Shown here: positions 1 to 46,845 of the stretch, in pieces
Numbering within the stretch: the first letter of the stretch is position 1
Layout: each line of letters begins with the position of its first letter
The notes under the pieces: model-generated
What the model was told of the DNA's origin: nothing
Seen by the model: only the letters and a program-made list of their open reading frames with translations
Database searches by the model: none
Made by a program: the position numbers and the translations under genes
IMG/VR virus record: IMGVR_UViG_3300002161_000368
Span: 1-46,845 of that record
DNA: 46,845 nt
Reading direction: 5' to 3' (one strand)
Source: a virus

Positions 1-2375
1 TCTTTAGCCTCTTGCTCTGCTTTTGCTGCAGCTTCTTCTGCTGCTACACGATCTGCCTCTGCCTTAGCTGCTGCTTCTTCAGCAGCAACTCTATCTGCTT
101 CAGCTTTTGCCGCTGCTTCAGCGGCTGCTTTAGCTTCGGCTTCTGCTTTTGCTGCAGCTTCTGCAGCTGCTTTTGCTTCTGCTTCAGCTTTTGCCGCTGC
201 TTCAGCGGCTGCTTTAGCTTGTGCTTCTGCTTGAGCTGCTGCTGCTTCCGCTGCTGTAGCTTCTTGTGCGGCTTGTTGTGCTGCAGCTTGCGCTGCAGCT
301 TGTGCAGCTGCTTGTGCTAACGCTTGCTGTTCTGCATAATAATTTGTAGTAACCTGAGCAGCATTTGTCATTGCAGTTACTGCTTCATTTACTTTTGTTG
401 TTGCCGTATTAGCAAGAGAGTCTGCTGCTTGAATTGCCACCTGTAGGTTTTGATTAGCAGTTGTTAAGTTTTGATTAGCATTTGTTAAGTTTTGATTTGC
501 TGCTGTCAAGTTTGCTGTAGTAGTTTCTACTGCTGCACGAGTATCCCAAGCTGCCTGCTGAACTACAGCTTGAACTGCTTCTTGGGCAAGCATGGTGGTG
601 GCAGCGGAAGATTGAGTTGCTTGTGCAGTTGTTAAAGCAGAAGTTGCAGCGTTTACTGCGGTCTCAGCTGTTACTTTTTGTGTAGTTAAAGTATTTAGAG
701 TAGCCGTATCTGTCGCAAGGGTAGTCTTTGCGGCATTTAAGGTTGCTATTTGTTGAGGTGTTGCTGAAGAAGTAGAGAACTCAGAAGCTGGAATTACCTC
801 CCAAGTGCTTCCATTATATCTTTGTAGGGAAACTGCAGCTCCTCCACCATTTTCGTAGTACCACATTTCAAAAGTTTTAGAGACCCCAGCTGTGGTCGAA
901 ACATCTGCTGTTGACCCTCCGCCACCTTTATCAACCCAGTCATTAATAACTACTTGCCCATCTAATTTTAATATAACTCCGTCATCTGCTGGAGCAGTAA
1001 TATACTGAGTTCCCGTTGTCTGTGGAGTCCATATTCCATCCCACTTAATTTGAAAATCTTCTGTTACGGTTGTTGTAGTTTGTGTAGTTGCAGATACGTT
1101 ATCTATAGCATAATAGTCCCAGTTTGCTGGTATAAGAATAGTTGCTATCTTCTTTCCTTCTGGTGCTACAAAGGTCTCTGTATGAGTATAATTTGGATAC
1201 TCAGAGCTTACATTGTTTTGCAAGGTGAACGACTCTGTTGTTCCATCTGTATATGTTACAGTTCCAGTTGAGTCGCCATTCTTAGCAAACATTTGAAAAC
1301 TCGCATTAACTGTATTTGCTGGAACTGTTATAGTTGTATTAGCAGTTGCACCATACATGGTTAGCGATGGATCTTGTCCCCCTGGCCAACCAATTGAAGC
1401 AATATAAACACCGCTATTGTTTGTAGTTGAAACAGGAGTACCATTTACTGTAATTCCAATATTTGTATTTAACTTATTGCCGCTAAATGTTTCAGTAGTA
1501 GTTGTTGTCCCACCATTTACTGTTGGGCCGCCGCCTCCGTATTGCTCATTGATACCGTTAGTATCTTTTCCAGTATAGACAACAGTACCTCCCTGAGCTG
1601 GGGAACCCCCAGTTCCTGGATTGCTGTAAACGGTTACATTAAGTCCTGGAGAAGTATTTGCATCTACTACTGCTTGTGCCGCATTTACCGCAGATTGATC
1701 TAATGCAACAACTGCTGTCTGTACTTGAACTGCAGTCGTGGCTGAATTTAAAGTTTCCTGCTTGGCATTTAAGTCTGTCTGTGCTGCATTTGTGTTATCT
1801 CTTGCTGTATCGTAGGCCGCCTGAGAAGCAATAGTAATAGGAGTTTGCGTATTTAAATTTGTTTCGGCTACTTGGTTATTTTGCACAGCAGTATCTTTAG
1901 CCGCTGTTGCTGTTGCAACCTCTTCAACCTTTTCTGCAACAACTGCGGTTGCTGCAACAACAACTGTTGTTGCTGACTCTGCAACTGCAACTGCTGTCTC
2001 AGCAGACTGAATCGCTGTTGTGGCCTCTTGTACCTTTACCGTAGCCTCTGCTACTGCAGTAGCAATTGGTTCTTGTGTAGTAGCAATTGTAGCTGCTTGC
2101 TCTGTTGTTGTGTTAGGAACATTTGCCTGAATTGTAGTAGTGATTGCTGTTGCCTGTGTTTCTGCCGCTGCCTGCAATGTCTCTGCTGCCGCTTCAACCT
2201 TGTCTGCAACTATCTCAACTGTAACAGGAGTGGTTGCTGTGGCGGTATCTGAAGAAGGATTAGCTGGAGTTACTTGAACTGTTGGCTCATCAGCATTTGC
2301 TACACTGGGCCCAAAAAGGAAAAGCCAGCCGATAATAAAAAGGCTGGTTACAAAGTACTGTAACTTTCTAGTCAA
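1..2375 (-). CDS. Exported PA14-domain protein with long Ala-rich tail (partial, 3' end outside window)
   Basis: The frame is open from a TTG start at 2375 to the left edge (791 codons). TTG is chosen because AGGAGA lies 7 nt upstream and no early in-frame ATG exists. Residues 1-28 form a Sec signal peptide: MTRK, a hydrophobic core, then VANA before DE. Residues 30-220 are an Ala/Thr-rich, probably helical stalk. Residues 250-430 are Gly/Thr-rich beta sequence. Residues 438-532 match a PA14 (carbohydrate-binding) domain: WDGIWTP, TGTQY, ADDGVILKLDGQ. Residues 560 onward are an Ala/Gln/Glu/Lys coiled coil of TolA type with KAEAD and VAAEEAAA repeats. I infer a host-envelope or secreted protein made during infection; a virion fibre is less likely because of the signal peptide. 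Cluster with pstS supports a host-interaction role. Confidence 0.8.
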   Translation of the reverse strand, partial: MTRKLQYFVTSLFIIGWLFLFGPSVANADEPTVQVTPANPSSDTATATTPVTVEIVADKVEAAAETLQAAAETQATAITTTIQANVPNTTTEQAATIATTQEPIATAVAEATVKVQEATTAIQSAETAVAVAESATTVVVAATAVVAEKVEEVATATAAKDTAVQNNQVAETNLNTQTPITIASQAAYDTARDNTNAAQTDLNAKQETLNSATTAVQVQTAVVALDQSAVNAAQAVVDANTSPGLNVTVYSNPGTGGSPAQGGTVVYTGKDTNGINEQYGGGGPTVNGGTTTTTETFSGNKLNTNIGITVNGTPVSTTNNSGVYIASIGWPGGQDPSLTMYGATANTTITVPANTVNASFQMFAKNGDSTGTVTYTDGTTESFTLQNNVSSEYPNYTHTETFVAPEGKKIATILIPANWDYYAIDNVSATTQTTTTVTEDFQIKWDGIWTPQTTGTQYITAPADDGVILKLDGQVVINDWVDKGGGGSTADVSTTAGVSKTFEMWYYENGGGAAVSLQRYNGSTWEVIPASEFSTSSATPQQIATLNAAKTTLATDTATLNTLTTQKVTAETAVNAATSALTTAQATQSSAATTMLAQEAVQAVVQQAAWDTRAAVETTTANLTAANQNLTNANQNLTTANQNLQVAIQAADSLANTATTKVNEAVTAMTNAAQVTTNYYAEQQALAQAAAQAAAQAAAQQAAQEATAAEAAAAQAEAQAKAAAEAAAKAEAEAKAAAEAAAKAEAEAKAAAEAAAKAEADRVAAEEAAAKAEADRVAAEEAAAKAEQEAK
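97..220 (-). repeat. Direct repeat in the Ala-rich coding tail
   Basis: A 40-nt segment at 97-136 recurs exactly at 181-220, an offset of 84 nt (28 codons). It encodes Ala/Glu/Lys coiled-coil heptads of the PA14 protein. A second, shorter repeat with a 21-nt period near 455-505 encodes LTNANQN-like units. Both keep the reading frame, so they are expansions within the gene, not a CRISPR array. Confidence 0.75.
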
Positions 2376-2386
2376 CTAGGTATCTC

Positions 2387-2416
2387 CTAAGTAATGCAAG
2401 ATCTTTGCTTACTTAG
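2387..2416 (-). promoter_or_regulatory. Palindrome at the transcription start / ribosome binding site of the PA14 gene
   Basis: Arms CTAAGTAA and TTACTTAG (8 bp, 2387-2394 with 2409-2416) enclose a further GCAA/TTGC pairing (2396-2399 with 2405-2408), a 5-nt loop and a single bulged base. The structure overlaps the expected transcription start and touches the AGGAGA ribosome binding site at 2383-2388. It could be a repressor operator in DNA or an RNA hairpin limiting ribosome access. It has no U-tract, so it is not an intrinsic terminator. Confidence 0.5.
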
Positions 2417-2418
2417 AT

Positions 2419-2427
2419 ATTATATCA
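2419..2427 (-). promoter_or_regulatory. Extended -10 promoter for the PA14 gene
   Basis: TGATATAAT, a perfect -10 with the extended TG, lies 44 nt upstream of the TTG start in the gap after the FmdB-like gene. No good -35 is visible at 15-18 nt. The same 9-mer recurs in four other gaps in this window, all on the minus strand. Confidence 0.5.
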
Positions 2428-2442
2428 GAATGTTAATTTAAA

Positions 2443-2628
2443 CTACTTAGGATTGTCTGTTTTATAAAAGCCAGAACCGTTGAACTTAATACCAAATGAA
2501 CCATAGTGCCTTTGTAATCTTTTACCACATTCATTGCATATATAGTTTGGTTCAACAGAAGTTATAGATCTTTCTTTAGAGACAATCTCTTCTGGCGAAC
2601 ACTCGCATTTGTATTCATAAATAGGCAT
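2443..2628 (-). CDS. FmdB-like zinc ribbon protein
   Basis: This 61-residue protein begins MPIYEYKCEC and continues with CNEC, ending in a GSGFYKTD motif. That pattern is the hallmark of the FmdB putative regulatory zinc-ribbon family; many members have this size. Two Cys pairs (C8/C10 and C31/C34) are the likely zinc ligands; the first pair is CxC where CxxC is more usual. The start overlaps the thermonuclease stop (TAATG), indicating translational coupling in one mRNA. Family members are often annotated as regulatory on weak evidence, so the molecular role in the phage is unknown. Confidence 0.8.
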   Translation of the reverse strand: MPIYEYKCECSPEEIVSKERSITSVEPNYICNECGKRLQRHYGSFGIKFNGSGFYKTDNPK

Positions 2629-3035
2629 TATTTACCGCTCTGTTTTCTCTTTTCGGCTAAGGCAACAAAATCTTTGACCTTAGTTTCTCCCATGTATCCC
2701 CACGCATAACCATCTTCAATCATTTGTTCATTAACAGATTTAGTGTTTCCGTCAAGATAAACCCAGCCAAGTATACGTCCGTACTTTTCAGAACTATCTG
2801 GTTTCTCTGTCTTTACTACAATATCTTTAGATTCTTTAAACTTAGACTTAAGATATTCTTTTGATTCTAGCCCCAATGTTTTTTCAAGCTTGTCTGTTGT
2901 TCTAGATTCTGGTGTATCTATTCCAGCAAGTCTTAGTCTTTGAGAATATGAAATGCTGAATCCAAGGTCAATGTCAACATCAATAGTATCTCCGTCCACT
3001 ATTTTTGTAACCTGCTTAACTCTATATTCAAACAT
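2628..3035 (-). CDS. Thermonuclease (SNase-family nuclease), cytoplasmic
   Basis: This 135-residue protein has the staphylococcal nuclease fold: VDGDT at 13-17, RLRLAGIDTPE at 33-43 and KYGRILG at 84-90. The catalytic set R35, E43 and R87 and metal ligand D40 are all present, so it should be an active Ca-dependent phosphodiesterase on DNA or RNA. It lacks the signal peptide of the secreted enzymes, so I infer action inside the host, perhaps in host nucleic acid degradation. The ribosome binding site AAGGAG lies 5 nt before the ATG. A structured leader precedes it. It is transcribed with the FmdB-like gene. Confidence 0.9.
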   Translation of the reverse strand: MFEYRVKQVTKIVDGDTIDVDIDLGFSISYSQRLRLAGIDTPESRTTDKLEKTLGLESKEYLKSKFKESKDIVVKTEKPDSSEKYGRILGWVYLDGNTKSVNEQMIEDGYAWGYMGETKVKDFVALAEKRKQSGK

Positions 3036-3055
3036 AATTCTCCTTAAATTTTAAA

Positions 3056-3141
3056 GAGCAGTTTAGCCACAATGCTCAGGTGGATCCTGCGGGTAGCGGC
3101 CCGCATATAGTCTGCGACTCCCCAGTGACGGGGTGCAGACT
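3056..3141 (-). ncRNA. Structured RNA leader with three hairpins and a possible pseudoknot
   Basis: The 118-nt gap between hsp20 and the thermonuclease is locally GC-rich. Read on the minus strand it has: P1, AGTCTGC/GCAGACT (3141-3135 with 3115-3109) enclosing CCCC/GGGG; P2, TGCGGG/CCCGCA (3105-3100 with 3093-3088), 6-nt loop; P3, CCAC/GTGG (3083-3080 with 3070-3067). The P3 loop contains GAGCA (3077-3073), complementary to TGCTC at 3060-3056, which would form an H-type pseudoknot. It ends 15 nt before the thermonuclease ribosome binding site. No U-tract follows any stem, so it is not a terminator. I do not recognise the RNA family; a riboswitch-like leader or a small RNA are both possible. 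Confidence 0.55.
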
Positions 3142-3144
3142 ACT

Positions 3145-3150
3145 ATTATA
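3145..3150 (-). promoter_or_regulatory. Possible -10 element before the structured leader
   Basis: TATAAT lies immediately after the hsp20 stop codon. The sequence at the -35 distance is poor and there is no extended TG. A start 7 nt downstream would fall inside the first arm of the P1 stem, so the leader may instead be made by readthrough from hsp20. Confidence 0.3.
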
Positions 3151-3153
3151 CTA

Positions 3154-3579
3154 TTACTTGATTTTGATGGTCTTTGGCTTTTCCTCTTCAGGAACGACAC
3201 GCTCTAAATTAATAGTTAGCATACCATTTTCAACCTTTGCACCAGTAACCTCAATATATTCTCCAAGAGCAAATTCTCTTGTGAATTTACGAGTTGCAAT
3301 ACCCTTATGCACGAATTTTGCATCTTCTGTAATATCCTTAAGCTCTCCCTTTACGGTAAGAGTCTGATCCTTTACAGTGATTTCAATGTCTTCTTTTGCA
3401 AAACCCGCCACAGCAACTTCGATTAAAAATGTATCTTCGTCGTCTGTTTTGATTACGTTATAAGGTGGGTATGTTGAGTGTGATGCGTGGCTGTGAACTT
3501 TTGTAAGTCTATCTAGTTCACGATTAAAGCCAATAAAAAATGGATCCTTAAAAAGATCCAATGTGTATGATGTTACCAT
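3154..3579 (-). CDS. hsp20: Small heat shock protein (Hsp20 / alpha-crystallin family)
   Basis: This 141-residue protein has the class A (IbpA-like) sHSP pattern: a phenylalanine-containing N-terminal arm (FKDPFFIGF), YPPYNVIK at the start of the alpha-crystallin domain near residue 38, VAGFAKEDIEI, RKFTREFAL, then VENGMLTINLERVVPEEEKP and a C-terminal IKIK that fits the IxI dimer-groove anchor. It is an ATP-independent holdase for unfolded proteins. Hsp20 genes are known in cyanophages, where a role in virion assembly or scaffolding has been proposed; here the role is inferred. AAAGGAGG lies 6 nt before the ATG, and two inverted repeats occur in its leader. Confidence 0.92.
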   Translation of the reverse strand: MVTSYTLDLFKDPFFIGFNRELDRLTKVHSHASHSTYPPYNVIKTDDEDTFLIEVAVAGFAKEDIEITVKDQTLTVKGELKDITEDAKFVHKGIATRKFTREFALGEYIEVTGAKVENGMLTINLERVVPEEEKPKTIKIK

Positions 3580-3580
3580 T

Positions 3581-3603
3581 TTATTCCTCCTTTAAGCGAA
3601 TAA
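3581..3603 (-). promoter_or_regulatory. AU-rich hairpin holding the hsp20 ribosome binding site
   Basis: In the mRNA, TTATTC (3603-3598) can pair with GAATAA (3586-3581), placing AGGAG in an 11-nt loop directly before the start codon. The stem is short and AU-rich, as expected of a heat-labile RNA switch, but it is not a known ROSE or fourU thermometer and could be chance. Confidence 0.3.
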
Positions 3604-3605
3604 GT

Positions 3606-3650
3606 TAATATACGGGCCTCCTATTGGACGACCCGTATATTATTATATCA
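3606..3650 (-). promoter_or_regulatory. hsp20 promoter with 11-bp inverted repeat
   Basis: TGATATAAT (3650-3642) follows the pstS stop codon. A perfect inverted repeat, TAATATACGGG/CCCGTATATTA (3606-3616 with 3632-3642, 15-nt centre), overlaps the end of the -10 and the expected transcription start. There is no U-tract on either side, so it is not a standard terminator. Its position suits an operator, in the way CIRCE and HAIR repeats flank heat shock genes, although the sequence is neither of these. Confidence 0.5.
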
Positions 3651-3660
3651 AATATTTTAT

Positions 3661-4698
3661 TTATTCGCCAGAGGAAACTTCAGCTATTTTAGACTTAGCA
3701 ATAGCTAAAACTGGGCCAACTAATGGGGAATACCCAGTGGCCACGGCCTCTTTATTGCACTTGGTTACAGCAAAAGACAAGAACTCTTTTACTGCATCGT
3801 TTTTCGGTGTGCTTTCCTTAAATGCAACGATATAACTGAATGCCGATACGTTATACGATAAAGGGTTTTTATTGTTATAGTTTGCTTTTATGAGTCCGTT
3901 AGCCAATGGCTCAAAATCACTAAGGAATTGAGATGCTGCTTTTGAAGTAGGAGCAGTAAATTTACCAGCACCATTTTCAATTAGGGCAAGTTTTAATCCG
4001 CCAGCAAATGAGGACTCTGCGTATGTTATTACGCCATTCATTTGGCGGGCTATCATTACGACTCCATGAGATCCTGAACCTGCCTGAGAGCTAAAAGACA
4101 ACGTTCCAGGGTAAGCGCTCTTAAAGTCTTTATTGCCTGCCTTAGTCCAAATTGTTGGAGCTACTGCATTTAAATACTCTGTGAATATCTGGCTTGTCCC
4201 AGATCCGTCTGCACGATAAGCAATTCGAATAGCTGTTGCTGGAATCTTTGGCTTGACTCCCTTAATTGTGTTATCTGAAATAATAGACTTATGATTCCAT
4301 TTTGTAATCTTACCTGCAAAAATATTTGCCAACGTTTCCTTTTTAAGCTGTATAGGCTTTGAATATCCATCAAGTCTATAGATGACTCCAATGGGGCCAG
4401 CAATAAAAGGAACGTAGACTATACCAGATGGCTTTAGTTCTCCTGGATTATATGGAGTATCTGTTCCAGCAAAGTCGATGATCTTATTGTTTAATTGTGA
4501 TCTACCAGCACCAGATCCTAATGAAGAATAGGTTATGGTGTTTCCAGTTGCCTTGGCATAACTAATTCTGCATGCGTCAAGGTAATTTGATATAAATGAT
4601 GATCCCGATCCAACTACATCTTCTGATGCGGTGGCGGGATGTGATGTAAAGATACTAGCAACCAATGCTAGCGTTATGACTATAGATTTATTTCTCAT
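3661..4698 (-). CDS. pstS: Phosphate-binding protein PstS
   Basis: This 345-residue protein is a PstS-type periplasmic binding protein for phosphate. A Sec signal peptide spans residues 1 to about 24, with likely cleavage after ATA or ATAS. The mature N-terminus has VGSGSSF, then YSSLGSGAGRSQL and DFAGTDTPY, which form the phosphate pocket, and later YRADGSGTSQIFTEYL. There is no lipobox cysteine, whereas PstS of Gram-positive hosts is usually a lipoprotein. The protein would be released or held by other means. Phage pstS genes are known from cyanophages and are thought to aid phosphate uptake by infected cells. No ribosome binding site is visible; the -10 lies 9 nt from the ATG. No pstCAB genes are in the window. 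Confidence 0.93.
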   Translation of the reverse strand: MRNKSIVITLALVASIFTSHPATASEDVVGSGSSFISNYLDACRISYAKATGNTITYSSLGSGAGRSQLNNKIIDFAGTDTPYNPGELKPSGIVYVPFIAGPIGVIYRLDGYSKPIQLKKETLANIFAGKITKWNHKSIISDNTIKGVKPKIPATAIRIAYRADGSGTSQIFTEYLNAVAPTIWTKAGNKDFKSAYPGTLSFSSQAGSGSHGVVMIARQMNGVITYAESSFAGGLKLALIENGAGKFTAPTSKAASQFLSDFEPLANGLIKANYNNKNPLSYNVSAFSYIVAFKESTPKNDAVKEFLSFAVTKCNKEAVATGYSPLVGPVLAIAKSKIAEVSSGE

Positions 4699-4707
4699 AG
4701 TATTAAT

Positions 4708-4737
4708 AGTATATCTTTTAAAAATACATAATTACAA
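4708..4737 (-). promoter_or_regulatory. pstS promoter, near-leaderless
   Basis: TTGTAA (4737-4732) and TATACT (4713-4708) are separated by 18 nt. Transcription would begin 2-4 nt before the pstS ATG, which explains the missing ribosome binding site. I see no recognisable PhoP or PhoB box in the 94-nt gap. Confidence 0.5.
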
Positions 4738-4792
4738 AGTTTAATGGAAACTCTGGGTTAAATGTAGGCTAACACTATACGACACTAAGAGA

Positions 4793-5116
4793 TTAATCGT
4801 TTGGAATATCTGGCATGTCTAATTCGATCAAGCCTTTTTCTTTAGCTAACTTCTGTCCTTCTGGACTTAAGTGTAATGTCGCCTCTAGATTTTCATCGTA
4901 CTCGACTTCCACTAGCCCTGCTTCATACAATTCCATAAGAGACTTATCAACATATTCTATATGAGACTCCCAAAGTTCTGGAGCTATATCCTTTGCTGTT
5001 TCGCTTATAGAAAATATCATCTCGCCGTTTTCGTCCATACCCTCAAGGGATACAGCGCCTATTTCTAAATAGTATGCCAATCTTGAATCGCTGTCGTCAT
5101 ATTCATTTTCATTCAT
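4793..5116 (-). CDS. Acidic hypothetical protein, possible winged helix
   Basis: I do not recognise this 107-residue protein. It is strongly acidic, with an Asp/Glu-rich start (NENEYDDSDS) and end. The segment from residue 55 to 95 reads as helix, then two strands, then helix: ELYEAGLVEVEYDENLEATL followed by SPEGQKLAKEKG, which resembles the end of a winged helix-turn-helix. An acidic DNA-mimic is an alternative. GGAGA lies close to the ATG. It is the last protein gene before pstS and directly follows the tRNA in transcription order. Confidence 0.6.
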   Translation of the reverse strand: MNENEYDDSDSRLAYYLEIGAVSLEGMDENGEMIFSISETAKDIAPELWESHIEYVDKSLMELYEAGLVEVEYDENLEATLHLSPEGQKLAKEKGLIELDMPDIPND

Positions 5117-5129
5117 AATGTCTCCTTAG

Positions 5130-5203
5130 TACACCAGGTAGGACTTGAACCTACGATAGCCGAATTATGAGTTCGGGGCCTTGACCAACTTGGCTACTGG
5201 TGC
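5130..5203 (-). tRNA. tRNA with CAU anticodon, probably tRNA-Ile2 (AUA)
   Basis: A full cloverleaf is visible: acceptor GCACCAG/CTGGTGT, D stem GCC/GGC with GG in the loop, anticodon stem CCGAA/TTCGG with loop CTCATAA, T stem GTAGG/CCTAC with loop TTCAAGT, discriminator A. CCA is not encoded. CAU can be elongator Met or Ile2. Base pairs C4-G69 and C5-G68, and the T loop TTCAAGT, match bacterial Ile2, whose C34 becomes lysidine, better than Met, so I favour an AUA reader. It lies 7 nt after the upstream protein gene, inside the same transcript. Confidence 0.88.
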
Positions 5204-5210
5204 CAAGTGT

Positions 5211-5462
5211 CTATTGTAACGTGCCATCTTCATTTTTGTCAATGGTTTCTTCTACTAACTGTTGTACATAATCAGAGAAATGCTTTCTTATACTTCCAGA
5301 AGGCCTTTTCCCCAAAGACTTCCACATTCTTTTATATTCTATAACATTAGCAAATGTAGTTGGGCATACTGATACTCCATTATATTCTTTTAATACTGTT
5401 GGTAATGGCACATGTTTTCCACAACATTTACACTCTTTAGCTTTTTCTTGGTATATACTCAT
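5211..5462 (-). CDS. Small zinc-finger-like hypothetical protein
   Basis: This 83-residue protein starts with a Cys cluster, CKCCGKHVPLP at residues 11-21, and has a further Cys-Pro at about 33, enough for one zinc site. The rest is basic and helical (YKRMWKSLGKRPSGSIRKHF). I do not recognise a named family. Its ATG overlaps the terL stop by 4 nt, so it is translated with terL, and it may be a packaging accessory, though that is inferred from position alone. Confidence 0.65.
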   Translation of the reverse strand: MSIYQEKAKECKCCGKHVPLPTVLKEYNGVSVCPTTFANVIEYKRMWKSLGKRPSGSIRKHFSDYVQQLVEETIDKNEDGTLQ

Positions 5463-7249
5463 ACTATTTCCATTCCGTCTAATACATCTGATAAATCCTT
5501 TGGCATTCTTGGTGGCCTTATCATGTTTGTAACAATTGTATCTTCGTCTTCTTCTCTATCCCACTTTAAAGATGTATAGGTGTGAATATCTATCTCTTCA
5601 TTATTTTGTGGCCTACTTCTACTAATAGCATTAAATATAGATCCACAGACGGCGTCTGCTAAGTCCTTAGATCCCTTTCTTGGGTGGTCAACCCTATCTC
5701 TCATAATTTTTAACTGCAATAATTCGTCAATTAATAATTGAATATGTGGTCCAGTAAGCCTATCTTCAGCAACAACCATTGCCATATCGTCGTAATGCTT
5801 CTTAGCAACAGATAAAGTTTCAGTATTAATTCCATACTGTTTTAATTGCTGCATCATATCATGAGAATTCCATCTGTCAAAGGTGCAGACCCTAACCTTA
5901 AACCCCTTTGTCCTTAGAGATAGTATATAATCTTTTACTTCTGTAAAATCTACTGATTTATCTGGAGTTGGAGTCCAATATCTAACTGCATCAACTTCAA
6001 CAATGGGTGCTGGCTGAGAGTATGTGTCTGTTACTTTTACATTTACCCATTTTTGTACGTGAGCCATTGCAACTGCACAATGATCGTGTTTTTGAGCTAG
6101 GTCAACGTGTATAAAATATTCTTTATCTGGGTCTGGTGCAAACCAAGGCTCGAACCTACCAAACTCATCTACGGCTGAAGCCATATTGCTAAAAGACTTT
6201 TCAATTTTTTCTCTAGACTTAAAAAATGCATCTATTGCCTCTGATGGCATGCAGGCGAATCTTCCTAGTGCGTCTGGAGCATTTTTATAAAAGGCTACTT
6301 TAAAATCATCAATGCTTCTAGTTGGATTAATCTCCCACGTTGGTCTTTTTAATGCATACATTCTAGGGTATTTGTAAGATAGGATATGATCTTCTTCCCA
6401 CTCAATATCAAATTCATTGCCTTCTGTTCCGTCTGGCAAAGAATCGTCTAACTTGAAATGATGCGTTCTAATAACTATTTCTTTTTCTGCAACAACATCT
6501 TCATATCTTTGTTGAATATAATCGTTTTTATATCTTGGAAATGAAAGCAGAATAACTTTTCCATAATCTGGAAAACGTGAATCAACAGAGGCACGATACA
6601 TCTCATATATAGCACTACCAGTTTTAGCCTGTTCGTGACCAGTTGTATTCTCTGTAGCAAATCCTGAGATTTCGTCAAGGATGATTACGATAACGTTATA
6701 TCCTTCCCAGGCCTCTCGCTCCGAGTGCCCTGAGTGTACTGTTATATTTTTATTAAACTTTATTTCAGAAGCTTTTTCAGTATATTTCCCAATAAACCAG
6801 GGAGACCTATCTATACGTGTCCTGAATCCCTTAAAGAAAACGTTATTTGCCTGCTGTGCGTTAATAGCAATATTAATTATATCAATAGAGTCTCCAGGAG
6901 GCTTTCCATAATATTGAGCTGGATCTTTTAAACACAATAGTAAATATACTATATAGGCTACTGATATAGTAGAACAATAATCTTTACCAGAACCCTTTCC
7001 TAGCTGAGCAACCACTTCGTTAGCAGTTTGCTTAAACATTCTTCGGCCTTCATCTTCGCCAAATAGTTTTATCAAAGTAGATTCTTTATACACCTGAGAA
7101 GATTTTTCAATTAATATATATTGGTATTCAGAAAGTGGCGGTAGGCCTAGGTAATCTGGACTAGTTACAAATGTGCGTAGATCTACTGGGCGCTCATCAA
7201 ACTCTTCTCCGTCTAGAATGTCAATTAAATCATTAAAGTTAAGTTCCAT
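5459..7249 (-). CDS. terL: Terminase large subunit
   Basis: This 596-residue protein is the DNA-packaging motor ATPase and nuclease. The ATPase domain has a Walker A-type loop, QLGKGSGKD at 82-90, and Walker B VIVIILDE at 186-193. The C-terminal RNase H-like nuclease has its acidic residues in HVDLAQKHDH (D383), CTFDRW (D458) and DLADAV (D529 and D532). I start at 7249 and not at an ATG 15 nt earlier (7264) because the 51-codon gene upstream ends there in a TAATG overlap. It docks on the portal with the small subunit encoded just upstream. It lies far from the head genes. Confidence 0.93.
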   Translation of the reverse strand: MELNFNDLIDILDGEEFDERPVDLRTFVTSPDYLGLPPLSEYQYILIEKSSQVYKESTLIKLFGEDEGRRMFKQTANEVVAQLGKGSGKDYCSTISVAYIVYLLLCLKDPAQYYGKPPGDSIDIINIAINAQQANNVFFKGFRTRIDRSPWFIGKYTEKASEIKFNKNITVHSGHSEREAWEGYNVIVIILDEISGFATENTTGHEQAKTGSAIYEMYRASVDSRFPDYGKVILLSFPRYKNDYIQQRYEDVVAEKEIVIRTHHFKLDDSLPDGTEGNEFDIEWEEDHILSYKYPRMYALKRPTWEINPTRSIDDFKVAFYKNAPDALGRFACMPSEAIDAFFKSREKIEKSFSNMASAVDEFGRFEPWFAPDPDKEYFIHVDLAQKHDHCAVAMAHVQKWVNVKVTDTYSQPAPIVEVDAVRYWTPTPDKSVDFTEVKDYILSLRTKGFKVRVCTFDRWNSHDMMQQLKQYGINTETLSVAKKHYDDMAMVVAEDRLTGPHIQLLIDELLQLKIMRDRVDHPRKGSKDLADAVCGSIFNAISRSRPQNNEEIDIHTYTSLKWDREEDEDTIVTNMIRPPRMPKDLSDVLDGMEIV

Positions 7250-7404
7250 TATATTGACCACCATCCTTGAGTAGTTGCCTTACCACTATCAATCCACTCT
7301 TTATGTGATCGTGCTACTTCTTTCCAATCAATTCTATGCGTAGGCATGGCACATTCTGGACACAAATCTGTATCCATTTCCTTATAAACATGATCACAGT
7401 ACAT
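7249..7404 (-). CDS. Small Cys/His protein between terS and terL
   Basis: A 51-codon frame fills the gap between the terminase genes. It begins MYCDHVYKEM and has CPEC at 15-18, so C3, H5, C15 and C18 could bind one zinc ion. The C-terminus is Trp-rich (TQGWWSI). Its start overlaps the end of terS by 11 nt and its stop overlaps the terL ATG as TAATG, the tight packing expected of a real translated gene. A purine-rich AGAAGAGG precedes the ATG. Function unknown; conserved placement beside terminase would suggest a packaging cofactor. Confidence 0.7.
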   Translation of the reverse strand: MYCDHVYKEMDTDLCPECAMPTHRIDWKEVARSHKEWIDSGKATTQGWWSI

Positions 7405-7936
7405 TAGCCTCTTCTTCGCTTAATACTACTGGCTCAACTATTCCAGTAATTTGAGAAAGTCTTTTTGCAACATCCATTTTACATTTAGAACAGGAAGCTG
7501 TTACTTCTTTTAATATCTTAACCAAGATATCCTGCTTGCGCTCAGTCTCAGCAATTTGATCTGCCAGCTCTGCATTATCTAATAGGCCAACTTCCTGCAA
7601 CATACCAATTCTTTTACCCTCAATATCGGCAATTAGTTTTAGCGCTCCTGATTTAACGCTTAGTTGTCCCGCCTGATCTGCATCTTCAACTGTTTTCCAT
7701 GCCTCTTTAATAAGCATTGCATAGTGTTGATCAGCTCCAGAGATAGCCTCTTTAGCCCTGTCACGGGCCGCTGTATCGTTGTGGACCACACTCTTCCACT
7801 CATCTATCAACTCAACCACTTCGGCTCTCTTGAAGCCTGTTAGGGTGGCAATTTGGGTTGGGTTATTTCCCTTTAGTAGTTCTGAGACTACTATATTCAT
7901 GCGATCAAAATGATCAGCTAATTCAATTTCAGACAT
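7394..7936 (-). CDS. terS: Probable terminase small subunit
   Basis: This 180-residue protein has an N-terminal helix-turn-helix (NNPTQIATLTGFKRAEVVELIDEW, about 25-49), a long alpha-helical middle suited to oligomerisation, and a C-terminal part with CSKC near residue 150. That layout (DNA-binding HTH, coiled assembly domain, terL-contacting tail) and the position upstream of terL support the small subunit, which recognises the packaging site. Sequence identity alone does not prove it. There is no ribosome binding site; a -10 lies 7 nt from the ATG, consistent with a leaderless mRNA. Confidence 0.75.
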   Translation of the reverse strand: MSEIELADHFDRMNIVVSELLKGNNPTQIATLTGFKRAEVVELIDEWKSVVHNDTAARDRAKEAISGADQHYAMLIKEAWKTVEDADQAGQLSVKSGALKLIADIEGKRIGMLQEVGLLDNAELADQIAETERKQDILVKILKEVTASCSKCKMDVAKRLSQITGIVEPVVLSEEEANVL

Positions 7937-7943
7937 ATATTAG

Positions 7944-7972
7944 AGTATACTCTTAGTCGACTAAAAAATCAA
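7944..7972 (-). promoter_or_regulatory. terS promoter, leaderless
   Basis: TTGATT (7972-7967) and TATACT (7949-7944) are 17 nt apart, and the -10 is 7 nt from the terS ATG, so the transcript should start at the start codon. The -10 lies within a 12-bp palindrome AGAGTATACTCT, a possible operator. Confidence 0.5.
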
Positions 7973-8292
7973 CTGGATTTGGATATCTTGTATAAAATTA
8001 AGTATCCTATTAGGTCGTCTATATCATTATCTCCAGCGAACCCTTGGTTATTCTTTACTCTGTTTAATTTATCATCAATACGAACCTTTAATTGTTCTGT
8101 TGAGTCCGCCGTTGAAAATATTCTAGCTGGATCAAGGGCAGAGTTTCCGTATGAAATATTCTTCTCAATAAGCATATGGGCAATTTCTAAGCATGAGCTT
8201 AGTATCTTATTTCCAGCTGGAGCACCAACTGCATATAGATATAAGTCTTCAAACTTAAACTGATTAGTATCTTCAAATACTGGCCTTAACAT
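7969..8292 (-). CDS. DUF1599-like nucleotide-modification-associated protein
   Basis: This 107-residue protein carries the pattern of the DUF1599 (nucleotide modification associated domain 1) family: a central IEKNISYGNSALDP, then RIDDKLNRVKN, then DIDDLIGYLILYKI at the end. Members are found in phages near thymidylate or base-modification genes, but their activity is not settled. Here it follows two methyltransferase genes with a 1-nt overlap, which hints at a small modification cassette. No thymidylate synthase or hydroxymethylase is in the window, so the substrate is unknown. Confidence 0.65.
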   Translation of the reverse strand: MLRPVFEDTNQFKFEDLYLYAVGAPAGNKILSSCLEIAHMLIEKNISYGNSALDPARIFSTADSTEQLKVRIDDKLNRVKNNQGFAGDNDIDDLIGYLILYKISKSS

Positions 8293-8843
8293 TAGCGCTT
8301 CCTTAGAACTGCAATAAAATGATCATCAATGGGATTATTAGGATCTCTTACATACTCAATAGTTTCTATATTAAAATATTTCTCAACAATTGTCAAGACC
8401 TCTGTTCCAGTATCGTCCATCCAAGTTCGGCTATGCAAAACCAATTTAGAAGTATTTAATTCAGATAAATACTCATTTAATTCATCGTCATGTATATGTT
8501 GAAATACTAGGCTAGCAAGGACTAAGTCAAATTTAAAGCTTTTAACTGTGCTCCAGTCTGACGTATACAATATATTGTTTGACTTGTTATCATCTGGAAC
8601 TAATGAGATCATGCTTGGCAAATCAAATCCTACAACTTTTCTATAATCTTTAGCTAGGGACATAGTGTTTCTTCCAACACCGCATCCAAAATCTAGTGCA
8701 TATTGACTATGACCTTCTAAACTTTTAGTTAATGAAATAACTTCTTCATATACTGGCATATCCTTAAAGTCTCCAGTATAGCCAGTTAATATTAGATCTC
8801 CAGCATCTTCAATGGTGGCATTTAGCCAAACATCTTTACTCAT
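8292..8843 (-). CDS. Class I SAM-dependent methyltransferase
   Basis: This 183-residue protein has a Rossmann-fold methyltransferase core: motif I ALDFGCGVG at 49-57, acidic residue in VVGFDLP after strand 2, and FDLVLASLVFQHI as motif IV with the following helix. The QHIHDDE stretch is typical of small-molecule or protein methyltransferases, not of DNA methyltransferases, which would need an NPPY/DPPY or PC motif that is absent. Its substrate is unknown. It overlaps the FkbM-type gene by 8 nt, so the two are co-translated and may act in sequence. Confidence 0.85.
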   Translation of the reverse strand: MSKDVWLNATIEDAGDLILTGYTGDFKDMPVYEEVISLTKSLEGHSQYALDFGCGVGRNTMSLAKDYRKVVGFDLPSMISLVPDDNKSNNILYTSDWSTVKSFKFDLVLASLVFQHIHDDELNEYLSELNTSKLVLHSRTWMDDTGTEVLTIVEKYFNIETIEYVRDPNNPIDDHFIAVLRKR

Positions 8844-9396
8844 TACTTACCCCGTTTCTTATATTTGAATCCAACCACCAGTCTTCAAAAATTTTTTCAT
8901 CACCCTCTACATTTTCTACGGCAAGGGTGTATCCAAACTTAAACAAAATTTCCATTGCTTTTTTCTTTATTAATAAATTATTTAAATCAGCATAAAGGTC
9001 ATGTTCAAATGTTATAACAGAAAACCTATACTTGTCAAGGGGTATCGACTCTAAAGCTTTTAAAGACTGAAATGCGGGCTCAATGTCAACCTGTAAGTAA
9101 TCTATTGTATTTGGGAAATTATTTTCTTCAAAATACTTAAGGTAGTCAAAGGTGGTGGCATCAACATTTAAACATATATTAGATCTATTCGCATTATACT
9201 CATCTGATCTTTCTTTATCTATCTCTAAAGCCACACCTTTCCAGTCATACTGTTTCTCTAGTAAATAAGTATTGCTATCATTCTTTGAGTGATAGCCTCC
9301 TATTTCTACATAAAATCCATGCCTTTTTTCTTTCAATGAATTAAGGACAAATGACTCCTGGCCAGCTTGACTATTGCTACCTTCATAAATTTTCAT
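8836..9396 (-). CDS. FkbM-family methyltransferase
   Basis: This 186-residue protein has the FkbM (Methyltransf_21) signature: SQAGQESFVLN at 9-19, GFYVEIGGYHSKNDSNTYLLE at 27-47 with the SAM-binding loop, DWKGVALEID at 51-60 and a later VDIEPAFQSL. FkbM enzymes usually O-methylate sugars or polyketides. In a phage it might modify a host glycan or a virion glycan; that is inference. Unlike the membrane-linked forms there is no signal or membrane segment. The start overlaps the upstream HTH gene as ATGA. Confidence 0.82.
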   Translation of the reverse strand: MKIYEGSNSQAGQESFVLNSLKEKRHGFYVEIGGYHSKNDSNTYLLEKQYDWKGVALEIDKERSDEYNANRSNICLNVDATTFDYLKYFEENNFPNTIDYLQVDIEPAFQSLKALESIPLDKYRFSVITFEHDLYADLNNLLIKKKAMEILFKFGYTLAVENVEGDEKIFEDWWLDSNIRNGVSNE

Positions 9397-9539
9397 CTTT
9401 TTTTAATTAGTCCAAACTGCTCCAGGTATCTCTGTATAGTCATAGCAGAAACACCACACTCCTTGCCTATCTCTGTAACGGTTTTCTTTTGAACTACATA
9501 TCTTCTATATAGCCAATCTTTGCTTTGATATAATTTCAT
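9393..9539 (-). CDS. 48-residue helix-turn-helix protein
   Basis: A 48-codon frame lies between the RuvC-like and FkbM genes, joined to both by ATGA overlaps. It begins MKLYQSKDWL and has KTVTEIGKECGVSAMTIQRYL at about 19-39, a clear helix-turn-helix with the GVS turn. It resembles the isolated HTH seen beside homing endonucleases or in small resolvase-like regulators. A DNA-binding regulator is likely; the target is unknown. Confidence 0.75.
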   Translation of the reverse strand: MKLYQSKDWLYRRYVVQKKTVTEIGKECGVSAMTIQRYLEQFGLIKKR

Positions 9540-10102
9540 CGTTCTGTTAACACCTTATTAGCATAATGAGCAATGCCAAATGCATCTGCTACGTCAAAAT
9601 CTGATAGCAGTAAATTATACTTCTTATTAAAGTAATCTACGGTTCTTTGTTTTCTCATATTGCGTAACTGCGTCTTGTACCATGAGTCCGCATATCCTGG
9701 ATTCTTTATTCTAATTGCCTGCTTTTCATCTTTGGTTGGATTTTTATTTCCTATATAAGCCTGCCAAGAACTTGGACTAATTGTAATAACCTTAGCTCCA
9801 GTAGACATTAATTCGGCGATAACAACGCCGTAGACGTACGATAATTTTATCACAGCATCTGGTGATCTAACAAGGATAGCTCCTTCTACAGCAATATAAT
9901 CAGACTTTAATTCATTTAACATTACATGCATCTTTACCTTGGCATCATATATCTTTTCATATATGTCTGCTCCCACAAAATCAATCTTGCCCCACTTTAA
10001 TGGCTGATCGTTTTCCATTAAGCAGAATGCAACTGAATTAGTAGACGCATCTATACCCAAAACTCTGTTCGCCTTAGTTTTTATAAGTTCAGCTAATTTC
10101 AT
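9536..10102 (-). CDS. RuvC-like Holliday junction resolvase
   Basis: This 188-residue protein has the RuvC/RNase H fold and its four-acid active site: D18 in LGIDAST, E73 in IAVEGAIL, and D170 and D173 in SDFDVADAFGIAH. RuvC is a dimeric endonuclease that cuts four-way junctions; in phages this resolves recombination or replication branches before packaging. The length is close to the roughly 170 residues of bacterial RuvC. It sits with RecA and a Cas4-like nuclease in the same operon. Start overlaps the preceding zinc-finger gene by 14 nt. Confidence 0.87.
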   Translation of the reverse strand: MKLAELIKTKANRVLGIDASTNSVAFCLMENDQPLKWGKIDFVGADIYEKIYDAKVKMHVMLNELKSDYIAVEGAILVRSPDAVIKLSYVYGVVIAELMSTGAKVITISPSSWQAYIGNKNPTKDEKQAIRIKNPGYADSWYKTQLRNMRKQRTVDYFNKKYNLLLSDFDVADAFGIAHYANKVLTER

Positions 10103-10367
10103 CTAGCATTCCTACAATTTTATTTCTTTTTGTTATATCAATCTTTTTTTGACATGAAGCGCACAAAACAGTATCATTGTATCTACTTAATTGAGCTCCA
10201 CATTTTTTACATCCACGAGCAGCGCCATTTCTAATAGCTTTCTTTTCGTAATACTTTTCCATAATTCTTCTATTAGTTGCAATGCGGCAGCACTCGTCAG
10301 TACAATATTTTTGATTGTGAGTCTTTGGCTCAAAGTCTTTAGCGCATTCTTTATTTGCACAAATCAT
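10089..10367 (-). CDS. Two-zinc-finger protein
   Basis: This 92-residue basic protein has two Cys clusters. The first, near residues 3-27, is CANKEC, then KYCTDECC, close to the bacterial HNH or MYND-like knuckle that starts many homing endonucleases but without an HNH domain after it. The second, near 53-72, is CKKCG then CASC, a zinc ribbon. Together with its basic content this suggests nucleic acid binding. It is encoded between the Cas4-like and RuvC-like genes with overlaps at both ends. Function unknown. Confidence 0.7.
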   Translation of the reverse strand: MICANKECAKDFEPKTHNQKYCTDECCRIATNRRIMEKYYEKKAIRNGAARGCKKCGAQLSRYNDTVLCASCQKKIDITKRNKIVGMLDEIS

Positions 10368-11155
10368 ACTTTGGGTACCGAAAACAACTCTATCTGAACA
10401 GTACCGACAGGGGTATCTTTACTGTAGCATTCTTTCTTGATTGGGCAATATGTGCAGGGCATCTTAGACTTTGAAGATCCTTCTGGTCTCATTGGCAAAT
10501 CTCCGTCTTTAAAATTATCCCATACTTCGCACATCCAAGTAAATGTATCTTCAATAATCTTAGTATTCTTTTCATTCATAGAAACTGGAATAACGATTAG
10601 CTCTTGAGTATTCTTATTTTCATAAAGAAAAAATCCTTCTTTAGCATTCTTAAGTTTCATATATGTTAGCAACTGAAGCAGGTGATTGGGTGTGGGCTTC
10701 ATTTCAGACTGACGAGCATCCCACACTTCTTGCTTAGCAGTTTTAATTTCACCAATTACTTTTTCATTATCATATTCCATAATCAAGTCAATAAACCCAC
10801 GAATAGGAGGATACTCATTAATAATCTCTTCTTCTTCGGCAACAAACTGTGGCATTGTAGCAATTAACTTCTGAAGTCTTTCATGTGCCTGTGTCCCTTG
10901 AGCCATATTAGCAACAGCCACGGCATCGTTATCATCAATAAACATTGCACCGCTAAAAGCCATGTACCAATATCTTGGGCATGTTCCATGACCGTATCCT
11001 AAAGAGCTTGGGCTAAATGACTTCTTAGTCATCTCTCCATCTGCACGTTTTGTATTTCGGTATGACTCATCAAGCAACTGTGCAAATAGTTCTGGGTCAA
11101 AATGTTTACCAGTATGCTTCTTAAACTTAAGGTTCTTTACAATATCTCTACCCAT
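10364..11155 (-). CDS. Cas4-like PD-(D/E)XK exonuclease with iron-sulfur cysteines
   Basis: This 263-residue protein combines a RecB-type nuclease core (H91, D123 in GFIDLIME, E136 and K138 in GEIKTAK, and QLLTY at 161-165) with four cysteines arranged as in Cas4 and AddB: C59 in GTCPRYWY and C234, C237, C243 in CTYCPIKKEC. Those cysteines should bind a 4Fe-4S cluster. The likely activity is single-strand DNA exonuclease in recombination or end processing. There is no CRISPR array or cas1 here, so it is a phage recombination nuclease and not part of a CRISPR system. It is translationally coupled to its neighbours. Confidence 0.87.
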   Translation of the reverse strand: MGRDIVKNLKFKKHTGKHFDPELFAQLLDESYRNTKRADGEMTKKSFSPSSLGYGHGTCPRYWYMAFSGAMFIDDNDAVAVANMAQGTQAHERLQKLIATMPQFVAEEEEIINEYPPIRGFIDLIMEYDNEKVIGEIKTAKQEVWDARQSEMKPTPNHLLQLLTYMKLKNAKEGFFLYENKNTQELIVIPVSMNEKNTKIIEDTFTWMCEVWDNFKDGDLPMRPEGSSKSKMPCTYCPIKKECYSKDTPVGTVQIELFSVPKV

Positions 11156-11493
11156 TACGAATTATACCTAACGACATATTTGAGTGCATCTACAAGTTTG
11201 TCTATGGACTCCTTTGCTGAATAATAAATGTTTTTCTTGTTGTTATTTGTAGTTCCAGCCTTATCCTTAGCTATTGTAGAATAGTATGACGCCATCATTG
11301 AAAACTTAGTAGACATTGCCTGAAGCTCAATAATCAAATACGGTGCCTTGGCTGAAGGAACATCTGGGTTCATTAATAGTTTTACAACAATAGCCAAAGC
11401 CTTATCTAATTGATCATCTCCCATATACTCATGCAAATCATTAAACTCAGTAATAGAGCTAATTAACTCTAAAGTATTCTTATCTTCCGCCAT
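11155..11493 (-). CDS. Conserved-looking hypothetical protein
   Basis: I do not recognise this 112-residue protein. It is predicted mainly helical: an acidic first third (DLHEYMGDDQLDKALAIVVKLL), then MNPDVPSAKAPYLIIELQAM, and a basic Asn/Lys-rich turn before the last helix. It has no cysteines and no membrane segment. Its stop abuts the start of the Cas4-like gene (TAATG type overlap), so it may be a partner of that nuclease. Helical adaptor or DNA-end-binding roles are guesses. Confidence 0.6.
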   Translation of the reverse strand: MAEDKNTLELISSITEFNDLHEYMGDDQLDKALAIVVKLLMNPDVPSAKAPYLIIELQAMSTKFSMMASYYSTIAKDKAGTTNNNKKNIYYSAKESIDKLVDALKYVVRYNS

Positions 11494-11590
11494 TCTTAGC
11501 CTTCTCTTTCTTATCCAACTTATCTACAAATAACCCCATTGGGTATCCAACTGCAAAACCAATCATCATTCCAAGAAGAAATATTTCCAT
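11480..11590 (-). CDS. 36-residue membrane protein
   Basis: A 36-codon frame starts exactly where the XapX gene ends (TAATG overlap) and overlaps the next gene by 14 nt. It has one hydrophobic segment, FLLGMMIGFAVGYPMGLF (about 4-21), followed by a Lys-rich tail (DKLDKKEKAKNGG). The charge pattern suggests a cytoplasmic C-terminus. Small single-pass proteins in phages can be holin-like or accessory membrane proteins, but nothing here proves that. Confidence 0.6.
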   Translation of the reverse strand: MEIFLLGMMIGFAVGYPMGLFVDKLDKKEKAKNGGR

Positions 11591-11745
11591 TATGCGAACC
11601 TTTGAACTAGACCGTATCCGATCCACAAACCAACAATTCCCATGAGTCCAGCAAATACTGGTGGTGCAGGAATAGGTAGTTTAAATATACTAAATATCCC
11701 TCCTACTGCAACTCCAGTTAAGGTAGTATAAATTATTTCTTTCAT
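11590..11745 (-). CDS. XapX-domain small membrane protein
   Basis: A 51-codon frame encodes two hydrophobic helices around a conserved turn: LTGVAVGGIFSIFKLPIPAPP (about 9-29) then VFAGLMGIVGLWIGYGLV. The L-IPAPP-FAG-G-VG order is the signature of the XapX (DUF1427) domain, known from short bacterial inner membrane proteins of unknown function. It is rarely annotated in phages. It is flanked by ATGA and TAATG overlaps, so it is translated as part of the replication operon. Confidence 0.75.
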   Translation of the reverse strand: MKEIIYTTLTGVAVGGIFSIFKLPIPAPPVFAGLMGIVGLWIGYGLVQRFA

Positions 11746-11870
11746 TGCTTTGCCTTTTTGTGATTTACTATATACGGACCAACTACTGATCGTATTGTGC
11801 CATCTTTACGAATCTTTACAATCATTCCATTTTTAATAATTGTGTCATTAAACCTACGCTTGTTCGCCAT
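11742..11870 (-). CDS. 42-residue basic hypothetical protein
   Basis: A 42-codon frame begins MANKRRFNDTIIKNG and is strongly basic, with short beta-prone stretches (MIVKIRKDGTIRSVVGPYIV) and a Lys-rich end. It overlaps the previous gene by 17 nt and the XapX gene by ATGA. The gap would otherwise be empty in a genome with almost no spare sequence, which supports it as a gene. Function unknown; a nucleic-acid-binding SH3-like fold is possible. Confidence 0.55.
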   Translation of the reverse strand: MANKRRFNDTIIKNGMIVKIRKDGTIRSVVGPYIVNHKKAKQ

Positions 11871-12168
11871 TGTTATCCTCCCAAAACTGGATCAGTTCTT
11901 CTAAGACTGCCCATTCTATAATTCCAAGTCTAACTTTAGACTCTGTTCCAATAATAATCTTTAATGCTGGATGCATATCTCTGCTTACCTTAAAAGTATC
12001 AGTACATATTTTAGACCATACTGGTTTATTTAAAGTAAAAGAAGACGAGGCCTCTTTATAATCTACTAAAAATTGATTCCATTTAGCGTCGCCTTTTTGA
12101 TAATCGCCACGCCCACTGTTTTTTTGAGCCTTGGCCCCATCACGTTTTACTTCAGATCTTTCAGACAT
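11854..12168 (-). CDS. Hypothetical protein, basic N-terminus
   Basis: This 104-residue protein is not one I recognise. The first 25 residues are charged and probably disordered (SERSEVKRDGAKAQKNSGRG). The rest is a compact domain: WNQFLVDYKEA, then SKICTDTFKVSRDMHPALKIIIG, then RLGIIEWAVLEELIQFWE. The start overlaps the stop of the zinc-ribbon gene by 1 nt. Its place next to recA makes a recombination accessory role plausible but unproven. Confidence 0.6.
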   Translation of the reverse strand: MSERSEVKRDGAKAQKNSGRGDYQKGDAKWNQFLVDYKEASSSFTLNKPVWSKICTDTFKVSRDMHPALKIIIGTESKVRLGIIEWAVLEELIQFWEDNNGEQA

Positions 12169-12353
12169 TACTTAATCCTATAACTATTATCATGTCCATC
12201 TGGACATGTCCAACTCATTGTTAATGTAGTTGCATCCCAAAAATATTCTTCTGCATCTTTATCGCATTTATTACATGGCTTTTTACCACCCAAACGCTCA
12301 AGCTCGACTGCTTTAATTTCTTCTTTATGAAAAAACTCATTAAGATTTGGCAC
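12168..12353 (-). CDS. Small zinc-ribbon protein
   Basis: This 61-residue protein uses a GTG start, with GAGGAGA a few bases upstream. It has CNKC at 27-30 and a later C-P-D-G-H (WTCPDGHDN), a one-zinc ribbon of the CxxC...CxxxH type. An acidic first helix precedes it. The start lies inside the end of recA (14-nt overlap), so translation is coupled to RecA. Function unknown. Confidence 0.65.
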   Translation of the reverse strand: MPNLNEFFHKEEIKAVELERLGGKKPCNKCDKDAEEYFWDATTLTMSWTCPDGHDNSYRIK

Positions 12354-13344
12354 GTATCTCCTCTTGTAGTAATATAACTACTTCTGGATTATCACGAAGG
12401 TACTGCACTGCTTTTGCTCTTCCCTGCAATCTTTCTCCATTAACGGTATACCAAGCACCACCTTTTTCCACGATTCCGCACATTTCTGCAACATCAAGAG
12501 TTTCTCCTATAGCGTCAATACCCAGGGTATCGCCCTGGTAGTAAAAATCATATTGACCTGAAAGATTTGGTGGCCCAACCTTATTATAATCAATAATCCA
12601 ATTTACTGGTCTTCCGACTCTTTGCTCAATAATCTTATCGCCAACCTTAATGCCAGCCTTGATAGCATTAGCTTCAGCTTCTGAAGACCATAATTTAATA
12701 ACTGTAGAGGAGAAGAATTTAACTGCCATCCCTCCTGTTGGGATATGGCTCGCATGCATTGATCCGAATTGATTGCGCTGTTGAGAGATAAGGACAAGAA
12801 GCGTGTTCTTGTTTGCGTAGTTAAGCATTTTAACCGCATGTGTCATATCCTTTGCTTCTGCACCGATTTGCTTTGTGTCTTGCAAATCTTTCATTTCATT
12901 TCCATCTTTTTCAAAATAAATTGCTGGTAGTAATGCTGAAATAGAATCTACTACAATCATATCCACGCCTGCATCCATAAGCTTGGTTGCAACATCAACC
13001 ATATCATTAACAGTTTTTGCTGGTGAATAAATTAATTTTTCAGAATCTACTCCTAAAAGTTCTGCCCACGCTGGGTCATAAGAATGCTCTGCATCAATCC
13101 AGGCGCATGTCTTTCCTTCTTTTTGAGCTAGTGCAATCATTTGTAAGCAAAAAGAAGACTTTCCAGCTGATTTATTTCCCCAAACAAGGATCTGCCTGCC
13201 GTAGGCAAGTCCACCCTTCAAGGCCAGGTTAAGACCTATGCTTGGAGTTGGTTGCTTATCTACATTTACATCTACTGCCGACTGAACTCTTGCTCTTGTT
13301 TTTGGATCTAATTTTGCCAATATATCATCTAATACAATTTTCAT
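12340..13344 (-). CDS. recA: RecA-family recombinase
   Basis: This 334-residue protein is a RecA-type strand-exchange ATPase. Walker A is GNKSAGKSS at 56-64; the catalytic glutamate is in AWIDAEHSYDP at 81-91; Walker B is VDMIVVDS at 127-134; LISQQRNQ is the end of the L1 region and the following MHASHIPTGGMAVKF stretch corresponds to L2. The N-terminal oligomerisation helix is short and the C-terminal domain small compared with bacterial RecA (about 350). It would coat ssDNA and drive recombination-dependent replication with the RuvC-like and Cas4-like nucleases. It has its own promoter. Confidence 0.94.
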   Translation of the reverse strand: MKIVLDDILAKLDPKTRARVQSAVDVNVDKQPTPSIGLNLALKGGLAYGRQILVWGNKSAGKSSFCLQMIALAQKEGKTCAWIDAEHSYDPAWAELLGVDSEKLIYSPAKTVNDMVDVATKLMDAGVDMIVVDSISALLPAIYFEKDGNEMKDLQDTKQIGAEAKDMTHAVKMLNYANKNTLLVLISQQRNQFGSMHASHIPTGGMAVKFFSSTVIKLWSSEAEANAIKAGIKVGDKIIEQRVGRPVNWIIDYNKVGPPNLSGQYDFYYQGDTLGIDAIGETLDVAEMCGIVEKGGAWYTVNGERLQGRAKAVQYLRDNPEVVILLQEEIRAKS

Positions 13345-13368
13345 TATTATTCTTTCTTCTCTCTGCTC

Positions 13369-13397
13369 ATTATATCATTAAAAAAGGTTGCCGTGAA
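13369..13397 (-). promoter_or_regulatory. recA promoter
   Basis: TTCACG (13397-13392), 17 nt, then TGATATAAT with the -10 at 13374-13369. It directly follows the stop codon of the MazG-like gene and leaves a 24-nt purine-rich leader before recA. No LexA (SOS) box is visible. Confidence 0.55.
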
Positions 13398-13725
13398 GTC
13401 TTGGACGATCTTTGTTTTTATTTATTTTTGTCTCTAATATTTCATCCAAACTATGAAGAATTTGCTCTTCATTTCTCATTGCAGCGTATACATCTAGTAG
13501 GCGAATAATAACATCTGCCATTTCTTCTACAATATATTCGCTTCCCTTAGACTTTCTAATTGCTTCTAATACTTCAGTAACTTCTGAATGTACGAGTGCA
13601 AGCTTGTTTCCAATCTTGTCATTAGAATATTCTCCATCCCAAAACCCCTTCTCTCTTGCTGTTTCATGAAGCACTGCAGATAATGCATCAAGCCCATATT
13701 CTGTTAAAATATTATTGCTGTTCAA
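13378..13725 (-). CDS. MazG-like nucleotide pyrophosphohydrolase
   Basis: This 115-residue protein has the all-alpha NTP pyrophosphatase pattern: helix with E48 and E51 (ALVHSEVTEVLEA), then E68 and D71 (VEEMADVIIRLLD), which bind Mg, and a closing KNKDRPRLHG. MazG-like enzymes hydrolyse dNTPs or (p)ppGpp; in phages they are common and were once thought to lower the alarmone, though dNTP substrates are better supported. The gene lies between dnaE and recA in the replication operon. Confidence 0.85.
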   Translation of the reverse strand: MNSNNILTEYGLDALSAVLHETAREKGFWDGEYSNDKIGNKLALVHSEVTEVLEAIRKSKGSEYIVEEMADVIIRLLDVYAAMRNEEQILHSLDEILETKINKNKDRPRLHGNLF

Positions 13726-13915
13726 TTTTATCCCTTAAGCTAAAAGTAAATGATGGAACGGTTTCATCATAATCTATAACTAATTCTTTATCGGTTTGTG
13801 CGGCATCTAAAAACTTTAGAGTTGGCACAGTAATTTTTCCATGCTCTTCTAGTATGGCTACTAAAATTTGATTTATACTAACGGACTGAATTGGCCCTTC
13901 TACATTTTCTGTCAC
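13712..13915 (-). CDS. Small hypothetical protein between dnaE and mazG-like gene
   Basis: This 67-residue protein has a helical segment with QILVAILEEHGKITVPTLKFL (about 16-36), then two likely beta strands (ELVIDYDETVPSFTFSL). No motif is recognisable and it has no cysteine. The start overlaps the dnaE stop and its end overlaps the MazG-like gene start by 14 nt, so it is co-translated with replication genes. Function unknown. Confidence 0.6.
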   Translation of the reverse strand: MTENVEGPIQSVSINQILVAILEEHGKITVPTLKFLDAAQTDKELVIDYDETVPSFTFSLRDKIEQQ

Positions 13916-16900
13916 TTTATCTCCTTAACCATCAGAGTTCCATCATCTAGTTTAGATAATACTACCTGACATGTCATTCCCTCACGCATTTTTGCTAAGG
14001 CAATCTTATACATACTAGAAAATACAATAGCTCTAGTTAAATTTTTATCCTTGTCTGACATTACGATATGTGCCATAGTTTTGCCAGCCTTTGTTTTATA
14101 AGGCGTAAAGTCTACGACAACATATTCGTTATCGGCAAGAGCATATTCTTTTCTGTACAAAAAGTCTACGAAAGAATCCTTTGAGTCTGGACCGATATCT
14201 TGAACCTTTACGTAACGTGCAATTCTGTTATCTCCGACAAGAATAAAGTACATCTGATTTGTTTCAATTGGTGTTTGTTCATTATGGAATAACCCGATAG
14301 ACCCAGTTTCATCTACAAGCTCAATTCTTGCCCACCCATTACCTCTTTTAATAGATTTTGCCATACCAAACATAACAAAAGACCCTAGGTCATCAAATTC
14401 TGAAATTGGTCTTGCTTGAGTTTTAATTCTTGGAGGCAGATCCAGATTAAATGTTGGAATGCCAAGATACTCATAATAGTTATCCTTTTCGTTACCTTGT
14501 CTAGGATTATCTTCGAATGCTGCTGCACCAATAGAATTTAATGCAGATATTGCTCTGCTATTAATTCCGCTTCCCTTTTTAGAAGCCTTATCTATAAAAT
14601 CAGAGTAGTTAGCGTATGGCCTTTTTTCCATGATCTTATTTGCAATACTATCAGAAATAAACTTAACTTCTGCAAGCCCAAACCTGATTGCATCTTTTTG
14701 CAAGGAGAAGTAAATATCTGACTCATTAACATGAGGAAGTAATACTTTAAGACCTAGCCTCTTGGCTTCAATTAAATATTCTGTACGAACATCTTTATCA
14801 TTTTCGTTTTTAAGAATTGAAAACATAAATTCAAGAGGGTAATAAGTTTTAAGCCAAGCAGTATAATAAGAAAGCATGGAATAAGCAACAGCATGAGAGC
14901 GGTTAAAAGAATAGCCAGCATGAGCCTCGAAAGTATGCCATAAGGTTTCGGCTTGCTTCTTAGAAATGTGTTTTGAAGCCCCAATAATAAACCTATCTTT
15001 GAACTCGTCAAATTCTTTTGCATCTTTCTTCTTTCCAATAATCTTTCGGACTTTATCAGCCTCTGACCAAGACATTCCGCCTAAGTGTACACAAGCCTGC
15101 ATAACCTGCTCTTGATATATAATAACACCGTATGTATTTTCTGTAAAAGGCTTCATGATTGGGTGGATGTACTGAACAGCTTCTTGGCCATGCTTACGTT
15201 TAATGTAAGATGCTCCCACAGTATTCATAGCTCCTGGTCTTACCAATGCATTTGATGCAGCAAGATCTTCAAATACGCTTACTCCCATTTTAATCAATAG
15301 GTTAGTATATGGAGTTGCTTCTGCCTGGAACACTCCCTTTGTATATCCTTCGCTTAGTGTCTTATAAACTTTAGGGTCGTCTAAAGGAAGGCTGGAAAGA
15401 TTAATTTGCTTCCCGCTTCGATCCTTAATAGACTTTAATGTATCTGATATCACAGATAAGGTCTTAAGTCCTAGTGCATCTAGTTTAATAAGACCTATAT
15501 CTGCAACCGTATCCATGTCGTATGCAACGACTGGAATTCTACCTGACACATCATCACTAGCATCTGCACGAGATTCTACTGGAGCAAACTTACGAATGTC
15601 ATCTTTAGCTACAACAACTCCCGCAGCATGTACGCCTACGCTTCGAATCTTGCCACGCAATCTTTCTGCAAGCCAGACGACTTCTGGGTATTTCATTCTA
15701 AATTCTTTTGTATTTGGAGAATCCATAAAGTCTTCAAACGTATCGATTGATTTCATTGCACGATTAACATCAGACAACGGCACCATGAATACACGAGCAG
15801 CATCACGAATTACACCTTTATCCTTGAAGTATGTGTATGTTGAAATAGATGCAACGTGCTTAAACTTTTTCTTTAAATAATCTTTAACTTCTTTACGACG
15901 GCGGTCTTCAAAGTCCGTGTCTATATCAGGAAAGTCATTACGTTCTGGGTTAATAAAACGGAAGAATAGAAGGTCATATTTAATTGGATCCACATCCGTG
16001 ATACCCAATGTATAGCAAACTAAAGATCCAGCGGCAGATCCACGTCCTGGACCAACCATAATATTATTTTCCTTGGCCCAATTAATCATGTCTCCAACAA
16101 CTAGAAAATATGAGGCAAACGACTTATCTTTAATTACAGATAACTCCTCTTCAAGTCTGTCTAGGTAGACCTTATCCCCTGACAGGTTTAGCCTTTTAAG
16201 GCCTTCTAAGGCCATTTCAGAAAGCTTTTTATCAGCATTGGTCTTAGGGACAGGGAGCAGGTCTAATCCACTGTTAAAGTCGTATTCTCCAATTTTATCG
16301 GCTATCTCCATTGTATTCTCATAGATATCCTTGCGAGTAATTCCAGCCTTATTAAAGTCAGCCTCAATTTCATCTCTAGTCTGAATGAATAAATTATAGT
16401 CTGCAAATGAGATCTTTCTGTCTGGATAAAGATAGTTAAATCTATCTAACATATCTTTAATATTCCTAGACATATCAAAGTCTGCTTCTTTATCAGACTT
16501 AGGGGATGTTGATAGAATAAGCATAGCCTCTTCTAATATACGATCTTCTTCTTTAGCAAAGTGAGCATCTCCTGTTGCCACCGCCTTAATTTTAAGTTCA
16601 TCCGCTAACTCTAAAAGCTTAGAATTTATTTCATGCGGATTATGAGACTGCACCTCAATATAAAAGTCTTTTCCAAAAGTGTTACTAAAATCTTTGAGTA
16701 TAAGCTTGGCTTCTGAAAATTCGCCCTTCTCAATAGCCTTAGAAATAAGTCCGTTAAGGCAACCAGAAAGGACAATAATGCCTTCTGCATATTCTTTTAA
16801 TACCTCTCTATCAATACGTGGCTTATGATAAAAGCCTTCATTCCAAGCAAGCTCTTGCAAAATATTTATATTCTCAAGGCCTTTTTTATTCTTTGCTAAT

Positions 16901-17178
16901 AAAATAATATGATTGTAAGCTTGAATAGACTTATCTGTTTTAGAGGAGCGATCAAACCTATCTGTCGGGGATATATACGCTTCTACTCCAAGGATGGGTT
17001 TGATGCCCTGCTCCTTACACGCAATCTGCATTTCACGGTGCGAAGATAATGTTCCGTGATCTGTTATTGCCAATGCTGTTTGGCCAGCATCTTTCGCTGC
17101 TTTTACAAGTTCGGCAGGAGAGTTAAGACCATCCATTAATGAATAGTAAGAATGCACATGTAAATGTGTGAATGACAT
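13912..17178 (-). CDS. dnaE: DNA polymerase III alpha subunit (DnaE)
   Basis: This 1088-residue protein is a bacterial-type C-family replicative polymerase. The PHP domain has THLHVHSYYS (4-13), ITDHGT and TGDAHF, so its metal ligands look intact. The polymerase palm has VGPGRGSAAGS, then PDIDTDF at 417-423 with two catalytic aspartates, and the third in IKLDALGLKTL. A C-terminal helix-hairpin-helix (YSDFIDKASKKGSGINSRAI) and an OB-fold (IELVDETGSIGLF) follow. Slightly shorter than host DnaE (about 1160-1180). No clamp or clamp-loader genes are here, so it may use the host clamp. Confidence 0.95.
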   Translation of the reverse strand: MSFTHLHVHSYYSLMDGLNSPAELVKAAKDAGQTALAITDHGTLSSHREMQIACKEQGIKPILGVEAYISPTDRFDRSSKTDKSIQAYNHIILLAKNKKGLENINILQELAWNEGFYHKPRIDREVLKEYAEGIIVLSGCLNGLISKAIEKGEFSEAKLILKDFSNTFGKDFYIEVQSHNPHEINSKLLELADELKIKAVATGDAHFAKEEDRILEEAMLILSTSPKSDKEADFDMSRNIKDMLDRFNYLYPDRKISFADYNLFIQTRDEIEADFNKAGITRKDIYENTMEIADKIGEYDFNSGLDLLPVPKTNADKKLSEMALEGLKRLNLSGDKVYLDRLEEELSVIKDKSFASYFLVVGDMINWAKENNIMVGPGRGSAAGSLVCYTLGITDVDPIKYDLLFFRFINPERNDFPDIDTDFEDRRRKEVKDYLKKKFKHVASISTYTYFKDKGVIRDAARVFMVPLSDVNRAMKSIDTFEDFMDSPNTKEFRMKYPEVVWLAERLRGKIRSVGVHAAGVVVAKDDIRKFAPVESRADASDDVSGRIPVVAYDMDTVADIGLIKLDALGLKTLSVISDTLKSIKDRSGKQINLSSLPLDDPKVYKTLSEGYTKGVFQAEATPYTNLLIKMGVSVFEDLAASNALVRPGAMNTVGASYIKRKHGQEAVQYIHPIMKPFTENTYGVIIYQEQVMQACVHLGGMSWSEADKVRKIIGKKKDAKEFDEFKDRFIIGASKHISKKQAETLWHTFEAHAGYSFNRSHAVAYSMLSYYTAWLKTYYPLEFMFSILKNENDKDVRTEYLIEAKRLGLKVLLPHVNESDIYFSLQKDAIRFGLAEVKFISDSIANKIMEKRPYANYSDFIDKASKKGSGINSRAISALNSIGAAAFEDNPRQGNEKDNYYEYLGIPTFNLDLPPRIKTQARPISEFDDLGSFVMFGMAKSIKRGNGWARIELVDETGSIGLFHNEQTPIETNQMYFILVGDNRIARYVKVQDIGPDSKDSFVDFLYRKEYALADNEYVVVDFTPYKTKAGKTMAHIVMSDKDKNLTRAIVFSSMYKIALAKMREGMTCQVVLSKLDDGTLMVKEIK

Positions 17179-17202
17179 TAACTCTCCGCCTTTAACTTTA
17201 TA

Positions 17203-17874
17203 TTACCAGTCTACGCTGCTAGATGAAGCAGAAGACTCTTCTGTATTACCATTTTCTCCCATATAAAAAGCTTCTTGCTCTGCATATGGAACATGACGAA
17301 CTGCAGTCTTTTCAAGATCATACAATTCTAGTCCTGAAAAATCAAATGGAGCTTCGTCTTTTCCTAATGGAATAATTGTATAACTTGTATCTGTTTTTGA
17401 ACCGTTACGCTTGATTCTCCACATTAGGTTTGTGATGCTTCCCATTTCACCAGCGTATTCAATTAGGGTAGGAGTAATTGTTTTACCGCTTGTTCCTTGT
17501 GAAAGAATTGCTACGTATGGCTCCTCTTTACCATCGTCCACCAAGACGTTGATGTAGAGGCGTGTTCTGGCTTTCCAGCCAGCCTTTGGATCCTTACGGT
17601 GTTGTTCGTTTGCCCAATCACGGCCCTCAGTCTCCATTGTATCTAGAGCCTTACGACGGTAGTCCTTTGGGTTTGTGTGCTCTAATGCAATAAATCCGCA
17701 TCCAAGCTTGTCATTATATGTTGGTGAGTCTGGATCAAGTTCCTGTAGGAATCTGATCTTTACGCTTTCGCCGTCTTCAATCTTTAGCCAACGACCCTTG
17801 TTCTCATCGCCACCGCTATAGGTAGGCTTATCTAGTGCCTTGTTGAGGTCTTTTAGACCCTTTACTATACTCAT
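17203..17874 (-). CDS. Probable single-stranded DNA-binding protein
   Basis: This 223-residue protein lies between primase and polymerase. Residues 22-160 contain OB-fold-like strands (RWLKIEDGESVKIRFLQEL, then KARTRLYINVLVDDG and EPYVAILSQG), and the C-terminus is Ser/Glu-rich and ends SVDW, resembling the acidic tail by which phage SSBs recruit partners. A motif such as YRRKALD and a Cys-containing KLGCGF segment recall T4-type helix-destabilising proteins, but there is no clear zinc site. The call rests on fold-like features and position. It has its own promoter and a hairpin in its leader. Confidence 0.6.
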   Translation of the reverse strand: MSIVKGLKDLNKALDKPTYSGGDENKGRWLKIEDGESVKIRFLQELDPDSPTYNDKLGCGFIALEHTNPKDYRRKALDTMETEGRDWANEQHRKDPKAGWKARTRLYINVLVDDGKEEPYVAILSQGTSGKTITPTLIEYAGEMGSITNLMWRIKRNGSKTDTSYTIIPLGKDEAPFDFSGLELYDLEKTAVRHVPYAEQEAFYMGENGNTEESSASSSSVDW

Positions 17875-17893
17875 TTATATCTCCTTTATAGTT

Positions 17894-17929
17894 GATGGTA
17901 TAAATCCATCTGTATTTTTTATTATATCA
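17894..17929 (-). promoter_or_regulatory. Promoter and leader hairpin of the ssDNA-binding gene
   Basis: TGATATAAT (17929-17921) begins with the TGA stop codon of the primase gene, so the stop and the extended -10 share bases. The -35 is weak. The short leader has a hairpin GATGG/CCATC (17910-17906 with 17898-17894) 9 nt before the AAGGAG ribosome binding site, which could act on mRNA stability. Confidence 0.5.
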
Positions 17930-18925
17930 CGAGTTCCAAGATCTGTATTCTATGTCGGATACAGAATTTTTAATGCAGGTTTTTATTTCCTCATCGGTCA
18001 TGTCGCCAACATCTTTTGCATCATGAGGATATATCTTACCATATTCGTACGAAGCCCACAAGAGGTCTTTGAACCTTAATTTATTTACTATGCTTTTGCC
18101 TAATTCTCTACCAGCTTGGTCAGCATCAGTCATAACAGTTATTTTATTAAAGTGTCTATTTAAAAGATTTTGCTGCTCTGTGGAAAGAAAACCACCAAGT
18201 GTAGCAACTACATTTGGAAATCCAGCCTGATGCACACGGATTGCATCAAAGCTAGACTCCACAACTATAACATGGTTACCAATTTTTTTAGCACGATGAA
18301 TATTAAATAATGTTTTGCTCTTTGGCAAATTGGTGCTATTTTTAAAAGACTTACCTTCAATTGATCTGCCAACAATTCCTATTGGCATTCCGTCTGGGCT
18401 GTGAACTGGAACTGTAACCATTCCCATATTCTTAGAGTATCCTAAATCAAAGTGTCTCATAGACTCTTCTTCGATACCTCTAGATTTAAAATAAGACTTT
18501 CCTTCTTCTGTAGATAACAATTCTTTACTTAGTTTATTTAATATGTCTAAAGAAAATTCTTCAAATACTGGTTTTTCTTCCATGGCATCTGAAAGCAATG
18601 AGTCAAAGTTCTCTAGTGACTCAGCCTCTTTTGTTGCAATAAACCTCATTGCTTCAAACTCGTTCTTGTTCATAACACGCTTTACAAGCTCCTGTAAAGT
18701 TCCAGCCTCACCGCATGAAGGATTAAAGCATATAAATGCCCCCTTTTCACGACTTACGCTAAAACTAGATGTATGCCTATTGGAATGAAATGGGCAGTAG
18801 CATAGAAAGTCATTACCAGTCTCACCAACAATTTCAAGTCCTATAGATTTTAGGATCGACTTGATGTGCGTTGGCGTGTAGTGCGTGGTATCGACTTCCC
18901 TTGTGTTATACCCTCTAATTGCCAT
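17927..18925 (-). CDS. dnaG: DnaG-type primase
   Basis: This protein has a CHC2 zinc-binding domain with C44, H47, C66 and C71, then a TOPRIM domain with E223 in VIVVESSFDAI and D267/D269 in TVMTDADQAG. It makes RNA primers for DnaE and should work with the adjacent helicase. I start at 18925 (332 residues) because a purine-rich AGAAAG precedes that ATG; an ATG at 18976 would add 17 residues that look unlike primase and lengthen an overlap with the previous gene. The C-terminal helicase-binding region of bacterial DnaG is short or absent. Confidence 0.9.
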   Translation of the reverse strand: MAIRGYNTREVDTTHYTPTHIKSILKSIGLEIVGETGNDFLCYCPFHSNRHTSSFSVSREKGAFICFNPSCGEAGTLQELVKRVMNKNEFEAMRFIATKEAESLENFDSLLSDAMEEKPVFEEFSLDILNKLSKELLSTEEGKSYFKSRGIEEESMRHFDLGYSKNMGMVTVPVHSPDGMPIGIVGRSIEGKSFKNSTNLPKSKTLFNIHRAKKIGNHVIVVESSFDAIRVHQAGFPNVVATLGGFLSTEQQNLLNRHFNKITVMTDADQAGRELGKSIVNKLRFKDLLWASYEYGKIYPHDAKDVGDMTDEEIKTCIKNSVSDIEYRSWNS

Positions 18926-19170
18926 GCTTTCTTCTTTCCCACATAAACACCATGAATGCTCATCAAGAACTTCCATGTCTCGCCCGTAAATTCTACCGAA
19001 AAAGCTGGGTCTATGTCAAGTACTCTGACGTAGCCTTTACCTCTCATGTCCTGAACCAGTAAATTCTCATACTGTGGTCTCAAACTAATTAACTGAGCAT
19101 TATCTTGAAACTCTACATCGATTTGAAATCTTTTAATTTTTCGATGCGTCATTAGCAAACGGATTCTCAT
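18850..19170 (-). CDS. Hypothetical protein between helicase and primase genes
   Basis: This 106-residue frame overlaps the dnaB end by 38 nt (or 20 nt if the ATG at 19152 is used) and the primase start by 76 nt. AAAGAG lies 4 nt before the first ATG. The sequence is compact and beta-rich (FQIDVEFQDNAQLISLRP, then VEFTGETWKFLMSIHGVYVGKKKAWQL), with a basic, Ser/Arg-rich end written over the primase start. It does not look like a random shadow frame in its first 80 residues. Function unknown. Confidence 0.55.
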   Translation of the reverse strand: MRIRLLMTHRKIKRFQIDVEFQDNAQLISLRPQYENLLVQDMRGKGYVRVLDIDPAFSVEFTGETWKFLMSIHGVYVGKKKAWQLEGITQGKSIPRTTRQRTSSRS

Positions 19171-20377
19171 AAATCTCTTTGATGATACCCCTGTTGATAT
19201 CCCAATCTAAGAACACATTAAAATCCTGACCATGACGATTCTTTCTACTAACAACTTCAATCATATTAGTATCTGTATACTTATGAATTGCAATTGCCAT
19301 ATCTGCATCATATTCAATTGCTTTTGACCAAGCAACCTGAGACAGCATGGGCGGAGCATCCTGATCGGTAATGTCATCCATTGTTGCTGCAGTAATATCA
19401 ATCACTGGAATGTTATTTGTCATGGCTAGCATTTTAAATTCACGAGACACATTCATGTTGCGCTCAGTTGCGCCAGAGCTTCTCTTATTATCTGAAAATA
19501 GCTGATGATAATCAAGGATTACTAGGTCTGGTTTATGCTGATCTATCTTTGCCTGAACAGTATTAGCGTTAACTTCACCCATACCTTCGTTAGATACTAG
19601 AATGAATCCATTTTTGTTTTCAAATCTTTTCTGACCCCATGACCTAAAGGTATCAACGTTAACATCGCCTCTTGCGAAGTCCGAGGCACGAAATAGACCA
19701 GAGCCCATCATTGTGTAAATACGGTCACGCATATTCTCTGGTGACATTTCAAGAGATACAATCATGGGCTTAAACCCTTGCTCCCAGGCCTTACAAGCAA
19801 GATACGATGTGAACCATGTTTTACCACGTCCTGGCCAACCAATAGCCACAATAAGGTGTCCAGGTGCCATTCCTGTAGGATATGCCTTATCGATAGCGTC
19901 GAAGCCTGTTAGAATTCCTGGAGCGCCACCCATAATATTAGAACGCTCTTTAACGGCCAAGAAATGCTTTTCCGCTAATTCGATATCAGTAATATCTACG
20001 TCACGTACGTTATTGGTAAACTTTGAAAGCTGTGAAAGCTTTGCCTGCAAGTCACCCAATACTCTAGAAGCTGCATCTTCTCTTAGAGCAGATCCACTTT
20101 GCAGAATAATATTCTTTAGTCTTCCAGTTAGATATTCATTCTTAAGTTTATCTAAATAATAACCAGTCTCACCCTTTGTTTCAACTGGATCAAAATCTTT
20201 AAATCTTTCCATAAGGATTCCAACTTCTGGAACTGCCTTAAACTTATAATAATAAGACTTTAATGAATCCCAAATATCTTTGTGAGATGTGAATATTTCA
20301 TCAACATTGTCTGCAAGGAGTGTGCTAATATCCTTATTCTTGCATACTGCTGAGATTAATTCTGCTTCTGTATTCAC
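19133..20377 (-). CDS. dnaB: Replicative DNA helicase, DnaB family
   Basis: This 414-residue protein has an N-terminal helical domain and a RecA-like motor: Walker A GWPGRGKTW at 180-188, SLEMSPENMRDR at 208-219 (the conserved SLEM), Walker B PDLVILDYHQ at 283-292 and a late arginine-containing RKNRHGQD sensor. It is a hexameric 5'-3' helicase at the fork. It is a little shorter than bacterial DnaB (about 470) because the N-terminal domain is reduced. The upstream 106-residue gene overlaps its start and may be a loader. Confidence 0.93.
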   Translation of the reverse strand: MNTEAELISAVCKNKDISTLLADNVDEIFTSHKDIWDSLKSYYYKFKAVPEVGILMERFKDFDPVETKGETGYYLDKLKNEYLTGRLKNIILQSGSALREDAASRVLGDLQAKLSQLSKFTNNVRDVDITDIELAEKHFLAVKERSNIMGGAPGILTGFDAIDKAYPTGMAPGHLIVAIGWPGRGKTWFTSYLACKAWEQGFKPMIVSLEMSPENMRDRIYTMMGSGLFRASDFARGDVNVDTFRSWGQKRFENKNGFILVSNEGMGEVNANTVQAKIDQHKPDLVILDYHQLFSDNKRSSGATERNMNVSREFKMLAMTNNIPVIDITAATMDDITDQDAPPMLSQVAWSKAIEYDADMAIAIHKYTDTNMIEVVSRKNRHGQDFNVFLDWDINRGIIKEIYENPFANDASKN

Positions 20378-20694
20378 TCGTTCCCGCCTTCAACTAATTC
20401 TTTCGTTGCTTTAAGTAGCAATCGACGATGCTTCTCATCTTTTTCACGTTCTGTTTTTGCGTAATCCATTTTATCAAAGTTATAGAAAAAAAAGTTAAGT
20501 GGATGACCAGACTTCGTTGTCTTAAAATAATATACCAAAAGATCCCTGGCTTTGTCAAAACCTACGCTGTCAATAACATCCTGCATAGCCCATTTCTCAC
20601 GAAATTTATTTATGCGTGGTTTTCTTCCATACTTTTCGTTATAAAGATTTTCGTATAGACCAATTAAAACATATGGCTCTTTCTCACTTGCCAC
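20374..20694 (-). CDS. Possible helicase loader or replication accessory
   Basis: This 106-residue protein uses a GTG start, with GAGG about 10 nt upstream. It is alpha-helical and highly basic, with YGRKPRINKFREKWAMQDVIDSVGFDKARDLLVYYF as a compact helical bundle and a charged C-terminal helix. No ATPase motif is present, so a DnaC-type loader is excluded. Its position immediately before dnaB, with a 4-nt overlap, is the usual place for phage helicase loaders; the role is inferred from that context only. Confidence 0.5.
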   Translation of the reverse strand: MASEKEPYVLIGLYENLYNEKYGRKPRINKFREKWAMQDVIDSVGFDKARDLLVYYFKTTKSGHPLNFFFYNFDKMDYAKTEREKDEKHRRLLLKATKELVEGGNE

Positions 20695-20890
20695 GTTTTA
20701 ATTCCTCTTCAACCTCACGAGTTTTCTCAATTAGCTTACTCTCAACAAAAGCATATACTCTTTCAGTAGCAGCATCAACATTCTCTCCACTACGAACATC
20801 ATCTTCCACGCCAATACCGATCTTAATACTTTCGTAGTTTCCTAAATTGCGTGTGAACGATAGGTCCACCTTTACTCTTGTTTCTGACAT
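20684..20890 (-). CDS. Small hypothetical protein
   Basis: I start this 68-residue protein at 20890, where the ATG overlaps the previous stop (TAATG) and AGGCGG lies upstream, and not at the ATG 15 nt earlier (20905). It has a beta-rich first half (TRVKVDLSFTRNLG, SIKIGIGVEDDV) and a helical charged end (YAFVESKLIEKTREVEEELK). No known motif; function unknown. The pattern of strands then one long helix is seen in small phage ssDNA or protein-binding accessory factors. Confidence 0.55.
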   Translation of the reverse strand: MSETRVKVDLSFTRNLGNYESIKIGIGVEDDVRSGENVDAATERVYAFVESKLIEKTREVEEELKRGK

Positions 20891-21372
20891 TATTCCGCCT
20901 TCCATACAGGTACAAATTTTCCATCTTCTGTCTTAGTATACAATATTAAATTGTGTTTGAGAATAGCCTGCAATTCTGATCTTGATGGCAAATCTCTAAT
21001 ATGTCCAGCATCAATAATAAATTGATGAATGTCCAAAATGTCCGATTCGCTCAACATATATTTAGACCAGGTGCTGTCTGGATTACTAATTGGATATACT
21101 TTTTGTGGCTGTTTTATTTTACCCTGTAAAATATATTCTTCAATTGTTACCCTATGCCTGCCTAATATCTTACTAGCCTCTACAACACTATATGCTCGCT
21201 CCATGCCCTTGTCTACCTGAGAATAAGAATACATTAATCTTTTTTTGTCGGGATAGCACCATGCTATAACTTCGTCTTTAGCTCTAGATAGCTTTAGTAC
21301 TTTATGTACCTTACCATTTAAGAAGAAATAGACGAATTTTTTGCGTAGTCGCTGTCTGTTTTCTCTAGCCAT
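20890..21372 (-). CDS. HTH DNA-binding protein (MerR/excisionase type)
   Basis: This 160-residue protein has a helix-turn-helix of the MerR or excisionase type, YSVVEASKILGRHRVTIEEYILQGKI (about 61-86), with the wing-like KQPQKVYPI after it. The first 50 residues are a small basic strand-rich domain (KKFVYFFLNGKVHKV). The C-terminal segment, SEDS-like LSESDILDIHQFII, is helical. As the only clear regulator-like protein in the replication block it is a candidate for controlling early or middle transcription. Its start overlaps the zinc-ribbon gene by 55 nt. Confidence 0.7.
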   Translation of the reverse strand: MARENRQRLRKKFVYFFLNGKVHKVLKLSRAKDEVIAWCYPDKKRLMYSYSQVDKGMERAYSVVEASKILGRHRVTIEEYILQGKIKQPQKVYPISNPDSTWSKYMLSESDILDIHQFIIDAGHIRDLPSRSELQAILKHNLILYTKTEDGKFVPVWKAE

Positions 21373-21506
21373 TTACCGAATGCATTCGTTTCTTTATTGA
21401 TCATCCAACGCTTTCCGCATAGGATGCAAAACAATTCTGTGTGTAGTTTTTGAGAGAATACTCTATCAATAAAGACTCTTCCGTTACACCTTCCACATTT
21501 CATCAT
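21318..21506 (-). CDS. Zinc-ribbon protein
   Basis: I start at the ATG at 21506, which overlaps the metallophosphoesterase stop as ATGA, and not at a TTG 30 nt upstream. The 62-residue product has CGRC at 4-7 and CILC at about 27-30, a CxxC...CxxC zinc ribbon. The remainder is polar. Such ribbons in phages often modify transcription or bind RNA, but the role here is unknown. Confidence 0.65.
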   Translation of the reverse strand: MMKCGRCNGRVFIDRVFSQKLHTELFCILCGKRWMINKETNAFGKWLEKTDSDYAKNSSISS

Positions 21507-22303
21507 ATCGAGAATGTCTTCCCATCTACAACGCAAGAGTAGTCTGGAGCAATATGAATCATCTGAATATGTGGATAGTCATTTACAATATGTGCAATAG
21601 CAAATCCCTTTTGCCAATCATGATGCTGAGTATACTTCATTCCTGGACCCTTTTCATCACACATGTGTCCTATCTCATAACCACGAAGAGTTTCTCCTTC
21701 GCCACCGTTTCTAAGTTCATATGTTACCATATGGGAAGCAATTCTGTGTGAGTGGCCTCTAATAAGTGATACCTGTAGGTCTTCCATATCCTTACGAACA
21801 GATCCCGTTGCTGCAATAGAAATTCCGTGATGTACGTGAACATCTCCAAATCGGCGTTTAGGCAATGAGTCATAATAAATATACTCGTAACCCAATGAAT
21901 CTAAAGACCATAGCGACTCTGGAGTAACATCCTTTGCATAATCTGGAAGCTTTTTATCTATGTAATCAAAGATTCGTATATCGTGGTTTCCTAATGCTGA
22001 AAATAATTGTGCATCTGGAAGCATCTCACGAGTCTTTGCATAAAAATCTCTCGCACCTTTTGCCTCATGACGCATCATTGGAACAATTAAATCACGACTG
22101 TCATCTTTATGAAGTTGAAGAAATTCTGCAGATCTTCCTTCCGTATATTTGCTATAGCAAGCTTGGTCGTCAGTATCACCTAGATAATCTACCACATCTG
22201 GCTTAAACCACTTCATAACTTTAAACCATAGCGCAATCATCTTATCATCTTGATAAGGGAATTGCTGATCGGATGACAACATCCATTTTAAATCGTTTGT
22301 CAT
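21503..22303 (-). CDS. Calcineurin-like metallophosphoesterase
   Basis: This 266-residue protein has the binuclear phosphoesterase motifs in order: SDQQ (D12, with Q14 where H is usual), GDTDD (D43), GNHD at 105-108, HHG (H158, H159) and GHSH at 183-186. The fold is shared with Mre11 and SbcD nucleases and with cyclic nucleotide phosphodiesterases; no capping domain is visible. The Gln replacing the first His would alter one metal site. It is the first gene after the attenuator-like leader, so its expression would be the first to respond to antitermination. Confidence 0.85.
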   Translation of the reverse strand: MTNDLKWMLSSDQQFPYQDDKMIALWFKVMKWFKPDVVDYLGDTDDQACYSKYTEGRSAEFLQLHKDDSRDLIVPMMRHEAKGARDFYAKTREMLPDAQLFSALGNHDIRIFDYIDKKLPDYAKDVTPESLWSLDSLGYEYIYYDSLPKRRFGDVHVHHGISIAATGSVRKDMEDLQVSLIRGHSHRIASHMVTYELRNGGEGETLRGYEIGHMCDEKGPGMKYTQHHDWQKGFAIAHIVNDYPHIQMIHIAPDYSCVVDGKTFSI

Positions 22304-22318
22304 TTAACTTCCCTGCGT

Positions 22319-22346
22319 AAAAAAGGGTCACGGAGTCGTGACCTTG
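22319..22346 (-). terminator. Intrinsic terminator, also leader attenuator
   Basis: GGTCACG/CGTGACC (22343-22337 with 22332-22326) forms a 7-bp stem with a 4-nt loop, and six U residues (22324-22319) follow. It sits about 25 nt after the start of transcription from the 22358 promoter and 16 nt before the metallophosphoesterase ATG. It would end late-gene transcription, and would also stop most transcripts from the promoter unless they are antiterminated. Confidence 0.85.
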
Positions 22347-22357
22347 ATATTATCTAA

Positions 22358-22385
22358 ATTGTAGCATATAGAATTAGATTGTCAA
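22358..22385 (-). promoter_or_regulatory. Strong sigma70-type promoter of the replication block
   Basis: TTGACA (22385-22380), a 16-nt spacer and TACAAT (22363-22358) preceded by TGC (extended -10). It is the best promoter match in the window. It lies between the last tail-block gene and the terminator. Transcription should start near 22351, giving a leader of about 33 nt up to the U-tract. Confidence 0.8.
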
Positions 22386-22389
22386 TAGA

Positions 22390-22824
22390 TTAATTTTGAT
22401 TTTGTACTGCTATAAAAAACAATGTTATGGTTTTAGGATCTCCAGCACCCCATATTTGTGCCTCTGCACCAGTCTGTGTAACAGATCCACTAATTATAGA
22501 TGGTTCATTTATATCCGCAAGTCCATCCTTAGAAATAGCTGTTAGTGTTATTGCGGAAGGCTTGCCAGAAAATTTAGCACCTGAATAATCAATATTGAAT
22601 GTAGAACGAATACCCTTAATTACTTTTTGAGAAGACGTTTTTCCTCCAAAAAATGTAGGGGTTGTGATATCTCCTGCACTCCTATCTGTAAGATCGCCAA
22701 CATTAATGTTTGAACCAGCACTAACTTTTGCTCCAGCCAATGCAGTAGCCTTAGCAACATCTGTTTTTAATTTTTGTAATAGTGTTGCATCTATTGGATC
22801 TCCATCGTTAAATGTGTCGCTCAT
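22390..22824 (-). CDS. Small structural or fibre-like protein, last tail-block gene
   Basis: This 144-residue protein begins SDTFNDGDPIDATLLQKLKTDVAKATALAG, a helical start like that of other small phage fibre or appendage proteins, then a beta-rich, Gly/Ser/Thr-rich body with no cysteine, ending FFIAVQNQN. The last part reads like a jelly-roll head fold (SAITLTAISKDG, AQIWGAGDPKTITLFF). It probably forms a trimeric tip, though homology is not recognised. A terminator follows it. Confidence 0.55.
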   Translation of the reverse strand: MSDTFNDGDPIDATLLQKLKTDVAKATALAGAKVSAGSNINVGDLTDRSAGDITTPTFFGGKTSSQKVIKGIRSTFNIDYSGAKFSGKPSAITLTAISKDGLADINEPSIISGSVTQTGAEAQIWGAGDPKTITLFFIAVQNQN

Positions 22825-23228
22825 TATATACTTTCTCCTAAATCATGTGCTGAAATTTCTTTTTCTGAAACCTCAATCATTTTTGACCTATCTAAACCAT
22901 ACTTATTAAAAGAATCTGGGTCAACAATGTGTCTTAGTTTATTTTGTGACAATAAATACATTTTACCATCAGCAACATTCTTGATCAAGGTACCGTCTCT
23001 GAAGCCTAGCTTACCAGCCAATTTAATTCCCGATAATGCCGCCTCAGTTGCTAATACCGTAGTAAAACACCAAGACTGGGCGGCCCTATCTGAAATTAGC
23101 CTGTACCTTTTACCGTCTTTAATCCAATAGGTATCTTTATCTGTTTTAACAGCAATACCTGAAGGGAAATTAGTCGGTAAGGTTATTAAGTTTTTCTGAA
23201 TAGGCTTCTGCCGCTTCAACTTTAGCAT
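22824..23228 (-). CDS. Tail-block hypothetical protein with Tyr/Lys/Arg repeat modules
   Basis: This 134-residue protein has two related segments: DTYWIKDGKRYRLISDR (about 31-48) and GKMYLLSQNKLRHIVDP (about 89-105), each with an aromatic pair then a basic turn and an Ile/Val. They look like short beta-hairpin binding modules, as in surface-binding repeats. The first ATG overlaps the coiled-coil gene by 59 nt, which is unusual, so the true start may lie further in. Function unknown; a receptor or structural role is inferred from position. Confidence 0.55.
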   Translation of the reverse strand: MLKLKRQKPIQKNLITLPTNFPSGIAVKTDKDTYWIKDGKRYRLISDRAAQSWCFTTVLATEAALSGIKLAGKLGFRDGTLIKNVADGKMYLLSQNKLRHIVDPDSFNKYGLDRSKMIEVSEKEISAHDLGESI

Positions 23229-23373
23229 CCGCTTCTCTTTCTTTATTATTCAACTGCTCCATAGCATTTGTATAGTCTGCACGTAAAATTGCAATTTGAG
23301 TTTCGTAATTAGAAACAATTTCGCCGATTCTTTGCTGTAATGCTGTTATTACTAACTGAGCCTTATCTGCCAT
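23170..23373 (-). CDS. Short coiled-coil protein
   Basis: This 67-residue protein is almost wholly helical, with heptad-like spacing (ALQQRIGEIVSNYETQIAIL, then YTNAMEQLNNKEREADAKVEA). It has no cysteine or membrane segment. It resembles small coiled-coil chaperones or trimerisation stalks next to phage fibre genes. Together with two similar neighbours it could form or assemble the fibre tip; that is inference. Confidence 0.6.
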   Translation of the reverse strand: MADKAQLVITALQQRIGEIVSNYETQIAILRADYTNAMEQLNNKEREADAKVEAAEAYSEKLNNLTD

Positions 23374-23377
23374 TTAT

Positions 23378-23608
23378 TTACTCTTCTGTTTCAGGTGTCA
23401 AAGAATCTCTTTCAGTGACAAGTACGGATCTTCTAGCGTTAGCAGAAGTAATTCTTCCACTAACAGACGAGATCTGTATTGGATCTGGGGTATCAAGTGC
23501 TTGAGCTTCCATCAAATCTAGCTGTAGTCCATAAATGCTATAATCTATAGACTTGATATGCTGATTAACAATACTCAACTTTTCTTCATTTGTTAATTCA
23601 ATAGTCAT
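23378..23608 (-). CDS. Small coiled-coil protein, paralogue of its upstream neighbour
   Basis: This 76-residue protein is helical and acidic, with NEEKLSIVNQHIKSIDYSIY near the start and ANARRSVLVTERDSLT near the end. The same spacing of matching residues occurs in the neighbouring protein (EEKIDIINNRI, then KRSLMLQEREALT), so the two are probably a tandem duplication. AAAGGAGG lies before the ATG. The strong promoter at 23627 lies immediately upstream, so this gene starts a separate small transcript. Confidence 0.7.
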   Translation of the reverse strand: MTIELTNEEKLSIVNQHIKSIDYSIYGLQLDLMEAQALDTPDPIQISSVSGRITSANARRSVLVTERDSLTPETEE

Positions 23609-23626
23609 AATCTACCTCCTTTCATA

Positions 23627-23656
23627 ATTATATCATTTAACCTTGATTAGTCAAGG
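23627..23656 (-). promoter_or_regulatory. Promoter with palindrome over the -35
   Basis: TTGACT (23654-23649), 16 nt, and TGATATAAT with the -10 at 23632-23627. A perfect 6-bp inverted repeat CCTTGA/TCAAGG (23641-23646 with 23651-23656) covers the -35 region, a likely operator. It lies within the 3' end of the preceding gene. A 19-nt gap holding AAAGGAGG separates the -10 from the next ATG. Confidence 0.65.
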
Positions 23657-23846
23657 CTTCCCTTTCTTGCAGCATAAGTGATCTTTTAAGGTAAAAGTCA
23701 TTCAAAACTTCTATCCTGGGCCTTTTACCCTCAACGTCATCGTTTGGATTACTAGCAATATCACGCTCAAGAATTTCTATATGGATATTCATATTATCAA
23801 TTCTATTATTAATAATATCAATTTTTTCTTCTAAAGTTATGCCCAT
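23637..23846 (-). CDS. Small coiled-coil protein, paralogue of its downstream neighbour
   Basis: I start at 23846 (MGITLEEKID), 69 residues, because the longer reading from 23909 would overlap the fibre gene by 73 nt and adds unrelated residues; from 23846 the overlap is only 10 nt. The protein is helical with an EEKIDIINNRIDNMNIHI heptad-like start and KRSLMLQEREALTN at the end, matching the pattern of the next gene. It probably assists fibre assembly; function unproven. Confidence 0.65.
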   Translation of the reverse strand: MGITLEEKIDIINNRIDNMNIHIEILERDIASNPNDDVEGKRPRIEVLNDFYLKRSLMLQEREALTNQG

Positions 23847-26800
23847 GGGGATGTAGCCGTTCCAGATGTGCCAAACGAGTTGCTTGCAAATACTGTAAAG
23901 TATGCCCAAAGTCCGTTTGCGCTTGACATTGATCTTGTAAAAGATGTTCCAGTTGTATTTCCGCTTGCCGTTGCAGTAATTGCTCCTCCATTAGAAGAAG
24001 ACTGGTATAGTGTCCAGAAATATGTAATCGTCGCCGTACCACTTGACGCAGACCAAGATCCAGTCCATGATGGTCCAGATGAATATGAATTACTCAATCC
24101 AGTTGGAGTTGAAGGAGCTGTTCCCGTTACAGCCGCCTGAGTAGTGATTGTGTTTGAAGACTGAACAGTTCCAGATGTTCCAGCGCTATTGCTTGCTGTT
24201 GCAAATGCTCTAAATACGTTAACTGGAGAAACTGCATCTCCAGATGTAATGGAATACGAGGCCGATGTTCCACCACCGCTTGAAGCAACACGAGAGCTTC
24301 CAGAAGTAGGAGTATTTGGAGACAATGCTGTTGTTATATACACGTCATATGATGTAGGGGAACCGCTCCAACCGCTTGTAGATGCAGTTATTATACTTCC
24401 AACAGTATTTCCTCCATTTAGCGTTACCGATCCACCAGATGGAATACTTACTAAGGCCAGCCTTGTTCCAGAATTAGGACCACCCCAATCAGACTTTGTT
24501 CCTGTTGGATTTCCAGAACGAAACGCCTGGACATAATAGTCTCTTGTTACTCCAGCACCAATGGCCGTATCAAGATAGGATGTTCCAGTAATTAAAGTAG
24601 GATTATTTGGTCCACCAAAATCTGGACTAGAGTCGTAACCTGGAGCTCCTCCATACCAGACTCCATAATATGCAGCACCGCTAACTGCATTCCATGTAAC
24701 GTTTACCCCGTCAGTTCTAGTATCTGATGCATTAACTCCAGTAGGTGTTGCAAGTTTTGCTAGCGCTTCAAGCCTTGTTCCAGAATCTCCAGCAGACCAG
24801 TCTGATTTTAAAAATGTAGTAGAACCTGTTGAAGGAAAAGCCTGAACGTAATATGTTCTTGATCCTACTGGAGCTGCAGTATCTAAAAATGGTGAAGACG
24901 TAATAGATACCCCGCCATTATTATTTGGTCCACCAAAATCTGGGCTACTATCATAACTGGGGGCTCCTCCCCACCAGACTCCATATGTTGCAGCATTTGA
25001 AACATTTGTCCAAGAGACTTGAATTCCGTCAGTTCTAGTATCTGATGCAGAAACATTTGTTGGGGTAGTAAGTTTTGTTGCTGCTGCAGCAACAGTTACG
25101 GTTGAAGATGCTGTTGTAAGAGTGGTTCCAACGCCGTTATTTGCAGTTATTTGACACCTTAAAGAAGCCCCATATAAAGAAACATAATTTGATGGTGGTG
25201 TATAAGTTGAAGATGTAGCTCCAGATATTGCAACCCATCCAATTGTAGCACTTTCAAAAAATTGCCATTGATATGATATATTTGCAGTAGGAGCTGAGCT
25301 TACTGAAGGATTTGCTGTAAATTGTGTAGTTCCTGCAGTTCCAGATGATGGAGAAACGCTAACGCTTCCAGTTGGTTGGGCAAACGTATAGGATGCTGCC
25401 CCTGTTGTTGGCCCATAATTACTATATGTTCCACCAGTAGCTGTTCCTCCTGTAATTGTGTTTCCTAAATTTTCTGAAGAAGATCTAATATAAAAATAAT
25501 AGGTAATTCCATTTGCAAAACTAAAGTCTTCTGTTACTGTGCTTGTTGTAGATGCTGCGTCATAATTTGTAGTTGATGGGGCTGTAGATCCAGACTGCCA
25601 ATACATTTGATAGTATGGTCCGCTTCCACCAGAAGAAGAAACTATAACTCTAGTTTCAGTATCTGTTAATCTGTTTACAGATACTATTGATGTACTTGTA
25701 GGAGGAGCAAGATTTGCCCCCATAGTAATAACTCTAGATCTAGTACTTCTTGATGGATCTCCTTGAGGCTCCCATTTTAATGTAGCTATATAGGTTCCTG
25801 AATTAGAATATGTTTTAGTTATTCCTGAAAAACTTGGATTGCTTGTTCCAGTTGAAAAAAATTGCCAACCGCTATTTGTTCCATCACCATAATCTATAAG
25901 GTATCTTCTTGGAAAAGAAGAATATGTAGATGTTGGATATCCTACTGTTGTTCCAGAAAATGTTACAGAAGATCCAAAAGTTGGTGTTGTTGTGCTTACA
26001 TTCAATGTCATTGCTGAAGACGGATGAACATTAACCATGGCTGGAACATCTAGCCCCTGCATATATACAGTATCTGCACCCAAAGATGCGATTCCAGTAA
26101 AATAAGAAGCTGATGCATTTGTTGAAGTTGAAGATGCTCGTGCACTTACTCTAAATTCAAATTGCCATCTGGCTTGTCCACCAGAATATGTTGGAGTTCC
26201 AATATTATAAATAGTAGTTGGCTCAATATATATTCTCCATGTTACAGTTGCTGTAGTTCCATTTAATGAAACAGATGATGGGCCAAGGTCAGTCGGCCAT
26301 GAAGTGCTTCCTATTATGTTAGCCGTATTAAACTCATATGTATTTCCATTTACCCAGTTATACATTCTAGGCTCTAATAAATAATAGGTAGATGACAATG
26401 CATCTGATACAGTTGCAGTAAAGTTTAACCAACCATCTGACATAATTCTAGGAGGAGATTGATTATCAACAACGCCATTACCGTTATCATCTGTAACTGT
26501 AAGGCTTGTTATTGATGGTTTGTCTCCTGTAGAAACAAAAGCAGAAACGAATCCTCCATAGTGATCAGTGTATGAATTAATTAAAACAACTTGAGCTATT
26601 ATATATTGGCCTGCTGGAATACCGCCGATCTCTGAGTGATAATCATTCCCACTTACTGTTGTCCCTTGACCGTCATATTCTTCATACTGCCCGCCACTTC
26701 TAGTAGTTGAAAGTCCAGATATATCTTGTATATATGTAGTTTTTATTTCTGTTCCGCCAGGAGTCTTAGATGTATTTCTCCACCACCTAATATAAGACCT

Positions 26801-27433
26801 AGAAAGATCTGCTGACTTCCACCAAGTGTCGCTGAATGAAAAGCTTAAAGAAAAAAATGGATTTGATGTTGAGTAATCTTGCGATAAAGACGGCGAGTTT
26901 GCGCTAAATGTTGGAGCCTGCTTTATGATTTTAATTGCTGGAGAATATAAAGTAGTTCCTGGAGGAAATGGAGACCATACGTTAGAGGCAACAAGCTCGT
27001 AAAACAACCACCATCCATCAGCCATAAATCTTTTAAAACCAATATTTGTCTCAGAGTTGCTGGTTAAGTTATAAACATCTGTTGTCTCTAGCTGATATCT
27101 AGTCGTATTTCCAGTATTGTCTTCAGATATTTTCATTCTTCTTGAATTTACAGTAATCGGTGTTGCGCCAGTAATAGTTCCATCATTACCATATAACACT
27201 GTATTTATATATTCTGGACTGCTTGCCCTTGGACCATTGTATCCAGTAAGCCTTATATCAATTGGATCTGTTAAGCTTGATGCTGGAGCATCTCCAGGCC
27301 ACATTTGAACCCAACCAGCAACTGTCTTTGCAAATAATCTTGTGGCAGACTTCCAACCGTCACTTGCTTTAACCCATACCTTTTTGGCATTTGTTGACCA
27401 AGTGCTGCTTCCTATCTTAGCGTATATTGGCAT
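23837..27433 (-). CDS. Tail fibre / minor tail protein with PKD and fibronectin-type domains
   Basis: This 1198-residue protein has an N-terminal module (KVWVKASDGWKSATRLF, then GWVQMWPG) typical of phage tail proteins. Then come several Ig-like or FN3-like beta domains, a PKD-like domain at about 481-571 (YLIDYGDGT), an Ig-like stretch near 690-780, and two nearly identical FN3-like units at about 784-998 (DTRTDG, YDSSPDFGGPNN), ending in two more. Ig, FN3 and PKD domains in phage tails are thought to bind cell-surface carbohydrate. It follows the other tip proteins, so it likely contacts the host. Confidence 0.8.
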   Translation of the reverse strand: MPIYAKIGSSTWSTNAKKVWVKASDGWKSATRLFAKTVAGWVQMWPGDAPASSLTDPIDIRLTGYNGPRASSPEYINTVLYGNDGTITGATPITVNSRRMKISEDNTGNTTRYQLETTDVYNLTSNSETNIGFKRFMADGWWLFYELVASNVWSPFPPGTTLYSPAIKIIKQAPTFSANSPSLSQDYSTSNPFFSLSFSFSDTWWKSADLSRSYIRWWRNTSKTPGGTEIKTTYIQDISGLSTTRSGGQYEEYDGQGTTVSGNDYHSEIGGIPAGQYIIAQVVLINSYTDHYGGFVSAFVSTGDKPSITSLTVTDDNGNGVVDNQSPPRIMSDGWLNFTATVSDALSSTYYLLEPRMYNWVNGNTYEFNTANIIGSTSWPTDLGPSSVSLNGTTATVTWRIYIEPTTIYNIGTPTYSGGQARWQFEFRVSARASSTSTNASASYFTGIASLGADTVYMQGLDVPAMVNVHPSSAMTLNVSTTTPTFGSSVTFSGTTVGYPTSTYSSFPRRYLIDYGDGTNSGWQFFSTGTSNPSFSGITKTYSNSGTYIATLKWEPQGDPSRSTRSRVITMGANLAPPTSTSIVSVNRLTDTETRVIVSSSGGSGPYYQMYWQSGSTAPSTTNYDAASTTSTVTEDFSFANGITYYFYIRSSSENLGNTITGGTATGGTYSNYGPTTGAASYTFAQPTGSVSVSPSSGTAGTTQFTANPSVSSAPTANISYQWQFFESATIGWVAISGATSSTYTPPSNYVSLYGASLRCQITANNGVGTTLTTASSTVTVAAAATKLTTPTNVSASDTRTDGIQVSWTNVSNAATYGVWWGGAPSYDSSPDFGGPNNNGGVSITSSPFLDTAAPVGSRTYYVQAFPSTGSTTFLKSDWSAGDSGTRLEALAKLATPTGVNASDTRTDGVNVTWNAVSGAAYYGVWYGGAPGYDSSPDFGGPNNPTLITGTSYLDTAIGAGVTRDYYVQAFRSGNPTGTKSDWGGPNSGTRLALVSIPSGGSVTLNGGNTVGSIITASTSGWSGSPTSYDVYITTALSPNTPTSGSSRVASSGGGTSASYSITSGDAVSPVNVFRAFATASNSAGTSGTVQSSNTITTQAAVTGTAPSTPTGLSNSYSSGPSWTGSWSASSGTATITYFWTLYQSSSNGGAITATASGNTTGTSFTRSMSSANGLWAYFTVFASNSFGTSGTATSPWA
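24450..25085 (-). repeat. Tandem FN3-domain duplication
   Basis: Two in-frame units, about 318 bp (106 codons) apart, share long identical stretches such as TCAGTTCTAGTATCTGATGC at 24711-24730 and 25029-25048. They encode FN3-like domains with the shared string YDSSPDFGGPNN. The high nucleotide identity suggests a recent duplication or recombination, a common way fibre genes change host range. Confidence 0.75.
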
Positions 27434-27441
27434 CTATATTC

Positions 27442-30414
27442 CTAGTATGTAATAAAAACGTCGCCTACATGCCCCGTTGTTGCGGCAGGTGTACTTGTTG
27501 TTTGTTTAATGTAAATGTTTCTAATATATGCTCCAGCAGTTCCGCCTGGATATAAAAGTGGAGCACCTTTTCTCAAACGCATTCTAGCATCTACAGTTAT
27601 ATATGGAGTGCTATGATTCTGTACGTTTGCAGAAGAAGATGTTGCGGGATTTCCAAGATAGAGTCCAGTTGTAAAATTTAACGCAGATCTAGTTGAATCA
27701 AACATTGCAGACTGAGTTCCTCCAGATAAAATTTCAGTATAGCTAGACCCCTCTATTCTCATTATACTGTTTGATGATATTTTGCCGTTTTGTAATGTTA
27801 GTATCGGATTGAATGTAGTATTTCCAACGTAACTAGTAGATCCATCTTGGTTTGTATCATTTGATTCAGATAGTGAGCTATCGCTTGTGCTAGGTAAACC
27901 AGAAGATGTAATTGCAGCAGTTACTGTGACCGTAGCTCCAGTAATTGTTCCCGCAGTAATTGTTGGGGTGTCAATTGAAATTCCAGCAGATAATGTTCCC
28001 TTAAAGCTTGCCGTTCCAGTTGATCCATTTAGGTAAAATTGAGGAGAAATTATAGAGCCATTTGATAGATCAATTAAAGTTCCTGCTCCTGAAAATGGAA
28101 GCTGTGCAACTGTTCCAACTACATGATTCGATGATTTAATTTGCCCAGTAGTTATTTTACCACCATCGATAGTAGTTACGTTGCTCATATCTTTTTTAGC
28201 TAACGTATCTAGTGTTGCATCAGATGCATATCCAGTAATAACAGCTGATTTCATGACAACTGTTCCGTCTGCCCTTACATAGAAATTAGCATTTGTATCT
28301 CTTGCTCCACCAGCCCAAAATACAATGTCGGTTGCAGCATTAGTATTTGGAGTAGCTATACCAGCTGTATACGTTGGACTTGAAACTCTTATTTGAGCAT
28401 TTGAAGAATCAATAGTTACTGTTCCACTGCCAGAAGTTTTGTTAATTGTGCTTGACGTTACATCCCATCCACCAATATTTGCGCTAGCAGTTGTTAATCG
28501 GCCAGTAGTTGCATCTATTGTTGTAATTCCAGAAACAGATGATGAGCTAAAGGTAAGCCCAGAAGAATTTAATATATATCCAGCACCAGATAAAGATCCA
28601 CCAGTGTCTCCAGTAGCTGTAACAGTATTGCCAGTTAGTGTTCCACTATATAAAGAAGCACCACTTGCTATATTAACGTTTCCACTAAATGATCCCTTTT
28701 TAGCCCTTAGATCTCCATCTATGACAAAGGATGCACCATTCCACTCAATGTAATTTGTTGTTGCTCCGCCGACTTTTAATGATGCAGATTGATTAGAATC
28801 TATATACCAATAGTTATTTGGATTAAATACAAGTCCTCTTTTGCCTGTATCTACTCCGTATCCAAATTTAAATGCTGTGCTATCTAAATCTGTAGGATTT
28901 GCTTTTGCCTTAAAGTATCCAGTAACATCTACTGTACTTGCAATATACGGTGTTCCGCCTACAGTAACATTAGAACCAGCAACATAATTAGAAGAGGTAT
29001 TGTTATACTCGTCATATGTGGCAACGGCTACTTCATATACTAGTCCAGCACCTAAGCCTGTTAATTTATATGATGTTCCAGAACCAGGTGAGTCTGCATA
29101 AGAGTATACTGAAGAGGTTGTTGCCTTATATCTAATTCTGTATCCACGAATTCCGCCAGTTGTTACGGCAGGCCAAGATATATCTGCGTATCCATTAAAG
29201 CCTACTGTTCCACTGGTATCTAATCCACCTGAAGTTGTTACGGAGTCAACATCTGGTGGCCCATCATTATCAACAACTACAGGACTTGTTGGGGTAACGG
29301 CTACGGCTGCTCCATATACTCCATAGCTTCCAATATTGTCAGAAAATCTTGCTCTAACCCATCGTTTATTTGTATTTGGAACAATAACAACTGCTGGATT
29401 GCTTGATCCAGAAAATATTTTTGTAAATCCAGTTGTAGGTGCTGTAGAACTAGAAGATTCAACTTCTTCAATTTCAATTGTATTAAATGTTGCATCCGCT
29501 GGACTTGTATATGAAACGCTATACCCATTACTAATTGGAGTTGCTACAATTGTAGCTGCTGGCAGTGCGTTAACATAAGATACTGCAGAAAACGTAACTT
29601 CAGATCCTTCATTGCCATATATATTAACAGTTTTTACTGATCCACTAAATGATGTTTGAGGAACTCCAAATGCTGCTCTATTTTGAGATAGGCTAAGCGT
29701 AAATGATTGAGATGAAGTTCCTGGAACTGCGGCTAAGTCAAATACTTTTGAGGTTCCACCAGCAGTAAGTGTAACTTTATAATAGCTAAAAAATTCTTCT
29801 GCGGGGTTGTGATTAAAAGCAACACTGAAGTTTGTACCAACCCATGAACCAGTGACTGTAGTTGGCAGTGTATTTGGAATTAATTTAGGAGTTTCAAATT
29901 GTGCTGTACTAAAATCGGATTCAGATCCGTCTATCGAAACTACTGTTAACTTCACGCTATGCGCTCTTGGTGGCACAGCAACTCTTATGGTTCCAGCAGA
30001 CTTTAAAAATCCAACAAGTCTGTAGGGTGAACCAATTATGGTCTCATCTTTTATATATACATTTACTCTGTCGAATGCCTTAGTGTATGCTTGACCATTT
30101 GCATCTTGGCCATTCCATGTAATAATTAATTGTCCATTAAAATAACTTAAATCTGTATTTAAAAATTTAGGAACAGTTAATGCTGGAATATCAGCTGTTG
30201 TTAAAGATAGTCCATCTGACCATGGGCCAACAGTTCCATCTGGATATTTCCATTGAAAATTAAAAGAATAAGGAGAGTCAATTTTTAAATTAACAACTGG
30301 TATTGTAAAATAGTCTTGACCAGTTTTTACCTTATTATCTTTATTTAGATCATCAGGATAGTTGGCACCACTACCGTACCACTTTTCCCAATTAGCTGCG
30401 TCTAATGCTCCCAT
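27442..30414 (-). CDS. Tail fibre / central tail-tip protein with FN3 domains
   Basis: This 990-residue protein has FN3-like domains in its first 480 residues (WKYPDGTVGPWSDG near 55, GYRIRYKATTSS near 425). Residues 500-800 are a repetitive Ser/Thr/Gly beta region (KGSFSGNVNIASGASLYSG, GKITTGQIKSSN) like the beta-helical spike of lambda gpJ-type host-specificity proteins. The C-terminus is a small domain with HVGDVFITY. It lies 8 nt upstream of the neighbouring fibre gene. It probably joins the tip to the distal fibre. Confidence 0.75.
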   Translation of the reverse strand: MGALDAANWEKWYGSGANYPDDLNKDNKVKTGQDYFTIPVVNLKIDSPYSFNFQWKYPDGTVGPWSDGLSLTTADIPALTVPKFLNTDLSYFNGQLIITWNGQDANGQAYTKAFDRVNVYIKDETIIGSPYRLVGFLKSAGTIRVAVPPRAHSVKLTVVSIDGSESDFSTAQFETPKLIPNTLPTTVTGSWVGTNFSVAFNHNPAEEFFSYYKVTLTAGGTSKVFDLAAVPGTSSQSFTLSLSQNRAAFGVPQTSFSGSVKTVNIYGNEGSEVTFSAVSYVNALPAATIVATPISNGYSVSYTSPADATFNTIEIEEVESSSSTAPTTGFTKIFSGSSNPAVVIVPNTNKRWVRARFSDNIGSYGVYGAAVAVTPTSPVVVDNDGPPDVDSVTTSGGLDTSGTVGFNGYADISWPAVTTGGIRGYRIRYKATTSSVYSYADSPGSGTSYKLTGLGAGLVYEVAVATYDEYNNTSSNYVAGSNVTVGGTPYIASTVDVTGYFKAKANPTDLDSTAFKFGYGVDTGKRGLVFNPNNYWYIDSNQSASLKVGGATTNYIEWNGASFVIDGDLRAKKGSFSGNVNIASGASLYSGTLTGNTVTATGDTGGSLSGAGYILNSSGLTFSSSSVSGITTIDATTGRLTTASANIGGWDVTSSTINKTSGSGTVTIDSSNAQIRVSSPTYTAGIATPNTNAATDIVFWAGGARDTNANFYVRADGTVVMKSAVITGYASDATLDTLAKKDMSNVTTIDGGKITTGQIKSSNHVVGTVAQLPFSGAGTLIDLSNGSIISPQFYLNGSTGTASFKGTLSAGISIDTPTITAGTITGATVTVTAAITSSGLPSTSDSSLSESNDTNQDGSTSYVGNTTFNPILTLQNGKISSNSIMRIEGSSYTEILSGGTQSAMFDSTRSALNFTTGLYLGNPATSSSANVQNHSTPYITVDARMRLRKGAPLLYPGGTAGAYIRNIYIKQTTSTPAATTGHVGDVFITY

Positions 30415-31341
30415 TTAAAAATCCAACTGTAATTTATATTCTATATCTACTGGTCTACCAGGTTTTTTAATTAATGGGGTTGATAAAATAGATCTACTAA
30501 TTAGCCCATAGCCTGGATCAAATGTGTCTTCATCGTTTATTCTAATGGCATCAAAATAGACTGTTGTGGCGCCGCCAGTTGCTGTTGTTGCAACTCCAAT
30601 TTTTATTATTGATGACGGGTCTGGTAAATTTGGAGAAGCTGTATAGTTTGAAAAAAGATTGCTTAGAGACAGGGTTTGAATCTTATCTCCTGTTCCAGAT
30701 TGTGGTGTAAAGTCTACATAGTAATACGCTAAATCAGAACTATAAAACTTTACTCTAATCTTAGAAACATTATTATCCGCTTTTTTATACGCAATAGATA
30801 TTGTGTCATTTATGCTATATCCAGATATATCATCCGATATAAGTGTATTAATATATTCTTTTGTTTGCCCAGATGCAACATCTACCCGTATCATGCTATC
30901 ACTTACCTTTGACAAAAAGGTATACGCTCCATTAGAATCTTGAGTATTTGCCTGAGAAGTAGGATTAACTGATCCATCAAACCAGTTAAACTCATTTGTA
31001 AATGATGTTATAAACTTACTGTCAAAGTTATTGAAAGACTGTCTACCACCAGGGTACAGACCTATTTCAGAAATAACACCAGATATGTCTTGTGGAATTG
31101 TTGATTTGTATGTCACAAAGTAATTAAATACTGGGTCTCCGTCTATATCTACCCCGCTTTGCAAAATATTAAAACTTGATAACTCTACTGGTATTCTATA
31201 AAATTCAAATTCTAGCCTTGTATCATTTCCCTTTAAATTGGGAGCAGTAGAACCAATACCAAATGCTAGCTCCTTATTTAAAAACGACTCGCTGCCAGCT
31301 AAATAGCTTGTTAAAAATCTTTTACCAAACTTAGTTATCAT
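30415..31341 (-). CDS. Minor tail protein
   Basis: This 308-residue protein is beta-rich with no recognised enzymatic motif: LAFGIGSTAPNLKGNDTRLEFEFYRIPVE at about 26-54, SEIGLYPGG near 90, and a lectin-like beta sandwich in the middle (SKIRVKFYSSDLAYYYVDF). The first section resembles the tail-collar start of baseplate-linked fibres in siphoviruses. It abuts the next fibre gene directly. It is likely a structural component of the tip; receptor binding is possible. Confidence 0.65.
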   Translation of the reverse strand: MITKFGKRFLTSYLAGSESFLNKELAFGIGSTAPNLKGNDTRLEFEFYRIPVELSSFNILQSGVDIDGDPVFNYFVTYKSTIPQDISGVISEIGLYPGGRQSFNNFDSKFITSFTNEFNWFDGSVNPTSQANTQDSNGAYTFLSKVSDSMIRVDVASGQTKEYINTLISDDISGYSINDTISIAYKKADNNVSKIRVKFYSSDLAYYYVDFTPQSGTGDKIQTLSLSNLFSNYTASPNLPDPSSIIKIGVATTATGGATTVYFDAIRINDEDTFDPGYGLISRSILSTPLIKKPGRPVDIEYKLQLDF

Positions 31342-31745
31342 TTTTTCTCCACTCTGACATTCACTGCCATTAATTCTTTACCACTACTATTCTTAACCTT
31401 AAAGACTACTTTTGCAGTAGGATTATTTGCTGAATCAAAAACTACTTCGTTTGAGACTATCTCAATATCAGAAAGGCTTGGTCTAGTATTTTTTTGTTTA
31501 GTTCCCTCATCACCAGTATCATCATCATCTGATCCCGTTTCTTCTTCTGGATCTCCTCTTAAATCATCATCTAAATCATCGCTACCTAGCTTGCCTAGCC
31601 TTTGTGCTGCTGCATATTGAGGTAGCTCATAGGCTAAATAATTTGAATTTGTATAAAAATCTAGCTCTGACCCAGCTACTGTAACCAGGGCAGCACTATT
31701 TGGCTGACTGCTTGCGGAAGGCTTTTTCTTATCTGATGATGCCAT
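31338..31745 (-). CDS. Small acidic structural protein, leaderless gene
   Basis: This 135-residue protein has a basic start (SSDKKKPSASSQ), a strongly acidic linker around residues 54-80 (DDLDDDLRGDPEEETGSDDDD), and a C-terminal beta domain (SDIEIVSNEVVFD, AKVVFKVKNSSGKELMAVNVRVEK). Its position within the tail block suggests a flexible linker or tip cap. No ribosome binding site is present and the -10 lies 6 nt from the ATG. Function unknown. Confidence 0.6.
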   Translation of the reverse strand: MASSDKKKPSASSQPNSAALVTVAGSELDFYTNSNYLAYELPQYAAAQRLGKLGSDDLDDDLRGDPEEETGSDDDDTGDEGTKQKNTRPSLSDIEIVSNEVVFDSANNPTAKVVFKVKNSSGKELMAVNVRVEKK

Positions 31746-31751
31746 TTTTTC

Positions 31752-31760
31752 ATTATACCA
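31752..31760 (-). promoter_or_regulatory. Extended -10 with leaderless start
   Basis: TGGTATAAT ends 6 nt before the ATG of the acidic tail-block gene, so RNA synthesis should begin at the A of the start codon. There is no clear -35. It splits the tail operon so the tip and fibre genes can be transcribed separately. Confidence 0.55.
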
Positions 31761-31761
31761 T

Positions 31762-34700
31762 TTATGAACTATAAATAGATCTAGTTGTTATTTTGGTACT
31801 TAGCCCCCCGTCAAATGAATTATTAATGCTAGATACTATAAACTTTTGTGTTCCATCTAGACTATTAGATGGGTAGTTAATTGTAACAATATCTCCTACA
31901 GAAATCAAGGGGTTTGAGAAAATTTCTAGCTCACATACAGATTGTTTTTTTGACCACTGTGCCTTAATCCAATCAGAGAGGCTTTTAGCATCAGATTCTT
32001 TTTGAATCCAGACAGACTCAAATGTTACCTGCTCTGGGACTGTAAACTCATTTATTGTTTTATCTAAGTATTCATTTTGACCAGACTGAACTAGTGTATT
32101 ACCAATTACACTAAATGAGGCAAATCTAGAATCGTCTAAGGGAATAAATGTTCCAGCATTATTTAAAACATATACTTCTGCTCCGAAGGAATTGAGCCTA
32201 TATCCAATCATCTCTACGAATTGATTTAATCCTAGGCTGGTAATTATTGGAAAAGCTGGCCTAGAGTCATATTTAATATTTACTTTTAGCAGCTCTCTAG
32301 CAACCGTTCCAAATTCGTCAATGGCTCCTCCAGGGATTCCACTGTTTTCAAATCCACTGGATAGTTTATCTCCATATAAAAAGTCTAAAGTTGTTGATCC
32401 AAATCTTCCAGAATACTGACTTCCAATGATTCCATCTTTATATTGATCTTCGTTTAGAGGAATAGAATATACATAATCAAAAAATGTTGAGTTAGCATTT
32501 GAAAATAATGCAATATTATTTGTTGGAGAAATTGTATCTGTTGCATCAACTGCTGTTATTCTAAAGTTATTAATAAAAACGTCTATCGCAACAACAGAAC
32601 TTTCAATTTTTATACGCATATCTACCTTATAAGAAATTCCTTGCGCTAAATATGCTAATGATTTATTGCTACCTTTTTCCTGACTATCTTGTAAAGGAGT
32701 AATAACTCCATTTTTAACTTTAAAAATTGATAATGGCCTATCTGATCCGCTATCTGCCAGATTGCTAGTTGTTTCTAGTTTAATATAGTAGCCATCTAAT
32801 CCATTTGGACTTGTAAAAAATCCAATTCCGCCAGATGCCCTAGTATTATCTTTAGTTCCTTTAAAAAATAATCCAGTGCCAAAATTATAGTAGTTTCCAG
32901 AATTAGCTATTCCCATATTTTTTACACAAACAGAGTACTTATTTTTTTGGCTAGGATCTCCGCTAGATGTTATTTGAAATAAAGATTTTTGAACAAGCTT
33001 CGTTCCAACCTTTTCTTCTTCAGCTGTTGGAGGAACAGACAGTATATCTGGAACTGCGGCAGGTTCATGAGAAACACTTGATGGAGTACTTGTACCTTGT
33101 AAATTTTCAGAGCTAGCCCTAAAGGTATTCTCAAATCCATTCCAGCCAGTTACGGAACCAGTCCTTGCATGAGCAGCTGCGCTTGTTCCAAATGCTCCTC
33201 TAGATTTTATTCGAATTCTTCCAGTTTGCCCAATTGCTAGATTAGCTGGCAACGAGGTAGTTATATCATTAGCAATTTTTTGCAAATCTGAGAACTGGGT
33301 GATCCAAATATTTGTTCTAGTTAATTGTTGATTTACATATTGATACTCAATTGCATCATACTCTATTATTTCAGAATCTATTACCAAATAACCAGCATAG
33401 TTATATATAATTTGTTTAACGTCTTGATTAACTGTTATTGGCACTAAGCTAATTGTTGTTCCAGCACCACCGCCGTTGGTACTAGACGGGATATCTGTTA
33501 CCAAAGAGTATGCGCCTAAATACGCTGATCCAGATTTCCACAATGGCTGTCCATCTCCAATGAGCTGGCTAGATGTTACTGGACTCCATAAAACTTTTAC
33601 TTGGTTAACTGCTGGAAGGTCTCTTTTTTGAAAAGAAATTATATTAGGAAGAATATTTCCATCTTTTGAATACTTAAAATTCCAATGAGCTGTTGATTGA
33701 GAGAATAGGTAGTCTCTTGTGTAAAACTGTAAAATATTATTTTCATCGAATGTTGCAACCATTTGAGAGTCTCTACATAGCTCTTGGATTGCATTCCATA
33801 CACTTTCTCCATCATCTGTCCACCAGTAAAAGGGACTTATAATAGAGGTATCTGTAATTGCTCCAGTAAGAATATTAGTTTTATAGTTTATATTATAATT
33901 TGTAAATCCAACATTGTCTAAAAGCCTTCTAATAATTCCTACTGTAGTAGAATCTTTTGAAACCATTCCAGGGCAAGATATGTCTTGCAAGTACTTTGCC
34001 CCGTCTAGTGCGTCTAAAGAAATATCTCCAAACTCTGATGTGCTCCAGTTATCAATATAAAAAGCTCCCTGCTTGACTCTCTCGTGCTGTCCATTTGAAT
34101 CTGTATATGGGGCTCCCGAATAATAAACTTTTATATATGGCTTTAGTTCTGCTGACTTATACATATATAATTTAGAAGAGTCAAATGCCGTGCCCTTTTC
34201 ATATGTAATAATTTTTCTAGAAGATTCATATGAAACTAAATCCATAGATAAAGAGTTAGCAGAAACTTTTCCCACTGGCAAAATGTCGTCTGCGCTGGTA
34301 GAAGATTCTTGATTTATAGAAAATCCAACTATATGATCTGTTAAATCAGCTACCCATCTAGGGGAAATCTCAATTACTGCAACATGAGAACCGCTAATTT
34401 CAGGGGCCGTCCTAATAGGCGTATTAACACCTGATGTTACTAGCTTTAATCCTGTTATAGATACTGGTGTTGCAATTGCTGTAGGCTCTGTAGTTACCCA
34501 TGCCGTGCCATTATAATAAAGAGTTAGTGTTCCAGCGTCATAGTTTTTTATTCCATTAGTTGTAAAGGGTTTTATAGCAGCACTTGTGCCTGTTGCAAGA
34601 ACTATATCTCCTTGTTTATACACAGTCCATGTTGCAGGAATAGAGTGAGATATTTCAAATCTAACAACAATTTTATTTGTTAAAACCGCTTGCGGGTATG

Positions 34701-35070
34701 ATATTGCTATATTTGCTCCAACACCTTTTTGAGATACCCAATACTTATAATAGGTTTCTGTTCCAGGATAATAAGTTCTAAAATTTAATGGGTATTCTAT
34801 CTTTTTAGGATCTTTCCAAGTATTTAAAGATACGTCTCCAAATATTCCATACTTGACTCCAGCCCCTAAAGGTCTAAATGGCTTAACCACAGAAGATGCT
34901 GGAAAAAGTTTTTGATAAGGCTTAGCCCCATCTGATCTAACATAATCTGTTCCAGTGACAGAAATATTATCCACCATTGAATTCATATTGTATTCGATAG
35001 TACAGCCCACATTAGTTTGGATTGTGGTATTTTCTTCTAGTAAAGTTTTAACCGTTGGAGATGAAATCAT
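31762..35070 (-). CDS. Tail-tip hub protein with lectin-like insert
   Basis: This 1102-residue protein follows the distal tail protein and is by position and size the tail-tip hub (gp27-like or Tal-type). The first 450 residues contain repeated beta segments (VGFSINQESSTS, GDISLDALDGAKYL) and a baseplate-hub motif near 370-420 (STTVGIIRRLLDNVGF). Residues about 690-868 form a concanavalin/laminin-G-like domain (FKGTKDNTRASGGIGFF, GYYIKLET, VFINNFRI). The C-terminus (WIKAQWSKKQSVCELEIFSNPLI) resembles other actinophage hub proteins. No peptidase motif is visible. Confidence 0.72.
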   Translation of the reverse strand: MISSPTVKTLLEENTTIQTNVGCTIEYNMNSMVDNISVTGTDYVRSDGAKPYQKLFPASSVVKPFRPLGAGVKYGIFGDVSLNTWKDPKKIEYPLNFRTYYPGTETYYKYWVSQKGVGANIAISYPQAVLTNKIVVRFEISHSIPATWTVYKQGDIVLATGTSAAIKPFTTNGIKNYDAGTLTLYYNGTAWVTTEPTAIATPVSITGLKLVTSGVNTPIRTAPEISGSHVAVIEISPRWVADLTDHIVGFSINQESSTSADDILPVGKVSANSLSMDLVSYESSRKIITYEKGTAFDSSKLYMYKSAELKPYIKVYYSGAPYTDSNGQHERVKQGAFYIDNWSTSEFGDISLDALDGAKYLQDISCPGMVSKDSTTVGIIRRLLDNVGFTNYNINYKTNILTGAITDTSIISPFYWWTDDGESVWNAIQELCRDSQMVATFDENNILQFYTRDYLFSQSTAHWNFKYSKDGNILPNIISFQKRDLPAVNQVKVLWSPVTSSQLIGDGQPLWKSGSAYLGAYSLVTDIPSSTNGGGAGTTISLVPITVNQDVKQIIYNYAGYLVIDSEIIEYDAIEYQYVNQQLTRTNIWITQFSDLQKIANDITTSLPANLAIGQTGRIRIKSRGAFGTSAAAHARTGSVTGWNGFENTFRASSENLQGTSTPSSVSHEPAAVPDILSVPPTAEEEKVGTKLVQKSLFQITSSGDPSQKNKYSVCVKNMGIANSGNYYNFGTGLFFKGTKDNTRASGGIGFFTSPNGLDGYYIKLETTSNLADSGSDRPLSIFKVKNGVITPLQDSQEKGSNKSLAYLAQGISYKVDMRIKIESSVVAIDVFINNFRITAVDATDTISPTNNIALFSNANSTFFDYVYSIPLNEDQYKDGIIGSQYSGRFGSTTLDFLYGDKLSSGFENSGIPGGAIDEFGTVARELLKVNIKYDSRPAFPIITSLGLNQFVEMIGYRLNSFGAEVYVLNNAGTFIPLDDSRFASFSVIGNTLVQSGQNEYLDKTINEFTVPEQVTFESVWIQKESDAKSLSDWIKAQWSKKQSVCELEIFSNPLISVGDIVTINYPSNSLDGTQKFIVSSINNSFDGGLSTKITTRSIYSS

Positions 35071-35573
35071 TATACTTCTTCCAGTTCAATAGAAACATTC
35101 CAGTGTGGCTGTAGACCACGTTTTACAACTGAAAAATTACAGCCTCCAAATACTACGGTATATAATTCTGATGATGTATTTGCCATAGTTGGCGTATATA
35201 AAGCACCAGATGAGGATGTATCTGTTCCGCTCTTTGCCAAGTTAATTCTAATATTAAATTCTTTTTTACCGTCGTCGCTTAAGTAAAAAGATCTTAAATC
35301 TTCTGCTCCCCATCCACCATCCACTGTTAAATTTCTATAAGAAGGAAGCATTGTCCATGACATTGAGAATCTTCTTTTATCAGCAATGTGATTTTTTCTT
35401 AGTGTTCCATTAGATGTTCTAACTGATCTTTCAATTCTTTCTATAGAAATACTAATATCTGATCTATTATGCTCGGTAATTTTATTCCAAACCTTTACAG
35501 CACCTTGCGGTGTGGCAAGAAGATCTTTTGCTTCTACATTTAAAACCGAACCTCTGGGTAAATACATAGACAT
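35070..35573 (-). CDS. Distal tail protein (minor tail)
   Basis: This 167-residue protein is encoded right after the tape measure gene, the place of the Dit or minor tail protein that caps the tube and holds the hub. It is beta-rich with GCNFSVVKRGLQPHWNVSIELEEV at the end and an aromatic-rich central part (FSMSWTMLPSYRNLTVDGGWG). Its stop overlaps the hub gene start, showing they are made together. The call rests mainly on gene order, size and this C-terminal pattern. Confidence 0.65.
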   Translation of the reverse strand: MSMYLPRGSVLNVEAKDLLATPQGAVKVWNKITEHNRSDISISIERIERSVRTSNGTLRKNHIADKRRFSMSWTMLPSYRNLTVDGGWGAEDLRSFYLSDDGKKEFNIRINLAKSGTDTSSSGALYTPTMANTSSELYTVVFGGCNFSVVKRGLQPHWNVSIELEEV

Positions 35574-35575
35574 TA

Positions 35576-38500
35576 TTATGCACCAACCCTTCTACTTATT
35601 CCTTCTTTAGCATTAATCAAAGCCATCTCTCGTTTCATTCTGTTTATAACATCATCTGCTGTGACGTTTGTTCCGTTTAGAGCAATCTCTATATTATATA
35701 CGTTACTGCTATTTGAAGTAGTAGATCCGCCCATTCCGTTATATTTAGTTCCATTAGGAATATTAAAGGCTGTTTCAATATTTGGTTTAATCATTCCTGG
35801 ATAATCAAACACTACCCCCTCTGTTTTCTTACCATCATTAATTGTATAAGGAATTCCTGGCACAACTCTTCCACCCAAAAATCTTTTTGCCGACATTGAC
35901 GGTGTTGTTTTTACAGTTCGGTCTCCTGTTGATTCTGCTCCATGTCCAGGACCAAATTTTCTAGTTACCTTATACGGTCTTCCCTGACTATCTGTAAATG
36001 TATCACCAGGCATTAACTCATCTCCCTTAATAAGAGCGCTTCTAGCTTGTGGAGTTAATTCTTGAGTATTTGGATCATAAATTTTTGTTACGTCTCCGCC
36101 TCCCCTTTTAATGGTTTCTGTCATATTTTTTAAATTATTAGTGTAGTCTCTTCTTTGTCCTTCTTGAACCTTTTCGGCATAAAGAGTTACGTTTTCTGCG
36201 TTAATTCCATTTTTTAATGCGTTAGTAATTTCTGAAACAACATCCTTCGCTGGAGTTTTAATTCCTAGCTTTTGGCCAAGATTGTCTAAGGCTTTTATTG
36301 CTGCTTCATACTCTGGAGTATTTTTAAAGTTAATGTCTGTCAAATACTTAAACATTGTAGTGTTTAGATTTTGTGTATACTCCTGAAGCTTAGTATTGTA
36401 ATCGCTTGCCTTGGTTCTAAGATCTGATAAGCTCTCTCCTGCAAGTGCCGCCTTCTTTGCAGCTTTGTCATTCTTGTCTGCTATAGCATCAAGTGCATCC
36501 TGAAGAGGCTTAATATCAATTTCTGCCTTAGCGATAATTGCTTCTTCTGCATCTTTACGATTAGCCTCATTCATTAACTGCTCAATTGTCATTTGCTCTT
36601 CAGCGTATCCAGACATATTGCCCTGGATCAACATTTGCTGAGCTCTTAGTTGAGCTTTTTGAATTTCTAGCTGAGTATTTTCTGCTTCAGTTGCTTTGCG
36701 AATTCCATCAATTTTTTCTTGAGCAGCCTTTTTAATTTCTGCAATTTGTTTTTGCAGTCTAGCTGATTCTTCTTTAGCATTATATTGAGCTTTAACAGAC
36801 TGGCCTCTTTGTGCCTTTTCAAGTTCTTTAATTCTAGCAGTCATACCAGCATATGATTTATTTGCAGCAGCAACAGCTGGGTTTAGTTGAACTTGAGCCT
36901 TCACTATTTCATTTAAAGAAAGCGCAGCGATTGCTGCTTCTCCAGTCATATTCTCAAGATCGGTAGCAGCACCCTGAAGAATTAATCTGTATTTAGCCCA
37001 TGCACTAGAAAGAGTATCTGTGCTATTTAACATCTCCGCTAATAGAGGATCTGTTTTACCTAGTTCACTAATAACATCTTTTGATAGGTTTGCCTGAGTG
37101 CCAAAAGACTTATTAATACTTGCAAGCTTCTGTTCTATTGCACTGCCGACCTGCTCTGCATTAGCTTTTCCTGAATCCCCTAGCTCTTTTTGCTTTCTAA
37201 TGGTTTCTTCTAGAGTAGCATCCATTGCCATAAATGTGCTGTGCAAAGCCCTGGCTTGCGATTCAGCATCTCCAGTTTTCATTGCTGCTTCAAATGTTTT
37301 TACTGTTTGAGCAGAAGCCTGTTCCATATTTTGAATGCTTTGGAAGGCATTAGAGCTAATTGCTGACGCAGCCATATTAGCATTTTCAGACTGCTTAATC
37401 ATTGTAAATATTTTAGCAGTAGCAACCTCTGCAGAATCTCCAGCTGCCATAAATTGTGCCTTTAACTGAACAGCAACATTGCCAACATCTTTTCTATCTG
37501 TTTGATCAAATAGGTCTATGTAACTTCCCATTGTTGACTTTACTTGTTCTTTAAGCTTTTTGTATTGTTCAATTGTCATGTTGATTGGAACGTTAGCCTT
37601 TGTCATGCTTTCGTAAATCATCATATTTCTTTCTTTTAATGCCTTAGCATCTTCAATTGCTACCTTTATTTTAGCGTTATAATCTGTATATTTGAATCCT
37701 GCTTTTTCTGCAGCAGCAGCATCCATACCGAATGCTTGTCTACCTGTTTCTAAAGCTTTTGCTTTTTCTTTTTGAGCCTTTACAAAAAATCCAATTGCAG
37801 CAGTTACTCCAGTAATTGCTATTCCAAGCGGGCTTGTTAGTCTTAGTAAAGTTGTGAAGCCTCTTAATAATGGGCCAAACATTCTGCTTACCCCACCCAG
37901 ATTTCCTGAGAGCTTTTTAGTTGCATCAGATAAGTTATTTAATGGTCCAATTGGCTTAGTTAAATTACCTTGTGGATCAATTTTTTGCATTTGTCTTCCA
38001 ACAAAACCTGGACCCTTTTGATCTCCTCTACCACCCATTCCACCAAATCCTATCATACTACTTGCAAGATAGGAGCCCATTGTAATAGCTGACCCAAGTC
38101 CTCCGCCTACTGCATTTCCTAGCATCTGTCCGCCAAGACCGACTGCTGAAGCTCCAAGTAGTCCAGCTACCATTCCGCCTCTATTGTAACCCTGAACCAT
38201 TCCGCCCATATTATACTTTTGTCCATTTGGTGATGGAACCATTCCGCCAGTATTCATGTTTAGTGTGAAATAGTCATCTGCTACGGCAAACGGTGCTATT
38301 GAACCAGTTCCAGAACGTCCACCAGAAGATCTATTTGCCTGAGTTCCTCTTACTGTTCCAATTCTTGAAAGATCATCTAATAGATTTGCCCCAGAGCTAT
38401 TTTTAATATTTTGTAAAAACGGAGATATTGTTTCAAACGCAAACTTTTCAAATGAATCACCTGATCTAGGATCAAATTTCTTAGCACCTCTCTTATATAA

Positions 38501-41500
38501 TCCTTTTATCAATGCTTCATAAGCTGCATCTGTTTTTGAACCAGCAACATAACCAAATGCTTCGGCTGCTTCATCTAAAAATACTGTTGGATGAATTGAT
38601 TGATTTTCTAAACTTTTTGCAATTGCTATTGGATCTCCTGCAGAGATCATTGACCTATTGGATCCTCTAAACATAGGCATTAATATTCCTGGGGCAAAGT
38701 AGTTATCTGTTCCGCCTATAGACCTGTGTGGAGCTACATGTCCTCTATCATAGTTAGCCCATAATGCTTGAATTTCTTCTTTAGGAGCTTTTCTTAATTC
38801 TGCTTCAGAATAAGGAACACCGCTCTTATTTAGTATTGGTCTTTTTCTTATTGATCTGACAAGTGAGTCTCTCTGCCCAGAAAGACTTGATCCAGTGCTT
38901 GTATCCCAGAACCACCTACGTGCAAAATTTCCAGTCCTTGTGTATAGCCTTGAGACATTTGCCATTAGTCCTGGATTAATTGGACCGTAATTTGATCTTC
39001 CAGGAGTTGCTTGCCCACCCAATGTACTATTGTTGATTGCTTCTAGTAATGGCCTATTTTGCTGAGTTGCTTGCTTATTAACAACAAACTCTCCAGGTGT
39101 AAGCATTGCTGGAACTGTATCTGTATTTCCAGATCCTGGAACTATATTTCCTCTATTAAATTTTTTAGGAATTGTGGTTTCAACATTGTACCCAGCACCT
39201 GATGTTCTTACACCCAATACTCCAGCAATACGATTAATGAAATCTCTTGTTTTACCCTTTTTAAACAACTCTCTCATATTTGATTTTCCAGTAGCATCAA
39301 CTACTGGTTGATTTAATGTTGGAACCATTGTTGGATTAATTGTTCTGCCCATAGCCAGTGCTTGTGATTGAACAGAAGAAGCAATCATTTGTTCTGTTTG
39401 CAAATTAAGAGCTACAATTTTTGCCCTAGCAGCTTCTACAGTCATTTTTCCTGCACGAAGTTCTGCGACAATCATTGCAGATTCTCTTGCTGCATTATCT
39501 GTAAGTCTTGAAACAACAGGAAGAATATCATCAAACTGCATCATAAATTCTTTGCTTACAGTTCCAGTAGCCACAATTGTTTTCTTTAAAGTTTCAATTT
39601 CCGCCTTTGACTGCATTCCAAGTGTAGCCATCATTGCATGCCATCTTGCAGCTTCTCCAGAAACAATGCCTGTAGATACCCCATTAACCGTTGTAAGTCC
39701 AGGAACATTTGGAAGAGGTTCGTTCATATAAATTTGTGGGTTCTGACCAATTTTCTGATTTACTGGGATTGATCCTGGAACCATTCCAAACATTGTTTGT
39801 TGCAGTCTTTGAGCTTCCGTCATACCAGCTCTTGGAACCATGTGAGAACTTGCTCTTGTTCCCTGTTCTCCCGCAAGTGGGTGTGAGGGATTAACCACTC
39901 TCTGTCCGCCCACTATCATGCTTCCAGCCATTGTTGATACTGCTGGATTTATTGACATTGACCCTATTTTAGCTTTTTGTTCTAGAATAGCAAATTCATC
40001 TAATAAATTTCTAAGCGCTTGCTGTAGTACAGCTGCAGCTTTTGCGTCATCGTAAAATGATTGCTCAACTAGCCTGCCAGCTTTTTCTGCTGCTAACATT
40101 TCTGGAGTTAAATATTTCCATCCTTCGCCACCCTTAAAGAATGCCTTCATATGGAATGCGCCCTTTAACAAATACCCAAAGAAGTTAGCAAGTACACCAG
40201 TTAACATAATTACTGGACCTATGATTGCTGTAAATCCTCCAGCTAATGCAAGTATTTGTTTTACTGGGCCTGGCAAATTATTAGCAAACTGTACAATCTT
40301 ATCAATAACCTGAATAAGAACCGTATTAATTTGAAGGAATTGTTCTCCTACTGTAGCTAAAGATGCTCTTAAGCTTTCTATTGCCCTGCGATACTTACCA
40401 GAAGCCGACTCGGTTACTGCTGCTAATTCTCGATCTGCTACAGTTGCTAATTCCCCAGTAGAAGCCTTCATTAAATCTAAAACCTGAAGCGTTTGACTTC
40501 CCTGTCTACCTAAATTTTCAAATAAAGCATTTAGTCTTGAAAACTGAAATTTTCCAAATAGCTGCTCGATTGCTTGTTGTTTTTGAAGTGGATCTAGGTT
40601 ATCTAGAGCCCCTTGTAATTCCATTAATGTTCCAGTTAAATTACCAGCATTGTTATTTACTATTCCTAAAAGATCTATTCCTAATGATTGAAACTTTCCT
40701 ACAGCAACATCTGTTGGGTTAATTAAAGATGCGAGAGCTGACTTTAATGCGTTAGCTCCTTCTGATGCGTTAATTCCGCCTTCACGCATAGCTGTAAGGT
40801 AAAGCGCTAAGTCTTGTACGCTTCCTCCCAAACCTTGAATTACTGGACCAGCTTTTGGAATTGCTTCTACAAGGTCATTTAGAGTAGTTGAAGTTTGGTT
40901 TTCAACTGCGTTAAGGAAGTTAATAGACTCTGAAAGTTGATCTGTATTTTGCTTAAATGCTGACTGAATTGCAAGTGTGGCCTTCATAGCTTCTTGTCTG
41001 TCTACTTCTCCAAGTACTGCAAGTCTTGTGGTCTCTTTAATTGACCCTAGTAACTCATCTCCAGTTTTACCAGTAGCCGCAATATCTGCTGCAAGACCAA
41101 TAGTTTCTTTAAATGAAACACCCATCGCTGCAGAAATTTCTTTTGCAGTAGAAGTAACTTCTTGTCTAACTCTACCTAATTCTGCTGCTGATGTTCCTGC
41201 AACATCTCCGTAAACCTTAGTTAAACGAACTAACTCTTGATCTGCTTCTCTAAATGCTTTTGCAGCTTGTGCTCCAAAGGCTACAAGTGGTACGGTTAAA
41301 CCGACTGTTAACTGACGGCCTGCCCACTGAGTATTTTTACCCCAATTAATAAGTTGTCCAGCACCATCCTGAATAACCTTATTCATAATTTGCAATTCTT
41401 GTCTTACTATTGCTGTTTTATTTTTTACTTCATCTAGCCCTCTTGGAACATGCACATTGAACTGCATAAGTCCTTGTGCGTTTCTGCCTAGCGGTTGTAA

Positions 41501-41866
41501 TACTGAGTTCTGAAGGGCTACTTGTTGCTTTGCTAATTCTCTTATAAGTCCGCCAGATGTTCTAGCATGATCCCTAAAAGTATTAAAATATTGATTTAAC
41601 TTTAGTTTTCCGCCATCTAGATTTTTACCAAATTTTTCTACATCTGATTGTAGGCTTACAAAGTGTGTGGAGAATTGTCCTGTACTTCTTAGTGTGTCTG
41701 CAAATGATCTGTTCATGACAGCAATTTGATTTGCCATCATCTTATTAGAGTTAGCTAATTGTTCTTGTAATTTTGATAGGCTGGCGGTAACCTTATGCAC
41801 ATCGGCAATAAGGGATGAGAAGTCGGCATTAGCGACTATCTTGGTACTGATTGTTTCGTCAGCCAT
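35576..41866 (-). CDS. Tape measure protein
   Basis: At 2096 residues this is the longest gene, following chaperones G and GT as expected. The first 500 residues are helical with a TP901-like core (GLAADIAATGKTGDELLGSI, LRASLATVGEQFLQI). Hydrophobic segments at about 522-560 and 1332-1360 could be membrane-active. The motif SGNTDTVPAMLTPGEFVVNKQAT near 900-925 and repeated GGMV units near 1190-1220 are typical of tape measures. A helical, coiled C-terminal third follows. At about 1.5 angstrom per residue it would set a tail near 300 nm, less if the middle insert is folded. Confidence 0.93.
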   Translation of the reverse strand: MADETISTKIVANADFSSLIADVHKVTASLSKLQEQLANSNKMMANQIAVMNRSFADTLRSTGQFSTHFVSLQSDVEKFGKNLDGGKLKLNQYFNTFRDHARTSGGLIRELAKQQVALQNSVLQPLGRNAQGLMQFNVHVPRGLDEVKNKTAIVRQELQIMNKVIQDGAGQLINWGKNTQWAGRQLTVGLTVPLVAFGAQAAKAFREADQELVRLTKVYGDVAGTSAAELGRVRQEVTSTAKEISAAMGVSFKETIGLAADIAATGKTGDELLGSIKETTRLAVLGEVDRQEAMKATLAIQSAFKQNTDQLSESINFLNAVENQTSTTLNDLVEAIPKAGPVIQGLGGSVQDLALYLTAMREGGINASEGANALKSALASLINPTDVAVGKFQSLGIDLLGIVNNNAGNLTGTLMELQGALDNLDPLQKQQAIEQLFGKFQFSRLNALFENLGRQGSQTLQVLDLMKASTGELATVADRELAAVTESASGKYRRAIESLRASLATVGEQFLQINTVLIQVIDKIVQFANNLPGPVKQILALAGGFTAIIGPVIMLTGVLANFFGYLLKGAFHMKAFFKGGEGWKYLTPEMLAAEKAGRLVEQSFYDDAKAAAVLQQALRNLLDEFAILEQKAKIGSMSINPAVSTMAGSMIVGGQRVVNPSHPLAGEQGTRASSHMVPRAGMTEAQRLQQTMFGMVPGSIPVNQKIGQNPQIYMNEPLPNVPGLTTVNGVSTGIVSGEAARWHAMMATLGMQSKAEIETLKKTIVATGTVSKEFMMQFDDILPVVSRLTDNAARESAMIVAELRAGKMTVEAARAKIVALNLQTEQMIASSVQSQALAMGRTINPTMVPTLNQPVVDATGKSNMRELFKKGKTRDFINRIAGVLGVRTSGAGYNVETTIPKKFNRGNIVPGSGNTDTVPAMLTPGEFVVNKQATQQNRPLLEAINNSTLGGQATPGRSNYGPINPGLMANVSRLYTRTGNFARRWFWDTSTGSSLSGQRDSLVRSIRKRPILNKSGVPYSEAELRKAPKEEIQALWANYDRGHVAPHRSIGGTDNYFAPGILMPMFRGSNRSMISAGDPIAIAKSLENQSIHPTVFLDEAAEAFGYVAGSKTDAAYEALIKGLYKRGAKKFDPRSGDSFEKFAFETISPFLQNIKNSSGANLLDDLSRIGTVRGTQANRSSGGRSGTGSIAPFAVADDYFTLNMNTGGMVPSPNGQKYNMGGMVQGYNRGGMVAGLLGASAVGLGGQMLGNAVGGGLGSAITMGSYLASSMIGFGGMGGRGDQKGPGFVGRQMQKIDPQGNLTKPIGPLNNLSDATKKLSGNLGGVSRMFGPLLRGFTTLLRLTSPLGIAITGVTAAIGFFVKAQKEKAKALETGRQAFGMDAAAAEKAGFKYTDYNAKIKVAIEDAKALKERNMMIYESMTKANVPINMTIEQYKKLKEQVKSTMGSYIDLFDQTDRKDVGNVAVQLKAQFMAAGDSAEVATAKIFTMIKQSENANMAASAISSNAFQSIQNMEQASAQTVKTFEAAMKTGDAESQARALHSTFMAMDATLEETIRKQKELGDSGKANAEQVGSAIEQKLASINKSFGTQANLSKDVISELGKTDPLLAEMLNSTDTLSSAWAKYRLILQGAATDLENMTGEAAIAALSLNEIVKAQVQLNPAVAAANKSYAGMTARIKELEKAQRGQSVKAQYNAKEESARLQKQIAEIKKAAQEKIDGIRKATEAENTQLEIQKAQLRAQQMLIQGNMSGYAEEQMTIEQLMNEANRKDAEEAIIAKAEIDIKPLQDALDAIADKNDKAAKKAALAGESLSDLRTKASDYNTKLQEYTQNLNTTMFKYLTDINFKNTPEYEAAIKALDNLGQKLGIKTPAKDVVSEITNALKNGINAENVTLYAEKVQEGQRRDYTNNLKNMTETIKRGGGDVTKIYDPNTQELTPQARSALIKGDELMPGDTFTDSQGRPYKVTRKFGPGHGAESTGDRTVKTTPSMSAKRFLGGRVVPGIPYTINDGKKTEGVVFDYPGMIKPNIETAFNIPNGTKYNGMGGSTTSNSSNVYNIEIALNGTNVTADDVINRMKREMALINAKEGISRRVGA

Positions 41867-41876
41867 TTATATCAAA

Positions 41877-42541
41877 CTACTCCCTAGAGTATCCTAGTCC
41901 CGCTCCAATTCCAAATCCAGCTTGCGCTGCGAAATTTCCTTGTAGCGAAACAACATCGTTGCTAGTTGCACCTATTCCTGCTGCTCTCAACTGAATGTCT
42001 TCGAAACTAGGGCCTCCTTTTTTATCATCTTCGTATTCACCTATCTCTACTCCCTTTAAAGAAGCAAAGAACTTTTTATCTTCGTGATCTTTTTTCTTTA
42101 AAGCCTGTAAAGTATTTATAAGCTCTGGCATTGATAAATTTTCTTCTAGATCATCGTAATTTTTCCAATGTCCTAGTAAAAAAATTTCACCCTCTAAAGC
42201 GGCTAAGTCTAGTTCTGACCAGCCAGAACCGCTGCCGCTAGTAGGTTTGGGTCGTCAAGCTTAATCCCTCCGCAAACTTCAAGAATGCGATTCATAGTTG
42301 GTACATCGATAGCATCTTCAAACGCTTCTCTATCCGCTACTAATTCTGGTAGCTGCTTTTCTAGTGCAATTGCACATGCATCTATTAGGATGTTTAATGT
42401 CTCATCCTCTGTTTGAGATTCTGCTGTTTTCTTTATTGCTATCATGAACTTACGAAGTTCTTTAATTGATAGAGGCTTTAGCTTTACGGTCTGACCGTTT
42501 TGTAACTGAACCTCTTCTACGCTATATACTGTTGTTGCCAA
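41877..42541 (-). CDS. Tail assembly chaperone GT (made by -1 frameshift)
   Basis: The G frame is read for 99 codons, to AAC at 42247-42245, then -1 at the CCCAAAC slippery site, and continues for 122 codons to 41877, giving 221 residues. The downstream frame (GSGWSELDLAAL, GHWKNYDDLEENLSMPELINTLQ, FASLKGVEIGEYEDDKKG) has no start of its own near its beginning and is open exactly from the slip site, which supports it as the T extension. GT binds the tape measure and brings tube subunits during tail assembly. Confidence 0.88.
42198..42251 (-). promoter_or_regulatory. Programmed -1 ribosomal frameshift site
   Basis: CCCAAAC (42251-42245) is a canonical X XXY YYZ heptamer in the G frame (C CCA AAC). 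A 5-nt spacer leads into a stem AGCGGC/GCCGCT (42239-42234 with 42203-42198) that encloses a second hairpin GTTCTG/CAGAAC (42229-42224 with 42217-42212). The G stop is inside this structure. Heptamer, spacer and structure are all where they should be. Confidence 0.88.
42209..42541 (-). CDS. Tail assembly chaperone G
   Basis: This 110-residue protein starts at TTG with AGGAGG 6 nt upstream. It is alpha-helical: KLKPLSIKELRKFMIAIKKT, then ILIDACAIALEKQLPELV, then VDPTMNRILEVCGG, a pattern seen in many siphovirus G proteins. It is made in large excess over GT, both acting on the tape measure before tube polymerisation. It is the first gene after the tail-tube terminator and has its own promoter. 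Confidence 0.88.
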   Translation of the reverse strand: MATTVYSVEEVQLQNGQTVKLKPLSIKELRKFMIAIKKTAESQTEDETLNILIDACAIALEKQLPELVADREAFEDAIDVPTMNRILEVCGGIKLDDPNLLAAAVLAGQN

Positions 42542-42570
42542 TTTAATCCTCCTAGGATCTAGTCTAAATC

Positions 42571-42599
42571 ATTATACTAAAAATTATATACTAACACAA
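42571..42599 (-). promoter_or_regulatory. Promoter of the chaperone and tape measure genes
   Basis: TTGTGT (42599-42594), 17 nt, TATAAT (42576-42571) preceded by AG. It lies just after the terminator of the tube gene and 29 nt before the G start codon, so the tail operon restarts here. Confidence 0.5.
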
Positions 42600-42603
42600 C
42601 CAC

Positions 42604-42627
42604 AAAAGCCCCCAATTTCTTGGGGGC
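42604..42627 (-). terminator. Intrinsic terminator after the tail tube gene
   Basis: GCCCCCAA/TTGGGGGC (42627-42620 with 42615-42608) makes an 8-bp stem closed by a GAAA tetraloop, followed by UUUUG. It would limit readthrough from the very highly expressed tube gene into the chaperone genes. Confidence 0.85.
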
Positions 42628-42650
42628 CCTGTAGAATAATTATTAAATTA

Positions 42651-43373
42651 TTAAACTACCAATACACGGTCAATAATCTTACCGTACTCTTGTCCTTCGT
42701 AGCCGCTCATAGCGGTTGGAAGAAGACGGAATGTTACTGGGAATGTGGTTGGGGCTGATCTTGCCAATGTGAAAGCTGATTGCTGCACTGACAAAACACG
42801 ACGTGCATAATATACACGCTCTGTCTGAGCACCCGCTGTAGTTGGTGCTTGACCAACTGCAATGAGCTGACGCTCTGTTGGTGCAATACCAAGAGCACCT
42901 GCTGCGATACCTAGTGTGTCTTTCTTTGAAGTACCTGTACCTGTTGAAATAATTGTATTATTCTGTGAGATTGCGGTATTGTTAGTTGGATCGTCTGGCT
43001 GACCGAAAATAACTAGAACGTTTTCTAGTGTACCTTCTGACATTTCAGTTGCGATCATAACCTCCATAGCAGACTTGAACAGCTTAGCTGTATCAAGAAG
43101 CTGATCCACTGTTACTGAATCATATGTTGGGTTATATGTAATTTGCAAACCGTTGTTTGTAAATCCTACGTTTCTGTAGTAAAATGTACCAGTTTCAATT
43201 GCGTTAAGTGTATTTGTATAGGATGTTCCTGTAGCAAATGCTCCTGCATTAGTTGTACCTGGCTCTGAGTTCTCATATGTTGCGTATCCTGATGTTGTTG
43301 AATCGATATTCGAAATAAACAACGGAGATGCACCTACGAGAATGTTTTTAGCATTACCTGCGTTTTGTGCCAT
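42651..43373 (-). CDS. Major tail tube protein
   Basis: This 240-residue protein starts MAQNAGNAKNILVGASPLFI and is beta-rich with no cysteine. Position between tail terminator and chaperones, strong own promoter and terminator, and its size all fit the major tail protein that builds the tube. Segments such as TGTFYYRNVGFTNNGLQI, GTLENVLVIFGQPDDP and SAPTTFPVTFRLLPTAMSG look like the beta strands of the tube fold. Codons appear more GC-rich at third positions than in neighbours, as in other highly expressed genes. Confidence 0.87.
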   Translation of the reverse strand: MAQNAGNAKNILVGASPLFISNIDSTTSGYATYENSEPGTTNAGAFATGTSYTNTLNAIETGTFYYRNVGFTNNGLQITYNPTYDSVTVDQLLDTAKLFKSAMEVMIATEMSEGTLENVLVIFGQPDDPTNNTAISQNNTIISTGTGTSKKDTLGIAAGALGIAPTERQLIAVGQAPTTAGAQTERVYYARRVLSVQQSAFTLARSAPTTFPVTFRLLPTAMSGYEGQEYGKIIDRVLVV

Positions 43374-43462
43374 ATTGTGTTTCCACCTCCTGGAATTCTT
43401 GAGTTATTAAATTGTAAATCAAAATTAAATCTGGCTGGCTAGGCCTCTTTCCTCTTGGTCTA

Positions 43463-43491
43463 ATTGTATTCCATTGAGGGTAAAAAGGCAA
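43463..43491 (-). promoter_or_regulatory. Promoter of the tail tube gene
   Basis: TTGCCT (43491-43486), 17 nt, TACAAT (43468-43463). It lies in a 121-nt gap between the tail terminator gene and the tube gene and would give a leader of about 80 nt with AGGAGG before the ATG. No coding frame is visible in the gap. Confidence 0.55.
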
Positions 43492-43494
43492 ACC

Positions 43495-44007
43495 CTACAG
43501 GAACCTGCCCTGGGAGTCTGTAATTCTAGAATACTTTATCTCGAGTATGATTTCCGAGGAGAAGAATCCCTGTAATTCTTCAGATGGGGCAGTAGGGGAT
43601 ATGTCTGCAACCCATAATGTATGAAATTTAAACTTATCTGAAAGATCAACCCATTTATTTATATCCCTAGCAGACTCGTCCATTCTTCTAAACTCGTCTG
43701 TCATATAGTTTCTAATCTCATTTATATCAGCCACAGATGTTGAATATACTGTAAACATGACCTGCTCGCAACAAATTAGCCAGTTGTCTTCATAAGACAT
43801 TCCTATCTTGTCATATACCATATGCTTCTTGCCGCTCAAGAACTGATTCATTTCTGCAGCCTGCTGAACTGGAATTATTGGGATTATATTTTCATTTAGA
43901 TTATCGCTCCAATAATCGTCCTCGTCAAAAATATTTCTTGTATAAAGCTCTTTCCAAAGGTACTTTCTGAGCTCAAGCATTGCGTCTAGTTTATAGTTTG
44001 CTGTCAC
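43495..44007 (-). CDS. Tail terminator protein
   Basis: This 170-residue protein lies between the gp10-like protein and the tail tube protein, the usual place of the tail terminator that caps the tube and joins it to the head. It is helical at first (NYKLDAMLELRKYLWKELYTR), then beta-rich (DNWLICCEQVMFTVYSTSV, KFKFHTLWVADISP, SSEIILEIKYSRI), the fold common in the gpU family. The call is based on position, size and secondary structure pattern. Confidence 0.72.
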   Translation of the reverse strand: MTANYKLDAMLELRKYLWKELYTRNIFDEDDYWSDNLNENIIPIIPVQQAAEMNQFLSGKKHMVYDKIGMSYEDNWLICCEQVMFTVYSTSVADINEIRNYMTDEFRRMDESARDINKWVDLSDKFKFHTLWVADISPTAPSEELQGFFSSEIILEIKYSRITDSQGRFL

Positions 44008-44786
44008 ATTACACCTCCAAATGATGCTGCTAGAGCTGCATCTGCTTGAGACCTAATAGTATTAGCTGAAAAAGAATACTTAACTGTCTTTATATCAGAA
44101 GGAACTCTTAATGCTTTGGTCATACTAGAATTAAATATTCTTTGAAATCCAGACTTCTTAATAGATTCATTAACTAATCTACCGCTGAAGAATCTTGAAT
44201 GAGCTAAATTAAATTGATTTGTTGATCCAGATCCACCTGGTCTTTTAACTGTAACCGATTTTCCTTTAGGCATAAATACAGTCTCTCCCTCATATTCAAA
44301 AACTAGGCGCTCTGAATTTTTAGGTCTAATAACCAAAGGCTTGCCTTCTTCCATAACAGCAGCTTTATTTGCAAAAACATGACGACGCTTACTATTATTT
44401 GATGGTACTAAAGATTTTGATGGTAGCAAGGTGTAGTTGATTTTAAACGAGAGTCCATCTTCAGAAACTTTATTTAATTTAAAAAGCCTTGCTGATTTAT
44501 TACCAGCCTTTTTCCATTCATAAACATGATGTAAAGATTTTGGTTTTGATCTTGCCAGAGCATCTATGTAGTTGCCAAAATCTGACTCTATTTGATCAAA
44601 CATAATTTTTGTAAATGCTGCTTTAAACTGAGCATTTGTTGTAAGCTTAGATATTACAGCTGCTTCATAATACACAAATGCGGATATTTGAGATACAGTG
44701 CTATCCTTCAGTGGCCCATTTTGATTTGCATACATCATTCTTTCGAGTCCGCTTGATGCTTGAACCAGTAATCCGCTATTGTCCAA
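44004..44786 (-). CDS. HK97 gp10-like neck / tail completion protein
   Basis: This 260-residue protein occupies the gp10-like position between the stopper and the terminator. It is helical at the N-terminus (SGLERMMYANQ, FTKIMFDQIESDFG) and basic throughout. A block rich in Lys and Gly (PKGKSVTVKRPGGSGSTN, about 173-190) is followed by HSRFFSGRLVNES, reminiscent of gp10-family completion proteins. Its end overlaps the terminator gene start by 4 nt. Confidence 0.68.
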   Translation of the reverse strand: MDNSGLLVQASSGLERMMYANQNGPLKDSTVSQISAFVYYEAAVISKLTTNAQFKAAFTKIMFDQIESDFGNYIDALARSKPKSLHHVYEWKKAGNKSARLFKLNKVSEDGLSFKINYTLLPSKSLVPSNNSKRRHVFANKAAVMEEGKPLVIRPKNSERLVFEYEGETVFMPKGKSVTVKRPGGSGSTNQFNLAHSRFFSGRLVNESIKKSGFQRIFNSSMTKALRVPSDIKTVKYSFSANTIRSQADAALAASFGGVM

Positions 44787-45204
44787 TTTGCTGGTTCTCC
44801 GATCTCTTCATTGATGAGTTATAGGCTATAACACGGCCAAATGGGTCTGTAATTGGTGTAGTTCCCATTACCTCAAATACTGTAGGAGTTTCATTTGGAT
44901 AATTAATTTCATTCCAAATAGTGTTTCCTTCAACATCTCTTATATTTGTTACTTTTTCTCTTGCTGTTAATTTTTCTGCAGTTCTTACTTGAATAATTTG
45001 ATCATTTAAATATTTATTTGAAAATATTTGCTTGTCGCTAGAACGAGTTGTAGCTGAATTGCTAATAACTCCTTTGGCATGACATGGAATAGTTTTATAG
45101 TAATTCCATTCTCTTACGATTGCACCAGTATCTGGATCTTGAATTTCATATTGCCTATAAACATCTAAATTCATAGACAAGACAGAGTCTACGATGCTAT
45201 TCAT
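44776..45204 (-). CDS. Head closure (stopper) protein
   Basis: This 142-residue protein is small, beta-rich and encoded after the adaptor, as is the gp16 or FII-type stopper in many siphoviruses. Segments include NLDVYRQYEIQDPDTGAIVREWN and IPCHAKGVI near the start, and NETPTVFEVMGTTPITDPFGRVIAYNSS toward the end. It would form the ring closing the head after DNA packaging. The start overlaps the adaptor stop by 1 nt and the end overlaps the next gene by 11 nt. Confidence 0.7.
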   Translation of the reverse strand: MNSIVDSVLSMNLDVYRQYEIQDPDTGAIVREWNYYKTIPCHAKGVISNSATTRSSDKQIFSNKYLNDQIIQVRTAEKLTAREKVTNIRDVEGNTIWNEINYPNETPTVFEVMGTTPITDPFGRVIAYNSSMKRSENQQIGQ

Positions 45205-46184
45205 TATATAATCTCTACTTTTGTTGTTAAGACATAATCTGCCAATAGGCTGTCGGCATATGCATTTCCTGTACCAGTATATGCATCTCCAGTATATTCA
45301 AAATCCCAATCGAATGTAGATATTGTTTTGACATACTTATTTCTCCACATTGTGTCCTTAGAGAAATAGTCTTTCATAAGCTCTATTGCGGCAAGCTCAA
45401 CGTTGTCTGGAACTTTTTCCCAGCCAAATCTTCCCTGAATTTTATATGTGACTCCAGACTGGAATACTCCAGAAGAATCATTAATGCTTGGAGGAACCAT
45501 CCCATTTGCAGTGTATACAGTATTGTCTAATAGCCCAGCCCTATTAATCTTTATTCCATATCCGCTTTCTGAAATTTCAACTGGATAGTTCCAGTTATTA
45601 ATTTCATTAATATTGTCTAATAACAAAATGTCTTGGGCATAAAGCTCATGAATTTGATAAATTTTTGAGGAAAGTGGCAGTATGTCTGAGCCATGTCCAT
45701 AAGCTACAGCAACATCATCGTACAGGTAAAACTTTTGGCCAGTATGCTGCTCTATTTGTTTTCTTGCATACTTTTCTGCTTTAATCAATTCTTTATATGA
45801 TTTATAATTTGGATCAGATGAGTCAGTGCTAAATCCCAAATCTTGAACATGATTAAAGTCTACATAAGGGGTTACTACAAAAACCTCGTCTGCCCTTGCA
45901 ACGTTTGTACCATTAACCTGATATTCCCACTGAAGTCTTAAAGTTCTATTTCTGCTAGTATAAGAATACGGTATATATACTATATATGAGCCAGGATTAT
46001 TTTCGTCTGCAATAGAATTAAGAACTGCAAGAATTTGTGTAGGGTTGATGGCAGGACTAATTGCTGGATCAGTAGTAACATCAAATAATTTTACTACTGG
46101 AAGCGAGCTTGGTTCTACTATATCCCCATTCCAAAAAACATTATGTGTTATTGGGGACTGTGAATTTATTAATATCTCTGCCAT
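45204..46184 (-). CDS. Head-tail adaptor protein with N-terminal Ig-like domain
   Basis: This 326-residue protein has an Ig-like beta domain at about 10-105 (WNGDIVEPSSLPVVKLFD, GSYIVYIPYSYTSRNRTLRLQWEY), then a helical gp6/gp15-like adaptor domain at about 130-326 (YKELIKAEKYARKQIEQHTGQKF, AAIELMKDYFSK) that would bind the portal. Two-domain adaptors with an extra surface domain are known in actinophages. It is translated from its own ATG after a short gap from the SAP-like gene. Confidence 0.72.
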   Translation of the reverse strand: MAEILINSQSPITHNVFWNGDIVEPSSLPVVKLFDVTTDPAISPAINPTQILAVLNSIADENNPGSYIVYIPYSYTSRNRTLRLQWEYQVNGTNVARADEVFVVTPYVDFNHVQDLGFSTDSSDPNYKSYKELIKAEKYARKQIEQHTGQKFYLYDDVAVAYGHGSDILPLSSKIYQIHELYAQDILLLDNINEINNWNYPVEISESGYGIKINRAGLLDNTVYTANGMVPPSINDSSGVFQSGVTYKIQGRFGWEKVPDNVELAAIELMKDYFSKDTMWRNKYVKTISTFDWDFEYTGDAYTGTGNAYADSLLADYVLTTKVEII

Positions 46185-46198
46185 TTAAAAGGCGTAGA

Positions 46199-46600
46199 TT
46201 AGTTGTAGTACTCCTGGACTTCCTTTGGAGTTGCTAATCTAAAGCCCTCCTCCTTATCAAAAATTTTTTGAGCATCATCTTTATGCATTGCTACGAAAGG
46301 ATGATCTTTTGTAAATGTAAATCCTAGTATATCGTATCTAAAATTAGCTCTAGTCATTCTAACTAGCACTGTATTCTCTGGCTGCTCCGCCTTTGGATCA
46401 AACTTTGGCAAGACTTCTACTGACATATCTTCTGCGTCTTCTTCCATCTTTTCAATGGTCTTGTTATATACAGACCAAGTTACGCCTTCTTCTGCGAGGG
46501 CCGCAATAACATCGGCTTTATTTTTTAGCCCATCTGTATCAACTGCAAAATCTTCTGCAATCTTTTTTAACTCAGATACCTTTAATGTCTCAAATGACAT
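46199..46600 (-). CDS. SAP/HeH-like head protein
   Basis: This 133-residue protein starts with LKVSELKKIAEDFAVDTDGL and KNKADVIAALAEEG (about 5-38), a SAP or HeH helix-extended-loop-helix DNA-binding motif. The C-terminal half has NTVLVRMTRANFRYDILGFTF, DHPFVAMHKDDAQKIF and GFRLATPKEVQEYY, which resembles proteins encoded next to the capsid gene in actinophages. It may help connect DNA to the head or act as a minor head protein. Its promoter lies just after the capsid terminator. Confidence 0.62.
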   Translation of the reverse strand: MSFETLKVSELKKIAEDFAVDTDGLKNKADVIAALAEEGVTWSVYNKTIEKMEEDAEDMSVEVLPKFDPKAEQPENTVLVRMTRANFRYDILGFTFTKDHPFVAMHKDDAQKIFDKEEGFRLATPKEVQEYYN

Positions 46601-46627
46601 ATAAATCTCCTATTTCTACTCTAAACA

Positions 46628-46656
46628 ATTATAGCATTAGTAAATTAAAATGAAAA
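46628..46656 (-). promoter_or_regulatory. Promoter after the capsid terminator
   Basis: TTTTCA (46656-46651), 17 nt, TGCTATAAT with the -10 at 46633-46628. The -35 overlaps the U-tract of the capsid terminator, so head-tail joining genes are transcribed anew just after capsid transcription ends. Confidence 0.55.
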
Positions 46657-46683
46657 GCCCCCCAAAAATTAATTTAGGGGGCT
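46653..46683 (-). terminator. Intrinsic terminator after the capsid gene
   Basis: AGCCCCC/GGGGGCT (46683-46677 with 46662-46656) with an AT-rich inner region and a UUUU run (46656-46653). A strong stem placed directly after the capsid stop codon. Confidence 0.85.
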
Positions 46684-46707
46684 ATTCTGGGATCTAAATC
46701 CTAGTAA

Positions 46708-46845
46708 TTAGGAAGCGACCTTAACGTTCTTTACAACGACCCAAGCGTCTGCTTGCTCGATCTGGACGCCAACACGAGTATACATTGTGTACTCAATTGA
46801 GTCCTTACGTGGCCAGAAGAAACGGTAAACAGTTACATCACGCTT
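46708..46845 (-). CDS. Major capsid protein, C-terminal end (partial, 5' part outside window)
   Basis: Only the last 45 codons are in the window. They read KRDVTVYRFFWPRKDSIEYT and then YTRVGVQIEQADAWVVVKNVK, a strand-rich C-terminal segment typical of HK97-type capsid subunits. Codons such as CGT, GTC and AAG are preferred, unlike the AT-rich neighbours, which fits very high expression. The terminator right after the stop also points to the capsid gene. The portal, protease and scaffold would lie beyond the right edge. Confidence 0.65.
   Translation of the reverse strand, partial: KRDVTVYRFFWPRKDSIEYTMYTRVGVQIEQADAWVVVKNVKVAS

What the first reader, a model, noticed from the sequence alone, without database searches (positions are those of the whole stretch)
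3056..3141. Unrecognised structured RNA with a likely pseudoknot before the thermonuclease gene
Seen: three hairpins and a loop-to-3' complementarity (GAGCA with TGCTC) that makes an H-type pseudoknot, in a locally GC-rich stretch of an AT-rich genome, ending 15 nt before a ribosome binding site. Known: this layout is common in riboswitches and phage leader RNAs. Inference: an RNA switch or small RNA controlling the nuclease and FmdB-like genes, or a processed transcript after hsp20.
Basis: partly seen in the sequence, partly recalled or inferred. Interest (0 to 1): 0.7.

Follow-up and report, generated by a model that had tools for sequence, protein, structure and literature searches.

The report
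Widespread phage pseudoknot at gene boundaries
The window holds one copy of a tiny (about 27-letter) knotted RNA that unrelated bacterial viruses use again and again at the borders between their genes, most often exactly five letters after a stop codon and sometimes just before a tRNA or a self-cutting ribozyme; it matches no family in Rfam and may act as a protective end-piece or divider for viral messenger RNA.

Summary
The RNA is real. On the minus strand 3083-3056 is an H-type pseudoknot, the last part of a leader (promoter-like TATAAT, hairpin A, hairpin B, pseudoknot, SD) between hsp20 and the SNase gene. Relatives show covariation in hairpin B and pseudoknot stem 1. The pseudoknot alone recurs in an estimated few thousand viral contigs and in phages of several bacterial phyla. 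In 120 sequences taken without a pairing filter, 97% of cells pair (28-35% when slid). No Rfam family matches it.

It is mostly intercistronic. 50% of 314 copies (70% of an independent 54) begin 2-12 nt after a stop codon, with a sharp lower edge at 5 nt; random positions give 4%. 29 copies closely precede a sense tRNA, and several directly precede a type III hammerhead whose cut falls 5-21 nt after the knot; none lies upstream. Such cuts leave the knot at the 3' end of the upstream mRNA.

Best model (inferred, 0.45): a boundary element that shields 3' ends from exonucleases. In the SNase family, however, the knot travels with the downstream gene (18-21 nt before its start), so a 5'-leader role stays open. 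Riboswitch: unlikely.

The parts
3056..3083 (-). H-type pseudoknot: S1 CCAC (3083-3080)/GTGG (3070-3067); L1 CT (3079-3078); S2 GAGCA (3077-3073)/TGCTC (3060-3056); L2 TT (3072-3071); L3 CTAAAC (3066-3061)
   Evidence: sequence; covariation of S1 in SNase relatives and of S1 and S2 across phages
3088..3105 (-). hairpin B, TGCGGG-CCGCTA-CCCGCA
   Evidence: 4 of 6 pairs have changes on both sides in relatives; absent or replaced in some
3109..3141 (-). hairpin A, AGTCTGC-A-CCCC-GTCACT-GGGG-AGTC-GCAGACT, predicted to lie at the 5' end of a transcript from the adjacent -10 box
   Evidence: conserved almost letter for letter in relatives, so little covariation (the 4 upper pairs never vary, 2 basal pairs change on both sides)
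3145..3150 (-). TATAAT, -10-like promoter hexamer (predicted)
   Evidence: invariant in the 19 aligned leaders; no clear -35; not tested experimentally
3040..3045 (-). Shine-Dalgarno AAGGAG of the SNase gene, 10 nt after the pseudoknot
   Evidence: sequence; conserved
2628..3035 (-). thermonuclease (SNase, PF00565) gene downstream of the leader
   Evidence: Pfam E 5.5e-17
3154..3579 (-). hsp20 (PF00011) gene upstream of the leader
   Evidence: Pfam E 3.3e-20
2443..2628 (-). FmdB-like zinc-ribbon gene, overlaps the SNase stop
   Evidence: PF09723 E 1.2e-5, below its cut-off

Best explanation
The core of the finding is a new phage RNA element: a 24-28 nt H-type pseudoknot with consensus NNNC-CU-GRNCA-H-GNNN-n(0-9)AAAC-UGNYC, followed by 8-9 nt poor in G. 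It marks boundaries between RNA units in phage transcripts. Most likely it works as a compact barrier to exonucleases. It sits as close to a stop codon as a terminating ribosome allows (5 nt). It stays folded while the upstream gene is translated, and it leaves a knotted 3' end when the transcript is cut just downstream by RNase P at a tRNA, by a hammerhead ribozyme, or (inferred) by a host endonuclease in the G-poor tail. Shown here: the pseudoknot, its spread, its position relative to stop codons, tRNAs and hammerheads, and the geometry of the predicted cuts. Inferred: the exonuclease barrier and any effect on mRNA stability. In the window the knot is part of a leader with its own promoter-like box, 20 nt before the SNase start. 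There it could cap read-through hsp20 mRNA or serve the SNase mRNA.
For: (1) Both stems covary: 97% of cells paired in 120 sequences taken by sequence pattern without a pairing filter, slid controls 28-35%, covariation 0.569 against 0.164 shuffled, 0 of 500. In the scan with an altered S2 position, 75 of 76 hits with S1 of at least 4 bp have a complementary S2, against 9 of 29 with S1 under 3 bp. (2) Stop-codon anchoring: 156 of 314 begin 2-12 nt after an ORF stop, random 3.7%; independent sample 38 of 54, random 4.1%; spacing counts 3:1, 4:6, 5:80, 6:44, 7:23. (3) Cut sites downstream only: 29 sense tRNAs 3-33 nt after the knot (nearly all 3-14), 1 before it; hammerheads pass a strict structure test in 10 of 25 loci with CTGATGA downstream and 0 of 21 with it upstream, and Rfam confirms type III hammerheads; predicted cut 5, 6, 8, 13 or 19-21 nt after the knot; 14 of 17 knots in hammerhead loci with a measurable upstream stop lie 4-9 nt after it. 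(4) After these cuts only the upstream RNA keeps the knot. (5) G-poor tail of 8-9 nt. (6) Precedent: small pseudoknots appended to the 3' end protect pegRNAs from degradation (PMC9456398).
Against: In the SNase family the knot keeps its distance to the downstream start (18-21 nt) while the upstream gene and distance change. In Firmicutes head operons it precedes scaffold and capsid genes whatever lies upstream, and in two cyanophages it precedes SSB genes. About a third of copies have neither a near stop nor a recognised near downstream feature (108 of 314). In some lactobacillus phages an intrinsic terminator lies just upstream of the knot, which a 3' cap does not predict. PaP3, a phage with a hammerhead, shows no knot before it. 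No transcript-end, half-life or nuclease data exist here.
Confidence: 0.45

Rival explanations
1. 5'-leader element of the downstream gene: the knot stabilises or regulates the mRNA that follows, for example as a nucleation site for an RNA-binding phage protein, like the T4 gene 32 operator (pseudoknot plus unstructured A+U-rich tract running over the RBS).
For: SNase family: knot always 18-21 nt before the start, 6 cases with a different upstream gene. Precedes scaffold/capsid genes in lactobacillus, staphylococcus, streptococcus and D6E phages and SSB genes in S-CRM01 and S-EIVl. G-poor tail. Start codon within 40 nt in 25%, random 7.7%. T4 gene 32 precedent (PMC3014915).
Against: Anchoring to the upstream stop is stronger (13-fold against 3-fold). 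tRNA and hammerhead cuts would detach the knot from the downstream RNA. Downstream genes are too varied for one autoregulator.
Confidence: 0.25
2. Ribosome or RNA polymerase related: a roadblock that stops post-termination ribosomes from running into downstream RBSs, tRNAs and ribozymes, or a nascent-RNA signal acting on RNA polymerase or Rho where translation ends.
For: Sharp wall at 5 nt after the stop codon, about the edge of a terminating ribosome; next to untranslated structured RNAs; target would be universal, fitting the wide host range.
Against: Intrinsic terminators are not enriched downstream (8 downstream, 7 upstream of all copies). Knots inside leaders with their own promoter (window) have no ribosome just upstream.
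Confidence: 0.15
3. Recoding signal: stimulates stop-codon read-through or frameshifting at the upstream stop.
For: Spacing (5-8 nt) and compact geometry are like those of viral recoding pseudoknots (established knowledge).
Against: After the stop the three frames stay open for a median of only 11.5, 13 and 5 codons in 232 cases; many knots are followed by tRNAs.
Confidence: 0.03
4. Riboswitch that senses a metabolite and controls the nuclease and FmdB genes.
For: Leader position with promoter-like box, three structured elements and SD.
Against: Same knot at many unrelated genes; very short loops; no match to any riboswitch family.
Confidence: 0.05

Closest known systems
T4/T2/RB69 gene 32 mRNA pseudoknot (gp32 translational operator)
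   Same: H-type pseudoknot in a phage mRNA leader, followed by an unstructured A/U-rich stretch and the RBS; two cyanophage knots here also precede SSB genes
   Different: located about 67 nt upstream of the start, in T4-like coliphages, tied to one gene (PMC3014915); here many genes, stop-codon anchoring, and tRNA and hammerhead neighbours
Luteovirus-type frameshifting pseudoknots (e.g. BWYV)
   Same: very compact H-type geometry with 2-nt L1, 1-nt junction and A-rich L3 (from memory, a lead only)
   Different: no open frame beyond the stop
MALAT1 3' triple helix with mascRNA
   Same: works like: a knotted RNA structure left at a 3' end made by RNase P cutting before a tRNA-like element (from memory)
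   Different: human lncRNA, unrelated sequence; the Rfam MALAT1 hit in hsp20 (E 4.6) is chance
REP/BIME intercistronic hairpins of E. coli
   Same: works like: intercistronic structure that may shield upstream mRNA from 3'-5' decay (from memory)
   Different: pseudoknot, not a palindromic hairpin; phage-borne; far wider host range
Phage hammerhead ribozymes flanking genes
   Same: proposed to cut long phage transcripts into gene-length mRNAs (PMC3088659)
   Different: the knot is a separate element 5-21 nt upstream of the cut; most knots have no hammerhead
STAXI motif (RF01728)
   Same: small pseudoknot near SSB and antirestriction genes
   Different: two or three tandem repeats with UUCG loops, Enterobacteriales (PMC2864571); no Rfam match here

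Membership tests
Any Rfam 15 family | match to a covariance model over the knot | tested here: not met
   no match on the window leader at E<=5, none on 3 kb with four knots at E<=10, none over the knots of named phages and other loci at gathering
STAXI (RF01728) | tandem pseudoknot repeats with UUCG tetraloops matching RF01728 | tested here: not met
   no RF01728 match; knots are mostly single and lack UUCG
T4 gene 32 operator | gp32 binding and location in the gene 32 leader | not testable with these tools
   binding cannot be computed; location met only in S-CRM01 and S-EIVl
Recoding pseudoknots | open frame continuing past the stop | tested here: not met
   median 11.5, 13 and 5 open codons in the three frames
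Intrinsic terminator | GC hairpin directly followed by a U run | tested here: not met
   3' flank is G-poor but mixed A/C/U, first base A in 66%
Riboswitch | ligand-binding pocket and expression platform tied to a functional set of genes | tested here: inconclusive
   gene sets are unrelated; ligand binding not testable
RNase-blocking 3' element | blocks 3'-5' exonucleases and stabilises upstream mRNA | not testable with these tools
   position and cut-site geometry fit; needs biochemistry

The most novel reading that the evidence does not exclude
Phages of many bacterial phyla share a dedicated mRNA 3'-end module: stop codon, 5 nt, a 27-nt triplex-like pseudoknot, then a cut made by RNase P (at a tRNA), a hammerhead or a host nuclease. 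It would be a bacterial-virus counterpart of MALAT1-type 3'-end capping and would divide polycistronic phage RNA into separate decay units.
Probability: 0.4. Interest if true: 0.9.

Novelty: categorically new. Interest (0 to 1): 0.8.

Why it matters
A tiny RNA with overwhelming covariation in both stems, found in phages of several bacterial phyla and by sequence match in a microvirus record, is absent from Rfam. Its fixed 5-nt spacing to stop codons and its pairing with tRNAs and hammerheads give a directly testable answer to how phages protect and partition their mRNAs, and a possible purpose for the still unexplained phage hammerheads. It also offers a minimal natural structure for protecting RNA ends in biotechnology.

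Tried and rejected
Plus-strand reading of the hairpins: genes are on the minus strand. Chance: the pseudoknot finder gives 353 distinct hits (a few of them false, see below) and 0 on reversed sequences, though the loci were chosen by pattern; whole-record scans gave 74 matches and 0 for the reversed pattern. One class of hits (3-nt L2, e.g. L085, L118) was recognised as antisense tRNAs and dropped. Read-through and frameshifting: frames closed. Antitermination at intrinsic terminators: no enrichment downstream. Operon start or end: nearly all copies lie between co-directional genes; divergent and convergent cases are few. 5'-3' exonuclease barrier only: no cut sites found upstream of knots, and knots occur in Vibrio and Polynucleobacter phages, whose hosts are expected to lack RNase J (from memory). 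Genome-collection scan: most of the first hits fail the S1 test and look like chance. Literature: no paper describing the motif was found. A 2023 catalogue of about ten thousand viral RNA candidates that I remember was not found in the library, so an unnamed entry there cannot be excluded. First-scan hits on T4-like coliphages matched only the A-rich 3' side and were ignored.

Full report
What is there. The window is a 46,845-base virus record. hsp20, SNase and an FmdB-like gene follow each other on the minus strand. Between hsp20 and SNase the minus strand reads: hsp20 stop, TATAAT box (3150-3145), hairpin A (3141-3109), hairpin B (3105-3088), pseudoknot (3083-3056), SD (3045-3040), ATG. The stretch is far more GC-rich than the rest (60% against 38%). 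Folding without the pseudoknot gives z = -3.06.

Relatives of the leader. A search with the SNase protein returned 80 IMG/VR loci. The pseudoknot precedes SNase in 39 of them, 33 of these with hsp20 upstream and 6 with another upstream gene; its 3' end is always 18-21 nt before the start codon, while the distance from the upstream stop to the start runs from 50 to 151 nt. In 19 aligned leaders 95.7% of cells pair, 8 pairs change on both sides against 3.6 in shuffles (0 of 500), and the slid structures drop to 37-47%. Support is good for hairpin B and pseudoknot stem 1; hairpin A is nearly invariant, so it is supported by conservation rather than covariation. Some relatives lack hairpins A and B and keep the knot (L049, L052), others lack or replace them (L026, L034). 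The knot is therefore the core.

The knot alone is widespread. A phages search with the leader hit the same knot in Roseobacter phage SIO1 and lactobacillus phage phiEF-1.1. Two further scans asked for altered stem-2 positions. With stem 1 of at least 4 bp, 75 of 76 hits of the second have a fully complementary stem 2 (GGACA/TGTCC, GAACA/TGTTC, GGTCA/TGACC, GGCCA/TGGCC, GACCA/TGGTC), against 9 of 29 with stem 1 under 3 bp. On 120 distinct sequences taken by pattern with fixed spacing and no pairing filter, 97.0% of cells pair, covariation is 0.569 against 0.164 in shuffles, and slid structures pair 28-35%. Invariance of CCTG, CA and AAACTG is partly imposed by the patterns: L248 has GAGTA/TACTC and phage RB11-B has GATGA/TCATC. 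One exact 24-mer occurs in 60 contigs; since it made up 3 of 145 hits in the first scan, the GAGCA type may number a few thousand in IMG/VR, a rough estimate.

Who has it. Named records include Siovirus and Lentibacter phages, lactobacillus, staphylococcus, streptococcus and thermophilic D6E phages, Moorella, Corynebacterium, Cellulosimicrobium, Nostoc and Synechococcus phages, crAss-like phages, gut Heliusvirales, Vibrio and E. coli Carltongylesvirus phages (stem 1 imperfect in the last), and a Microviridae record. For the records reached through the match is by short similarity, and stem 1 was not inspected one by one. Whole-record scans gave 1-7 copies per phage, often clustered within about 5 kb.

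Where it sits. Of 314 copies (SNase loci excluded), 156 begin 2-12 nt after the stop of an ORF (random 3.7%), 80 have a start codon with SD within 40 nt (random 7.7%), 28 have a sense tRNA within 25 nt, and 108 have none of these. In an independent sample taken with one exact 24-mer, 38 of 54 lie 2-12 nt after a stop (random 4.1%), with the mode at exactly 5 nt; 46 of 54 also complete a stem 1 of at least 4 bp although the bases upstream of the 24-mer were free. In 232 stop-anchored cases the spacing jumps from 6 cases at 4 nt to 80 at 5 nt and then falls. That is about the edge of a terminating ribosome (established knowledge), so the knot appears to lie as close to the stop as it can without being unfolded. 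Reading frames close soon after the stop, which speaks against recoding. Genes just upstream include DUF932, Hsp20, gp2.5-type SSB, RNR and capsid proteins; genes downstream are diverse.

Neighbours that cut RNA. 29 sense tRNAs of ten kinds begin 3-33 nt after a knot (28 of them within 14 nt); one ends before a knot. In a Polynucleobacter contig two successive gene borders each carry stop, knot, type III hammerhead, SD, gene; Rfam recognises both hammerheads, one above and one below its cut-off. A scan for knot followed by CTGATGA found 23 loci; 8 pass a strict hammerhead test (10 of 25 with L248 and L335) and several more are convincing by eye (L571, L574, L577, L578, L583, L585), while 0 of 21 loci with CTGATGA upstream pass. 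Predicted cuts lie 5, 6, 8, 13 or 19-21 nt after the knot, and 14 of the 17 knots in these loci with a measurable upstream stop lie 4-9 nt after it. In two gut phages the Rfam DUF2800 RNA starts directly after the knot. After RNase P or hammerhead cutting, only the upstream RNA keeps the knot. The 8-9 nt after the knot are poor in G (3-9% at first, rising to 14% at the ninth base).

Interpretation. The simplest common account is a boundary element that leaves an exonuclease-resistant 3' end on the upstream mRNA. Small pseudoknots are used in just this way on engineered prime-editing guide RNAs (PMC9456398), and phage hammerheads were already proposed to cut phage transcripts into gene-length mRNAs (PMC3088659). 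The model is inferred. Against it stand the tie to the downstream gene in the SNase family and in Firmicutes head operons and the SSB cases that recall the T4 gene 32 operator (PMC3014915). Confidence is therefore 0.45, with a downstream-leader role at 0.25.

For the window itself the knot is single-copy, part of a leader with a promoter-like box, and conserved with SNase. Whether it acts there for hsp20, for SNase or for both is not settled.

Noticed in passing
L248 7750-6900 (minus), Polynucleobacter contig: Two successive gene borders with the same order stop - pseudoknot - type III hammerhead - SD - gene; the first knot has the compensatory stem 2 GAGTA/TACTC.
   Followed up: yes
L326 and L332, 2529-2686: Rfam DUF2800 RNA (RF02960) begins directly after the pseudoknot in two gut Heliusvirales phages; it may itself be a processing signal.
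   Followed up: no
L083, L258, L281, L323 downstream of the knot: Lactobacillus phages share a further element after the knot, roughly TATGC-nnnATC-nATGCGGG-agccga-CCCGC, before the scaffold gene or the next SD; not in Rfam.
   Followed up: no
L001, L003, L004, L013, L021, L024, L034 leaders: Some SNase leaders carry an extra module AGTCGGGGGAGACAGCGACT plus AAATAACTG between hairpin B and the pseudoknot; modules in this leader are shuffled between relatives.
   Followed up: no
window 3648-3600 (minus): The hsp20 leader also has a TATAAT box directly followed by a strong hairpin (ATATACGGGTCGTCC...GGCCCGTATAT), i.e. a predicted 5'-terminal hairpin like hairpin A.
   Followed up: partly
window 3661-4698 (minus): A PstS-like periplasmic substrate-binding protein gene (PF12849, E 4.9e-39) lies just upstream of hsp20 in the phage.
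   Followed up: no
L012 upstream of SNase: One relative has hsp20 joined to the last bases of the leader, with promoter, hairpins and knot deleted (natural deletion or assembly error).
   Followed up: no
L085, L086, L118, L129, L135, L149, L164, L201: Antisense strand of a phage tRNA mimics the pseudoknot pattern (3-nt L2); a false-positive class to exclude in searches.
   Followed up: yes
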